Shown: positions 1 to 49,886 of the stretch, in pieces
Layout of the letters: each line of letters begins with the position of its first letter
Position numbering within the stretch: position 1 is the first letter of the stretch
NCBI GenBank assembly: GCA_003223395.1
Contig: QHUZ01000038.1
Location: forward strand, 1-49,886
Direction of reading: 5' to 3'
DNA from: Gemmatimonadota bacterium
Lineage (GTDB): Bacteria > Gemmatimonadota > Gemmatimonadetes > Gemmatimonadales > GWC2-71-9
DNA: 49,886 nucleotides
The notes under the pieces: model-generated
Database searches by the model: none
What the model was told of the DNA's origin: nothing
What the model saw: the letters and a program-made list of their open reading frames with translations, nothing else
Program-made: the position numbers and the translations under genes

Positions 1-1432
1 CCGCCGTCGCCATTGCGAACGTTTTGGTCAGAGCAAGCGGCCGGAATAGACGTCCTTCCTGGTCCTCGAGTGTGAACACCGGGAGGAACGAAAGAGTAAT
101 AATCAGTAGCGACATGAACAGCGCGGGCCCTACCTCGCGCGCGGCCGCGAAGACGCGCTCCCAATGCGGCCGATCGGGTTCTCGCTCTATGTGCTTGTGC
201 AGGTTCTCGAGCATCACAATGGCCGCGTCGATCATCGCGCCGATCGCGATCGCGATGCCGCCGAGACTCATGATGTTGCCGTTGATGCCGAGCAATCGTG
301 TCACCGCGAGCGCGACGAGGATGCCCAGCGGCAGCGTCGCCACCGCGACCAGGGCGCTCCGTGCATGTAGTAGGAACACCGCGCAGACCAGCGCGACAAT
401 CACCGATTCCTCGAGCAGCGTGCGCCACAGGGTCTTGATCGATCCCTGGATCAGATTCGATCGGTCGTACGTGGGCACGATCCGCACCCCAGCAGGCAAC
501 GCCGGTGTTATCTCGGCGATGCGCTGCTTCACGCCATTGATGACGCGCAGCGCGTTCTCGCCGTAGCGCATCACGACGACGCCGCCGACCGCCTCGCCCT
601 GTCCGTTGCGCTCTGCGATGCCCAGCCGCAAATCGGGACCGATGGTCACTTGGGCCACGTCACCGACTCGGACGGGGCGGCCACTCCCTGCGCCAATCGC
701 GACGTTCTCGATGTCCGCTGCACCGCGGAAGTAGCCGAGCCCGCGGATCGCGTAGTCGGAGCCCGCGACCTCGACCGTGCGCGCGCCGACGTCTTGGTTC
801 GCGCCGCGCACCACATCGATGACCTGGCGCGCGGTGACGCCGTACGCGAGCAGGCGCGCCGGATCGAGCAGTACTTGATACTGGCGCTGGAAGCCGCCCA
901 GGCTCGCCACCTCGGCCACGCCAGGCACGGATTGTAGAGCATAGCGGATTTGGAAGTCCTGGATGGCGCGGAGCCGGTCCGGCGAGTACCCAGGCCCCTC
1001 GACCGCGTACTGATAGACCCATCCGACGCCGGTCGCGTCGGGACCGAGCCTCGTCTTGGCTCCCGCAGGGAGTTTGCTCTGGATGGCGTTGAGATATTCG
1101 AGCACGCGCGAGCGCGCCCAATAGAGATCCGTCCCGTCCTGGAAAATGACGTACACAAACGACGAGCTGAACATCGACTGCCCGCGCACAACCTTGACCT
1201 TCGGAACCGACAGGAACGTGGTGACGAGTGGGTACGTGACCTGATTCTCGACCACCTGAGGCGCCTGTCCCGGGTAATCGGTGTAGACGATGACCTGAGT
1301 GTCAGACAGATCGGGGATCGCATCTACCGGCATCGTACGCAAACGCAAAGCTCCCGCGACGAGCAGGAAGATTGCGCCGAGCGCGATCAGTTCGCGCCGC
1401 TTGATCGACCAGGCGATGAGTTTCTCGATCAT
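1..1432 (-). CDS. cusA: CusA/CzcA-type RND heavy-metal efflux pump, N-terminal part
   Basis: Inner-membrane proton/metal antiporter of a tripartite efflux system; the first 477 residues are present and the gene runs off the left edge. I translated it from ATG at 1432. It opens with MIEKLIAWSIKRRELIALG and one membrane helix, followed by the periplasmic porter domain (IPDLSDTQVIVYTDYPGQAP is typical of the HME family). Near residue 400 comes GGIAIAIGAMIDAAIVMLEN, the helix-4 proton-relay motif with the Asp and Glu of the copper/silver CusA subgroup. The start overlaps the cusB stop by 4 bp (ATGA), so it is the last gene of a cusC-cusB-cusA operon. Family assignment is firm. Copper/silver rather than zinc/cobalt specificity is inferred from the DAAIVM motif and the Met-rich partner. 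Confidence 0.93.
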   Translation of the reverse strand, partial: MIEKLIAWSIKRRELIALGAIFLLVAGALRLRTMPVDAIPDLSDTQVIVYTDYPGQAPQVVENQVTYPLVTTFLSVPKVKVVRGQSMFSSSFVYVIFQDGTDLYWARSRVLEYLNAIQSKLPAGAKTRLGPDATGVGWVYQYAVEGPGYSPDRLRAIQDFQIRYALQSVPGVAEVASLGGFQRQYQVLLDPARLLAYGVTARQVIDVVRGANQDVGARTVEVAGSDYAIRGLGYFRGAADIENVAIGAGSGRPVRVGDVAQVTIGPDLRLGIAERNGQGEAVGGVVVMRYGENALRVINGVKQRIAEITPALPAGVRIVPTYDRSNLIQGSIKTLWRTLLEESVIVALVCAVFLLHARSALVAVATLPLGILVALAVTRLLGINGNIMSLGGIAIAIGAMIDAAIVMLENLHKHIEREPDRPHWERVFAAAREVGPALFMSLLIITLSFLPVFTLEDQEGRLFRPLALTKTFAMATA

Positions 1433-2598
1433 GGCCGGCGCTCGCCTTCACGCGGGGGCATCTGCATGCCACCCATGTTGAGGCCCATCCCCATCTGCAG
1501 CATCAGGCCCTGGATTGCCGCGGCCAGATTGGACTCGGAATCGAGCAGGAAGGTCGCCGACGCGATGACTTCATCACCGGGCTGCAGGCCTTCGACTATT
1601 TCGATCAGCGAGTCGCCATGTTGGCCGACACGCACGTCGCGCGGCAGGAACCGGCCGTCGCCTCGGTTCACGAATACGATGTTGTGCGTGCCCGTCGGCA
1701 GCACCGCCGCGAGCGGGACGGTCACCGCGCGCCTCCCGGCGGTGTTCAGCTCGACCGTGGCATACATCCCGGGGCGGAGCGCTCCGCTTGCGTTATCAAC
1801 CTCCAGCCGGGCCGTGAGCGTGCGCGTCCGCTCATCGAGCTGGGGCTGAATGAACGCGAGGCGACCGCTGAATTCCGCACCCGGCACGGCGTCAACCCGA
1901 ACCGTCGCGCGCATGCCCACTCGAACCGCAGGGGCGTCCCGCTCGAAGATCGCAACATCGACCCACAGCACGCGACGATCGGCGATGAGAAACAGGTTGT
2001 CACCTGGCTTCACGGCCTGACCATCGATCACCATCTTTTCGACGATCTCACCGCCTCGAGGGGCACGCAGCAACAGCGTCCGCGTTGCCGTGCCACGTGC
2101 TTCTAGACTGTCGATCTGATCAGCCCCGATATCCCACAGCTCGAGTCGTCGTCTCGCGCCGGCAGCGAGTGTGTCATCCTTCAGCCGCCGAGCCAGGAGG
2201 TACTCCTCTTGAGCGCTGACGAGATCTGGGGAGTACAGGGCGAGCAGCGGTTCTCCGCGTTCGACGCGTTTGCCAACGTAATCCGCATATAGATGCTCGA
2301 CCCACCCGCCCACCCGCGCGTTGACGTAGGCGCGATTCGGCTCGGCGTAGTTAAGGACGCCCACCGCACGAACCGAGGACTGCACCGGTCGCTCACTCGC
2401 GCGGGCGAATGTGATGCCGAGTCGCTGGGCTTCCGTGCGATTCACGGGGACGCCGGATGTGTCAGTGCCCGCAGCCGCCATGCCGGGCATGCCCGCCATA
2501 TCGTTGATGCCTGTCGTCTTGCTAACCGCCGGGGCCTTCTTCCGGCATCCGCTCACTGTTACGGCGACCAGGAGCAGAGCTATCGCAATGCGTTTCAT
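1429..2598 (-). CDS. cusB: CusB-type periplasmic adaptor (membrane fusion) lipoprotein
   Basis: Adaptor joining the CusA pump to the TolC-like channel. It has 389 residues with a lipoprotein signal ending in VSGC (Cys18). The body shows the usual order: barrel-sandwich half-motif (NARVGGWVEHLYADYVGKRV), alpha-hairpin (SPDLVSAQEEYLLARR), second lipoyl half (LRAPRGGEIVEKMVIDGQAV), then beta-barrel and membrane-proximal domains (PQLDERTRTLTARLEV). Two Met-rich stretches flank the core: NDMAGMPGMAAAG at about residues 32-45 and LQMGMGLNMGGMQMPP at the C-terminus. Such Met clusters bind Cu(I)/Ag(I) in CusB and CusF, which supports copper or silver as substrate. It overlaps cusC and cusA by 4 bp on each side, indicating translational coupling. 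Confidence 0.93.
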   Translation of the reverse strand: MKRIAIALLLVAVTVSGCRKKAPAVSKTTGINDMAGMPGMAAAGTDTSGVPVNRTEAQRLGITFARASERPVQSSVRAVGVLNYAEPNRAYVNARVGGWVEHLYADYVGKRVERGEPLLALYSPDLVSAQEEYLLARRLKDDTLAAGARRRLELWDIGADQIDSLEARGTATRTLLLRAPRGGEIVEKMVIDGQAVKPGDNLFLIADRRVLWVDVAIFERDAPAVRVGMRATVRVDAVPGAEFSGRLAFIQPQLDERTRTLTARLEVDNASGALRPGMYATVELNTAGRRAVTVPLAAVLPTGTHNIVFVNRGDGRFLPRDVRVGQHGDSLIEIVEGLQPGDEVIASATFLLDSESNLAAAIQGLMLQMGMGLNMGGMQMPPREGERRP

Positions 2599-3878
2599 GG
2601 CTGGCCCTCCCCCGCGGTCAATTGCCGCAGCATGACAAGTTGGGTCAGGTAGTCGGCCGCCACGTCGGCCGCCTCGAGCTCCGCGCGGAAGCGCGCGTCT
2701 TCGACCGACAGCAAGGTGAGAAACTCGGCGCGACCGACCTGATAGCTACGCATTACCGATTCGACAGTCCCCTGAGCCGTGGGCAAGACGCCGTCGACCA
2801 GGAGCGCAAGGCGCTGCTGTGACGCTTGGACTCGGGCGGCGGTTTCGGTGACCTCGCGACTGAGCTGCAGCTCCGCGTCCCGCAGACTGGCGGCCGCCCC
2901 GCTGGAATCCGCGCGCGCGGCGTCGGCCAGCCGGTTCTGTTTGCGCCACGCCCACACCGGAAGTCGCAGTCCGACAAACACCGAGAAGAAATCCGGCTGG
3001 CTGTAGATCCCGCCGAACGCGGGTCGGAGACCGTAGCGCACGCCGAGGGTGAAGTCGGGCCGGGCGCCGAGGCGTTCCACCTGAATCGTGCGTGTGGCCG
3101 CATCGACTGCTGCCCGCCTAATGGCGAGCCGGGGATGGGTTGCAAGAGCCAGGGCCAGGACCGAGTCGGCCGGGGGCCCCGACGCTACCCTAGCACGCAC
3201 CGCGGCAGGGTCGATCGGCGTGACCGTGACGGTGTCCTCCGGCGCTCGGTTCCGCAGTGCATTCACTGCGGCGAGCGCGGCGACTCGCGCGCTCTCCAGT
3301 GCCAACTCTTCGGATCGCAAGCGATCGCGGGCCAGCTTTGCCTGGAGGGGATCGCTCTGAGGTGCGGCCCCCGTCGCATAGCGCGTGGTGCTGAGCTGGA
3401 CGGCGGCTTCGAGAAGCTCGCGCTGGTGCCGCAGAGTCTCCAACGCCGTCACCGTGTATTCGAGACGGTAGTAGGCCACTGCCATCGCGGTGGCAAGCTC
3501 CCGGCGGGCGGCGCCTTCTTCCGCCCGCGCGCCGGCACCAGCGGCACGCATGACGCCAGACCGGGCGCCGAGTGTTCCCGGCCAGGGGATCTCCTGGCTC
3601 AGCTCGGCGTCTACCTCGGTGAAGTCGCTCTGGTTGAAGTCGAAGTGCGGCATCTGCAGGTCCATCACACCGAGTGACAACCTTGGGTCGGGCAATGTGC
3701 CGGCCGGCCGGATTCGCAGTGTCGCCGCGCGAACCGCCGCCTGCCGCTGGGCCAGAGTTGGGTTGCGCGCCAGTGCTTCGCCAATCAGCGATTGCAAGAG
3801 CGAGTCCTGCGCACCCGCAGGAGACACGCACGCCATCGTGAGCGCAAGTGCTGTCAACATCAGTTGTCGGAATTGCAT
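2595..3878 (-). CDS. cusC: TolC-family outer-membrane efflux channel (CusC-like)
   Basis: Outer-membrane channel of the tripartite metal efflux system, 427 residues. A signal peptide precedes AGAQDSLLQSLIGEALARNP, the usual opening of an OEP repeat. Two long heptad-rich helical repeats follow, with LGVMDLQMPHF between them and conserved Pro/Gly turns (AGTLPDPRLSLG). The C-terminal half repeats the pattern (PDFTLGVRYGLRPAF, then VGLRLPVWAWRKQNRLADAA). No lipobox is visible, unlike E. coli CusC. It is the first gene of the cusCBA set, its stop overlaps the cusB start, and about 90 bp separate it from the small secreted protein upstream. Family is certain; the symbol rests on the operon. Confidence 0.9.
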   Translation of the reverse strand: MQFRQLMLTALALTMACVSPAGAQDSLLQSLIGEALARNPTLAQRQAAVRAATLRIRPAGTLPDPRLSLGVMDLQMPHFDFNQSDFTEVDAELSQEIPWPGTLGARSGVMRAAGAGARAEEGAARRELATAMAVAYYRLEYTVTALETLRHQRELLEAAVQLSTTRYATGAAPQSDPLQAKLARDRLRSEELALESARVAALAAVNALRNRAPEDTVTVTPIDPAAVRARVASGPPADSVLALALATHPRLAIRRAAVDAATRTIQVERLGARPDFTLGVRYGLRPAFGGIYSQPDFFSVFVGLRLPVWAWRKQNRLADAARADSSGAAASLRDAELQLSREVTETAARVQASQQRLALLVDGVLPTAQGTVESVMRSYQVGRAEFLTLLSVEDARFRAELEAADVAADYLTQLVMLRQLTAGEGQP

Positions 3879-3969
3879 ACCTCTCCTCGCCGAACACTTT
3901 TCCGGCTGAATGCGCCGGAGCCCGCGCCGCCGTTCGCGGCGCGTTAGGGCACACTACTCCTGGGCGAGG

Positions 3970-4308
3970 CTAGGCTTGGGGCGGCGGAGGGAGCGGCGGG
4001 TTCGGATCGGCCGGAACGAACGTCGGGAGGCCGAATGCTACGAGATGAGACTCTCTGGCGGAAACGGAAACTGCTTCGCCAAGCGGGACTACCGCGGATG
4101 ACGTCGTCGCGCAGAGTGCTGAATTAGCGCACGGGGTAGCGTGGGTCGTCGCATCGACAACCGGCCCAGACGGGTGGGACGCCATCTGTTGGTCGCAGTT
4201 CGCCGGCGTTGCTCGTTGGGCTTCGTCACACAACAGCGGCAAGCCAACCGGCAAGATCTGACCGGTTAGGAGCAGCGTGGCGACGAGTCTGAAGAGTGAG
4301 AGTCTCAT
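3970..4308 (-). CDS. Small secreted Cys-containing protein upstream of cusCBA
   Basis: Predicted exported protein of 112 residues. I prefer the ATG at 4308, which gives a classic signal peptide (MRLSLFRLVATLLLTGQILPVG). The frame stays open back to an ATG at 4353, but that start would put a polar stretch ahead of the leader. Five Cys residues follow the leader region (LLCDEA, NCDQQM, PCANSALC), and the C-terminus is Pro-rich (DPNPPLPPPPQA). I do not recognise the family. Position directly upstream of the efflux operon, same strand, suggests a periplasmic metal-binding or sensing accessory. A TATATT hexamer about 12 bp upstream of the preferred start could be a -10 box with a very short leader. 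Confidence 0.6.
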   Translation of the reverse strand: MRLSLFRLVATLLLTGQILPVGLPLLCDEAQRATPANCDQQMASHPSGPVVDATTHATPCANSALCATTSSAVVPLGEAVSVSARESHLVAFGLPTFVPADPNPPLPPPPQA

Positions 4309-4432
4309 ACGTTGGGGAATATACCACGATGCCGTCATGGTAGTCATGACCACTCAGCCTGGCGAAGGCGGTGAGGGATTCGTCTGTCTGGATCGACGAC
4401 CGTCAGCTCGCGCACCTACGGCACGCGACTCG

Positions 4433-4939
4433 TTACAAGGGCACCGAAACCGTCTTGACCTCCTGACCCTTTGCGAGCGTCACATCGGCGGCGGCGTGAC
4501 CATCCTTCAACGAGGGTGTGACGCTGACTGCGCGAAAGCCGGCGTTGGCTCGGAGGGCGTTCTGCACCGCTGCCCGCAGCGAGGCCTTCGCCTTGGCCAT
4601 CGCCGCGCTCTGGCTCTGTGCAGCGGTGTAGTCTTCACCTTCCCCAATGGGCTCGGTCTTGACGACCGCACCGCTGTTGGGATCGACGCTCACCTCGAAG
4701 AACTTGCCGCCCTTCATCGTGTAAATGGAAAGCTGCAACTTGCCCTCGTCCATCTCGAACTTGGCGGAAATCGGCCGCCCGTGACTCGCGCTCGCTGACA
4801 GACCACGCTCGAGGGAGACCCGAGCGCTCAGAACCGCCTTTGCCACCGCGTCTTTGTCCTGAGCCGCGAGCGTGGTCCCACAACACAACGCTGCGACGGC
4901 GAGAACCGGAACAAGCCATGCCTGCATCGTCATCTTCAT
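4433..4939 (-). CDS. PepSY-domain periplasmic protein
   Basis: Exported protein of 168 residues with an N-terminal signal peptide (MKMTMQAWLVPVLAVAALCC) and two PepSY-like halves. The first contains SAKFEMDEGKLQLSIYTMKG, then FFEVSVDPNSGAVVKTEPIG, the strand-turn-strand with V/D-NSG-V typical of PepSY. The second (residues about 115-168) looks like a degenerate copy ending in AADVTLAKGQEVKTVSVPL. PepSY proteins are often found with metal transporters and two-component systems, where they act as small periplasmic modulators. It sits just upstream of the small secreted protein and cusCBA, and diverges from chrB across about 80 bp, so the two metal-resistance units probably share a control region. 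Confidence 0.8.
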   Translation of the reverse strand: MKMTMQAWLVPVLAVAALCCGTTLAAQDKDAVAKAVLSARVSLERGLSASASHGRPISAKFEMDEGKLQLSIYTMKGGKFFEVSVDPNSGAVVKTEPIGEGEDYTAAQSQSAAMAKAKASLRAAVQNALRANAGFRAVSVTPSLKDGHAAADVTLAKGQEVKTVSVPL

Positions 4940-5022
4940 ACAATGCCCCCGATCTCGGTGTCGTGCAGTGATGTCTAGCCCCCTCGAACGATCAATGATA
5001 CACTTGTTATAGTCATGCGTTC
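4940..5022. promoter_or_regulatory. Divergent promoter region between the PepSY gene and chrB
   Basis: Intergenic stretch of 83 bp separating the minus-strand metal-efflux side from chrBA. It is AT-richer than its surroundings and contains CACTTGTTATAGTCATG (about 5001-5017), where TTATAG could serve as a -10 for chrB. I see no perfect inverted repeat. Calling it a promoter is inference from position and composition. Confidence 0.4.
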
Positions 5023-5811
5023 ATGCAGCGCCGAGGCTTCTATGCGTCCCCGCCCCATCTGATGTCCAAGGGCATCGCGACCGGACGTTGGCTCCTGCTG
5101 TTCCACCAGATTCCGCCGAAGCCCGACTACTTCCGGGTGAAGGTGTGGCGCAGGCTGCAGCGCATCGGCGCGGTGCCGGTCAAGAACTCGGTGTGGGTCC
5201 TCCCGTACAACGATCAGGCGGTCGAAGACTTTCGTTGGCTGCTGCAGGAGATCGAGGCGCGTGGGGGCGACGCGTCGGTGTTCCGAGGGGATTTCGTGGA
5301 CGGCTTGAGCGACCGCGACATCGAAGGGTTATTCCGCAAGGCCGGGGAACGACGGGCTGTTGGCAGGGCTCGAGCCGCCCGTCGAACGGGGCGAATGCGC
5401 GGGCGGACGTGGGTCACGCGCCGGGGCGTGTTCGTGGATCGCATCGCGAGCGCGTGGCTGATCAAGCGCTTCATCGATCAGGCGGCCCGGTTCAAATTCG
5501 TCGCTCCCGAGGGTTACTCGCCTCACAGGAGCGAGCTGCGCTTCGACATGTTCGAGGCCGAGTACACGCACGAAGGCGACCGCTGCACCTTCGAGACGTT
5601 GCTCCGGCGGTTTCGACTGCGCGACCCCGCGCTCCGCGCGATCGGCGAGATCGTGCACGACATCGACTGCAAGGACGAGAAGTTCGGCCGCGCCGAGGCT
5701 ACGGGTGTCGAGCGCCTGCTCGCTGGCATCGCCCGGAAGCACGCTACCGATGCCACCCGCCTCCGTCTTGGAGCGGCCGTGTTCGACAACCTCTATCAGT
5801 CGTCGCGATGA
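5023..5811 (+). CDS. chrB: Chromate resistance regulator ChrB, shortened linker
   Basis: ChrB controls the chromate efflux gene chrA. Here it has 262 residues, or 249 if translation begins at ATG 5062, which fits the family start better (SKGIATGRWLLLFHQIPPKP). The N-terminal domain runs through RVKVWRRLQRIGAVPVKNSV and WVLPYNDQAVEDFRWL. The C-terminal domain shows TRRGVFVDRIASAWLIKRFI, FDMFEAEYTHEGDRCTFETL and IGEIVHDIDCKDEKFG, all characteristic. Between them, where most ChrB proteins have a helical linker of several tens of residues, only about 25 mostly basic residues remain (GERRAVGRARAARRTGRMRG). The stop overlaps the chrA start (ATGA), so the pair is co-translated. Family assignment is firm; function of the short linker is unknown. 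Confidence 0.9.
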   Translation: MQRRGFYASPPHLMSKGIATGRWLLLFHQIPPKPDYFRVKVWRRLQRIGAVPVKNSVWVLPYNDQAVEDFRWLLQEIEARGGDASVFRGDFVDGLSDRDIEGLFRKAGERRAVGRARAARRTGRMRGRTWVTRRGVFVDRIASAWLIKRFIDQAARFKFVAPEGYSPHRSELRFDMFEAEYTHEGDRCTFETLLRRFRLRDPALRAIGEIVHDIDCKDEKFGRAEATGVERLLAGIARKHATDATRLRLGAAVFDNLYQSSR

Positions 5812-6962
5812 AACCCGCACCGACGCGCCCCACGCTACGAGAGTTCGTCGTCTACTTCCTCAAGCTCGGCACGTTGGGGTTCGGCGGACCGATCGCGCTC
5901 GCGGGCTACATGCAGCGCGATCTCGTGGACGAGCGTGGGTGGATCGCGCCGGACGACTACAAGCAGGGGCTCGCTCTCGCGCAACTTGCCCCCGGCCCGC
6001 TCGCGGCCCAACTCGCCATCTACCTCGGCTGGGTGCGTGGCCGCGTCCTGGGCGCGACACTCGTAGGAATCGCGTTCGTGGCGCCGTCGTTCCTCATGGT
6101 GCTCATCCTCTCGGCGCTGTACCTCAAGTTCGGTGGGCTCGCCTGGATGCAGGCGCTGTTCTACGGCATTGGCGCCGCGGTCATCGCGATTATCGCGTGG
6201 AGCGCCGCGAGACTTGCGCGCACCACTCTGGGGCGGGACCGATTGCTCTGGGGACTTTTCGCCGTGAGTCTCATCGTCACGGCCTGGACGGCGAGGGAGA
6301 TCATTTGGGTTTTCGTGGCTTCGGGGTTGATCCCCCTGCTCGCTCGCGCACGCCCGGCGATGCCGACCAAGACGCTGCTGGTCGCGGCGTGGCCAGCTTG
6401 GCTTACGTCGGGTCTGACTGGGGCGGCATCCGTGGGGGGGCTCTGGAAACTATTCGCGTACTTCGCCGCCGCAGGACTGTTCGTGTTCGGCAGCGGCCTC
6501 GCCATCGTGCCGTTCCTCCACGGGGGCGTCGTCGAACAATTCCGTTGGCTCACGGAGCGCCAGTTCCTGGATGCGGTCGCCGTTTCGATGATCACGCCGG
6601 GGCCGGTCGTGATCACCGTGGCATTCATCGGGTACCTTGTTGCGGGGCCACTGGGGGCGACCGTGGCGGCCATCGGTGTATTCGCTCCCGTGTATTTCGT
6701 GACTGTCCTTGCTGCACCGCACTTTCGCCGCTTTGCCGAGAGCCCGCGCATCAAGGCATTCGTCGACGGAGTCACGGCAGCCGCTACCGGTGCGATTGCC
6801 GGGGCGGTGCTCGTGCTGGGCCGGCGTGCCCTCGTCGATTTGCCGACCGTCCTGATCTGCGCAGCCACGCTCGCTGTCATTGTGAAGATGAAGCGCGTTC
6901 CCGAACCCGCGCTTATCGCGGCGTCCGGCGTCGTTGGCTTGCTCCTGAAGCATGCGTTGTAG
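5808..6962 (+). CDS. chrA: Chromate transporter ChrA
   Basis: Inner-membrane chromate efflux protein, 384 residues, long-chain (two-domain) CHR type. The first CHR domain begins FLKLGTLGFGGPIALAGYMQ and includes QLAPGPLAAQLAIYLGW; the second begins FAYFAAAGLFVFGSGLAIVP and includes SMITPGPVVITVAFIGYL. The paired FGG/FGSG and PGP motifs are the family signature, and about ten hydrophobic helices are visible. It starts inside the chrB stop codon (ATGA). The chrBA order matches known chromate resistance operons, and the DUF1259 gene follows after about 35 bp with its own strong ribosome site. Confidence 0.95.
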   Translation: MKPAPTRPTLREFVVYFLKLGTLGFGGPIALAGYMQRDLVDERGWIAPDDYKQGLALAQLAPGPLAAQLAIYLGWVRGRVLGATLVGIAFVAPSFLMVLILSALYLKFGGLAWMQALFYGIGAAVIAIIAWSAARLARTTLGRDRLLWGLFAVSLIVTAWTAREIIWVFVASGLIPLLARARPAMPTKTLLVAAWPAWLTSGLTGAASVGGLWKLFAYFAAAGLFVFGSGLAIVPFLHGGVVEQFRWLTERQFLDAVAVSMITPGPVVITVAFIGYLVAGPLGATVAAIGVFAPVYFVTVLAAPHFRRFAESPRIKAFVDGVTAAATGAIAGAVLVLGRRALVDLPTVLICAATLAVIVKMKRVPEPALIAASGVVGLLLKHAL

Positions 6963-6996
6963 GCGCGCCACCATCACGAAACGGAGGAGTTCATCC

Positions 6997-7878
6997 ATGA
7001 AGAAGCTCCTGAAGGCAACTCTATTCCTTGGCGTCGTCACCGCTGGAGCCAGGCCGGTGCTCGCGCAACAGCCGTCGACCGCTGCCTGGGATTCCGTCGG
7101 CCGTATTCTCGGAACGACTCCCGCAAGTGCAGCCGGTTACATCCGCTATAACCTTCCCCGCCGCGACCTTACCGTCCGGATCGGGGACGTCACGGTCGCA
7201 CCGGCGCTCGCGCTAGGAGCCTGGGCCGGTTTCAGCGGAGAGCCCAACGACGCGACCATGATGGGGGATCTCGTACTCACAGCGGCAGAACTGGGCCCGG
7301 TACTCGCCGAGCTGGCGCACCAACGCATCGGGGTGACCGCGATCCACAATCACATCGTCGGCGAACAGCCGGAAATCATTTACGTCCACATCCTCGGCCA
7401 GGGAAACGCGCTCGACCTGGCAACTCGGTTGGATCGGGCTCTGACCAAGACCGGGACGCCGCGACCTGTCGCGGCGGCACCGCCGGTTCCTCTGACGATC
7501 GACACCGGCGCCGTATTCGCAGCGCTGGGACGTCACGGCACAGCGCGCGGCAACGTCGCCCAAGTGGGGTTCGTTCTGGTCTCGGGGACGGTCACCATGG
7601 GCGGCCGCCCAATGACTCCCGCGCTCGCCTACGGTTCGCCCGTTAACGTCCAGGTGGTGAGCCCCACGCGCGCCGTCGCTACCGGCGACTTCGCCGTGCG
7701 AGATTCCAGCGTCGCCGGTGTGCTGGATGCGCTCACCGCGCACGGGATCACGGCGACCGCCATGCACAGCCATATGATCGGGGATTCCCCCCATCTGGAC
7801 TACATCCATTTCTGGGCCGACGGCCCGCTGCCGGACGTGCTGCGCGGACTCCGGGCGGCAGTCGATGCCGGGCATTGA
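6997..7878 (+). CDS. DUF1259 (LppY/LpqO-like) secreted protein
   Basis: Exported protein of 293 residues. The start at 6997 is set by GGAGGAG at 6983-6989 and a clean signal peptide (MKKLLKATLFLGVVTAGARP, then VLAQQ). The mature part is an internal duplication of the DUF1259 unit. Both copies carry the same elements: a segment near GDLVLTAAELGPVLAELAHQ or DSSVAGVLDALTAHG, then AIHNHIVGEQPEIIYVH in the first copy and AMHSHMIGDSPHLDYIHFWA in the second. The paired HxH plus Pro/His segments could bind metal, but no activity is established for the family. It follows chrBA on the same strand and may belong to that transcript. Confidence 0.88.
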   Translation: MKKLLKATLFLGVVTAGARPVLAQQPSTAAWDSVGRILGTTPASAAGYIRYNLPRRDLTVRIGDVTVAPALALGAWAGFSGEPNDATMMGDLVLTAAELGPVLAELAHQRIGVTAIHNHIVGEQPEIIYVHILGQGNALDLATRLDRALTKTGTPRPVAAAPPVPLTIDTGAVFAALGRHGTARGNVAQVGFVLVSGTVTMGGRPMTPALAYGSPVNVQVVSPTRAVATGDFAVRDSSVAGVLDALTAHGITATAMHSHMIGDSPHLDYIHFWADGPLPDVLRGLRAAVDAGH

Positions 7879-7886
7879 GAGGACAT

Positions 7887-8624
7887 ATGACGTCATTTCG
7901 GAAAGTAGGGCTCGTGACCCTCAGCCTCGTTTTGATCGGGACGATAGGATGCAGCAAGAGTCGCAGTCACGACCAAGATGATGATGATGATGACGACCCG
8001 GCTCCGGTGGTGAATCCCTCGCCGGGCACGGCACAAGCCGCCACTATGTGGACATTTGACAGCTCAAGCATCGGGCAGGCTCCCGCCGGCTTCTCCTTCG
8101 GCCGGACCGGGTCAGGGCGCCCCGGACGTTGGGTGGTCCGCGCCGCCGCCGACGCGCCAAGCGGGCCCAACGTACTCGCGCAGGAAGACAGTGATCGGAC
8201 AGACTACCGGTTCCCGCTCGCCGTGGCGGACGGCCCCACCTTCGGGGACGTGAGCGTAACTGTCCGGTGCAAACCGGTGAGCGGTCGGGTGGATCGCGCG
8301 TGCGGTATCGTGTGGCGCTACCAGGACGAGAACAACTATTACCTGACGCGGGCGAACGCGCTCGAGGACAACGTCTGCTGGTACTACGTGCAGAATGGCC
8401 GCCGCGTCGAGGTGAAGCGCGTGCATGTGCCCGTCGCATCGGGTGCTTGGCACTCGCTGCGCGCCGACATGCGCGGCGATCACGTCGAGGTCTACTTCAA
8501 CGGCAAGAAACTGATCGACGTTCACGACTCACGGTTCACCGCGCCGGGTAAGGTGGGCGTGTGGACAAAGGCCGATTCGCACACCCTGTTCGACGACCTC
8601 ACTGCAACCGCGCTCGCGCCCTGA
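7887..8624 (+). CDS. Lipoprotein with concanavalin-like (DUF1080-like) domain
   Basis: Secreted lipoprotein of 245 residues. The lipobox is IGTIGC, followed by a poly-Asp tract (QDDDDDDDPAP) encoded by a short run of gat codons near 7976. The remaining 200 residues form a jelly-roll of the 3-keto-disaccharide hydrolase/DUF1080 or laminin-G kind: VSVTVRCKPVSGRVDRACGI, WRYQDENNYYLTRANALEDN, VEVYFNGKKLIDVHDSRF and PGKVGVWTKADSHTLFDDL. Such domains bind or cleave glycans; no catalytic residues can be assigned here. The ATG at 7887 has GAGAGGA just upstream, and the stop overlaps the next start (TGATG). The Asp tract may bind cations. Confidence 0.82.
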   Translation: MTSFRKVGLVTLSLVLIGTIGCSKSRSHDQDDDDDDDPAPVVNPSPGTAQAATMWTFDSSSIGQAPAGFSFGRTGSGRPGRWVVRAAADAPSGPNVLAQEDSDRTDYRFPLAVADGPTFGDVSVTVRCKPVSGRVDRACGIVWRYQDENNYYLTRANALEDNVCWYYVQNGRRVEVKRVHVPVASGAWHSLRADMRGDHVEVYFNGKKLIDVHDSRFTAPGKVGVWTKADSHTLFDDLTATALAP

Positions 8625-9724
8625 TGCGGGCCTTTCTCGCGCTGGCACTGCTGCTGCCCGTCCGAATCGCGGCACAGCTTGCCTTCTGGCTTACAGCCAT
8701 CCTCATCGCCACCCCACAAACGCCGCCAGCTGCCTGCACGCTCGCCGGTCCATCGGTCGAGGCTCATTGGTCGGGCGCTATTCCGCCGGCGTCGACGGCC
8801 GAGGCGCCCCTGCGCGTGATCACCGATGTGCGGCTGCCGGGAAGCGCGTCTCGCTTCGACTACCAGAGCCTAGAGTCGGCATCCGGTCGACTGTTCATCT
8901 CACACATGGGCGCCGGGCAGCTCTTGGTCTTCGATGTGCGCGCCGGTAAAGTCATCGGCAATCTGGACGGATTTCCTACGGTGACCGGAGTCCTCGCCGT
9001 GCCGGCCGAGCACCGGGCATATGCTTCAGCGGCGGGCGACCCCGCAGTCGTGGTCGTGGACGATTCGACGCTTCGGATCGTGGCGCGAGTTCCTGGGCCG
9101 CGCTTTCCGGACGGGATCGCGTACGCTCCGGCGGAGCGGCGAGTGTTCGTCTCGGACGAATCGGGGGGGCGCGACTTTGTAATCGATGCAAGGACCAACA
9201 CTGTGGTCGCGCAGATCGAGCTCGGTGGCGAGGCGGGAAACACGCAGTACGACGCAGGTTCGCACTGTGTAATCGTGGCGGTCCAGACCGCGAACCAATT
9301 GGCCTTCATCGACCCAGCGACCTCTGCCATCGTTCGTCGGATCACACTCGACAAAGCGGTTCGCCATCCGCACGGGGTGTACATCGACGCCACGAACCGT
9401 CTGGCCTTCATCGCGGGTGAGGAGAGCGGGACACTGGGCGTTCTAGATCTGCGGAGCCTGCGGCTGCGTCAGGTGCTGCCAATCGGGACCGATCCGGACG
9501 TCCTCGCGTTCGACCCAGCGCTCGGCCGTCTGTGTGTGGCCGCGGAGTCCGGGGTCGTGGCGGTGTTCGAGGAGCGAGAGGGCTCTCTCGTGCAGCTCGG
9601 CTGGTATCGCGCCCCGAAGGCGCACTCGGTCGCGGTAGATCCCGCCACGCACCGCGTCTACCTGCCGCTCGCGAACGTGAACGGTCGCCCTGTCCTTCGG
9701 ATATTGATGCCGAATCCACTCTAA
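8624..9724 (+). CDS. Secreted YVTN-type beta-propeller protein
   Basis: Exported protein of 366 residues. The start is ATG 8624, overlapping the previous stop, and gives a signal peptide (MRAFLALALLLPVRIAAQ). The mature protein is built from repeated blades of about 42 residues with recurring patterns: GRLFISHMGAGQLLVFDVRA, RRVFVSDESGGRDFVIDART, NRLAFIAGEESGTLGVLDLR and HRVYLPLAN. This is the YVTN/SMP-30-like propeller architecture, usually involved in binding or surface structure, sometimes as a lactonase. No metal site can be assigned with confidence. It is co-directional and translationally linked with the lipoprotein upstream. The next 128 bp hold nothing recognisable. Confidence 0.85.
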   Translation: MRAFLALALLLPVRIAAQLAFWLTAILIATPQTPPAACTLAGPSVEAHWSGAIPPASTAEAPLRVITDVRLPGSASRFDYQSLESASGRLFISHMGAGQLLVFDVRAGKVIGNLDGFPTVTGVLAVPAEHRAYASAAGDPAVVVVDDSTLRIVARVPGPRFPDGIAYAPAERRVFVSDESGGRDFVIDARTNTVVAQIELGGEAGNTQYDAGSHCVIVAVQTANQLAFIDPATSAIVRRITLDKAVRHPHGVYIDATNRLAFIAGEESGTLGVLDLRSLRLRQVLPIGTDPDVLAFDPALGRLCVAAESGVVAVFEEREGSLVQLGWYRAPKAHSVAVDPATHRVYLPLANVNGRPVLRILMPNPL

Positions 9725-9852
9725 GCGTGCCGGAGTCTGCGTCTTGTCGCCGCCGTGTGGGCAGGTCAGGTCGTCGCTAGGACGGTCATAAGCGGTTCGA
9801 TTCGGTACTCCATCATGCAACCAATCCATCGTGAGGAGCGTTACCCCACTTA

Positions 9853-10473
9853 GTGAACACCTTTTCCACAGCGCTTGCAGAAGTGGCGCGCCGTGATCGG
9901 GTCATGGCGAAACTCATCGCCCGAAATGCGCCCTTCCGACTGCCGAGACCCAACACCCGGCACTTTGCCGCCCTCGCTGAGAGCATCCTCTATCAACAGC
10001 TTGCCGGAGCCGCGGCGGCCGCCATCCACCGACGATTTGTCGCCCTGTTCGACGGAGATCTCTCGCCCGACGCCGTCCTCGCACTCTCCGCCAGAAAGCT
10101 TCGCGCCGTGGGACTCTCGTGGAGCAAGGTCGCCGCCATCAGAGATCTCGCGGCGAAGGTGGTGGATGGAACCGTTCGGCTGCATCGCATCGGCAGGCTC
10201 CGCGATGAGGACATCGTCACGTCGTTGTCGGTCGTCCGTGGCATCGGACAGTGGACCGCGGAGATGTTCCTGATCTTTCAGTTGCGCCGGCTCGACGTGT
10301 GGCCGGTTGGGGACTACGGCATTCGCAAAGGTTACGCACTGGCCTACGGCTTGAAGCGGCTACCGACGCCGAAGGAGCTGCACGCCCTGGGCGAACGCTT
10401 CCGGCCCTACCGCACCGTGGCCGCATGGTATTGCTGGAGAGCAGTCAGCGAACAGCGAAAACAGCGCAAATGA
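9853..10473 (+). CDS. DNA-3-methyladenine glycosylase II-like (AlkA/HhH-GPD)
   Basis: Base-excision repair glycosylase of 206 residues that removes alkylated purines. The helix-hairpin-helix is at residues 127-139 (SVVRGIGQWTAEMFL), and the catalytic Asp is D154 in VWPVGDYGIRKGYAL, exactly where AlkA-type enzymes have it. The N-terminal part (ALAESILYQQLAGAAAAAIH) is the conserved first helical unit. It lacks the AlkA N-terminal beta domain and matches the short single-domain MAG type. The start is GTG 9853, with GAGGAGCG some 13 bp upstream. It stands alone, and a GC-rich hairpin follows within 12 bp of the stop. Confidence 0.92.
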   Translation: MNTFSTALAEVARRDRVMAKLIARNAPFRLPRPNTRHFAALAESILYQQLAGAAAAAIHRRFVALFDGDLSPDAVLALSARKLRAVGLSWSKVAAIRDLAAKVVDGTVRLHRIGRLRDEDIVTSLSVVRGIGQWTAEMFLIFQLRRLDVWPVGDYGIRKGYALAYGLKRLPTPKELHALGERFRPYRTVAAWYCWRAVSEQRKQRK

Positions 10474-10474
10474 C

Positions 10475-10645
10475 TCAGTCCTTCCGCCGCGGCGCCTCCA
10501 GACGCCGCGGGCGGTTGCCGATCACGTTGTCGGGCAGATACTGCGGAATGCCGCGCGGTAGTTCACTACGATCTCCCCCTTCGCCTGAGCGAGCGTGCTG
10601 TCGAGTACCGCGCGCCGCCGCTCGGGTGTCCGATCGAGCTCAGGT
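10475..10645 (-). pseudogene. Possible degraded coding fragment
   Basis: On the minus strand, coding-like sequence appears in two frames. One reads DRTPERRRAVLDSTLAQAKG and continues EIVVNYR; after an apparent one-base shift the other reads LPRGIPQYLPDNVIGN and ends at TGA (10477-10475). Together they would form the last 55 or so residues of a protein, but there is no start codon or upstream continuation. I cannot identify the family. The region could equally be chance open frame in GC-rich DNA, so confidence is low. Confidence 0.25.
10484..10514 (+). terminator. GC-rich hairpin after the glycosylase gene
   Basis: CCGCCGCGGCG at 10484-10494 pairs with CGCCGCGGGCGG at 10503-10514 (one bulged base) around an 8-base loop, 10 bp after the stop. 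No T-run follows, so it is a weak candidate for an intrinsic terminator. Confidence 0.35.
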
Positions 10646-10713
10646 CTTTCAGCAGCACTGATTAGTCGAGCGTCTCGCCGCAAGCTGCGATACCGCGAGC
10701 CCTCCGAAATTGC

Positions 10714-10751
10714 TAATCCTTCGGTTTAGGTCCGATTCCACCGAAGGATTA
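10714..10751. repeat. Perfect 12-bp inverted repeat in AT-rich island
   Basis: TAATCCTTCGGT (10714-10725) and its exact complement ACCGAAGGATTA (10740-10751) are separated by 14 bases. The surrounding 60 bp are markedly AT-richer than the window. A TTGACC hexamer follows at 10757. The arms could be a dimeric regulator site controlling the gene at 10837 or the two halves of a terminator stem. Position 86 bp upstream of a start codon favours an operator. Confidence 0.5.
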
Positions 10752-10836
10752 ATTGTTTTGACCTCGACCGTCTTGTTCCTTTTCACCGTTCGCGCGATGC
10801 CGCTCGGCGATAGCGACCCCATCGGGAGCATTCACG

Positions 10837-11358
10837 ATGCCGACCCACGAGCAATTCTCGCTGTCAACACTGTCGGACGTCATGGAGGTTGCGCTCGAGG
10901 GGGTGGGTCCGGATCTCGCGCGACGTGGACACAGGATGATCGTGCATCTGGTTGACTCGGCCACCGACACTGGACGCGACCTGTCCCCAGTCGCGGACGT
11001 TATCGCCGACGTCCTTGAGTGCGCCTCCCTCTATTCGCTGACGAAACGCAACCTCGTGCACGTGGTGTTTGAGGACGATCACGTCGTCATGACTGTGCGC
11101 GACCCGGTCCCTGACTGCGGCGGGCCCCTGGCACGTCAGCTCACTGAGACGCAGGGCGACAGAATCAGCTGCTGCAGCGCGGTAACCGAACGGGGCGCGG
11201 AAGTGGTTGTGCGGCTCCAGGTGCCCGTGTCCAAGCTCGAATCCGACGATTCGTGGGCCAGGAATGGCGTTCCGGCTTGCGTTCCTGACTGGCGTCAAGA
11301 ATCCCGCCATCGAGCGACGGTGGCGCGTCCGTTACTCAGGGAACGCGCAGCTCAATAG
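10837..11358 (+). CDS. Small protein resembling a degenerate histidine-kinase ATPase domain
   Basis: Protein of 173 residues without signal peptide or membrane segment. Residues about 48-133 resemble an HATPase_c fold: VADVIADVLECASLYSLTKR stands in the place of the N-box helix, then VHVVFEDDHVVMTVRDPVP as the strand pair leading to the D-box, and a final strand EVVVRLQVPVSK. The clear G-boxes and an N-box Asn are missing, so ATP binding is doubtful. No DHp or phosphoacceptor His is present. The start has GGGAG 8 bp upstream and lies 86 bp from a perfect inverted repeat. The tail after residue 140 is low-complexity and Arg-rich. I cannot assign a function; anti-sigma-like or scaffold roles are possible. 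Confidence 0.55.
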   Translation: MPTHEQFSLSTLSDVMEVALEGVGPDLARRGHRMIVHLVDSATDTGRDLSPVADVIADVLECASLYSLTKRNLVHVVFEDDHVVMTVRDPVPDCGGPLARQLTETQGDRISCCSAVTERGAEVVVRLQVPVSKLESDDSWARNGVPACVPDWRQESRHRATVARPLLRERAAQ

Positions 11359-11368
11359 ACCCTCGACG

Positions 11369-11401
11369 CAGCATGGCTGTCACCTGCCTGATTGCCTCGC
11401 G
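11369..11401. repeat. 33-bp exact direct repeat, copy 1
   Basis: This stretch is identical over 33 bases to 18125-18157, in the same orientation. Read on the minus strand it encodes REAIRQVTAML, the same residues as codons 5-15 of the gluconate dehydrogenase subunit 3 gene where the second copy lies. Here it falls in the 67 bp between the AraC gene stop and the convergent upstream gene, within a short open stretch lacking a normal start. It looks like a relic of a second subunit 3 gene or a recombination scar. Confidence 0.75.
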
Positions 11402-11425
11402 CAGCGCCTCGTTTACGAGTGTGCC

Positions 11426-12379
11426 TCATCGAACGGTGCGACGGGACCCGCGCCACGCCCCGGGAGCAAGCCCGGTCTCCTTCTTGAACGCACGGCTGAA
11501 CGCCGCCTCGGAGTCATAACCCACTTCTGAGCCGATGGTGGAGACTTTGGCGCCACTCTGGGCCAGCAGGTTGGCCGCGACCTGGATTCGCCAGCGCGCG
11601 AGATACTGCATGGGCGGCTGACCGACGAGTTCTCCGAACCGTTTGGCGAGATTGGAGCGGGATGAGGCCGCCTTGCGAGCCAATTCCTCGAGAGTCCAAG
11701 GATGACCGGGCTGCCCGTGGAGTAGTGTCAACGCACGACCCACCACCTCGTCACGGAGACCAGCAAGCCAGCCGGTCCGTCCTGCCGGCAGGTGTTCGAG
11801 GTAGCGACGCAGCACCTCGATGAACATCAACTCGGCCAACTTGGTCAGGACGGACTCCGCGCCGGCCCGGCCGAGCCGTGACTCCTCAGTCAGCTGCCTG
11901 ATGAAACCGCCAAGCCAGCCCTCCGACATCCCACGCACGTGCATCAGGCGCGGGAGCGCCGCGAGTAGCGGGTTGAACGGACGGCGATCGCAGCCGAGAA
12001 ACCCGCAGACGAACGACGTGACCCGGGGTTCCTGCTCACCGAGGAAGACTGTCTCGGGATACCGGGCGGGAGCACTGGTGTTGACGCCCGGACCGATCCG
12101 GACCCCGCGGCCGCTCGACATCAGATTGGCGTCACCGTGCGGAAAGACGATCACGTCCCCCGGGGCGAGCTCGACCTGTTCCTCGCCGATCACACCGCCG
12201 TAGCAGCGGCCTCTGGTCAGAATATGGTAGGAGATGAGGTGCTCGGCGCCCGGCAGGATCCGCGGCGCGAGTTCCGGGGCAGCCACCGATTCGACGCCCC
12301 AAGGCTCCGCAGCCTCGACCGTATAGAAGAACGCCCCATCGAGACGAACGACCCGCAGCAGGTCCGAGAGTGCATCCAT
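11426..12379 (-). CDS. AraC-family regulator with cupin sensor domain
   Basis: Transcription regulator of 317 residues. The N-terminal half is a cupin of the AraC-binding/Cupin_6 type (YHILTRGRCYGGVIGEEQVE, LAPGDVIVFPHGDANLMSS). The C-terminal 100 residues hold two helix-turn-helix units, WTLEELARKAASSRSNLAKR and KVSTIGSEVGYDSEAAFSRA, the latter followed by FKKETGLAPGAWR, the family signature. It is transcribed away from the lipoprotein/cupredoxin run that begins 140 bp to the right, so it is the obvious candidate regulator of that run. Inducer is unknown; related proteins sense small organic molecules. Confidence 0.92.
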   Translation of the reverse strand: MDALSDLLRVVRLDGAFFYTVEAAEPWGVESVAAPELAPRILPGAEHLISYHILTRGRCYGGVIGEEQVELAPGDVIVFPHGDANLMSSGRGVRIGPGVNTSAPARYPETVFLGEQEPRVTSFVCGFLGCDRRPFNPLLAALPRLMHVRGMSEGWLGGFIRQLTEESRLGRAGAESVLTKLAELMFIEVLRRYLEHLPAGRTGWLAGLRDEVVGRALTLLHGQPGHPWTLEELARKAASSRSNLAKRFGELVGQPPMQYLARWRIQVAANLLAQSGAKVSTIGSEVGYDSEAAFSRAFKKETGLAPGAWRGSRRTVR

Positions 12380-12517
12380 CCCAGCGAAATACTACTCGCG
12401 GACTCCGAGGCAACAAGTCGAGACGATCAGTCATTGGTGTAGCGGTTCGCGCCCATGATAATCGAGCCTGCGCGCGACTAGCGCTGCTCGGACATACCTC
12501 GACCAATGGAGACAGCA
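12380..12517. promoter_or_regulatory. Divergent control region between araC-type gene and cupredoxin cluster
   Basis: About 138 bp separates the AraC-type gene (minus) from the preferred start of the lipoprotein gene (plus). Promoters for both must lie here or just inside the genes. I see no strong -35/-10 pair or long inverted repeat. A GGAG at 12508-12511 is the ribosome site that favours ATG 12518 over ATG 12506. Confidence 0.4.
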
Positions 12518-13282
12518 ATGGGCACGATCAGATGGATAGGGTTGGCGGCGGTGGGAGTCATGATGGCCTGCAGCGATAATCCGGTCACCACTCCGAATCC
12601 GGGGCCGGTGGGGGCGGTTTTCGTGGCCACAGGCGACATCGCGGTCACCGTGGACTCGTTCAGGACCGCGCTGGGCCCGTCGAACGGCGGGACGGCCGGC
12701 GAGCAACCCACTGGTCGCCGCGAGATCAACTGGGATGGTGCCGGAGCCAACCCGTTCAACAACCGCAACGACTTCCCCGCCGACTTCTTCAACACCACTG
12801 TGAAGGCGGGCGCGGTGTTCACCACGCCGGGCACGGGATTTCGGAATGACTCCACGTTGTTCCGCGAGATCAACCCGGCCTACGCGACGGAATTCAATTT
12901 CTTCAGCCCCACCAAGATTTTCGCGCCGATCGGCAGCAACCGCCTCGACCAGCTGTTCCAGGTCGCCGGCCAGCCGACGCCGGCGGTCGTCCGCGGGTTT
13001 GGCATCGTGTTGAGCGATGTGGACCTGGCCGACAAGACCACCATTCAGCTGTTCGCCCAGGACGGCTCGCTGTTGGGCACCTACGCCGCCCCAGTCCGGT
13101 CCAATGCCGGGGGGTTGTCGTTCGTCGGCGTGACCTACACCGACGCGATCATCGCCCGGGTCCGCATTACGCTCGGCACCGGCGCGCTCGGCGCCACCGT
13201 CAACGATGTCACGGCAGGCGGCACCGTCGACGTCGTGGTGCTCGACAACGTGATCTACGGCGAGCCCAAGCATGCGTTCTAG
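12518..13282 (+). CDS. Secreted lipoprotein, unknown conserved family
   Basis: Lipoprotein of 254 residues; ATG 12518 is chosen because GGAG lies 6 bp upstream and the lipobox VMMAC then falls at Cys18. The mature part is rich in beta-strand: DIAVTVDSFRTALGPSNGG, REINWDGAGANPFNNRNDFP, GFGIVLSDVDLADKTTIQLF and SFVGVTYTDAIIARVRITLG. The last two segments resemble those in bacterial extracellular proteins with a PEP-CTERM-like or jelly-roll domain (INWDG, GFGVVF.DVD, FLGV.F). No catalytic residues stand out. It heads the plus-strand run of cupredoxin genes and is the first gene divergent from the AraC regulator. Confidence 0.78.
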   Translation: MGTIRWIGLAAVGVMMACSDNPVTTPNPGPVGAVFVATGDIAVTVDSFRTALGPSNGGTAGEQPTGRREINWDGAGANPFNNRNDFPADFFNTTVKAGAVFTTPGTGFRNDSTLFREINPAYATEFNFFSPTKIFAPIGSNRLDQLFQVAGQPTPAVVRGFGIVLSDVDLADKTTIQLFAQDGSLLGTYAAPVRSNAGGLSFVGVTYTDAIIARVRITLGTGALGATVNDVTAGGTVDVVVLDNVIYGEPKHAF

Positions 13283-13310
13283 GGCCGCGACCTTCACCCG
13301 GAGAACTCAG

Positions 13311-13688
13311 ATGCGGTACTCGTCCTGGATGGTGACAGCAGCAGTCCTCTCCCTGGTAGGGTGCGGCAGCTCGACCTCTCCCTACGGAGGCGGAGGTGGT
13401 GGTGGTGGTGGTGGTGGTGGCAGCAGCGCGACCATCACCGTCGGCAACGATTTCTTCAACCCGACGCCCAATACCGTGTCGGCGGGAGCGGTGACGTTCC
13501 GCTGGGCCACACCTTCGAACGGGCACACACTGACGTGGGACAGTGGGCCGGGGACGTTGCCGGCGAACACGGGCACGATCACCTCGGGGACGCAAGTGGT
13601 GATCCTGCAGCCCGGGACCTATCAGTACCACTGTTCGATTCATGGCGGCCCCGGCACGGGGATGCACGGCACGATCGTCGTGCAGTGA
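13311..13688 (+). CDS. Cupredoxin lipoprotein with poly-Gly linker
   Basis: Blue-copper (plastocyanin/azurin-like) lipoprotein of 125 residues. ATG 13311 has GGAGAACTCAG upstream and gives lipobox LVGC (Cys18). A tract of 12 glycines (residues 26-37) separates the lipid anchor from the cupredoxin domain. Copper ligands of a type 1 site are all present: His72 (SNGHTLTW), Cys108 and His111 (YHCSIHG), and a Met at 118. The spacing from His111 to Met118 is longer than in plastocyanin because of a GGPGTG insert. It should carry single electrons or hold copper at the membrane. The gene is second in the cluster and is followed by a perfect-stem hairpin. Confidence 0.9.
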   Translation: MRYSSWMVTAAVLSLVGCGSSTSPYGGGGGGGGGGGGSSATITVGNDFFNPTPNTVSAGAVTFRWATPSNGHTLTWDSGPGTLPANTGTITSGTQVVILQPGTYQYHCSIHGGPGTGMHGTIVVQ

Positions 13689-13697
13689 GAGAACGGC

Positions 13698-13726
13698 GGT
13701 CCCGGAGTGATCCTCGCTCCGGGACC
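13698..13726 (+). terminator. Perfect 10-bp hairpin between two cupredoxin genes
   Basis: GGTCCCGGAG (13698-13707) pairs exactly with CTCCGGGACC (13717-13726) around a 9-base loop, starting 10 bp after the first cupredoxin stop. No T-run follows. It may stop or stabilise transcripts within the run rather than terminate fully, since the next gene lies 59 bp downstream on the same strand. Confidence 0.5.
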
Positions 13727-13784
13727 GACGCGCCACGACCACGTGGAGATCGCAAACACTACTAAACGGCGGGAGACCGAACCC

Positions 13785-14855
13785 ATGCGGACCATGCACT
13801 CAATGACACAGGGGCTACGGATGGGCTCGCTCGTCGTGGCGCTCGCGCTCCTGCGGGCCAGCGCCGCCGCGGCGCAGTCCACCCTCGACACGCCAGCGAA
13901 CCTGGCCGGCGCGTGGGTGGCGACGCCCGGGATCGTACAGTTCAATCTGGTCCATCGCTTCGACGTGAGCCCAGCGCCGGTGCGCAAACTGAACAACACA
14001 CCCACGCTCCTCGTCGCGCTCAGCGTGACGCCGTGGGCCTCGGCGGGCTTCGCCTACGGCTCTAACTCCGATCTCGTGAGCGCGTTCCCGAACGAGTGGG
14101 AGCTCTTCGGCCGGGTCGCGCCACTGCGCGAGGCCGCCGGTGCGCCCCTCGACGCCACGCTCCAGGGGGGCTACAACGTGGCGGCGCGCAGCGCGGATTT
14201 CGGCCTCACCGTGGCGCGCCGGATCGGGCGACTCCGGTTGCTCGCAACCGGGGCCCTGCTTTCGAGCGCGTTCGATTCCGGGCGCACCCGCTGGATCGCC
14301 GGCGGCGGGGCGACCTTCCGCCTCAGGCCCAGTCTGGCTCTCGCCGCCGACGTCGCCGGTCTCACCGATCGGCGCGCCGCCGAGCACCTCACGTGGAGCG
14401 CCGGCCTTCAGGTGGGCGTCCCGGCCTCGCCCCACAGCCTGTCGCTGCACGTGACGAACGTCGGCACCCGGACCCTGCAGGGACTCGCGCGCGGCAGCGA
14501 TCGCACGCGCGTCGGCTTCGAGTACACGATCCCCATCCCGCTGCGCCGCCACGCGCGGCGCGGCTCGGAGCGGGGCGCCATGGAGAGCGTGGAGCCGGGC
14601 CCAGACCGCGTCGTGCGCATCGATATACGGCAGCTCGCATTCGAGCACGCGCGGATCGAAGTGCCGGCCGGCACGACCATCGAGTGGATCAATCGTGATC
14701 CGCTCGCGCATACGGTAACGGCCGATGACGGGACCTTCGACTCGGGGTTCGTCCAGCCGGGCGCCGCCTGGAAGCACGGCTTCGAGCAACCCGGCACCTA
14801 CACCTATTACTGCACGCCTCATCCCTTCATGAAGGGCGTGATCGTCGTTCGCTGA
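13785..14855 (+). CDS. Outer-membrane beta-barrel fused to a C-terminal cupredoxin
   Basis: Predicted 356-residue exported protein with two domains. The start is ATG 13785, with GGGAG 9 bp upstream and a signal peptide through residue 31. Residues 32-255 read as a DUF5777-like outer-membrane barrel: alternating hydrophobic strands such as VQFNLVHRFDVSP, LLVALSVTPWASAGFAYGSN, ADFGLTVARRIGRLRLLATG and GFEYTIPIPLRR. After a charged linker (residues 256-274), residues 275-356 are a cupredoxin with all type 1 copper ligands: His309 (LAHTVT), Cys343, His346 and Met349 (YYCTPHPFM). Barrel proteins of this family usually end at the barrel, so the fused copper domain is unusual. No stop or frameshift separates the parts. 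The cupredoxin probably sits on one face of the outer membrane. Confidence 0.85.
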   Translation: MRTMHSMTQGLRMGSLVVALALLRASAAAAQSTLDTPANLAGAWVATPGIVQFNLVHRFDVSPAPVRKLNNTPTLLVALSVTPWASAGFAYGSNSDLVSAFPNEWELFGRVAPLREAAGAPLDATLQGGYNVAARSADFGLTVARRIGRLRLLATGALLSSAFDSGRTRWIAGGGATFRLRPSLALAADVAGLTDRRAAEHLTWSAGLQVGVPASPHSLSLHVTNVGTRTLQGLARGSDRTRVGFEYTIPIPLRRHARRGSERGAMESVEPGPDRVVRIDIRQLAFEHARIEVPAGTTIEWINRDPLAHTVTADDGTFDSGFVQPGAAWKHGFEQPGTYTYYCTPHPFMKGVIVVR

Positions 14856-14878
14856 ACCGGACGGCGGGGAGACCATGG

Positions 14879-15202
14879 ATGCAACGCCTCTTGATCTTGA
14901 CCACGGCCCTCACGGCGCTCGCAGCCTGCAGCGAACACAGCGCCCCGAGTGGGGTGGGTGGGACGACCGTCGCCGTCGAGGACAATCGCTTCACTCCGCA
15001 GCAGCTCCCGATTGCCTCCGGCAGTACTGTCACGTGGCAGTGGCGCGGCGGCAGCCTGCACAACGTGACCTTCGATGACGGTCCAACCTCGACCACACAA
15101 GAGGACGGCCAGTTTCAGCGCCAGTTCACCGCGGCGGGGACCTACCCGTACCACTGCACGATCCACGGGCTCGCGATGTCGGGGTCGGTGGTGGTGCAGT
15201 GA
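14879..15202 (+). CDS. Cupredoxin lipoprotein
   Basis: Blue-copper lipoprotein of 107 residues, third cupredoxin in the run. The start at 14879 has GGGGAGA 7 bp upstream; lipobox LAAC at Cys17. The single domain runs TTVAVEDNRFTPQQLPIASG to the end. Ligands are His61 (SLHNVTF), Cys93 and His96 (YHCTIHG) and Met100. The short spacing Cys-x2-His-x3-Met makes it compact, close to nitrosocyanin/pseudoazurin-like minimal cupredoxins. It lies 23 bp after the barrel-cupredoxin gene, so the two are probably co-transcribed, and the three proteins may pass electrons or copper to each other. Confidence 0.9.
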   Translation: MQRLLILTTALTALAACSEHSAPSGVGGTTVAVEDNRFTPQQLPIASGSTVTWQWRGGSLHNVTFDDGPTSTTQEDGQFQRQFTAAGTYPYHCTIHGLAMSGSVVVQ

Positions 15203-15230
15203 GGGCTGCCCGGACTCGTGAGGAGGGAGC

Positions 15231-16529
15231 ATGAACGGGCAGGTCGATGCTCGCGCGCCCGCGCCCTACAGGGGGTTCGCCACAGCGATTGTCTCGCTGG
15301 TGGTGGTGTCAGCGATCGTGGTGGCTGGTTGCGATGATACGGTCCTCCGGCCCAACGGCCCCGCCACCCGACTGGCCTTCACGGTTCAGCCGGTCAACGT
15401 CTCGGCGAATCACCCGATGACGCCGGCAATCGAGGTCCTGGTACAGGACGATGCCGGCAATCCGGCGCAGGACTTTGTCGGCCGTGTGACGGTCTCCATC
15501 GGCGACAACGCCGCCGGCGGGATTCTCTCGGGCACGACGACGCAGACCTTGTTTCACGGGATTGGGACCTTCTCAGACTTGACCATCGATCGCGTAGGCA
15601 GCGGATACACGTTGGTCGCGGTGGCGCCACGGCTCAACACGGCGACGAGTGCGGCGTTCAATGTCGCGTGCAATACCAACTGCTGGACGGCCAGGGCCCC
15701 AATGCCGACTCCGCTGACGGCCTCAGCAAGTGCCGCAGTCGACGGCATCCTATACGCGATCGGGGGACTGACGAGTGCTGGCGGGTCCACCGCGACGGTG
15801 GAAGCCTACGATCCCCGGACGAACACCTGGAGCAGGAGGGCACCGCTGTCGATACCCCGTTTCAGTCTGGCGGTGGGAGTCGTGAACGGGATCCTCTACG
15901 CGGTGGGCGGGGCTGAATCCGGCGTCGCGGCCACGGGAATCGTGGAAGCTTACGACCCCATCACGAACACATGGACCACGAAGGCATCGATGCCGACCAG
16001 CCGCTTTGGGCTGGGTATCGGAGTGGCCAACGGGCGTCTCTACGCCATCGGGGGAACCGACAAGAACGGGCTGGACACCACGGTGGTCGAGGCCTATGAC
16101 CCCAGCACCGATACGTGGAGCACGCAGGCACCGCTGCCCGTGGCGCGCACCTCCTTCGGCACTGCCGTCGCGGATGGCGTCATCTACATCATCGGTGGCG
16201 ACGTCCAGGGAAGTCCGGTCGGGGCGATGGAGGCGTACGACCCCGCGTCGAACACGTGGACCACGAGAGCGCCAATGCCCACACCCCGGAGCGGCTTGGG
16301 TGCTGCGACGGTGGACGGGTTCATTTATGCCGTGGGAGGAAGCTTGAACGGCGTCCGGTCAACGGTTGAAGTGTACGACCCGATGCGGAACACCTGGGCC
16401 ACGAGAGCCCCGTTACCCACAGCACGCGTCCTGCTCTCCGTCGACGTTCTCGACGGTATCCTCTACGCGGTAGGTGGGAGCTCCGCCGGCGCTCCATTCC
16501 CGGGCACGAACGAAGCGTATCTGCCATGA
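15231..16529 (+). CDS. Kelch-repeat surface lipoprotein with Ig-like domain
   Basis: Lipoprotein of 432 residues; lipobox VAGC at Cys34 after a rather long N-region, GGAGG upstream of ATG 15231. Residues about 45-145 resemble an Ig-like/invasin-type domain ([40 protein letters not shown]). The rest is a six-blade Kelch propeller with the recurring pattern GILYAIGG / [17 protein letters not shown], seen at about 48-residue intervals up to the C-terminus. Kelch propellers serve protein or glycan binding and, in some enzymes, sialic-acid chemistry; no active site is evident. The stop overlaps the start of the dehydrogenase gene (ATGA). Confidence 0.92.
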
Positions 16530-17533
16530 AGCTTTCGATTCTCGATGACTATTTCGACACGCTCCGTACTCTCCCGTGCTTTCGCAAGCTCGACGGACAC
16601 GAGGTAACGATCTGGCACGACCACACGCAGGATATCGAAGCGCTCGCCGCGCGCCTCAAGGACACGCAGGTCCTCGTGTTGATTCGCGAGCGTACGCAGA
16701 TCCATGAGCCGTTGCTCGAACGCCTCGACGCGCTACGGCTCATCAGTCAGCGCAGCGTCTACCCTCATATCGACATCGACGCCTGTACGCGCTGCGGGGT
16801 CATCGTATCGTCCGATCAGCACGCCGGCAGTCCGTCCTATGCCGCTGCGGAACTGACGTGGGGTTTGATCATCGCTGCAATGCGGCAGCTTCCCCAGCAG
16901 ATGTACGCGCTTCGCGCCGGAACCTGGCAGATCGGGGTCGGCAACAGCCTGCGCGGCAAGACGCTCGGAATCTATGGCTACGGAAGGATTGGTGCGACGG
17001 TGGCAGGCTATGGGAGAGCCTTCGGGATGAATGTTCTGGTATGGGCACGCGAGACATCGCTGCAACGCGCACGCAGTGATGGCTACGCGGTGGCGCAGAG
17101 CAAGCGCGCGTTCTTTGAAGCAAGCGACGTGATCTCCTTGCACGTGCGGCTGGTAAAGGACACGCGGGGCATCGTCACCAGAAATGATCTGTCGTGCATG
17201 AAGCCCACTGCCTTGCTGGTCAACACGAGCCGGGCGCTCCTGATCGAGCCGGGCGCCCTTGTCGATGCTTTGCGCGCAGGGCGGCCAGGCATGGCCGCCA
17301 TCGACGTTCACGACGAGGAGCCATTGCACGACCCCGACCATCCCCTGCTCAAAATGGACAACGTTGTTTGCACGCCGCACATCGGATACGTGACGCGGGA
17401 AGAGTACGAGATCCAGTTTTCCGATGTCTTCGATCAGATCACCGCTTACGCGGCGGGTAACCCCATCAACGTGGTGAACCCGAAAGTGTTCGACGTCTTG
17501 AAGGGGGTGAACACCGCCGTGGGAGCGCGTTAG
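16526..17533 (+). CDS. D-isomer-specific 2-hydroxyacid dehydrogenase
   Basis: NAD-dependent oxidoreductase of 335 residues from the D-2-hydroxyacid/phosphoglycerate dehydrogenase family. The Rossmann motif is GYGRIG at residues 151-156, preceded by LRGKTLGIY. Catalytic residues are in their usual places: Arg236 ([14 protein letters not shown]), Glu265 (IDVHDEEPL) and His285 ([14 protein letters not shown]). The N-terminal substrate domain is of the sort seen in phosphoglycerate dehydrogenase-like proteins of unknown substrate ([20 protein letters not shown]). It is cytoplasmic although translationally coupled to a secreted Kelch lipoprotein, an odd pairing. Confidence 0.92.
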
Positions 17534-17593
17534 ATCGTGCGAAGGGAGACTTCCCGCATGGTCGAGGGCACGGCCAGCCGGAAGCCGCTCTGT

Positions 17594-18169
17594 TTACGCG
17601 TGCCCCGCCCACGTCGTCTCACCCGGCGTGTACGGCACACACGGATCGAACCGCCCGGGCGTCTCCCGATAGCGCATCGCCTGCGTGCAGCCGATCTCGG
17701 ACGTGAAGTAGCCGAACAGCGTGAGCTCCTTCATCTGCCTGAAGTAATGCACCGGCGCGCCCTGAGCGCGGGTATCCATGTACGCCTTCTGCTCGCGATC
17801 GAGCTGCTCGAGGAACGCGAGCCGCTCCGCCGGCGACTTCGCCATGAACCCGGCCTCGTTTAGTTTCTGCATTCCGTCCCGGAAGATCGCCTGCTGCCGA
17901 TCGTCGTAGGTGTCCGTGACCATGACCGCCATGAACGAACCGACTTTGGCGGCCTTGGCTCCGGGCGTTTTCGTTTCGGGGAGGATCGTGTCGGCGACTT
18001 CATCGAGCAATGCGACGTCCTGCGCGGTGAAGGCTCCGATCTGCGCGCGCGACGCCGTGACACGGGCGTGGGCGTGCTCCACGGCGGTGAGGAGATCGCC
18101 GCTCCCGACGAACACCACGCCGCCCAGCATGGCTGTCACCTGCCTGATTGCCTCGCGTCGATTCATCAT
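17594..18169 (-). CDS. Gluconate 2-dehydrogenase subunit 3-like protein
   Basis: Small subunit (191 residues) of a membrane-associated flavin dehydrogenase, usually paired with a GMC flavoprotein. It begins MMNRREAIRQVTAMLGG, a degenerate Tat-like leader with a single RR, and continues with the family segments FTAQDVALLDEVADTILPET, PGAKAAKVGSFMAVMVTD and FRQMKELTLFGYFTSEIGCT. The family helps export and fold its flavoprotein partner, here the GMC gene immediately upstream (8 bp gap). Codons 4-15 fall within a 33-bp stretch repeated exactly at 11369-11401. It is the last gene of a five-gene minus-strand operon. Confidence 0.9.
   Translation of the reverse strand: MMNRREAIRQVTAMLGGVVFVGSGDLLTAVEHAHARVTASRAQIGAFTAQDVALLDEVADTILPETKTPGAKAAKVGSFMAVMVTDTYDDRQQAIFRDGMQKLNEAGFMAKSPAERLAFLEQLDREQKAYMDTRAQGAPVHYFRQMKELTLFGYFTSEIGCTQAMRYRETPGRFDPCVPYTPGETTWAGHA
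18125..18157. repeat. 33-bp exact direct repeat, copy 2
   Basis: Identical to 11369-11401 in the same orientation, 6.7 kb away. It lies within the first codons of the gluconate dehydrogenase subunit 3 gene and encodes REAIRQVTAML there. Flanking bases differ on both sides, so the match is exactly 33 bp. Confidence 0.75.
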
Positions 18170-18177
18170 GAGAGCCT

Positions 18178-19857
18178 CTAAAGGTTATTGCGCTTGAGCT
18201 CGCTGACGGCGAAGTCCGCCGCGCGCGCGGTGAGCGCCATGTAGGTAAGCGACGGATTCGGACAGGCGGTGGACGCCATGCACGAGCCGTCCGTCACGAA
18301 CACGTTCGGGGCATCCCACACCTGGTTGTGACTGTTGAGGACCGACGTCTTGGGATCCTTGCCCATGCGGGCCGTCCCCATTTCGTGGATCCCCATCCCC
18401 GGCCAGTACCCGTTGTCGTACGTGCGGACGTCCTTCACCCCGGCGGCCTCGAGCATCTCGGCCATGTCGTTCATCATGTCCTTGCGCATCAGCCGTTCGT
18501 TCTCGCCGGTGGTGCAGTCGATCGCGAGCACCGGGAGTCCCCATTTGTCCTTCTTGGTCGGATCGATGGTGACCCGGTTCGCTGGATTGGGGAGCATCTC
18601 GCCGAACGCGGTGCCGCCGATCGACCACGATCCGGGCTGTGCCGCCGCGTCCTTGAACGCGGCGCCCACGCCCAGCTCGGCCACCGCGCGCGACCACCCC
18701 GAACGGCTGGCGCCGCCCTGGTACCCGAAGCCGCGCGAGTACTCGCGCTTGTCGCCGAACAGATTGCGGTAGCGCGGAATGTAGAAGCCGGTGGGACGCC
18801 GGCCGTAGTAAGATTTGTCGTCGAGCCCTTCGATTCTGCCGGACGCACCCGCACGGAAATGGTGATCCATGAGATTGCGGCCCAGGGCGTCGGAGCTCGA
18901 GCCAAGTCCGCCCGGCCAGACGTCGGTCGCCGAGCGCAGCAAGAGCCAGGTGGAATTCAACGTGGACGCACAAAGGAAGACGACTTTCGCGGTGTAGTCG
19001 GTGGTCTGATTCGTGACCGCATCGAGCACGCGCACACCCTTCGCGCGTTTCTTGTTGCGATCGTACAAGACTTCGGTGACGATCGCGAACGGCTTCAACG
19101 TCAGCCGTCCCGTCGCCATGGCCGCCGGCAACGTAGAAGACTGGGTGCTGAAGTACCCCCCGAACGGGCAGCCCAGCCAACAGGCGTTGCGATACTGGCA
19201 GGGCGCGCGTCCCGGTAGCGCCTGCGTGAGGTTCGCGGTCCGGCCCGGGATGATTCGCCGGCGGCCGTCGAAATGCTGCTTGAGCCGGCCGGCGATCAAC
19301 TCTTCGCCGCAGTTGAGCGGCATCGCCGGTTGGAACTGCCCGTCCGGAAGTTGCCCCATGCCTTCCAGGGATCCGGAAATCCCCGCGTGCCGCTCGACGT
19401 GGTCGTACCAGGGCGCGATCTCCGCGTACCGAATCGGCCAATCGACACCGATCCCCTCGCGCGCGTTCGCCTCAAAATCGAAATCGCTCCAGCGGTAACT
19501 CTGCCGCCCCCACATCAGCGAGCGGCCGCCCACATGGTAGCCGCGATACCAGTCGAACCGCTTGACCTCGGTGTAGGGCGACTCCTGGTCCGACGCCCAC
19601 CAATCCAGGTTCGTCTCGTTGAGCGGGTAGTCCCGTTTCAAGACCGGGTACGCCGCCTCCATCGCCTTCGTGCGCCTTCCGCGATGCGGATAATCCCACG
19701 GCGCCTTGGTGGCATTCGGGTAGTCTTTGATGTGCTCGATGTTCTTGCCACGCTCGAGCAGCAGGACGCGGAGTCCCTTCTCCGTGAGCTCCTTCGCGGC
19801 CCAACCGCCGGAGATGCCGGAGCCGACCACGATGGCGTCGTAATTCTGAGACTGCAC
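18178..19857 (-). CDS. GMC-family FAD oxidoreductase
   Basis: Flavoprotein dehydrogenase of 559 residues, catalytic partner of the subunit 3 gene. It opens with YDAIVVGSGISGGWAAKEL, the FAD-binding Rossmann motif. The GMC signature follows (GGRSLMWGRQSYRWSDFDFE). Further along are CQYRNACWLGCPFGGYFSTQ, a Cys-rich loop as in gluconate/sorbosone-type dehydrogenases, and the C-terminal GIHEMGTARMG region with the catalytic His, then NVFVTDGSCMASTACPNPS. It likely oxidises a sugar or polyol at the periplasmic face and donates electrons to a cytochrome or quinone. Start is GTG 19857 with AAGGAGGG upstream. No signal peptide is evident, which fits hitch-hiker export with subunit 3. Confidence 0.93.
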   Translation of the reverse strand: MQSQNYDAIVVGSGISGGWAAKELTEKGLRVLLLERGKNIEHIKDYPNATKAPWDYPHRGRRTKAMEAAYPVLKRDYPLNETNLDWWASDQESPYTEVKRFDWYRGYHVGGRSLMWGRQSYRWSDFDFEANAREGIGVDWPIRYAEIAPWYDHVERHAGISGSLEGMGQLPDGQFQPAMPLNCGEELIAGRLKQHFDGRRRIIPGRTANLTQALPGRAPCQYRNACWLGCPFGGYFSTQSSTLPAAMATGRLTLKPFAIVTEVLYDRNKKRAKGVRVLDAVTNQTTDYTAKVVFLCASTLNSTWLLLRSATDVWPGGLGSSSDALGRNLMDHHFRAGASGRIEGLDDKSYYGRRPTGFYIPRYRNLFGDKREYSRGFGYQGGASRSGWSRAVAELGVGAAFKDAAAQPGSWSIGGTAFGEMLPNPANRVTIDPTKKDKWGLPVLAIDCTTGENERLMRKDMMNDMAEMLEAAGVKDVRTYDNGYWPGMGIHEMGTARMGKDPKTSVLNSHNQVWDAPNVFVTDGSCMASTACPNPSLTYMALTARAADFAVSELKRNNL

Positions 19858-19880
19858 GATTCCCTCCTTGATCGTGAGAC

Positions 19881-21218
19881 TTATGCAGCCAGCGCTCTGA
19901 TTTCCCGCAGGACCGACTCGATCTCGTCCGGCCTGTTCATGATTCCGCCTGAAACGCGTGCGTACGAGACCTTATAGGGTGATGTTGTCGTCCGAATCTT
20001 CTTTTCCGCAAGTCGCGCGACGACCTGTCCGGGCGTCAAACCGCGGACCTCGAAGCAGGAGATGCCGGCAGACAGCGCCGGATCGCGCGGCGTGTGCAAG
20101 GTGATGCCCGGCATCCGCGCCGCACCGTCCCGGAACGCCGCGTTGAGCTCCGCAATCCGCGCGGCGATCTTGTCGCGTCCGATCGTCCGATGCAGCTCCA
20201 CCGCCGCCGGGATCGCGAGCAGATGCTCGTAGGCCATGAATCCGCCCGGAGACACGAAGGCCGCCTGTGTCGGCGGCAGCTCCTTCCGATCGGCCCAGGC
20301 GCCGAACGTCGTGTCGATACCGTCGGGATCGAAGCTCGGGATCGTGGGCCTCAGCTCCGGCCAGGCATCGCTCCTGCCCCACAAAAAGCCGGTCCCTCTC
20401 GGCGCGAAGAGCCACTTGTGGGTACCGCTGGCGAAGAAATCGGCGCCGAGGCGCGCGATGTCCACATCCTGATTGGCGAATCCGTGCACGCCGTCCACGA
20501 TCAAGAGGCACCGATCGGCCGGTGTGCGGCCGCGATTGGCCCGCGTCACCGCCTCAGCAATTCCCGCAATCGGCAGCTTGATGCCGGTCGAGGACTGCAC
20601 CCACGTCACGCCAACGGCTCGGGTCGCCGGCGTAATAGCGCGCGAGATCCGATCGACGATCTGGTCGGCGCGAGCCGCCGCCGGCGTATCGAACAGCGGG
20701 ACGTAGCGCACTCCGCACCCCGAGCGCGCCGCCGCGTAGCGGATCGATTCGTGATGCGAATAGTGATCGTGCTCCGTGGCGACGATCTCCTGATCGCGGC
20801 GGATCCGCAGTCCGTGATAGGCCATCGCCAGGGCGGTGGTGGTGTTGGACGTGAAGGCGATTTCCGCCGGCATGCCGCCGGTGTACTCCGCCAGCGCGCG
20901 CTTGACGGCGGCGAATGGCCGCCCCTCGGCATCGGTAAATGCCGCGATCTCGATCCACATCGCGTCGGAGTCGAGCTTCCTGCGGAAATGATCGATCGCT
21001 TCGGCCACGGGCTTGGGGTGCGACACGAACAGAAAGCTCGAGAGGTGCGTCCAATCAGGCGCGAGCGGGAAGAGATCTCGGACCGCGAGCCAGTCGAGCT
21101 CGCCGTTCAGGCCGCGGAGCGGTCGTGACCGTGGGAGTCGCGGCTCGACCCGGCCGATGGCGGGAAACAGCGAAGCCGCGACGAGCGACTTTAGCAGCTG
21201 CCGGCGCGCGAGCGTCAT
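19881..21218 (-). CDS. Tat-exported class V aminotransferase-like PLP enzyme
   Basis: PLP-fold enzyme of 445 residues resembling isopenicillin N epimerase and cysteine desulfurase-like proteins. The start at 21218 is fixed by a 4-bp overlap with the upstream stop and by AAGGGGAAG ahead of it. It gives MTLARRQLLKSLVAASLFPA, a Tat signal with RRxLLK. The PLP lysine is in ASGTHKWLFAPRGTGFLWG near residue 260, and the aspartate contact is in LLIVDGVHGFANQ. TSNTTTALAMAYHGLRI is the phosphate-binding helix region. A folded, cofactor-bearing PLP enzyme in the periplasm is uncommon but known for Tat substrates. It lies just upstream of the GMC gene in the operon. Confidence 0.88.
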   Translation of the reverse strand: MTLARRQLLKSLVAASLFPAIGRVEPRLPRSRPLRGLNGELDWLAVRDLFPLAPDWTHLSSFLFVSHPKPVAEAIDHFRRKLDSDAMWIEIAAFTDAEGRPFAAVKRALAEYTGGMPAEIAFTSNTTTALAMAYHGLRIRRDQEIVATEHDHYSHHESIRYAAARSGCGVRYVPLFDTPAAARADQIVDRISRAITPATRAVGVTWVQSSTGIKLPIAGIAEAVTRANRGRTPADRCLLIVDGVHGFANQDVDIARLGADFFASGTHKWLFAPRGTGFLWGRSDAWPELRPTIPSFDPDGIDTTFGAWADRKELPPTQAAFVSPGGFMAYEHLLAIPAAVELHRTIGRDKIAARIAELNAAFRDGAARMPGITLHTPRDPALSAGISCFEVRGLTPGQVVARLAEKKIRTTTSPYKVSYARVSGGIMNRPDEIESVLREIRALAA

Positions 21219-21766
21219 TTTGGCTTCCCCTTTTTCTCGGTTTCCCGCGGCTGCGTCGCCAGGTAGGTCACCGTGTCCCACGCATTATGGATCCCGATAC
21301 CGAGGAGCAACAACGACACGGCGGCGATGAGGAACAGGGCCCAGATCTGGTCGTGGGACAGGCCGGCGGCGCCGACAAACAACGATGCATACGCCGTCAT
21401 TGGCAGGACGGCGTGCCATACCCAGTCTTCGAGCACAGCCTTGTACCCGGTCTGTCGCAGCATGCGTCGCACCACGATCAGCGCATACACGATTCCGGCA
21501 AGCGCGATGGCGCCCATGACATGGGCGGGATCCTTGAACCGCTGCCATGGTGCGCTCAGCACTGCGGCGATGAGGAGCACCGCGACAAAGTGGATCACGT
21601 TCGGCGTGCCGAATGCGTTGAGCGTTTCAGGCGTGCGTGGTACGCTCGAGTCGGCGGCGAGGGTGATCACCACGAACATCAACCCGGTGAGCCCCGCGCC
21701 CGATGAACCGACGATAACGTAGAAACTTTCCCACAACGAAAGCACGGAATGGGCGGATGTTTCCAT
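21215..21766 (-). CDS. Small integral membrane protein, unknown
   Basis: Protein of 183 residues with about five hydrophobic helices: SFYVIVGSSGAGLTGLMFVV, FVAVLLIAAVLSAPW, AIALAGIVYALIVVRRM, AVLPMTAYASLFVGAAGL and IWALFLIAAVSLLLLGIGI. The tail is short and basic (PRETEKKGKPK). I do not recognise the family; similar small proteins appear as unnamed membrane proteins. It starts 1 bp after the DUF4198 gene ends and overlaps the aminotransferase start by 4 bp, so it is expressed with both. It may anchor the exported enzymes. Confidence 0.8.
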   Translation of the reverse strand: METSAHSVLSLWESFYVIVGSSGAGLTGLMFVVITLAADSSVPRTPETLNAFGTPNVIHFVAVLLIAAVLSAPWQRFKDPAHVMGAIALAGIVYALIVVRRMLRQTGYKAVLEDWVWHAVLPMTAYASLFVGAAGLSHDQIWALFLIAAVSLLLLGIGIHNAWDTVTYLATQPRETEKKGKPK

Positions 21767-21767
21767 G

Positions 21768-22574
21768 TCAGCGCACCTGGAACGTGAGAGTGGCCCACTT
21801 CGATTCGTAGTTGACGCTGTCGCCCTGCACCGGCGTCATGCGTATGAATTTGACGTACCACTTCCCGGGCGTGCGGAGCACGACGCGCGCGACGCCTTGA
21901 GTATCGCTCCGCACGCGCACCTCCGGGATCGGCGTGGCATCACGCAGTCCCCCGGCAATGACCAGCTGCTGGGCAACCGGCCGGCCGTCCAGGAGACACC
22001 GGACCGCCAGCGTATCACCCACGATCGCGAAGTATGGATTGGTGAGCGGCACGATCTCCGCCGGATATCCCAGGACGGTTTCGAACGCCCGGGTCCGCAA
22101 GTCGCCGACCTGGAAAATTGCCTTGACGTGCTTCTGATAGCGCTCGCGCGCGTTCTTGGTGAGCTCGCCGTCGCGCGTGCGCGCCGCTAAGACGTCCGGA
22201 ATGCCGTCTTCCTCGAGATACGCGTTGAAATCCTTCGCCGCGAGCGCGATTTCGCGTGGCAGCAGGGACGCACCGACGACGTAGGTGCCCGCCGCGCCGG
22301 TCGTCAGCGTCAGCCAGGTCGTGTCGCCTTGCGGGCGCCACGCCTCATGTGACAGCGCAACGCGGCCAGCGCTGCCCACCACGCTCAGATCACGGAGCCG
22401 GTCCGGCGTGACGGGGCCCTCACTCGCCGTGAACGAGCCATTCAAGACGGCCATCCGGACGGGCGTGCGCGGCGGCACGAAATAGTTCTCGAGCTTCAGG
22501 AAGAGATCGTGCGCCAGGAGCAGCGAGCTCGTTGCGAGTAACAGCAGGGCAGCCAAACCGAGGTGTTTTCGCAT
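21768..22574 (-). CDS. DUF4198 periplasmic protein
   Basis: Exported protein of 268 residues with signal peptide MRKHLGLAALLLLATSSLLL and mature N-terminus AHDLFLKLENYFVPPRTPV, the hallmark of DUF4198 (His and Asp directly after cleavage). Later parts fit the family: TYVVGASLLPREIALAAKDF, LRTRAFETVLGYPAEIVPLT and RTPGKWYVKFIRM near the C-terminus. DUF4198 includes NikK-like periplasmic components of cobalt/nickel uptake, and the mature N-terminal His is a likely metal ligand; no transporter gene is nearby. It is first in the five-gene operon and diverges from the phospholipase D gene. Confidence 0.88.
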   Translation of the reverse strand: MRKHLGLAALLLLATSSLLLAHDLFLKLENYFVPPRTPVRMAVLNGSFTASEGPVTPDRLRDLSVVGSAGRVALSHEAWRPQGDTTWLTLTTGAAGTYVVGASLLPREIALAAKDFNAYLEEDGIPDVLAARTRDGELTKNARERYQKHVKAIFQVGDLRTRAFETVLGYPAEIVPLTNPYFAIVGDTLAVRCLLDGRPVAQQLVIAGGLRDATPIPEVRVRSDTQGVARVVLRTPGKWYVKFIRMTPVQGDSVNYESKWATLTFQVR

Positions 22575-22645
22575 GTGGTATTCTGAGACCGCAGGGCACG
22601 GGCCGCAACTGGACGTCCCGACGTTCGCACTTACCTTCCGAGGAC

Positions 22646-24067
22646 TTGACTCGACTCGAACGCTGGATCAACCCGCGGTGCGAGGAGAACGGAGGCCGCT
22701 CCGGGTTCCGGCTCCTGCCCACCGGCCTCGACGCCTTCGTGGCACGAGGCGTCCTGATCGACCTGGCCGACCGGACGCTCGATCTGCAGTACTACATTTT
22801 CCATCCTGACGAGACCGGCTCGCTGATCATCGATCGCCTCATCGCCGCCGCCGATCGCGGCGTGCGAGTCCGCATCCTGCTCGATGACTGGGGCACGCTG
22901 GAGAAAAAGGACGAGGTCGTGGCCGGACTGGATGCGCACCCGAACATCGAAATCCGCGTCTTCAATCCATACATCCACCGCTCCGGCATTCACCGGCTGG
23001 GCGAGCTGCTGACTAGCTTCACGCGAGTCAACCGGCGCATGCACAACAAACAGTTCATCGCCGACAGCGCGGCCGTGGTGCTCGGCGGGCGCAACATTGG
23101 CGACGAGTATTTCAGCCGCGGCGAGCTCGATTTTCAAGATGTGGACGTCCTCGTCGGCGGTCCCGTCGCCCAGCAATCGGCGCAAAGCTTCGAGGCGTAC
23201 TGGACCAGCAAGTACGCCATTCCGATTGCGCAGCTAGGCAAGTTCACGCCCGATCCCGCGCGCTTCGACGCCGCCCGCACCGAGCTGCGCGCGCGCTGCG
23301 ATGGACTCCGTGACTCGGACTATGGGCGCGCCCTCGCAGACTCCGACCTCGCCCGAGACCTGCGCGCCAATGCGCTCCATCTGCATTGGGCGGAAGGGCG
23401 AGTGATCGCGGACCCGCCGGACAAGATCAGCCAACCGGTGGGCACGCGCAGCGATGCGTTTCTGGGCGGCCAGCTCTCTCCGTACGCCCGCGGCGCGCAA
23501 AAGGACATGCTGATCGTGTCGCCGTACTTCGTCCCCGGAAAGGACGGCGTCGCCTTCTTCGGCGAGCGGCGCCGGGAAGGCGTGAACGTGGAGGTGCTGA
23601 CGAATTCGCTCGCAGCCACGGACGTCTGGCTCGTCCACGCCGGCTACATGAAGTACCGCCGGCCATTGCTGGACAAAGGCGTCCGGCTGTTCGAGCTACG
23701 ACCGGAAGCGGCGGGTGCGACGAAGGCCCGGGCTTCGCGAGCGTTCGTCGGCTCCTCACGCGCCAGCCTGCACGGCAAGACGTTCGTGTTCGATCGAACG
23801 TCGGTGTTTATCGGCTCGGTGAACCTCGATCCGCGCTCCCTGGAGCAGAACACGGAGGTCGGCGTCCTGGTGAGCAGCCCCGCGCTGGCGGAGGAAGTCG
23901 CCCGATTATTCGACTACTGGGCCAGCCCTGAGCTATCGTATGAAGTCACACGGAGAAACGGGGGCCTCGAGTGGACCGGAGGCTTCACCAATGAACCCAA
24001 AGCCGGTTTCTGGCGCCCGCTCGGCGCCAAATTCTTCTCGCACCTGCCCATTGACTCGTTGATCTAA
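22646..24067 (+). CDS. Phospholipase D-family protein (cardiolipin synthase-like)
   Basis: Phosphatidyl-transferase type enzyme of about 473 residues with two HKD motifs: MHNKQFIADSAAVVLGGRNI near residue 130 and LHGKTFVFDRTSVFIGSVNL near residue 375. The core resembles E. coli ClsC/YmdC (SGFRLLPTGLDAFVARGVLI, LDLQYYIFHPDETGSLIIDR, RGVRVRILLDDWG). It would synthesise cardiolipin or related lipids at the membrane. The start is uncertain: the frame is open back to 22532, inside the divergent DUF4198 gene. The TTG at 22646 is the nearest candidate, but its GAGGA is too close. No signal peptide or membrane helix is present, unlike many relatives. Confidence 0.85.
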   Translation: MTRLERWINPRCEENGGRSGFRLLPTGLDAFVARGVLIDLADRTLDLQYYIFHPDETGSLIIDRLIAAADRGVRVRILLDDWGTLEKKDEVVAGLDAHPNIEIRVFNPYIHRSGIHRLGELLTSFTRVNRRMHNKQFIADSAAVVLGGRNIGDEYFSRGELDFQDVDVLVGGPVAQQSAQSFEAYWTSKYAIPIAQLGKFTPDPARFDAARTELRARCDGLRDSDYGRALADSDLARDLRANALHLHWAEGRVIADPPDKISQPVGTRSDAFLGGQLSPYARGAQKDMLIVSPYFVPGKDGVAFFGERRREGVNVEVLTNSLAATDVWLVHAGYMKYRRPLLDKGVRLFELRPEAAGATKARASRAFVGSSRASLHGKTFVFDRTSVFIGSVNLDPRSLEQNTEVGVLVSSPALAEEVARLFDYWASPELSYEVTRRNGGLEWTGGFTNEPKAGFWRPLGAKFFSHLPIDSLI

Positions 24068-24077
24068 ACGGAGCCTC

Positions 24078-25067
24078 ATGCTGCCCTTACTGCTTCTCTT
24101 GCAAGCCGCACCGCCTCCCCGGCTGACGCAGTTCCTGCAGCAACGCATCGGCCTCGACGCCGCACAGCTGGCGACCGTCGAGCGCGGTGAACCGGTGGTG
24201 AAGGTGCTGGAGACCCGCGACCGCCGCGACGTCGCCCTGTTCGGGATCGTCACGGCGCCCGCCCTGCGCGAGGAGTACGTGCGGGCGCTGCGCAACTTTG
24301 CCACGTCGCTCCGCACGCCCACCCGCACGCGGGTGGGAATCTTCAGCGAGCCCGCCACCGAGTCGGACGTCGCCGCGGTCACGATCAACAGCCGCGACGT
24401 GGCCGACATGAAGAATTGCAAGCCGGGCGACTGTGTCGTGAAGCTGCCGGCCACCGATATGCGGAGCATTCATGATCAGATGAATTGGTCGGCGCCCCCA
24501 TCCGATCTGCAGGCGCAGCTGAGCGCGTACGCGCACCGCCGGCTGGTGGAATACGTCACCGATTACCGACGCCGCGGCGACTCGGCGATGGCGATCTACG
24601 ACGATCGCGGCAACCTCAACGTGCACTCGAGTGAGGCATTCGCCGCACAGCTCGCCGAATCGCCGTATGTCTATGAGTTAGTGCCGTCGCTCCGGAATTA
24701 TCTCGCCACCTACCCGCGCGGTTCGCTCCCTGCCGGCGCCGTCGAGATCCTGTTCTGGTCGGAGGACGTGCTGCCTCGCCTGCGCCCGATTCTGAGCGTG
24801 TCGCACCTCGTCGTATACACGCCGCCCGAGTTGCCCAGTGTCACGCTGGCGGCCACGAAGCAGATCTACGCGAATCACTATTTCGAGACGGCGGTCGACC
24901 TGACCTGCATCATCGATCGGAATCCCGGAATCTATCTCCTCGTGTTACGCCGCTATCGCTTCGATAACCTGCCCGGCGGCATCCTTAACATTCGCGGCAG
25001 AGCAATCGGCGCACTGCGCGATCAGCTCACCCTCGACCTGCGGCGCCAGCAGACCACGGGGAAATGA
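24078..25067 (+). CDS. Unknown protein following the phospholipase D gene
   Basis: Protein of 329 residues with a short hydrophobic leader (MLPLLLLLQAAPPP) that could be a signal peptide. Segments include QFLQQRIGLDAAQLATVERG, VVKVLETRDRRDVALFGIVT, DMKNCKPGDCVVKLPATDM, SAMAIYDDRGNLNVHSSEAF and KQIYANHYFETAVDLTCIID. The NCKPGDC element could form a disulfide. No family is recognised, although the composition and conserved look argue for a real gene. It lies 10 bp after the phospholipase D gene and its stop overlaps the next start (ATGA), so it belongs to a four-gene unit. Confidence 0.75.
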   Translation: MLPLLLLLQAAPPPRLTQFLQQRIGLDAAQLATVERGEPVVKVLETRDRRDVALFGIVTAPALREEYVRALRNFATSLRTPTRTRVGIFSEPATESDVAAVTINSRDVADMKNCKPGDCVVKLPATDMRSIHDQMNWSAPPSDLQAQLSAYAHRRLVEYVTDYRRRGDSAMAIYDDRGNLNVHSSEAFAAQLAESPYVYELVPSLRNYLATYPRGSLPAGAVEILFWSEDVLPRLRPILSVSHLVVYTPPELPSVTLAATKQIYANHYFETAVDLTCIIDRNPGIYLLVLRRYRFDNLPGGILNIRGRAIGALRDQLTLDLRRQQTTGK

Positions 25068-26152
25068 AGCACCAGCTCGCGACCGCGGGCAGAGCAGCGG
25101 CTGGGCGGGCGGCAGCCGTCCCGCGCGATCCCCCGGCGATCGTATCGCCGTTCGTGGACACGCTCTTCACGGGTGGCTTGTCGCTGCTCGTCCTGGTACC
25201 GCTGCTCGTGATGGGCCGGACCGACGTCCTGGTGCTGAGTGTCGGCGTGCAGGCCTGGGTTGGGGCGCTCGTGAACATGCCCCACTTCCTTGCCTCCTAT
25301 CGCATGGTGTATCGGACACAGGACAGCATTCGCGCCCACCCGTGGGCGGCGATCTACGTGCCGATCCTGCTGCTGATCGGCTGCAGCGCGGCCGTCGTCG
25401 CGAGCCGCTGGACCGACATCCCGGTCTCGGCGCTGCTCACGATTTCGAGCACGTACCTGGCGTGGCACTACACCAGCCAGGCGTGGGGCATGGTCGCGAC
25501 GTTCACGTACCTCGACGGGAATCCGTTCAACGCGCTCGAGCGCAAACTCGTGCGCGGATCGCTGTACATCCTCGCCGCGTGGCACGTCGTCTGGTTCTTC
25601 TACCTCGGCTACGACCGCTACGTCAACCTGACGCCGCTGTACGTGGGGCTCAGCATCCTCACCGCCGTCGCGCTGGCGATGGGACTCACGGGATTCGCGC
25701 TGCACAAGCGGCGCACCGGCCGGATCGCACCGCTGCGTTCCTGTATTCCCTGGACCGCGATCTTCGTCTGGTATGCGGCGATGGCGCGGGTCGGCCTGCC
25801 GGCGCTGTTCATCGTGCAGATCGCCCACGCGCTGCAGTATCTGATCTTTCCCTTCCGCGTCGAGCTGAACCGCACGCGGCGCGCCGTCGGAGCCGGTCCG
25901 TCACAGCTCTTCGCGTTTCAGATCATGGTCTACCTGACCGTCTTGCTCGTCGGATCGATCGTGGCGTCGATTCTCCTGCCACTCGGCGCCATGGCCGTCG
26001 TGACGAACTGGCTCGGCTCGCGGCCTGGGCAGGTAGTGGGATTCGCCATCAGCGCCTTCTTCAACATCCACCACTACTTCACCGATGGCGTCGTGTGGAA
26101 GCTGCGCGATCCCGCGGTGCGCGCGGACCTGTTCGGGCACCTCAAGGCTTGA
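25064..26152 (+). CDS. Polytopic membrane protein with conserved His motifs
   Basis: Membrane protein of 362 residues with about nine helices. Histidines fall in motif-like settings near helix ends: H74 (NMPHFLASYRMVY), H135 (WHYTSQAWG), H255 (IAHALQYLIFPFR) and H336/H337 (NIHHYFTDGVVWKLRDPAVR). Such spacing recalls membrane di-iron enzymes (desaturases, hydroxylases, Brp/Blh-like), but it does not match a standard eight-His pattern, so an enzymatic role is only a suggestion. The ATG overlaps the previous stop and its stop overlaps the TTG of the exonuclease gene. Confidence 0.78.
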   Translation: MKHQLATAGRAAAGRAAAVPRDPPAIVSPFVDTLFTGGLSLLVLVPLLVMGRTDVLVLSVGVQAWVGALVNMPHFLASYRMVYRTQDSIRAHPWAAIYVPILLLIGCSAAVVASRWTDIPVSALLTISSTYLAWHYTSQAWGMVATFTYLDGNPFNALERKLVRGSLYILAAWHVVWFFYLGYDRYVNLTPLYVGLSILTAVALAMGLTGFALHKRRTGRIAPLRSCIPWTAIFVWYAAMARVGLPALFIVQIAHALQYLIFPFRVELNRTRRAVGAGPSQLFAFQIMVYLTVLLVGSIVASILLPLGAMAVVTNWLGSRPGQVVGFAISAFFNIHHYFTDGVVWKLRDPAVRADLFGHLKA

Positions 26153-27021
26153 GAGTTCACCTCCTCGACGGCACGTACGAGCTGTTCCGGCATTTCTATG
26201 CGATGCCGCGGCAGACGGACCGCAACGGTCAGGAAGCCGCTGCGCTGATCGGGGTACTGGGATCGGTCCTCGGCATGTTCGAAGGCGGTTCCACCCACCT
26301 CGGTGTCGCCACCGATCACGTGATCGAATCGTTCCGCAACGATCTCTGGGCCGGATACAAAACGAGCGAAGGGATCGAGCCCGAGCTGCTGGCACAATTC
26401 CATCCACTCGAGGAGGCCCTGCGCGCGATGGGTGTCGTCGTATGGGCGATGGAGGAATTCGAGGCCGATGACGCGCTGGCCGCCGCCGCCCGGCTCGCCG
26501 CCGAGTCACCAGCAGTCGAACAGGTGATCATCTGCACGCCGGACAAAGATCTCAGTCAATGCGTCAGGGGCCAGCGTGTCGTGCAGCTCGATCGCCGCAA
26601 GCGGGAGCTGCGCGACGAGGGGGGCGTCGTCGCGCGTTTCGGGGTCGGTCCCGCCTCGATTCCCGACTACCTCGCCCTGGTCGGCGACTCGGCGGACGGT
26701 TTCCCCGGCATCCCCGGATGGGGCGAGAAGGCGTCGGGCGCGATCCTGGGCCGGTATACGCATCTCGAACGAATCCCGGTGAGTCACGCACAATGGGAAG
26801 TCCCCGTGCGCGGCGCCGCGCGGCTCGCCGCCGTGCTGCAGGAGAATCGCGAGCTGGCGATGTTGTTTCGCACGTTGGCCACACTCCGGACCGACGTGCC
26901 CGTCGGAGCAGTGGATGACCTGCGGTGGCGGGGTCCGGCGCCGGAATTCGAGCGCGTCGCACAGCAGTTGGGCATGCCCGGCTTGTGGGATCGGGCGCGC
27001 CGAATTCCTCTGACGGACTAG
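26149..27021 (+). CDS. 5'-3' exonuclease (PIN/FEN-like)
   Basis: Flap-endonuclease family nuclease of 290 residues, equivalent to the free 5'-3' exonuclease domain of DNA polymerase I. It starts at TTG 26149, overlapping the previous stop (TTGA), and reads RVHLLDGTYELFRHFYAMPR. Acidic metal-binding positions appear as LLDGT, EEFEADDALAAAA and ICTPDKDLSQCV. The H3TH region is YLALVGDSADGFPGIPGWGE, followed by KASGAILGRY. It would remove RNA primers or process flaps. It is an unusual neighbour for membrane and lipid genes. Confidence 0.9.
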   Translation: MRVHLLDGTYELFRHFYAMPRQTDRNGQEAAALIGVLGSVLGMFEGGSTHLGVATDHVIESFRNDLWAGYKTSEGIEPELLAQFHPLEEALRAMGVVVWAMEEFEADDALAAAARLAAESPAVEQVIICTPDKDLSQCVRGQRVVQLDRRKRELRDEGGVVARFGVGPASIPDYLALVGDSADGFPGIPGWGEKASGAILGRYTHLERIPVSHAQWEVPVRGAARLAAVLQENRELAMLFRTLATLRTDVPVGAVDDLRWRGPAPEFERVAQQLGMPGLWDRARRIPLTD

Positions 27022-27027
27022 GCTGGA

Positions 27028-27429
27028 TTAGCCTCGGACGGCCATCGCGAACAGCGCGATGCCGCCGCGCACATTCTGATTGACCTGCACCGTCAATGCC
27101 TTCGGCGCGATCGCATAGACGATGTCATCGGCGATGCGGGCCGCGAGGCTCTCGCAGAAGGCGCCCTCGTCACGGTAGGACCACAGGTAGAATTTCAGCG
27201 CTTTCGATTCGAGGCACCTCTTGGCAGGAGTGTACTCGATGACCACGCTCCCGAAATCGGGCTGGCCGGTCTTCGGACAGATCGCCGTGAACTCCGTCGC
27301 CGTGAGCGTCACGGACTGCACGTCGGGCGCCGGAAACGCCTCGGCCTTGAGTATCTCGCGGGCCTCGGCGGGGTTTTTGGGCCGCGGGAGGGGCCCGGTG
27401 CGAGGGAGGCGGAGCTCATGCGAGGTCAT
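27028..27429 (-). CDS. queF: NADPH-dependent 7-cyano-7-deazaguanine reductase QueF
   Basis: Reduces preQ0 to preQ1 in queuosine synthesis. It is the short unimodular type of 133 residues. The catalytic Cys51 and Asp58 are in [19 protein letters not shown], and the QueF motif is [20 protein letters not shown]. Where B. subtilis QueF has His-Glu after this motif, this protein has Cys92-Glu93; that may be a subtype difference. The ATG at 27429 has GAGGAG upstream, and only 32 bp separate it from the divergent queC. Confidence 0.92.
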
Positions 27430-27461
27430 GCGGGATTCTCCTCAAGGGTAGCTTTTTAGGC

Positions 27462-28184
27462 ATGCATAACACTAAACCGAGAGCCGTCGTCCTGTTGAGT
27501 GGCGGCATCGATTCGACCACCACGCTCGCCCTGGCACAACGCGACGGTTTTGCGGTCTACGCACTCACGTTTCGCTATGGCCAGCGGCACGAACAGGAGA
27601 TCGAGGCCGCTCGACGCATCGCCCGCGCGTTCCAGGTCGCCGGGCATGAAATCGTCGAATTCGACCTGCGCCGGTTCGGGGGCTCGGCACTCACCGCCGA
27701 TATCGCCGTACCGAAGGACCGGACGCCGAGCGAGATGGGAGCGGACATACCGGTGACGTATGTGCCGGCGCGGAATACGATCTTCTTGTCGTTCGCACTC
27801 GCCTGGGCCGAGACATTGGGCGCGTACGACATCTTCATCGGCGTCAACGCGCTGGACTACAGCGGGTACCCGGACTGCCGCCCCGAGTACATCGCCGCGT
27901 TTCAGCAGCTCGCCGATCTCGCGACGCGCGCGGGCGTCGAGGGACGGGGAAGGAGACGACTGCAGATCCATACGCCTCTCATCCAGTTTTCCAAGAAGGA
28001 CATCATCGCGACGGGGCTGTCGCTCGGCGTCAACTACGGGCTCACGGTGAGTTGCTACGATCCGGCACCCGACGGCGCGGCGTGCGGCCGTTGCGATGCG
28101 TGCCTCCTGCGTCTCAAGGGATTTGCGGAGGCCGGCAGCGAGGATCCCATTCGCTACCAGCGGATCGAGAAGGCGGCGCGGTGA
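27462..28184 (+). CDS. queC: 7-cyano-7-deazaguanine synthase QueC
   Basis: ATP-dependent enzyme converting 7-carboxy-7-deazaguanine to preQ0. It has 240 residues with the PP-loop [17 protein letters not shown], the family segments [35 protein letters not shown] and [19 protein letters not shown], and the C-terminal zinc site [20 protein letters not shown] (four Cys). The stop overlaps the GTG start of queE, a common arrangement. A queD homologue is not in the window and must lie elsewhere. Confidence 0.96.
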
Positions 28185-28822
28185 GTTACGCCGTGAAGGA
28201 GCTGTACTACACGTTGCAGGGCGAGGGCGCGCAAGCGGGACGGCCGGCGGTGTTCCTGCGATTCGCGGGGTGCAACCTCTGGACCGGCCGCGAAGCCGAT
28301 CGCGCAAGCGCGATCTGCGGATTCTGCGATACCGACTTTGTCGGTACGGATGGTCCGGGCGGTGGACGCTTCGGAACCGCGCCTGACCTGGCTGAAGCGG
28401 TCGCCGCAGCATGGCCCGACTCCTCGGGCTCGCACATACGTCCGTTCGTCGTGTGTACGGGAGGCGAGCCGTTGTTGCAGCTCGATGAGCCGCTCGTGGC
28501 AGCGCTGCACGATGTCGGATTCGAAGTCGCAATCGAAACGAACGGCACGCTGCTCCCGCCACCCGGCATCGATTGGATTTGTGTAAGCCCGAAGGCACAT
28601 GCGCCGCTCGAGCTACGCTCCGGTGACGAGCTCAAGCTCGTGTACCCCCAGGAGGGCGCTCCGCCGGAACGCTTCGCGGGCCTCGACTTTCGGCACTTCT
28701 CACTCCAGCCGCTGGACGGACCGCACCGCGCCCGTCATACGGAGCTGGCGGTGCGCTATTGCCTGACGCATCCCCAATGGCGACTCAGTCTCCAGACGCA
28801 CAAGCTGCTGGGCATTCCGTAA
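28181..28822 (+). CDS. queE: 7-carboxy-7-deazaguanine synthase QueE
   Basis: Radical-SAM enzyme converting 6-carboxytetrahydropterin to 7-carboxy-7-deazaguanine. It has 213 residues starting at GTG 28181, within the queC stop. Its cluster motif is Cys-x14-Cys-x2-Cys ([20 protein letters not shown] then CDTDF), the extended spacing found in some QueE proteins. [13 protein letters not shown] is the GGE SAM contact, and [20 protein letters not shown] is the family N-terminus. LKLVYPQ and [10 protein letters not shown] form the C-terminal substrate region. It is cytoplasmic and coupled to queC. Confidence 0.95.
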
Positions 28823-28828
28823 GCCGGC

Positions 28829-29129
28829 CTAGCGAATGATCAGCTTGCCGTGCATGGTGGGATGGAACGTGCAGGCATTGTGGGACACGCCCGACGCGGC
28901 TCATGACGTGGCGCCCCGTCTGCCCCTGCCCCAGCTGTCCCGTATCCCATTTCGTCGTGCCCTTAGCGGTCGCTGTGTGTGGAACGATATCACGATTGAT
29001 CCAGACCACCGTGTCCGCTACGGCCACGGTGAGAACCGCGGGATGGAATTCCATCCCGCGGATCTCGACGGTGTGCGTCCGTGGTGGTGCTGTTAAGTCT
29101 GCCAAAAGCAGCAACAACCACACGATCAC
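28829..29129 (-). pseudogene. Frameshifted cupredoxin
   Basis: A plastocyanin-like gene broken by one frameshift. From a GTG near 29129 (VIVWLLLLLADLTAPP leader) the frame reads VEIRGMEFHPAVLTVAVADT, then NRDIVPHTATAKGTTKWDTG, with the first copper His in VPHTAT. The end is in the neighbouring frame: GVSHNACTFHPTMHGKLIIR followed by TAG (28831-28829), with the Cys, His and Met ligands. The shift lies near 28890, in the MSRVG region. The intact product would be about 100 residues. It may be a real inactivation or a base-call error. Confidence 0.75.
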
Positions 29130-29177
29130 TGGCCTGTCCTGGCCGGGGCGCTGAGCTGGCTGCGGATCTGCCACCTG

Positions 29178-29393
29178 CCCTTCTTCTGTTCAGATCTCTT
29201 CGCGCTCGGCTATGAAGCCGTGGGCGAGCTGGATCCGCGGCTCGAGACCGAGAGCAAGTGGAAGCAAGAGTTCCGCGAAGGCGTGGTCTACTACCTGAAG
29301 GACGGCAAGGTGCGCGGCGTGTTGCTGTGGAACACCTGGGGCCAGGTCGACAACGCGCGCGCCATCATCGGGACGACTCGGCGCCTTGAATAA
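29178..29393 (+). pseudogene. Orphan C-terminal fragment of AIF-like FAD oxidoreductase
   Basis: About 71 codons on the plus strand, ending at TAA 29391-29393, read PFFCSDLFALGYEAVGELDP, then a middle part, then EGVVYYLKDGKVRGVLLWNT and WGQVDNARAIIGTTRRLE. This is the reductase C-terminal domain of AIF/ferredoxin-reductase-type FAD proteins, which usually follows two nucleotide-binding domains. Those domains are absent: upstream lie only a few more open codons and the broken cupredoxin on the other strand. There is no start codon. It is a remnant left by deletion. Confidence 0.75.
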
Positions 29394-29411
29394 CCGGCGG
29401 CCGCCTAGGAG

Positions 29412-30824
29412 TTAGTGCGTTTGCCCGCCGACCGTCACGGTGATGTGCCGCCACTGGCCCTGCCCGAACCGCAGCACGCTCAACGCGCACCGCGTTGCAT
29501 GGCCCGCCAGGATCGCCAGCCAGATATCGATCGGATCGAGCGTCCCCGTCTGCTGAATGACGAAACAAATACCGAGCGGCACGAGGATCTGCGAGATGAT
29601 CGAAATGTAGAGCGGGCTCTTCGTGTCGCCCGTGCCCTGCAGCGCACCGGTATATGCCAGCGCGACGGTGATGAACAGGCCCGAGACACTCAGCACGCGC
29701 AACAGCTGCACGCCGATGTCCACCACGACCGCATCGTGCATCCCGAACACGCCCAGCAGCTGTCGCGGGAAGAAGAGGAACATCAGCCCGACGACAGCCG
29801 CGACGGTCAGGCCGTACCGAGCGGCGATGCGCACCGCCTGATCGGCCCGATCCGGATGCCCGGCGCCCAGGTTTTGTCCGGCCACGGCGGCCGCCGCACC
29901 CATCAATCCCACCGACGTCCAGGTGATCAGCGCGAACAGTTCGCCGTACGACACGGCAAACACGGCCTGCGCCGCGGCGCTCTGCGCCAACGAACCGATG
30001 AACGCCTGCATGACGACGCCGCCGATGTTCATCGCGATCCCCTGAAATCCCGACGGCAGACCGAAGCGGAACAGCTCGCGAATGATCTTCCAATCGAGCC
30101 CAAGCCCGTGGCTGCGGGGAAACGCGACCACCCACCCGCCCCTCCAGAGCTTCCACAGCGCGTAGATCGCTATGAGTCCGCCGGTGATGCATGTGCCCAT
30201 CGCCGAGCCGCGCGTCCCGAACGGCGGAATCGGTCCGAGTCCCCGGATGAGCACGATGTTCAGCAGGAGGTTCAACCCGGTCATCACGAGCCCGAGGATC
30301 ATCGGCGTCCGCGCGTCGCCGGCCGAGCGCAACGCGCCGGCCAGCATGAAGAACAACATCATCCCGCTCGAGAAGCAGAACATGATCCGCAAGTAGGGCA
30401 GCGCCTCGACCTGCACCTCCGGCCGCGCGTGCACGGCATCGAGCAGCCACGGCGCGGCGAAGTAGCCCACCGGTGCGAGAATTCCCAGCAACAGGCCGAG
30501 CGCCGTGAGAAACGCCTGATAGACCACCCGATCGACCGTGGCGGAATCTCCCGCCCCGGCGAAGCGCGCCACGAGCACGCTCATTCCCGTGAACAGCGAT
30601 GAGATGAACGCGATGACGACGAGCAGGATCTGCCAGCTTACGCCGATCGCCGCGTTCGCCTGATAGCCGACCAGATTCCCGACGAGGATGTGGTCGACGA
30701 TGCCCTGCATGCCGCTGATGATGTTCGCGAACATCGTCGGCCACGCGATTTTCCAGACCGCGGCACGAAGCGGTCCCTCAACGATCGAGCGATCGTAGCG
30801 CGAGACGGTCTCCCCTGCTGCCAC
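29412..30824 (-). CDS. MATE-family multidrug efflux transporter
   Basis: Cation-coupled drug or toxin exporter of 470 residues with twelve hydrophobic helices. MATE landmarks are PTMFANIISGMQGIVDHILV in helix 1, ISSLFTGMSVLVARFAGAGD, GALRSAGDARTPMILGLVMT at the first-half end, and the repeat GALQGTGDTKSPLYISIISQ in the second half. The start is GTG 30824, immediately after the DoxX stop (TAG then GTG). It closes a co-directional run of ECF42-linked genes and may be under the same control. Confidence 0.93.
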   Translation of the reverse strand: MAAGETVSRYDRSIVEGPLRAAVWKIAWPTMFANIISGMQGIVDHILVGNLVGYQANAAIGVSWQILLVVIAFISSLFTGMSVLVARFAGAGDSATVDRVVYQAFLTALGLLLGILAPVGYFAAPWLLDAVHARPEVQVEALPYLRIMFCFSSGMMLFFMLAGALRSAGDARTPMILGLVMTGLNLLLNIVLIRGLGPIPPFGTRGSAMGTCITGGLIAIYALWKLWRGGWVVAFPRSHGLGLDWKIIRELFRFGLPSGFQGIAMNIGGVVMQAFIGSLAQSAAAQAVFAVSYGELFALITWTSVGLMGAAAAVAGQNLGAGHPDRADQAVRIAARYGLTVAAVVGLMFLFFPRQLLGVFGMHDAVVVDIGVQLLRVLSVSGLFITVALAYTGALQGTGDTKSPLYISIISQILVPLGICFVIQQTGTLDPIDIWLAILAGHATRCALSVLRFGQGQWRHITVTVGGQTH

Positions 30825-31238
30825 CTAGAGGACGGGAAGCGTGCCGCGGCGTCGAGCCAGCAGCGCGTCGAGGCTCCACGGCCCCGGCCCCGCTGCTGAG
30901 AAATAGAGGAAGGTGAAGCAGTTGAAGATGGCCGGCCCGCCCTGATTCAAGACCGGCCAGAAGCCATGACCGGCGTGGCCGATGAAGTACGCGAATGCCA
31001 TTTCGCCGGAGAGAATGAACGCCACGGGACGGGTGAACAGGCCCAGCAAAAAGAGTGTGCCCCCGACGACCTCGATGACCCCGGCGAACCACGGCAGCGA
31101 TCCCACCGGCGCCGTGCCGCCGCCCGGCATGATCGCGGCCGGGAAGGCGAACAACTTTGCCGAACCCACTTGGAAGTACAGGAAGGCAACGACGATCCTG
31201 AGAACGCTCAGTAGCTGCGGTGCCCACTCCTTTTTCAC
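30825..31238 (-). CDS. DoxX-family membrane protein
   Basis: Membrane protein of 137 residues with about four helices: LLSVLRIVVAFLYFQVGSAK, WFAGVIEVVGGTLFLLGLFT, RPVAFILSGEMAFAYFIGHA and FNCFTFLYFSAAG. These match the DoxX pattern (R.....F...G..KL near the start, G..E..GG..L..G in helix 2). DoxX proteins are small membrane subunits tied to redox or oxidative stress. The start is GTG 31238, overlapping the sigma factor stop (GTGA), with GGGAGG just upstream. It is directly followed by the MATE gene. Confidence 0.9.
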   Translation of the reverse strand: MKKEWAPQLLSVLRIVVAFLYFQVGSAKLFAFPAAIMPGGGTAPVGSLPWFAGVIEVVGGTLFLLGLFTRPVAFILSGEMAFAYFIGHAGHGFWPVLNQGGPAIFNCFTFLYFSAAGPGPWSLDALLARRRGTLPVL

Positions 31239-32491
31239 AAGGCCTCCCGTTTTTTGTGTAACAGCTCCCGCTCCCGGACATTCTGCGTGAGTTGGGCCGC
31301 CCGCGCGAACTCGGTGCGCGCCTCGTCGAAGCGGCCGAGCTTGGCGAGCAGATCCCCGCGCACACTCGGCAAGAGATGATAACCAGCGAGCGCGGGGTCG
31401 GTGGTCAGCGAATCGACCACCTCGAGTCCCGCCGCCGGCCCGAATGCCATGCCCAGGGCGACCGCGCGATTGAGCTCGACGATCGGCGACGGCATCAATT
31501 GGGCGAGGGCGTCGTACAGCGCCACGATGCGGGTCCAGTCGGTCTCCTCGGCGGTCCGGGCCCGTGCGTGACAAGCGGCGATCGCTGCCTGCAGCGTGTA
31601 GGGCCCAGACGCGCCTCCCAGTGCGTCGGCACGCGCCAGCGCGGCCAACCCGCGCCTGACGAGCAGATGATCCCACCGGCCGCGGTCCTGGTCGAGGAGC
31701 AGAATCGGCTCACCGCCCGGTCCCACGCGGGCGCGAATCCGCGAGGCCTGGATCTCCATCAGCGCGACGAGTCCGTGGACCTCCGCCTCGGCGGGCGCCA
31801 GCTCGGCGAGAATACGGCCGAGGCGAAGCGCGTCTTCGCACAGCGCCGGCCGGACCCACTCGTCGCCCGCGGTCGCCGAGTACCCCTCGTTGAAAATGAG
31901 ATAGACGACTTCGAGCACCGACTCGAGCCGCTGTCCCAGCTCGGCGCCGCGCGGGACTTCGAACGGCACGCGCGCGGCGGCGAGGGTGCGCTTGGCCCGC
32001 ACGATCCGCTGTTGAATCGTCGCCTTGGGAACGAGGAACGCGCGCGCGATCTCCTCGGTCGTCAAGCCGCCGAGCAGCCGCAGCGTGAGCGCGACGCGCG
32101 CCTCAGTGGTGAGGACCGGGTGACAGGCGGTGAAGATGAGGCTCAGCAAGTCGTCGCCTACTTGATCGTCGATCGCCGCGGCGAGGTCGTGCTCCGGACT
32201 GATTTGGCGCTCCTGCAGCTCACGACCGAGATGCTCGTGCTTCTTGTCCTGCATCTTGCCGCGGCGCAGGTGATCGATCGCGCGATGTTTGGCCGTCGCC
32301 ATGAGCCAGGCCCCCGGATTGTCCGGCACGCCGGACTCGGGCCATTGCTCGAGCGCGGCGACCAGCGCGTCTTGCGCCAGATCCTCCGCGACGCCGATGT
32401 CGCCGACGACGCGCGCCAGACCCGCGATGAGTCTGGCGGATTCGATCCGCCAGACTGCATCGATGGCTTCAGCAGCCGTTCGACGGGTCAT
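31235..32491 (-). CDS. ECF42-type RNA polymerase sigma factor with TPR-like C-terminal domain
   Basis: Extracytoplasmic-function sigma factor of 418 residues. Region 2 is ESARLIAGLARVVGDIGVAE through DLAQDALVAALEQWP and ATAKHRAIDHLRRGKM; region 4 is LRLLGGLTTEEIARAFLVPK and ATIQQRIVRAKRTL. The 200-residue C-terminal extension (LIFNEGYSATAGDEWVRPAL, VHGLVALMEIQASRIRAR, SPIVELNRAVALGMAFGP) is diagnostic for group ECF42, which works with DGPF/YCII proteins instead of an anti-sigma factor. Two such genes lie immediately upstream and its start overlaps the nearer one by 23 bp. Confidence 0.94.
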   Translation of the reverse strand: MTRRTAAEAIDAVWRIESARLIAGLARVVGDIGVAEDLAQDALVAALEQWPESGVPDNPGAWLMATAKHRAIDHLRRGKMQDKKHEHLGRELQERQISPEHDLAAAIDDQVGDDLLSLIFTACHPVLTTEARVALTLRLLGGLTTEEIARAFLVPKATIQQRIVRAKRTLAAARVPFEVPRGAELGQRLESVLEVVYLIFNEGYSATAGDEWVRPALCEDALRLGRILAELAPAEAEVHGLVALMEIQASRIRARVGPGGEPILLLDQDRGRWDHLLVRRGLAALARADALGGASGPYTLQAAIAACHARARTAEETDWTRIVALYDALAQLMPSPIVELNRAVALGMAFGPAAGLEVVDSLTTDPALAGYHLLPSVRGDLLAKLGRFDEARTEFARAAQLTQNVRERELLHKKREAL

Positions 32492-32834
32492 CCATCATCT
32501 GGCGCACTTCCACTTCCAGATCCTGCGGCCAGAGTCCGATGTGCGCTTCCAGGAATTTCCGGGTCCACTCGATCGCGTCCTGCTTCGAAGCGACATCGTA
32601 GATCGCGTAGCCGCCGATGATCTCCTTCGCCTCGGTAAACGGTCCGTCCGTGATCGTGATCTTTCCATTGGCGAGCCGGGCACGCGCGCCCAACGCCGTC
32701 GGCGCCAGACCACCCATCCCGACCATGACGCCCTTCTGGGCCGCGTCCGCACCCAGCTTCACGATCTTCTCGATGAGCGCCGGCGACGGGTGCGCGCCGG
32801 TCTCGCGCGTCTTCACAATCGTCATGAATTTCAT
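32469..32834 (-). CDS. YCII/DGPF-domain protein
   Basis: Small cytoplasmic protein of 121 residues with the DGPF motif (KITITDGPFTEAKEIIGGYA) in a YCII-like alpha/beta fold. It begins MKFMTIVKTRETGAHPSPAL. The C-terminal part (KQDAIEWTRKFLEAHIGLWP) is the usual helix. DGPF proteins are obligate neighbours of ECF42 sigma factors. The activity is not settled; the conserved Asp/His sites suggest a small-molecule sensor or enzyme. It overlaps the sigma gene by 23 bp and follows the second YCII gene by 2 bp. Confidence 0.92.
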   Translation of the reverse strand: MKFMTIVKTRETGAHPSPALIEKIVKLGADAAQKGVMVGMGGLAPTALGARARLANGKITITDGPFTEAKEIIGGYAIYDVASKQDAIEWTRKFLEAHIGLWPQDLEVEVRQMMDDPSNGC

Positions 32835-32836
32835 GG

Positions 32837-33274
32837 TTATTTCCCCGCGCGTTGCTTGTTTTTGGCGATCGCGGCCCGCTGCTGCTCCTCCTGCTTGCGC
32901 AGCTCGGGCGTGAATTCCGCGCCGAAGTCCTCGGATTCGAAGATCTGGCGGATTTCTACGTCACCGTCCTTGAACGGGATCCGCTTCGCCCACTCGAGGG
33001 CTTCGGCGCGCGACTTCACCTGCCAGATCCAGAACCCGGCGACCAGTTCCTTAGCTTCGGTGAACGGCCCATCGCGCACCGTGCGCTTGCTGCCTGCATA
33101 GCTGATCCGCGCACCCTTCGCGGAGGGCTGCAACCCCTCGCCGGCCAGCATGACGCCCGCCTTGACCAATTCGTCGTTGAACTTCCCCATCTCCGTCAGT
33201 TCCTGCTGGGTCGGCATGGCGCCGGCCTCATAGTCTTTGTTGCCCTTCACCATCACCAGGAATCGCATTGCCAT
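32837..33274 (-). CDS. YCII/DGPF-domain protein, second copy
   Basis: DGPF-family protein of 145 residues. I choose ATG 33274 (MAMRFLVMVKGNKDYEAG); ATG 33268 is also possible, and the frame stays open to 33316. Motifs are KAGVMLAGEGLQPSAKGARI and RTVRDGPFTEAKELVAGFWI. The middle section ALEWAKRIPFKDGDVEIRQI is typical of the longer DGPF subgroup. The Lys-rich tail is QEEQQRAAIAKNKQRAGK. It heads the YCII-YCII-sigma-DoxX-MATE run. It shares only the motif region with the second YCII protein, so it is an old paralogue rather than a fresh duplicate. Confidence 0.9.
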   Translation of the reverse strand: MAMRFLVMVKGNKDYEAGAMPTQQELTEMGKFNDELVKAGVMLAGEGLQPSAKGARISYAGSKRTVRDGPFTEAKELVAGFWIWQVKSRAEALEWAKRIPFKDGDVEIRQIFESEDFGAEFTPELRKQEEQQRAAIAKNKQRAGK

Positions 33275-33425
33275 CTCGCTTTCGCGCAAAGGTTTCTTTT
33301 GACGTCTGGTGTTCATTCAGGCGTCGAACGAGACTCCGAGAAATCGACACGCGCTAATCCCATTGTGGTAGGCCTACTTAGGGGGTAGACTCGGCACGAC
33401 CCCTTGCGATCCCAGAGGAGCCGGT

Positions 33426-33692
33426 ATGTGCAGAAACATCAAGACGCTGGCGAACTTCGCCCCCCCCGCGAGCGATGAGGAGATTCGTGCCTCGGCGTTG
33501 CAGTTCGTCCGAAAGCTGAGCGGCACGACGCACCCCTCGCACGCAAACGAGGCAGTGTTCAACGGCGCGGTGGATGACGTGACGAACATTGCCCGGCGGT
33601 TGATCGATTCGTTGACGATCAAGGCGCCACCCCGCAACCGGGAAGAAGAGGCTCGCAAAGCGCGGGAACGCGCCGCGAAACGATTTGGCTAA
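33426..33692 (+). CDS. DUF2277 protein
   Basis: Small cytoplasmic protein of 88 residues matching DUF2277 along its whole length: MCRNIKTLANFAPPASDEEI, RASALQFVRKLSGTTHPSHA and DVTNIARRLIDSL, with a basic helical tail. No function is known for the family. GAGGAG lies 8 bp ahead of the ATG. It sits alone, about 45 bp before the tRNA-Leu gene. Confidence 0.92.
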   Translation: MCRNIKTLANFAPPASDEEIRASALQFVRKLSGTTHPSHANEAVFNGAVDDVTNIARRLIDSLTIKAPPRNREEEARKARERAAKRFG

Positions 33693-33737
33693 ACCCCGCC
33701 TGTACTTCATGGCGGAACTTTTCTATGTTTCTGGCCC

Positions 33738-33819
33738 GCCCTGGTGGTGGAACTGGTAGACACGCTGTCTTGAGGGGGCAGTGCCGCAAGGCGTCTCGGT
33801 TCGAATCCGAGCCAGGGCA
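33738..33819 (+). tRNA. tRNA-Leu (GAG)
   Basis: The cloverleaf folds completely: acceptor GCCCTGG with CCAGGGC, anticodon stem CTGTC/GGCAG with loop TTGAGGG (anticodon GAG), a long variable arm (TGCCGCAAGGCG) as expected for a class II tRNA, and T arm CTCGG-TTCGAAT-CCGAG. Discriminator A at 33819; CCA is not encoded. Confidence 0.97.
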
Positions 33820-33895
33820 TAGCGTGACGGGGGTCTCGTCCCCAGTGTGACGGCTGGCTGCTCGCGCAAACTCGCGCGGCGCATAGCTTTTCGGC

Positions 33896-35146
33896 ATGGA
33901 GCTATGGGTAGCGTTCGGGTTCGGTGCGGCAGTCGGCGCGCTGATCGGCTATGTACTGGGCCGGCAGACGCAGGTCCCCGCGCCGTCACGCGCCCGTCCT
34001 GCGCCCCCTTCGCAACCTCCACCATCCTCGCGATCTTCCAACTCGGCTTCACCCGACGTCAAGCACGTCGTTCTCGATGAAGGCTCCGCCAACGTTCTCA
34101 ATGCCCTGAACAACCGCCTCGCGGCGATCGGCGGGCTCGCCGATTTGCTGCACGGCAGCCCCCTCGATCCCGAGCGCGCCCGCGCGCTGGTGCTGTTGCA
34201 CGGCGAGGTGCGGCGCGCCGCCGAAATCACGAGTCATTTTCTCGAGCTCGCGGCACACCCGGCGGGAGCCGCGGAGCCGTGCGATGCGGCGGTTGTGATC
34301 AATGGGGTGCTGGCGGACCGCGAGTCCACCTTCCGCGAGCTCGGCGTCAAAATCGTGCGAGCGGTCCCCGACGACCTGCCGATGGTGGCGTGCCCCATGG
34401 CGCAGCTCAGCGAAATGCTGACGAAGCTGCTCGATTTCTCATTGCGCCGCTTGCGTGCCGCCCAGCCGCCCCGCGAGCTGCGGCTGGAGACGATCGCGAC
34501 CGGACCCTCGGTCGTCGTCTCGTTATGGGATTCGGGCAAGCCCCTGGCCGTCGAGGCGGAGCAGCGCCTGACGTCGCCGTTTCGCTTCACGCAATCGGGC
34601 GGTGGTGGCGAGGTGGAGTTCGCGCTCGCCCGGGCCCTCGCGCAATCGGCCGGCGGCAACCTGCGGCTCAGGCCGCGGGGCGGCAGCACCGGCGCCGAAG
34701 TGGTCGTGACCTTGCCGCGCAGCCTGCTGGGCGCGCAGACACCGCTGCCCTCGCCGGCGGAAAGCCTGCCGCGCATGCGCATCCTCGTCGTGGACGACGA
34801 CGCGGTGAACCGGCAGGCGATGGTGCTCCTGCTCGAGCGCGAAGGCCATCAGATCGTCGCGGTCGAGAACGGGCTCGAGGCGATGGAGCGGCTCGGCGAC
34901 CGCGACAACACGTTCGACGCCATCGTCACCGACCTGCAGATGCCGCGCCTCGGCGGGCGCGCGATGTACGAGCAGCTGGTCAACAGCCGACCGCTCGTCG
35001 CGAAGCGCTTCGTGTTTGTGACCGGAGATCAGGCGCGCGGCGAGACGCGGTCGTTCCTGGAGAACTGCGGTCAGCCGTCGGTCACAAAACCCTACGATTT
35101 AGGCGATTTGATCAACGCGATCGGAACTGTTTCACGGAAGAAATAG
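33896..35146 (+). CDS. Response-regulator protein with degenerate histidine-kinase core
   Basis: Protein of 416 residues: one N-terminal membrane helix (WVAFGFGAAVGALIGYVLGR), a Pro/Ser-rich linker, a DHp-like helical pair, a degenerate ATPase-like domain and a C-terminal receiver. The DHp-like part reads NVLNALNNRLAAIGGLADLL, where kinases have a phosphoacceptor His; here the position is Asn. The ATPase region (QLSEMLTKLLDFSLRRLRAA, VVSLWDSGKPL) lacks clear N and G boxes. The receiver is intact: ILVVDDDAVNRQAM acidic pair, AIVTDLQMP phospho-Asp, FVTGD and SVTKPYD. It probably acts as a membrane-bound phosphate receiver. No partner kinase is adjacent. Confidence 0.82.
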   Translation: MELWVAFGFGAAVGALIGYVLGRQTQVPAPSRARPAPPSQPPPSSRSSNSASPDVKHVVLDEGSANVLNALNNRLAAIGGLADLLHGSPLDPERARALVLLHGEVRRAAEITSHFLELAAHPAGAAEPCDAAVVINGVLADRESTFRELGVKIVRAVPDDLPMVACPMAQLSEMLTKLLDFSLRRLRAAQPPRELRLETIATGPSVVVSLWDSGKPLAVEAEQRLTSPFRFTQSGGGGEVEFALARALAQSAGGNLRLRPRGGSTGAEVVVTLPRSLLGAQTPLPSPAESLPRMRILVVDDDAVNRQAMVLLLEREGHQIVAVENGLEAMERLGDRDNTFDAIVTDLQMPRLGGRAMYEQLVNSRPLVAKRFVFVTGDQARGETRSFLENCGQPSVTKPYDLGDLINAIGTVSRKK

Positions 35147-35163
35147 CCTACTATTCGGATCTA

Positions 35164-36408
35164 TCAGTTCGGAGCATGAACTCGGGGGCCCCCATAATCG
35201 CGGTCGCCGCCAATCCCCGGCCCGGCCAGCTCGAGCCCCCCTCGATCATTGTTGATCTGCGCGATGAATTGACGAATCGACCCGGCGAACGGCGCCGTGC
35301 GGCCGTGCCTGCCGAACGGGTCGGTATACCACACCTCGGGGCCGCCCGCATTGCCGATGAAGTTGGAATTGACGTCGACCACGCGGTCCGTGCCGTCGAA
35401 CACCGAGCGCGGATCGTCGAACGTGATTCCCGTGATGGTCCCGTTGCTGGTGGAGCGCGCGCAGGCCCCACCCCGCGCGGCGTTCCCCGCCGGCGTGACT
35501 TCGTAGCACACGTCGATCGGCCGTCCGGTAATTCCCACCAGGGCCGGATCGTAGAAACGGCTCGGCAGCGAGACCTGGAAATACGGATTGAAGAACGCGA
35601 GCGTGTGGCCGTCTTCGCGGCGCACCGAGTTCGAGGTTTGCCAGCTCTCGTGCAACGCCCCGAAGTTCGAGAACTGTCCCGCGGGCACGAGGATATCGCG
35701 ATCCACGCAGGTGCGATCGGGAATGATCCGCACACCGCCGCCGTCGGGCGAGTTCGGCGGCGTCGCCGGACCGACGACGACGGTCGTGCCGTCGCAGCTG
35801 CGCTCGAATTGGCCTGGCGTGCCGATCGCCGCCAGCATCGTGATGTGCATCTCGGTCCCGTCGGTGCAGCGGATGTGATAGACCAGCTCGTGCAAGTTGT
35901 TGGTGAACGCGTCCTTCGAGTGCGTGCCCTGATGCAGTTTTGTGAGGATATCGCAGCGCACGGCGAAGATCGCATCCGCCGCGGCGCTGCCGAAATGCAT
36001 CGGGACGTCGTTCTGCCATTCAATCTTGTGTCCGAAGTGGTCTTCGTGCCGCGTGGTGAGCGGATCGTAGACGTCGAGCTGTTCGTTCGCGTACCCGAAC
36101 GGGATCTGCCCGACTTCGCGATATAGCGCCGAACCGCGCGGATCGCGTCCATGATCGTGGCCGAAGGAGCAGCCGGTCACCGGATCGATCGGCGGATGCC
36201 ACGTCGGATAGAGCTTGTGATCGGGTCCGACCACCGAGTAGGCGTCGTGCTGTGCCTTGGTGCAGTCGTCATTCGCACCCGGGGACCAGAGACCGAAGGA
36301 CGCAGCGTTGCCCGTGGCGGGGCCGTAGTCGGGTGCCGCCGGCATGTCGTGGCACGCCGCCAGGGCCGCGGTTGCCACGAGAAAGAGCAGCAGGGATGCG
36401 GGTTTCAT
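35164..36408 (-). CDS. Large secreted lipoprotein, His- and Cys-containing, unknown
   Basis: Lipoprotein of 414 residues with lipobox LAAC near residue 19 (MKPASLLLFLVATAALAACH). The mature part contains GCSFGHDHGRDPRG, TRHEDHFGHKIEWQNDVPMH, HELVYHIRCTDGTEMHITML and DRTCVDRDILVPAGQFSNFG. The concentration of His in three clusters suggests metal binding; paired Cys residues may form disulfides. The family is not recognised by me. It is convergent with the receiver protein gene (18 bp between stops) and diverges from the outer-membrane protein across about 95 bp. Confidence 0.75.
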   Translation of the reverse strand: MKPASLLLFLVATAALAACHDMPAAPDYGPATGNAASFGLWSPGANDDCTKAQHDAYSVVGPDHKLYPTWHPPIDPVTGCSFGHDHGRDPRGSALYREVGQIPFGYANEQLDVYDPLTTRHEDHFGHKIEWQNDVPMHFGSAAADAIFAVRCDILTKLHQGTHSKDAFTNNLHELVYHIRCTDGTEMHITMLAAIGTPGQFERSCDGTTVVVGPATPPNSPDGGGVRIIPDRTCVDRDILVPAGQFSNFGALHESWQTSNSVRREDGHTLAFFNPYFQVSLPSRFYDPALVGITGRPIDVCYEVTPAGNAARGGACARSTSNGTITGITFDDPRSVFDGTDRVVDVNSNFIGNAGGPEVWYTDPFGRHGRTAPFAGSIRQFIAQINNDRGGLELAGPGIGGDRDYGGPRVHAPN

Positions 36409-36503
36409 GGATTCCCGGCCTCACGTTCGCCCCGTCGCGGCACGATCAGCGGTGACCGTGATCACTCCCAAATTGGCCACCGTAGTTGAGTTATAGTGGC
36501 GCG

Positions 36504-37073
36504 ATGCGAACCACTGCGATGGTCCTGGTGGCAACCCTGCTCGCCGGCACGAGCGGCGCCGCCGCACAGCGTCGCGAAGCGTCCGGGTTGTGGTACAGTG
36601 TCGGCGTGGCGCCGGGCTGGGCGCGCGTCACGTGCGACATCTGCGCCGGGCGCAGGACGACAGGCCTCTCCGCGTTCGTGGGAGTCGGCGGCAGTACCGG
36701 ACGCGCGGTGCGCGTCGGCGCCGAGCTCGCCGGCTGGCGGCAGCGCGACGGTGGAGTGACCCAGACGCTGCTGTCGTTTGGTGCCGCCGCGTACTGGTAT
36801 CCGAACGTGCGGCGTCAGTTCTACCTGCGGGGCGGCGCGACCTTCGTCATGCACCGCGTCAATGACGGCACCGACGTCGTCACCTCATCGGGAATCGGCC
36901 CGCAGCTAGGTGTCGGTTATGAGTACCCGGTGAACCGCTCCTGGCGGCTCGCGCCGTTTGCGCATTACTCGGTCGGTGTCTTCGGCGGCGACGTGAAGTT
37001 CAACGGCGGCCAGGCCGCGGGCAGCGCGACCGTGAGCTTCCTTCAGGTGGGTGCGAGTCTGACGCGCAGGTAG
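36504..37073 (+). CDS. Outer-membrane beta-barrel protein
   Basis: Exported protein of 189 residues. ATG 36504 gives signal peptide MRTTAMVLVATLLAGTSGAA then AQRREASG. Alternating strands (LWYSVGVAPGWARV, AVRVGAELAGWRQRDGG, QTLLSFGAAAYWYPN, QFYLRGGATFVMHRV, IGPQLGVGYEYPVNRSWRLA, TVSFLQVGASLTRR) and the C-terminal aromatic/hydrophobic pattern fit an eight-stranded OmpA/OmpX-like barrel. A CDIC motif near residue 46 is unusual for a barrel. Function unknown. A possible -10 (TTATAGTGG) ends about 8 bp before the ATG, suggesting a very short leader. Confidence 0.8.
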   Translation: MRTTAMVLVATLLAGTSGAAAQRREASGLWYSVGVAPGWARVTCDICAGRRTTGLSAFVGVGGSTGRAVRVGAELAGWRQRDGGVTQTLLSFGAAAYWYPNVRRQFYLRGGATFVMHRVNDGTDVVTSSGIGPQLGVGYEYPVNRSWRLAPFAHYSVGVFGGDVKFNGGQAAGSATVSFLQVGASLTRR

Positions 37074-37223
37074 ATCACGGAAACTGACGCTTCCACGAGG
37101 CCCACGTGAGCGCTCCCGTCCAGGAGTAGCGTGTCCCCAACCATCCCCGGCGTAGCGACCGGGCGCGGCAAATGATCGTCAAGGAACCGGACAGCGAGCT
37201 GACAGCGAGGCGACAGCGCCGCG

Positions 37224-38282
37224 CTAGCGCGGAGGCCCCCCGCTCCCGACGATCACCGAGTCCGTTGCCCCGTTCGCCAGCAGATCCACCAGGTCCCGAT
37301 GGTAGTACGGATCGGCGGGATCGAGCGCGGGCCACTCCCGGTAATGGTCCGGCGCGAACAGGCCCACCATCTCCGCCATGGCGCCGTACGATGTGTCGCG
37401 CGCGGGATTGTCGAACACTCCCACCACGCGGTAGCGATGCCCGGCCTTGAGGTGCAGCCCCTCGCCGCGGATCGCGAGCAGCTTGCGCGGTATCGACAGC
37501 ACATGTCCGAGCGAGTCGCGTCTCGCGTTGACCTGCACGAGCGTCTTGCCGCTCGCGGCATCGACGAGCTTGACCAGCGTGCCGCAGTCGTGCAGGTGGC
37601 CGGTCACCATCAGGAGATGCCCGGACAGCGGGGGGCTGAACTCGTAGCCGATCTCGAAGTGGCCCGGGGGGACGTTGAAGCGGTTCTCCTCGGGATTGGT
37701 CTGGATGTTCACGTCCATGTAGGCGGGAAGCACGTCGATTGGCCTGGGCCTGAGGGTCCGGTTTGCCATGAACAGGACGATGCGCCAGTAGGCGACGGGG
37801 ATCTCGGGCCCAGTGTCGTTGTGCCACATCGCGTACACGCCCAGGTCCTGACCGGCCCGCATCGGCACACCGATGGAGCGCGGGATGCGGATATCGCCGG
37901 TGTCCGACTCCTCGGCGGTGCCCAGCAGCCGCTCGAGAGCCGGGTAGATGAACTGGCGGCGCGAGAAGTTCACCACGATCAGGTGATGCAGCAGGCGGTG
38001 AGGCAGCACATGGCCGTGATCGTCGAACAGGTCGATGCGGAAGCCCTGGAGCCAGCCGTCCACTGGAAACGCGAACTTCTGTACCGGGGTGGCGGGCATG
38101 TCCATCATCATTCCGGGCATTTCCTGGCTCACGGGCACGCGGTACGGGCCGCCCGTGATCAAGACGCGACGGTGCGCGGAGTCGACTTCTACGTGCAATG
38201 GCGGCGGCACGGGGGGGTGGGGTTGCTGGGCGGCGGCGCGAACCGGTATCAGGAGCGAGGCGAGAAGTGCGAAGTGGCGCAT
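37224..38282 (-). CDS. Secreted PHM-like copper protein with His/Met ligand set
   Basis: Exported protein of 352 residues with signal peptide MRHFALLASLLIPVRAAAQ. The order of conserved residues matches the copper type II ascorbate-dependent monooxygenases: His99-His100 (PHRLLHHLIVVN), His154 (YAMWHNDTGPE), His229-x-His231 (VTGHLHDCGTLV) and a Met at 302 or 305 (YGAMAEMVGLF). In PHM the CuA site is HH plus H and the CuB site is HxH plus M. A Met-rich stretch MPGMMMDMP (residues 55-63) precedes the core. The rest does not align obviously to PHM, and catalysis is not shown. The assignment is a pattern match plus the copper setting. Upstream, a 24-bp palindrome lies 40 bp from the start. Confidence 0.65.
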   Translation of the reverse strand: MRHFALLASLLIPVRAAAQQPHPPVPPPLHVEVDSAHRRVLITGGPYRVPVSQEMPGMMMDMPATPVQKFAFPVDGWLQGFRIDLFDDHGHVLPHRLLHHLIVVNFSRRQFIYPALERLLGTAEESDTGDIRIPRSIGVPMRAGQDLGVYAMWHNDTGPEIPVAYWRIVLFMANRTLRPRPIDVLPAYMDVNIQTNPEENRFNVPPGHFEIGYEFSPPLSGHLLMVTGHLHDCGTLVKLVDAASGKTLVQVNARRDSLGHVLSIPRKLLAIRGEGLHLKAGHRYRVVGVFDNPARDTSYGAMAEMVGLFAPDHYREWPALDPADPYYHRDLVDLLANGATDSVIVGSGGPPR

Positions 38283-38321
38283 GCGAGACAGACCAGCTGA
38301 TCTGGAGAATGGTCAATAATG

Positions 38322-38345
38322 AATGATCAATGATCATTGATCATT
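38322..38345. repeat. Perfect 24-bp palindrome upstream of the PHM-like gene
   Basis: AATGATCAATGA (38322-38333) is followed directly by its exact complement TCATTGATCATT. The 40 bp around it are built from TGATCA/ATGATC units in an otherwise GC-rich region. It sits 40 bp from the PHM-like start and 16 bp from the tRNA-Lys 3' end. It may be an operator or a cruciform-prone terminator of the tRNA transcript. Confidence 0.6.
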
Positions 38346-38360
38346 GGTCATTCCGTAGGA

Positions 38361-38423
<63 letters not shown>

Positions 38424-38433
<10 letters not shown>

Positions 38434-39029
38434 GTCGAGGCGGCGGGTGGGGCGGCGGAAAAATCATCAGGACCCGCTGCCGCAGCAAGGGGACGGCTCG
38501 GCAACCCGATCTTGGTACCCCATTCATCGGTCAGCTTGAACGTCTCACTCATTGGGAACCGGAGCACCCACAAGCGCCGCGCCAGATCCTTGAGGGACCA
38601 GATGACCGTGCGCTGCACCTCGACCGAGGACCATTGCCCGAATTCGTTGTGGGCCAGATCGGTCCCCAGCGCTTCGGCGATACTCGTGGCTAACTCCTGA
38701 TGTTCCTGCTGCACTGGCTGCTGTGGAACCTTTTTGGTTCCCTTTTTGGGACCTGAACCTTCGCCCCAAAGTACCCACTCCAGCGTAACATCTGGGATCC
38801 CAAGCTCTTTTGCCTTCGCGACGATCAGCCGGGCGACGTCGGCCGGAAACTTCTCTCGATGCGGCCATTTCTTTATAGCTGCTTCGGTTACAGCACCGCC
38901 CAGCGCCGCGGCGAACTGTCGGTAGCTCAACGAGATGCCGTCCCAGGGACTGAAGACGTCGAGCAGCACAGCCAGGCGACTCGCTACGGGGACTCGTTTC
39001 GGGCCAGTTTCGGGCTTGACAGGTGACAA
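38424..39029 (-). CDS. Repressor-like helix-turn-helix protein overlapping tRNA-Lys
   Basis: Protein of 201 residues. The N-terminal half has a DNA-binding look: SRLAVLLDVFSPWDGISLSY, RQFAAALGGAVTEAAIKKWP and HREKFPADVARLIVAKAKEL, reminiscent of phage CI-like or Cro-like repressors where a KKW segment follows the recognition helix. The C-terminal part (DLARRLWVLRFPMSETFKLT) has no recognised domain. Its stop lies inside the tRNA-Lys gene, 10 bp past the tRNA 5' end, so the two share sequence. No integrase or other phage gene is nearby. It could be a lone regulator or the remnant of a tRNA-linked element. Confidence 0.6.
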
Positions 39030-39158
39030 GATATGCCTACTTTCGGTGTCGTGGATAGACAGCAGAAGGACCGATTCTGTCCAATACTGCCGTCTGAGCT
39101 CATCGCAGTCAAGTCGCCCTCGTAGTCACCAGGTACCCTGGAGCCCTTGGAGATCCTC

Positions 39159-39854
39159 ATGAAGTTGTTCGTGCGCCGCTCCCTCATGGTCCTCGTCCTG
39201 GCGCTTTCGGTAGCGCGCTGCGCGGACCAACCCACAGCGGTGAAAGCTGCCGCAGCTCCCGCAGCTCCCCAGGCCCTGCGCTGGGCTCAAGCTCCACAGT
39301 TCACAGCTCGACTTGATGCTCGCGCGCGCCGCTCCGGAACGATGGCCCTGACACCTCCCCTCAGTCTCGACCAGTATCAAGTGTCGTTCTGGGCGGTGCG
39401 CGGCGAGTCTCGCTCGGTCCAAATCAACTACAGCAGCAGCATCGATTCCGAAACGCATCCGTTCCTCCTCCTCACGACGACCGATCCCCAGTTCGTCCCG
39501 GGCGTCGGTGAGCTCGCCTTGGGGGACTCGGTCCTCATCACCGTCAGCGTCGACACCAGCAAGATCGGCGTGATTCTCGAGCCGAGCGGCTTGCAGTTCG
39601 GCGAGCCGGCCCACCTGAAGATCTGGTACGGGGGTGCGGGCGGCGACCTGAACGGCGACGGCGTCGCGGACAGCAGCGACAGCGTCATCGAAGCGAAGCT
39701 GCTCGGCCTCTGGTATCGCGAAGACGACAGCGCAGCGTGGGAAAAACTCGGCGCGAGCCAGTCGCTCGACGACCAGTCGTTCACATACGCGCTGCCGCAC
39801 TTCTGCGAGTACGAGATCGCGGAAGCGCTGTTGGAGTGGTCGGTGGGCTTCTAG
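39159..39854 (+). CDS. Secreted lipoprotein with dockerin-like calcium loop
   Basis: Exported protein of 231 residues. ATG 39159 gives MKLFVRRSLMVLVLALSVAR with a possible lipobox VARC. The mature part is beta-rich (SFWAVRGESRSVQINYSSSI, HPFLLLTTTDPQFVP, SVLITVSVDTSKIGVILEPS). Near residue 160 GGDLNGDGVADSSDSVIEAK follows the dockerin/EF-hand pattern (D.N.DG..D..D). Only one loop is present, so it is not a full dockerin. The ATG follows TTGGAG. It lies 18 bp before the TPR gene. Confidence 0.75.
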   Translation: MKLFVRRSLMVLVLALSVARCADQPTAVKAAAAPAAPQALRWAQAPQFTARLDARARRSGTMALTPPLSLDQYQVSFWAVRGESRSVQINYSSSIDSETHPFLLLTTTDPQFVPGVGELALGDSVLITVSVDTSKIGVILEPSGLQFGEPAHLKIWYGGAGGDLNGDGVADSSDSVIEAKLLGLWYREDDSAAWEKLGASQSLDDQSFTYALPHFCEYEIAEALLEWSVGF

Positions 39855-39872
39855 GCGGGAGAGCGCATCCCA

Positions 39873-41891
39873 ATGCCCAAAGATCACACCCACGACCAGC
39901 GCCTCGCAGAGGCGTCGCCCGTCGTCGCAAAGGCCCGCGCACTCGCGGCCGCCGGCCACCATGCCGCGGTAGTCGAGTTCCTGGGCGCGCGCGACCAGAG
40001 CGAGCTCGCCGAGCCCACCCTCGCCTTGCTCTACGGCATCGCGCAGGCGCGGCTCGGCCGGCACGAACAAGGTCTCCAGTGGATCGATCAGGCCCTCGCC
40101 GCGGCGCGGCAGCGCCGCGAGCATGGCGTCGAGCGTCATGCGCTCAACGCGCGGGGCGCGATCGCCCTCGTCAGCGGTGACCTCACCGAAGCCGCCGACT
40201 TCTGCACGCAAGCCCTGATGGCCGCGAGCCGCGATGGCGATCACGCCACGACCGGCCGCGCCTCGAACAACCTGGGCATCATCAGCCATTTGCGCGGCCG
40301 CCACGCCGAGGCCATTTCCTCGTGGGAGATCGCCGCCGCAGCCCACCATCGCGCCGGTATGCAAGCGGGCGTCGCCGACTGCTTGCACAACCTGGCCAAC
40401 GCGTATCGCGAGCAGAGCGCGCTGGACAAGGCGTTGGCGACTGCCGATCAAGCCGTCGCCGCCGCCGAAGCAAGCCACGACGAGGCACTCTATGCGCTGA
40501 CGCTGCGCGGCCGCGCGGAAATCCGCGCCGTGCGCAGCGAGCCGGAGCTGGCCCGCCGCGAGCTCGACCGCATCCGCGTTGTCCGCGGCCAGATGCCCGA
40601 CCCCGTCGCCGAGGCCGAGGACCTGCGGATCCAGGCGCTCGTGCTGGTGGTGGAGAACCAGCTGCCCCGCGCCGAAAAGGCGTTGCGCGAGGTGATCGGT
40701 CGCGCCGAGCTGCACGCGCGGCTGCTCCTGCAGGGCGAGGCAACCCGCGATCTCGCCGTGGTGTTGCGCCGCACGGGCCGCACGGCCGAAGCGCAGGCCG
40801 CGGCGCAGGCCGCCAAGGGCATCTTCGCCCGCATGGGCGCCGAGAGCGAAATCCGGAAGCTGGCCAATCAGGGTTGGGACGAGGCGTTCGCCGCCGAGCT
40901 CCGCGGGTCGCTCGCGCCGATCCATGTCGCGCAGGAGTACGCGGACGCAGGCAAATACGCCGAACTGCTGACCTATCTCGAGCAGCGCTCCAAGGACGAG
41001 CTCGAAGAGTCCGCGTTGCTCACGCTGCTCCTCGGCATCGCCCACAGCCGCCTCGGCCGTCTCGAGGTGGGCCAGCAATGGGCCATGGTTGCGCAGTTGC
41101 GCGCCCGCTCGCTGAAGGACCGGATGATGGAAGTCCGTGCGCTCAACGTCTGCGGCGCTATCGCACTGGAGCGGGGCGGCATCGACGAGGCGACGTACTT
41201 CTTCACGCGGGCCCAGGAAGAGGCGGGCGAGGACAACGACATGGCCACCGTCGGCCGGTGCGCCAACAACCTCGGCATCATCGCCAACATGCAGGGCGAC
41301 TATCGCCGCGCCGTCATCGCCTACACGCGCGCGATCGCCTCCTACGAGCAGGCACATTTCGCTCGCGGCGTGGCCGAAGCACGCCACAACCTCGGCATGG
41401 TGTGCCGCGCGCAGGGCCGGCTGGACCGCGCCCTGGAGAACGCGCAGACCGCCATTGAGGAAGCGCAGGCGTTGGGCGACCAGCAACTCAGCGCCCAAGC
41501 CATCGCCGGCCTCGCCGAGGTTCACGTATCCCGCGGTGAAGCCGACCTCGCGCTGGCCACGATCGAGCGCGCCATCGCGACGCATCGCGAGCTCAAGGAT
41601 CCCGTGCGCGAAGCCGAAGATCTGCGCATCAAGGCCGGGGCGCTGGCGCTGAGGGCCAACGGCAACCGCGAAGCGGCGGAGACGATGCTTCGCGACGTCA
41701 TCGCCCGCGCGACCGAGCACGGCCGTCCGTTGCTGCTCGCGATGGCAGAGCGCGATCTCGCGCACCTGCTGATCCAGATGGGCGACGCCGCCGGCGCGAG
41801 AGCGGCTGCCCAGCGCGCGCGCTCCTCGTTCCAACGGCTCTCGGCGCGCGCCGAGATCGACAAACTCGACGACTTGCTGGAGACGGCTTGA
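39873..41891 (+). CDS. TPR protein made of two tandem paralogous halves
   Basis: Cytoplasmic all-helical protein of 672 residues containing two copies of an approximately 320-residue TPR array. First copy examples: LLYGIAQARLGRHEQGLQW, TTGRASNNLGIISHLRGRHA, AEDLRIQALVLVVENQLPRA and QGEATRDLAVVLRRTGRTAE. Second copy: LLLGIAHSRLGRLEVGQQWA, TVGRCANNLGIIANMQGDYR, AEDLRIKAGALALRANGNRE and LLAMAERDLAHLLIQMGDAA. The copies align from end to end with clear divergence, so the duplication is old. TPR arrays bind partner proteins. A GGDEF protein follows after about 27 bp, so it may scaffold c-di-GMP signalling. Confidence 0.9.
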   Translation: MPKDHTHDQRLAEASPVVAKARALAAAGHHAAVVEFLGARDQSELAEPTLALLYGIAQARLGRHEQGLQWIDQALAAARQRREHGVERHALNARGAIALVSGDLTEAADFCTQALMAASRDGDHATTGRASNNLGIISHLRGRHAEAISSWEIAAAAHHRAGMQAGVADCLHNLANAYREQSALDKALATADQAVAAAEASHDEALYALTLRGRAEIRAVRSEPELARRELDRIRVVRGQMPDPVAEAEDLRIQALVLVVENQLPRAEKALREVIGRAELHARLLLQGEATRDLAVVLRRTGRTAEAQAAAQAAKGIFARMGAESEIRKLANQGWDEAFAAELRGSLAPIHVAQEYADAGKYAELLTYLEQRSKDELEESALLTLLLGIAHSRLGRLEVGQQWAMVAQLRARSLKDRMMEVRALNVCGAIALERGGIDEATYFFTRAQEEAGEDNDMATVGRCANNLGIIANMQGDYRRAVIAYTRAIASYEQAHFARGVAEARHNLGMVCRAQGRLDRALENAQTAIEEAQALGDQQLSAQAIAGLAEVHVSRGEADLALATIERAIATHRELKDPVREAEDLRIKAGALALRANGNREAAETMLRDVIARATEHGRPLLLAMAERDLAHLLIQMGDAAGARAAAQRARSSFQRLSARAEIDKLDDLLETA

Positions 41892-41918
41892 TGTTCCAGC
41901 GAGGAAAGCTCTCGAACT

Positions 41919-42728
41919 ATGCGATCGGCTGGTAATCCCGTGGATGAGCGCCGCAGCGGGACCGAGCGCCGCTCCGGCAGCGACCGCCGCGAGATGATCG
42001 TGGAAGAAGCCGCCACGCTGCCGTTGCACAGCGTCTTCCCGCACGCCCGGCTCAGCGACAGCGAAGCCACCGAGCGTGCCGCCGCGATCGAAGCGCATCG
42101 CCGCGAGCTCGGGAACCGCTTGGGCCGCAACGTCGGCGCCGTCGTCGCCGCCGTGGACTACATGCTCAACATCAGCCGCGACCTCGTCTCCCCGACCATC
42201 GTCGAACACGAGGCGCTCGAGCAGCTGGAGCACCGCTCGGTCACCGATCCGCTCACCGGGCTGTTCAATCGCTACCACTTCGATGCGACGATGACCCGGG
42301 AGATCGCGCGCTGCCGCCGCTATGGCGTGCCGCTCTCCCTGCTCCTCGTCGACGTCGATCGCTTGAAGTTGATGAACGACCGCTGGGGCCATCACGCCGG
42401 CGACCAGGCCCTCGGCCGCGTCGCGGTGGCGATTCAGAAGAGCCTGCGTGGCACCGATATCGCGGCCCGGCTGGGCGGCGACGAATTCGCCATCATCCTG
42501 CCCGACACCGACGCCGTCGCGGGCTTGATCGTGGCGACCCGCATCCGCCGCAACCTCGTCGAGAACGCGTCCACCATGGTGACCGTCAGCGGCGGGCTGG
42601 TCGAGCTTCCCCGCGATGTCGACGTGTCCACCGCCCAGCTGATGCTGGTCGCGGACCATGCGTTGTACGCCGCGAAAAACTCCGGCGGTAACTGCGTGGT
42701 GCAAAGAGAGTATCAGTCGGACGAATAG
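41919..42728 (+). CDS. Diguanylate cyclase (GGDEF), soluble
   Basis: Makes c-di-GMP from two GTP. It has 269 residues: an N-terminal basic stretch (DERRSGTERRSGSDRREM), a short helical part (residues about 45-105) and a GGDEF domain from about 105. The active site is ARLGGDEFAIILPDTD, preceded by the inhibitory RxxD site (LRGTD) five residues upstream, so product feedback is expected. DPLTGLFNRYHFD and LLLVDVDRLKLMNDRWGHHA are the expected nucleotide and metal contacts. No signal-sensing domain is visible. The gene lies between the TPR gene and the two tRNA-Glu genes. Confidence 0.93.
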   Translation: MRSAGNPVDERRSGTERRSGSDRREMIVEEAATLPLHSVFPHARLSDSEATERAAAIEAHRRELGNRLGRNVGAVVAAVDYMLNISRDLVSPTIVEHEALEQLEHRSVTDPLTGLFNRYHFDATMTREIARCRRYGVPLSLLLVDVDRLKLMNDRWGHHAGDQALGRVAVAIQKSLRGTDIAARLGGDEFAIILPDTDAVAGLIVATRIRRNLVENASTMVTVSGGLVELPRDVDVSTAQLMLVADHALYAAKNSGGNCVVQREYQSDE

Positions 42729-42742
42729 TTTGTCTCTGCTGA

Positions 42743-42814
42743 TGCCCCCAAGGGGAATCGAACCCCTGTTCCCACCTTGAAAGAGTGGTGTCCTAGCCGT
42801 TAGACGATGGGGGC
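42743..42814 (-). tRNA. tRNA-Glu (TTC)
   Basis: On the minus strand: acceptor GCCCCCA/TGGGGGC, anticodon stem CCACT/GGTGG with loop CTTTCAA (anticodon TTC), T arm AGGGG-TTCGATT-CCCCT and discriminator A. Class I fold of 72 bases. Confidence 0.97.
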
Positions 42815-42842
42815 GGCGTGCACGTGCGCGAGGGATTTGGAG

Positions 42843-42915
42843 TAGCGGTAACGGGATTCGAACCCGTGTTTGAGCCTTGAGAGGGCTCCGTCCTAGTCCC
42901 CTAGACGATACCGCC
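42843..42915 (-). tRNA. tRNA-Glu (CTC)
   Basis: On the minus strand: acceptor GGCGGTA/TACCGCT (first pair is G-U), anticodon stem GAGCC/GGCTC with loop CTCTCAA (anticodon CTC), T arm ACGGG-TTCGAAT-CCCGT, discriminator A. It lies 28 bp from the first tRNA-Glu on the same strand, presumably one transcript. Confidence 0.95.
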
Positions 42916-42981
42916 GTCGGCCGCTGAATATCGCCGGTTCGCGCGGACAGGGTCAACCCAGTTTGCTGATCGTAGATGGAG

Positions 42982-43001
42982 GGGCGCAGCATGCTGCGCC
43001 C
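42982..43001. repeat. 20-bp perfect palindrome (REP-like)
   Basis: GGGCGCAGCATGCTGCGCCC is its own complement and is followed by TACC, in the non-coding stretch between the tRNA-Glu pair and the membrane GGDEF gene. Palindromes of this shape occur as dispersed extragenic repeats in many GC-rich bacteria; only one copy is visible in this window. Confidence 0.55.
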
Positions 43002-43055
43002 TACCTTATCCGGCCTGTTGACCTTCTGCTTGCTTTTCGTACCGTTACTGGCCCG

Positions 43056-44252
43056 ATGAAACGTCTCGTCTCCAAGTTCGTGCCCGAAGTCCTGCTGCTC
43101 GCCGCGGCGGCTGCGTTGTTGACCATGCCGTCGCTGCGCGGTACCGCCACGGGCCTCGCCACGGTTTTCCCCTTCGCCGTGGTCGCTGCGGCCCTGCTGC
43201 TGGGCTGGCGCTTCAACCGGTCCCGGCTGGTCTTCGCGATCGCGCTGCTGGCGCTCACCGAATACTTGCTGCTGAAGGGCGTGGACACCCAGCGAGAGCG
43301 CGTCTACTTCCACGCGCTGACGTTCCTGCTGCCGATCAACCTGGCGCTGGTTGCACTCTTGCCCGAGCGCGGCACCCTGACCCCCGCCGGGCTGCTGCGC
43401 TGGGTACTGCTCGGCGTGGAGGTCCTGGCGGTCGTCTTCCTGGCGCAGTCCTTCCCGGACAAGGCGCTCAAGTTCCTCACGGCGCGGCTGCTCCCTGGCC
43501 GGCTCACCGCGTGGACGCCCATCGCGCCGCCATCGATCGTTGCGTCCGTCGCGATCGGCGCGCTGCTCGCGCTGGCCTGGTGGCGCGAGCCGCAGTCTCC
43601 GGTCCGCGGCTACTGCTACGCGCTCATCGCCGTGTTCGCCGGGCTGTCGTGGCCGGCGGCGGGACCGGGTCAGGAGATCTGGCTGGCGACGGCAGGCCTG
43701 ATCCTCGTGATCGCGGTGATCGAAGCGTCGTACATGATGGCCTACCGCGACGGCTTGACCGAGCTCCCGGGCCGGCGCGCGCTGAATGAAGCCCTGCCCC
43801 GGCTCTCGGGGCAGTTCAGCGTCGCGATGGTGGACGTCGACCATTTCAAGCGCTTCAACGACACCTACGGACACGACGCGGGCGACCACGTCCTCCGGCT
43901 CGTCGCCGCGCGGCTCGCGCAGGCGCCCGGAGGCGGGACCGCGTATCGCTACGGCGGCGAGGAGTTCGCCCTGGTCTTTCCCGGCAAGGGCCAGGACGAG
44001 TGCCTGCCGCATCTCGAGGAGTTGCGCGAAATCGTCGAGACCAGCCGATTTACCATGCGGCGGCGGTTCCGGCCGCGGGTCAAGCCGAAGAACGACAAGG
44101 GCAGGAAGACCCGTCAGGCAATCACGATCACGGTGAGTATCGGCGTCGCGGAGCGGAACCACCGGAACACGTCTCCCGATCAGGTCGTGCAGGCGGCGGA
44201 CAAGGCTCTCTATCGGGCCAAGGAGGCAGGACGAAACCGCGTCTCTATCTGA
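43056..44252 (+). CDS. Membrane-bound diguanylate cyclase (GGEEF)
   Basis: Diguanylate cyclase of 398 residues. The start is ATG 43056 (MKRLVSKFVPEVLLLAAAAA). About seven membrane helices fill the first 220 residues. The GGDEF domain begins YRDGLTELPGRRALNEALPR, and the active site is YRYGGEEFALVFPGKGQDE, with SVAMVDVDHFKRFNDTYGHD ahead. No RxxD inhibitory site precedes GGEEF. A basic insert of about 20 residues (TMRRRFRPRVKPKNDKGRKT) interrupts the domain before ITITVSIGVAERN. The stop overlaps the next coding frame. Confidence 0.92.
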   Translation: MKRLVSKFVPEVLLLAAAAALLTMPSLRGTATGLATVFPFAVVAAALLLGWRFNRSRLVFAIALLALTEYLLLKGVDTQRERVYFHALTFLLPINLALVALLPERGTLTPAGLLRWVLLGVEVLAVVFLAQSFPDKALKFLTARLLPGRLTAWTPIAPPSIVASVAIGALLALAWWREPQSPVRGYCYALIAVFAGLSWPAAGPGQEIWLATAGLILVIAVIEASYMMAYRDGLTELPGRRALNEALPRLSGQFSVAMVDVDHFKRFNDTYGHDAGDHVLRLVAARLAQAPGGGTAYRYGGEEFALVFPGKGQDECLPHLEELREIVETSRFTMRRRFRPRVKPKNDKGRKTRQAITITVSIGVAERNHRNTSPDQVVQAADKALYRAKEAGRNRVSI

Positions 44253-45247
44253 TCCTTCCTTTCATCTTATATGCCCCCGGCCCTGCAAGCGCACAGAGCC
44301 TCTTCCACGATCGTGCCCCGCTCACCCTGCAGCTACAAGGAGACCTGCACGCGCTATTTGGCGATCGCGGCACGCAGCGCAAAGACCACGCCGCGACCCT
44401 GCGGTACGGTGGCGGAGCCGACACCGGCAGCATCGAGGTCAAGCTGCGGACACGCGGCATCTTTCGGTTGAAGCGGTGCGGGTTTCCACCGATCCGTCTC
44501 GACCTTCCTTCCAAGCAGCTGGGGAACACGCCCTTCGCCGGTGAGGACAAGCTCAAGCTGGTCACCCACTGCCAGGGCGACCGTTCCTACGAGCACAACC
44601 TGCTCCGCGAGTACGCGCTGTATCGCGTGTTCAATGCCGTGACCGACAGCAGCTTCCGGGTGCGGCTCGCGCACATGACATACATCGATTCGGCGCGCCA
44701 TGACACGGTGACGCGCTACGGATTCCTGATCGAGTCCGACACGGCGCTGGCGAAGCGGATCGGCGCCGATCAGATCCACAGCAACAACGTCTACGATCCG
44801 ATGACGGACCCGTCGTACATGACGCTGGTCGACGTCTTTGAGTACTTGATCGGCAATACCGACTGGTCGGTGTGGAAGCGGCACAACATCGCGTTGTTCC
44901 AGACGCTGCCGGAGCCTCGCGTGCTGCTCGCCGTGCCGTACGACTTCGATTTTTCCGGCGCGGTGAACGCACCCTATGCAGTGCCTCCGGAGCAGCTCAA
45001 GATCCAATCAGTGCGCCAGCGGGTGTATCGCGGGTTTTGCCAGCCCGACAGTCTGCTCGCCCGCGTCCTGGCGCGCTTTCGCGCTGCGAAAGACTCGATG
45101 TACGCCGCGGTTCGCGCGGTGCCCGATCTTCCGGAGCGGGACGTCCGCAATGTGCTCGACTACTTCGACGAGTTCTTCAAGGTCATCGACAATCCGGGGG
45201 TCGTGAATCGCGAGCTCGTACGCCCCTGCCGGCGGATGCCCACGTGA
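44249..45247 (+). CDS. Secreted CotH-kinase-like protein
   Basis: Protein of about 332 residues with a hydrophobic leader (LILPFILYAPGPASAQ) and no ATG, GTG or TTG near it. The frame is open upstream through the GGEEF gene to an ATG at 44000. CTG 44249, overlapping the GGEEF stop, is my provisional start. Conserved-looking parts are NLLREYALYRVFNAVTDSSF, VDVFEYLIGNTDWSVWKRHN and VLLAVPYDFDFSGAVNAPYA. The pattern N-DW-xxx-HN followed by PYDFDFSG recalls the CotH atypical-kinase family. CotH genes are known to co-occur with VTC-type polyphosphate polymerases; here a polyphosphate kinase gene follows. Confidence 0.65.
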   Translation: MILPFILYAPGPASAQSLFHDRAPLTLQLQGDLHALFGDRGTQRKDHAATLRYGGGADTGSIEVKLRTRGIFRLKRCGFPPIRLDLPSKQLGNTPFAGEDKLKLVTHCQGDRSYEHNLLREYALYRVFNAVTDSSFRVRLAHMTYIDSARHDTVTRYGFLIESDTALAKRIGADQIHSNNVYDPMTDPSYMTLVDVFEYLIGNTDWSVWKRHNIALFQTLPEPRVLLAVPYDFDFSGAVNAPYAVPPEQLKIQSVRQRVYRGFCQPDSLLARVLARFRAAKDSMYAAVRAVPDLPERDVRNVLDYFDEFFKVIDNPGVVNRELVRPCRRMPT

Positions 45248-45330
45248 ACGCGCGTCGCGTGTTCGGGTTGGCCGGCGACATTGCGGCGCTGCAGATCACC
45301 GGCGTGCGTTTCGAACCGCGCGACTCATGA
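45244..45330 (+). CDS. Possible 28-residue coupled micro-ORF
   Basis: Starts at GTG 45244 inside the stop of the CotH-like gene (GTGA) and ends at TGA 45328-45330 inside the start of the polyphosphate kinase gene (ATGA). It reads VNARRVFGLAGDIAALQI and so on. The double 4-bp overlap fits translational coupling, and its third positions are GC-rich. It may simply be a ribosome bridge or chance. Confidence 0.35.
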   Translation: MNARRVFGLAGDIAALQITGVRFEPRDS

Positions 45331-48300
45331 TCCTGCGTTGGGACGCTCCGGATGCGGCGACGCTCCGGCGCGCGCTGGCCGATTTGCCGCATCCCGCGTC
45401 ACGATTGCGTTCCACGAATTTCCGCGACGTGTATTTCGACACCAGCGATGGTGACCTGCGCACGCGCGGCGCCCGCTGCCGGTTGCGCTTTACCGCCGGC
45501 GGCGCGCGGTCGTTGACCCTCTGGCAGCCCGACGGCACACATATAGAGGAACGCGTACGGGAGGTGGACGCCGTCGCCGCACTCAACGGAACGTCGCCAC
45601 CCGCCATCCGCCTCCGCGCGCTGCTCGATCCAACGCGTCTCGTGACGTGGATCGAGCGCGATGTGGACCGTACCTGCCGCACCCTCAGACTGCCCCTGAT
45701 CGCGGTTCCGCTGTGCGATGTCGTTGTGGATGGGATCGTGCTGCGCCGCGGTGAAGTCGTCGCGACGCTCACGGAGCTGAGTGTGCACCCGCGGCCCTGG
45801 GGACAGGGCGCGGCCGGCCGCGTCGCGCGAGCGCTCGAAGCCGCGGTGCCGCTGCGGCCGGCGGGCAACGATCCGCTGCAGCGCGCGCTGAGGGCGCTCG
45901 ATGCGGTCGAAGCCGAGGGGATCGGCCGCGAGCTGCGTGGCGAACGAGAAGTCGCGCTCGTCGCCGTCGAGCACGGCCGCGTGGGATTGTGCCGTTCGGG
46001 CGCCGAGCTGCGGCTTCCGGTGCACCGCGGCAGCGGGGAAGCGGCGTGCCGCGCCGCGCTGCGCGAGCTGCTCGGCAGCGGTGAGGGACAGCTGCGACTC
46101 CTCGGCGTCGTGCCGCGCTCGGGCGACCGCGTACCGCTCGAGGTGTGGACGGCGCGCCGGCTGCACCGCCACTCGAGCAATGGCGAGACGCTGCAGTGGT
46201 TCACGCCCGCCGATCTCGTCGCGCGCGTCGGCTCTCCCATGCTGCGGGACCCCGGCACGCTCGCCGCCCTCACCGTCGCGGCCCGCTCGCCCCTCGTTCC
46301 CGAGTGGTCGGGCGCGCCGTTCGGGGACGTGACGGAAGCGGACGACGCGCAGGCGCCGGACGCAATCGCGCACGACAGCCGGGTCACGCTCACCGAGCTC
46401 CGCGTGGCGACGCTGCCCGACCAGGCGAAGGACCCTGCCCGGCTGGCACCCGAGCAGTATCTCAACGCGGAGCTGTCGTGGCTCGAGTTCAACGCGCGCG
46501 TCCTCGAGCTTGCCGAGGATTCTCGCACACCGCTCGCGGCCCGGCTGCGCTTTCTCAGCATCTTTTCCACGAATCTCGATCAGTTCGTCATGACGCAGAT
46601 CGGCGCCCTGAAGCAGCTCGTGGCGGTCGGTCGCAACGTTGCGGCTGCGGACGACGGCGGCCTCAAGCCGCAGGCAACACTCGATGCGTTTGCGGTGCGG
46701 CTGGGGCCGCTGCTCGCCAGGCAGTATCGCACCTTTCGGACGCTGGCACCCGCTCTGTCGATCGTTCGCTGGGCAGACCTCGCGGACGACGAGCGCACAC
46801 AGCTGCGCGCCCGCTGCGCCGACGAGATCCTTCCCTTTGTCAGTCCCAAGGCGCTGACCCGCGCGCCCGGACATCCGTTCCCGGTGGTGGGCGACCGCCG
46901 TCTCGCCCTGCTGGTCGCGCTGCGCGACCAGCCGGGCGCGGGCCCCCTGCATTACGCCATCGTGGAGCTGTCGCCCGAGCTGCCGCGGTTCATTGCCGTC
47001 TCGCCGGACGGCAACCAGATCGCGACGGAGGACCTCGTCCGCGCCAATCTCGATTTGCTCTATCCAGGGCGCGTCATCTCCTCCGCCCACGCGTTTCGGC
47101 TGACGCGCAGCGGCGACTTGCAGCTGGACGAGGCGACGACTGCCAATTTCCTCCAGGCGATCGAGGAGGAGCTGGTCCGGCGCCAATCTCGCCCGGTGCT
47201 CCGCATCGAGTTCGAGTCCGGCACGCCGCAGGCCCTGCAGGATCTGCTGCAACGCGAGCTGCGCTTCGAAGAAAGCGAGCGCGAAAGCACGCTGAGCGCT
47301 GCCGACGTCTACGTCTCGGACGGCGCGGTCGATCTCGGGGGCCTGCGCGAGATCGCGGCTGCGGCCTCGCTGCCCGATTATCCCGCATTCGTCCCGGCGC
47401 AGCGCTTCGAGTCACAGCGCAGCGTGGCCGAGCAGCTCGACCAGCGCGACGTGCTCGTCCATCACCCTCACGATTCGTTCCCCGGCAGCTTCGAGCGGTT
47501 CATCATCGAGGCGGCGGAAGACCCGAGTGTGCAGGCGATCAAGCTGACGTTGTATCGGCCGGGGGGACCGTCGACGATCGCAAACGCATTGCGAGGGGCC
47601 GCGCTCGCCGGCAAGGATGTCTCCGTCGTCGTCGAGCTCAAAGCGCGATTCGACGAGGCACGCAACATCGCCTGGGCCAGAAGTCTGGAGCGGGACGGTA
47701 TTCACGTGGTCACGGGACTCGTGAGCCTGAAGACGCACGCCAAGCTTGCCTTGATCGTGCGCCGCACCGCCGACGGGCGAGTCCATCGTCACGCCCACGT
47801 GGGCAGCGGCAATTACAATCCCGACACCGCCCTGGCCTACACCGATGTCGGGCTCTTCACCGCCGATCCTCGCATCACGGCGGATGTGCACGCCCTGTTC
47901 AATGAGCTGACCGGGTCGAGTCACGCGCCGCGGCCGCAGCTGCGGCACCTGCTCGTCGCGCCGACCACGTTGCTCCAGCGTCTCCTCGCGCTCATCGAAC
48001 GCGAGACCGAGCAGGCGCGCGCCGGCCGTCCGGCACACATCCGCGCAAAACTCAACGCGCTGTCCGACTCCACGGTCATCCAGGCACTGTACCGGGCATC
48101 ACAGGCGGGCGTTGCCGTGGACCTCGTGGTGCGCGGCATCTGCACGCTCCGCCCGGGCGTGCCGGGACTGTCCGAGCGCATTCGCGTCGTGAGCATCCTC
48201 GGTCGCTTTCTGGAGCACGCGCGGATCTACCACTTCGGCCATGGCGGTGAGGAGGAGTACTACATCGGATCAGCCGACTGGCGGCCCCGGAATCTCCGCC

Positions 48301-48437
48301 GCCGGGTGGAGGTCGTGGCTCCCGTGTTCGATCCGACTGCCCGGCGCACCTTGGACCGCATCCTGACACAGGAGTTGAACACGCCGACGGCCTGGCTGCT
48401 GCGCCCGGACGGCGGGTACGACCGCCTGCAAGGCTAG
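45327..48437 (+). CDS. ppk1: Polyphosphate kinase 1 with N-terminal CYTH and Nudix-like domains
   Basis: Protein of 1036 residues, against about 700 for ordinary PPK1. Residues 1-185 form a CYTH (triphosphate tunnel) domain: FRDVYFDTSDGDLRTRGARC, RLRFTAGGARSLTLW and EVVATLTELSVHPRPW; the N-terminal ExExK signature is absent. Residues about 205-330 resemble a Nudix hydrolase with a degenerate box (LVAVEHGRVGLCRSG, GEAACRAALRELLGSG, ETLQWFTPADLVARV). The PPK1 core starts near 375 (QYLNAELSWLEFNARVLELA). It contains the phospho-accepting His804 in SLKTHAKLALIVRR, HVGSGNYNPDTALAYTDVGL, and the second site HARIYHFGHGGEEEYYIGSA then DWRPRNLRRRVEV. It makes polyphosphate from ATP. There is no stop or frameshift between the domains. 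Confidence 0.88.
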   Translation: MILRWDAPDAATLRRALADLPHPASRLRSTNFRDVYFDTSDGDLRTRGARCRLRFTAGGARSLTLWQPDGTHIEERVREVDAVAALNGTSPPAIRLRALLDPTRLVTWIERDVDRTCRTLRLPLIAVPLCDVVVDGIVLRRGEVVATLTELSVHPRPWGQGAAGRVARALEAAVPLRPAGNDPLQRALRALDAVEAEGIGRELRGEREVALVAVEHGRVGLCRSGAELRLPVHRGSGEAACRAALRELLGSGEGQLRLLGVVPRSGDRVPLEVWTARRLHRHSSNGETLQWFTPADLVARVGSPMLRDPGTLAALTVAARSPLVPEWSGAPFGDVTEADDAQAPDAIAHDSRVTLTELRVATLPDQAKDPARLAPEQYLNAELSWLEFNARVLELAEDSRTPLAARLRFLSIFSTNLDQFVMTQIGALKQLVAVGRNVAAADDGGLKPQATLDAFAVRLGPLLARQYRTFRTLAPALSIVRWADLADDERTQLRARCADEILPFVSPKALTRAPGHPFPVVGDRRLALLVALRDQPGAGPLHYAIVELSPELPRFIAVSPDGNQIATEDLVRANLDLLYPGRVISSAHAFRLTRSGDLQLDEATTANFLQAIEEELVRRQSRPVLRIEFESGTPQALQDLLQRELRFEESERESTLSAADVYVSDGAVDLGGLREIAAAASLPDYPAFVPAQRFESQRSVAEQLDQRDVLVHHPHDSFPGSFERFIIEAAEDPSVQAIKLTLYRPGGPSTIANALRGAALAGKDVSVVVELKARFDEARNIAWARSLERDGIHVVTGLVSLKTHAKLALIVRRTADGRVHRHAHVGSGNYNPDTALAYTDVGLFTADPRITADVHALFNELTGSSHAPRPQLRHLLVAPTTLLQRLLALIERETEQARAGRPAHIRAKLNALSDSTVIQALYRASQAGVAVDLVVRGICTLRPGVPGLSERIRVVSILGRFLEHARIYHFGHGGEEEYYIGSADWRPRNLRRRVEVVAPVFDPTARRTLDRILTQELNTPTAWLLRPDGGYDRLQG

Positions 48438-48534
48438 GCAGCGCCGCAAAAACGCCTAGTAGGGGTCCGCTGACGCGCAACACGTTGTGACTCGTGACCT
48501 TGCACTGCGCGTTTCAATCTTTAATCGTGACTAT

Positions 48535-49886
48535 ATGAGCACAGCCAGCGCCGACCGCCTGCGCACCCGAGCTGCGGTCGTCGCCGCACTTGTCGTCGCC
48601 GCGCACGCCGGGGTCGTCCTCATCGGTTGGGCCGCTGGTTGGTCGCTCTTCCTCGTTCCCTCACCCAGCTTCATTCCGATGGCGCCCACGACCGCGCTCG
48701 CATTTCTCGCGTTGAGTCTGGCGCTCGTCGCGCGCCTCGTGGCACCCGCGCGCTCGCCGCTGCGCAATGCCGGCACCGTCGTGGCGTGGGTCGCCGCCAC
48801 CCGGTCGCGCTCGCACTACATCGGTGCGCTGGCCACGATCGCCGCGATCGTCGGCGCCACTGTCGCGCTGGGATACGCGTACGGGACGCCGCTCCTCTAC
48901 GGCGGTGGTACGATTCCCGTCGCACTCCCGACCGGTTTGAGCCTCCTCATCCTCGGCGTCGCCGCGGTCCTCACGGCTGGTCCCGAGGTGTGGCCGCTGG
49001 ACCGGCTGGTCGGCGACGAGCCGCGGGCGCGGATGCTGCGGGCGTTTCTCCCGGCGACCGCCGGACTGATCGTCCTCATCGGCTTGCTCGATGCACGGCT
49101 GGGCACGCTGTTCGGCGGGGACCGTGTCTTGATCGCCGCCTGGTTCGCCGTGATCGGTGTGGCGCTCGTCGCCCTGCTCGTCGCGCGGCTGTCGCGCCAC
49201 ATCGCGTCGAAGATCGATCGGGCCAACGCGGAGCAACTTCACGCCGAACACCGCTATCGCGACATGTTCGACCAGTCCCTGGCCGGCGTATCCACGACGC
49301 GCGTCAGTGATGGACGCATCGTGCTGTGCAACGAACGGCTGGCCACGATCTTCGGATATGAGTCCGCCGCGGAGTTCATGGAGCACACGGCCCGAGACCT
49401 CTGGTGGGATCCGGCCGATCGCGATCGCATGGTTGCCGCTCTGCGAGAGTCATCCACGCTGCGCAATTACGAAGTGCACATGCGGCGCAAAGATGGGAAA
49501 CCGCTTTGGCTATTGTGCAACATCACGCTGCGAGAGGGGGAGAACGGAGAGGCGCTGCTCGACAACCTCACGGTGGACATCAGCGATCGCAAGTCGCTCG
49601 AGCAGCAACTGTGGCAAGCCCAGAAACTCGACGCGCTCGGCAGTCTGGCCGGTGGGGTCGCCCACGATTTCAACAACCTGTTGACGGCGATCATCGGTTA
49701 TGCCGACATCCTGCGCGACGACCTGGGGACGAATTCCCAACACGCGGAAGACCTCAACGAGATCATTAAGGCGAGCGATCGCGCCGCAGCATTGACGCGA
49801 CAGCTGCTCGCATTCTCCCGCCGGCAACCGTTCGATCCCAAGTCGATGCGGATCGATGAGCGCGTGACGGATATGGAGAAGATGCT
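48535..49886 (+). CDS. Membrane sensor histidine kinase with PAS domain, N-terminal part
   Basis: About 450 residues are present; the right edge cuts the gene. About seven hydrophobic helices fill residues 1-225. A PAS domain follows (RYRDMFDQSLAGVSTTRVSD, NERLATIFGYESAAEFMEHT, YEVHMRRKDGKPLWLLCNIT). Then comes the DHp helix pair with the phosphoacceptor His in LGSLAGGVAHDFNNLLTAII. The ATPase domain lies beyond the edge. The start is ATG 48535; it may be separate from the polyphosphate kinase gene, 97 bp upstream. Many HDFNN-type kinases end with a receiver domain, which cannot be judged here. Confidence 0.9.
   Translation, partial: MSTASADRLRTRAAVVAALVVAAHAGVVLIGWAAGWSLFLVPSPSFIPMAPTTALAFLALSLALVARLVAPARSPLRNAGTVVAWVAATRSRSHYIGALATIAAIVGATVALGYAYGTPLLYGGGTIPVALPTGLSLLILGVAAVLTAGPEVWPLDRLVGDEPRARMLRAFLPATAGLIVLIGLLDARLGTLFGGDRVLIAAWFAVIGVALVALLVARLSRHIASKIDRANAEQLHAEHRYRDMFDQSLAGVSTTRVSDGRIVLCNERLATIFGYESAAEFMEHTARDLWWDPADRDRMVAALRESSTLRNYEVHMRRKDGKPLWLLCNITLREGENGEALLDNLTVDISDRKSLEQQLWQAQKLDALGSLAGGVAHDFNNLLTAIIGYADILRDDLGTNSQHAEDLNEIIKASDRAAALTRQLLAFSRRQPFDPKSMRIDERVTDMEKM

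Follow-up and report, generated by a model that had tools for sequence, protein, structure and literature searches.

A PPK1-type polyphosphate kinase preceded by degenerate CYTH and Nudix domains in Gemmatimonadetes

Introduction

Polyphosphate kinase PPK1 makes much of bacterial polyphosphate and, to our knowledge, the post-translational control of its output is poorly understood. The E. coli enzyme, Ppk, consists of four domains (PF13089/PF02503/PF17941/PF13090). A tunnel-fold domain is associated with polyphosphate synthesis in eukaryotic Vtc4/VTC and in bacterial VTC polymerases (PMC6973038), and in Acidithiobacillus genes for CYTH-CHAD proteins and for PPK are known to lie next to each other (PMC6416229; PMC10892726). 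For E. coli YgiF, an inorganic triphosphatase composed of TTM and CHAD domains, the roles of residues, i.e., metal-binding glutamates and phosphate-binding arginines, were assigned (PMC4641920). Nudix domains with an impaired box were described as effector-binding domains of NrtR and AraR, with ADP-ribose or arabinose as the effector (PMC4666351). Accumulation of polyphosphate was described for Gemmatimonas aurantiaca (Zhang et al., 2003, as cited in PMC10581226).

Here, a gene of a Gemmatimonadota bacterium is analysed that lies on contig QHUZ01000038.1 (the window, i.e., the whole stretch of 49,886 nucleotides that was analysed) and in which PPK1 is preceded by two further domains, related to CYTH and Nudix proteins. 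The three folds are known; their combination, its pattern of degeneracy, its range within the class and the replacement of the module by DUF4956 appear undescribed in the literature covered, and a search of partial journal coverage gave no description of a CYTH-PPK1 or Nudix-PPK1 fusion, of DUF4956 with polyphosphate or of CotH with a VTC domain. The fusion is a variant of PPK1 and not a separate kind of system. With two conserved, retired phosphate- or nucleotide-binding folds placed on a widespread PPK1 paralogue, control of output becomes testable within one polypeptide.

The fusion gene and its PPK1 core

45327..48437, + strand, CYTH - pseudo-Nudix - PPK1 fusion, complete ORF, 1036 aa
46317..46457, + strand, linker, residues 331-377, the least conserved part
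46458..48428, + strand, PPK1 core, residues 378-1034
47736..47738, + strand, phosphorylated histidine H804 (E. coli H435)
48216..48218, + strand, second catalytic histidine H964 (E. coli H592)

The ORF is intact, opening with ATG and containing no internal stops. Its start (MILRW or an equivalent) is conserved among relatives and the in-frame residues upstream are not, which supports the choice of this ATG. The Pfam models assign the N, middle, C1 and C2 domains of PPK1, in this order, to residues 378-1034, with E-values of the four matches between 2.5e-25 and 6.6e-61. Besides the two histidines, further residues of E. coli PPK1 are kept, namely R375 (R744 in the fusion), R405 (R774) and D470 (D840). 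The active site is complete at every catalytic residue checked, and ATP-dependent synthesis is predicted. In all these respects the protein resembles E. coli Ppk, from which it differs by an N-terminal extension of 377 residues that holds two further domains. An earlier note on this DNA, which had put the extension at about 370 residues and had seen the phosphorylated histidine and the second motif in the core, was accurate on both points. The fusion is the only PPK1 copy found in the source genome, which is 97.6% complete.

Among the relatives, the closest one (L024, G005:C54:24080-25960) lacks in frame about 32 residues of the core, the phosphorylated histidine among them, which may be either a real loss or an assembly error. 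The position of R405 (E. coli numbering) is occupied by serine in eight fused PPK1s that belong to two separate groups (L068, L140, L154; and L061, L149, L152, L157, L160).

The CYTH domain

45330..45935, + strand, degenerate CYTH/TTM domain, residues 2-203 (Pfam PF01928, hhalign and mapping to YgiF)
45480..45488, + strand, R52-L53-R54, equivalents of the phosphate-binding R56/R58 of YgiF

The Pfam CYTH model (PF01928) matches residues 28-78 with an E-value of 4e-5, its score of 23.8 bits lying just above the gathering cut-off (23.2), and it is matched by all seven members of the genus. When the profile of this domain was compared by hhalign with 26 true CYTH proteins of related genomes, a probability of 93% and a score of 51.2 were obtained, while the maximum score among 100 column-shuffled profiles was 16.4 and the control probability 0.1% (for the profile comparisons, negative controls were made by reversing profiles or shuffling their columns). 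The likeness to YgiF extends from the profile to the region YFDT..L..RG...R.R and to the pair of phosphate-binding arginines; the domain differs from YgiF in that ExExK and the other metal-binding glutamates are mostly lost and that it is covalently joined to PPK1.

An active CYTH/TTM metalloenzyme needs the ExExK motif and the C-terminal metal-binding glutamates. In the window protein all four glutamates are absent and there is no ExExK, since E4 and E6 are gone and K8 is replaced by R4, just as the earlier note, which had called a CYTH domain without its signature, described it. Across the fusion family, mapping by alignment gives retention of E4 in 12%, E6 in 32%, E160 in 23% and E162 in 3% of sequences, the last position being mostly arginine; the C-terminal strand may be misaligned to YgiF by two residues, and a corrected alignment would then leave one glutamate in place. 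True CYTH proteins of related genomes retain the ExExK and E160 positions. The phosphate-binding arginines of the family are conserved (R56, here R52, in 82% and R58, here R54, in 91%), a basic residue occupies the K8 position in 79%, R33, R115 and R118 are found in 98-100%, and the position of YgiF E158 is acidic in most members (82% E). Judged from these alignments, the CYTH domain has lost most of its metal-binding glutamates and kept the basic residues of the tunnel, of which the simplest reading is a tunnel that would bind phosphate and not hydrolyse it. An AlphaFold2 model of residues 1-377, built from seven close sequences, reached a pLDDT of 39.6 and gave no usable picture of a closed eight-stranded tunnel; its best Foldseek match was the YgiF tunnel protein 5a60 (E 4e-3).

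The Nudix domain

45936..46316, + strand, degenerate Nudix domain, residues 204-330, related to NudE/ADP-ribose pyrophosphatase
46038..46076, + strand, remnant of the Nudix box helix, residues 238-250

No Pfam model matches the middle region (residues 204-330) and its profile gave only chance-level matches against PDB sequences, so that profile-profile and fold comparison were needed. A search with this profile in 298 genomes of the phylum returned, after the fusion proteins, six ORFs that were read as NudE/ADP-ribose-pyrophosphatase-type enzymes; four of these were scanned and gave matches to the NudE, NudK and YffH/AdpP models. Weak matches in two genomes (G123, G149) were set aside, as by eye they did not look like Nudix enzymes. 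In the hhalign comparison general Nudix proteins gave a probability of 79% (score 35.6, null maximum 14.9) and the six NudE-type enzymes gave 92% (score 45.7, null maximum 15.3, 106 columns), a figure not independent of the profile search by which these enzymes were picked. The AlphaFold model of the middle domain alone is of moderate confidence (pLDDT 58.7). Nearly all of its top 50 Foldseek matches in the PDB are Nudix proteins (best E 1.2e-4), VIA-align gave Z 10.1 and rmsd 3.1 over 116 residues, and AraR structures 5bs6 and 5dd4 occur among the structural matches. Nudix homology of this region, on which the profile search, the profile-profile comparison and the structure search agree, is well supported; absence of a Nudix fold, named in the earlier note as an argument against its Nudix-like domain with a degenerate box, is not what the structure search returned. 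The fold assignments are well supported as such; the mechanism is inferred.

The box GX5EX7REUXEEXGU, needed by active Nudix hydrolases, is not present in the fusion. The glutamate positions of REUxEE are acidic in 0%, 35% and 4% of 71 family sequences, and the G-E of the region has E in 87% of the family. By these residues the Nudix box is dead, its metal ligands being lost. The likeness to NudE and ADP-ribose pyrophosphatases covers 106 columns at 24% identity, including the C-terminal helix D..T..AL..AAR, and the Nudix fold; in contrast to those enzymes, the box is deprived of metal-binding glutamates and its loop is shortened. A parallel may also be drawn with NrtR and AraR, in which an inactive Nudix domain is the ligand-binding part of a larger protein. 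However, the winged-helix DNA-binding domain that follows Nudix in those regulators is absent here, and as the linker and PPK1 stand in its place, an enzyme would act as the output domain.

In five genus pairs, dN/dS lies at 0.03-0.18 in the pseudo-Nudix domain, at 0.09-0.17 in the PPK1 core and at 0.19-0.34 in CYTH, which means that purifying selection acts on all three domains (0.03-0.34), strongly so on the pseudo-Nudix domain. CYTH is the fastest-changing of the three. Within the extension the pseudo-Nudix domain is conserved best, and in four pairs out of five its value is lower than that of the core. Since it changes as slowly as a catalytic core, the retired Nudix domain has probably retained some binding function.

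Distribution and history of the fusion

Of 394 genomes of the class, 73 carry the N-terminal module, and they represent 39 of its 143 genera; the same architecture occurs in other genomes of the genus, the family, the order and the class, and all three parts are present at most of the loci read. The source genome is a draft assembly of 123 contigs, which might raise the suspicion that unrelated pieces were joined by chance or during assembly. This suspicion is refuted by the recurrence of the same junction in those 73 genomes, and purifying selection on either side of the junction and a coherent phylogeny leave it practically no credence; the fusion is not confined to one assembly, the case the earlier note had held out against its own reading. 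A scan of genome contigs with six peptide patterns returned six Gemmatimonadetes MAGs and one ordinary PPK1 (Fontibacillus), and the pattern search in plasmids and viral contigs returned none. A frame of 2600 residues in G251, considered as a longer fusion, was rejected because it is a run of N.

The PPK1 tree (92 rows, a quick method, SH-aLRT support only, Fontibacillus as outgroup) places 28 ordinary PPK1s, that of Fontibacillus included, on one side of a branch with support 99 and the fused proteins on the opposite side, so that the fusion forms a paralogue group separate from ordinary PPK1. With the root among the ordinary PPK1s, a single origin of the fusion is implied, followed by a loss of Nudix in one group and of both CYTH and Nudix in a single member (G058). 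CYTH-PPK1 devoid of Nudix is carried by four members of one family (G041, G377, G394, G167). The module was thus probably acquired once by a PPK1 paralogue. In three genomes (G014, G015, G032), whose proteins form one clade with support 99, DUF4956 (PF16316) stands in place of CYTH-Nudix, apparently another undescribed PPK1 fusion.

DUF4956-PPK1 loci: L204, L205, L206; L228:5926-8721, L229:5957-8878, L230:5628-8444

The module is therefore not indispensable to the PPK1 family, in which Nudix was dropped, both domains were dropped or both were exchanged for DUF4956. The occurrence of CYTH-Nudix-PPK1, CYTH-PPK1 and DUF4956-PPK1 in one tree offers a ready-made natural comparison.

Gene neighbourhood

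44222..45247, + strand, CotH-related upstream neighbour (conserved position; start codon approximate)

A CotH-related gene, whose product has a signal-peptide-like start by eye, ends 79 bases upstream of the fusion gene. It precedes the fusion in the genus of the window and in several other genera, it precedes the CYTH-PPK1 members too, and in G032 it lies directly before DUF4956-PPK1; within the stretch read beside the fusion it was not seen in other lineages. The Pfam CotH model is matched by two of nine members of the neighbour family (best 1.6e-6), the copy of the window being unmatched. By its conserved position, this gene is likely a partner of the fusion. Two GGDEF proteins are encoded upstream of the gene pair (41919-44252 of the window), and a PAS histidine kinase is encoded downstream of the fusion gene (48538-49884).

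Possible function of the N-terminal module

In the mechanism proposed here, PPK1 would have gained an N-terminal module built of two retired phosphohydrolase domains. The CYTH tunnel would bind a phosphate chain or a triphosphate without cutting it, the ligand of the pseudo-Nudix domain would be an ADP-type nucleotide, as in NrtR, or some other compound, and the PPK1 core would receive the binding signal, so that chain synthesis is switched or biased; alternatively, the tunnel may hold the growing chain for the core. That the two domains in this way regulate PPK1 or handle its chain is given a probability of about 0.5. Polyphosphate sensing and control of synthesis, the function suggested in the earlier note, would fit the loss of metal-binding glutamates with the retention of arginines, and kinship of the Nudix part with ADP-ribose and ADP-sugar enzymes points to a nucleotide signal as much as to polyphosphate. 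Taken together, the two catalytically retired domains suggest a sensor built into the chain builder.

Instead of binding a small ligand that controls activity, the module might be structural, mediating oligomerisation or a tether to the CotH-related partner or to the membrane. The conserved neighbour suggests such a partner, and DUF4956, which takes the place of the module in the sister group, has several membrane-like segments by eye, thus the N-terminal slot may serve placement. Yet no transmembrane segments were noticed, by eye only, in residues 1-377, and a tunnel that keeps basic and loses acidic residues is more specific than a scaffold requires; we hold docking as a possible but rather unlikely role. 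Another explanation is a sensor of nucleotide only, in which the pseudo-Nudix domain reads ADP-ribose, NAD or other ADP-X and gates PPK1, with CYTH as a spacer or a dimer interface. The affinity to NudE and ADP-ribose pyrophosphatases, the strongest conservation within the extension and the ADP-ribose-responsive precedent of NrtR all speak for it, whereas the four members with CYTH-PPK1 and no Nudix imply that CYTH has its own use, and we regard this explanation as unlikely. It is quite improbable that the module is still enzymatic and, with an unusual metal arrangement, trims short polyphosphates or a nucleotide. The glutamates at the E158 (82%), E6 (32%) and E160 (23%) positions and in the G-E of the Nudix region (87%) could serve such an activity, but the TTM metal ligands (PMC4641920) and the glutamates of REUxEE are mostly gone, and the window protein has none of the four TTM glutamates.

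A VTC polymerase was found in one of 149 genomes of the class examined (G136), where the gene order is VTC, DUF4956, a TPR protein and a CotH/beta-helix protein (L242:4433-9999). With this cluster the kin of the window fusion share two kinds of partner, DUF4956 and the CotH-related gene; the link of the PPK1 family to a VTC setting is a lead from one cluster, for which the evidence is thin. The VTC domain (PF09359) has no match in the fusion protein or in the genome of the window. Like Vtc4/VTC, the fusion ties a tunnel-fold domain to polyphosphate synthesis, but its polymerase is PPK1 and its tunnel domain a degenerate accessory. A more far-reaching version of the proposed mechanism, a self-regulated PPK1 whose tunnel holds or measures the product chain while the pseudo-Nudix domain reads an ADP-type nucleotide, would mirror in a single chain the SPX-VTC logic of eukaryotes, and its setting, linked to CotH and DUF4956, would be one in which VTC is employed by other bacteria; it is put forward as a doubtful, speculative extension.

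Accompanying and truncated copies

An ordinary PPK1 is present besides the fused one in several genomes, and in G014 and G015 it accompanies DUF4956-PPK1. In G032 two different PPK1 genes stand side by side, as an ordinary PPK1, a histidine-phosphatase-family protein and a CHAD protein are encoded in a row (L230:1408-5631) that faces the DUF4956-PPK1 gene. The CYTH-Nudix-PPK1 of G197 (L159:1052-3139) comprises the N and middle domains of PPK1 only and ends before the catalytic C-terminal domains, which makes it either a decaying copy or a regulatory derivative.
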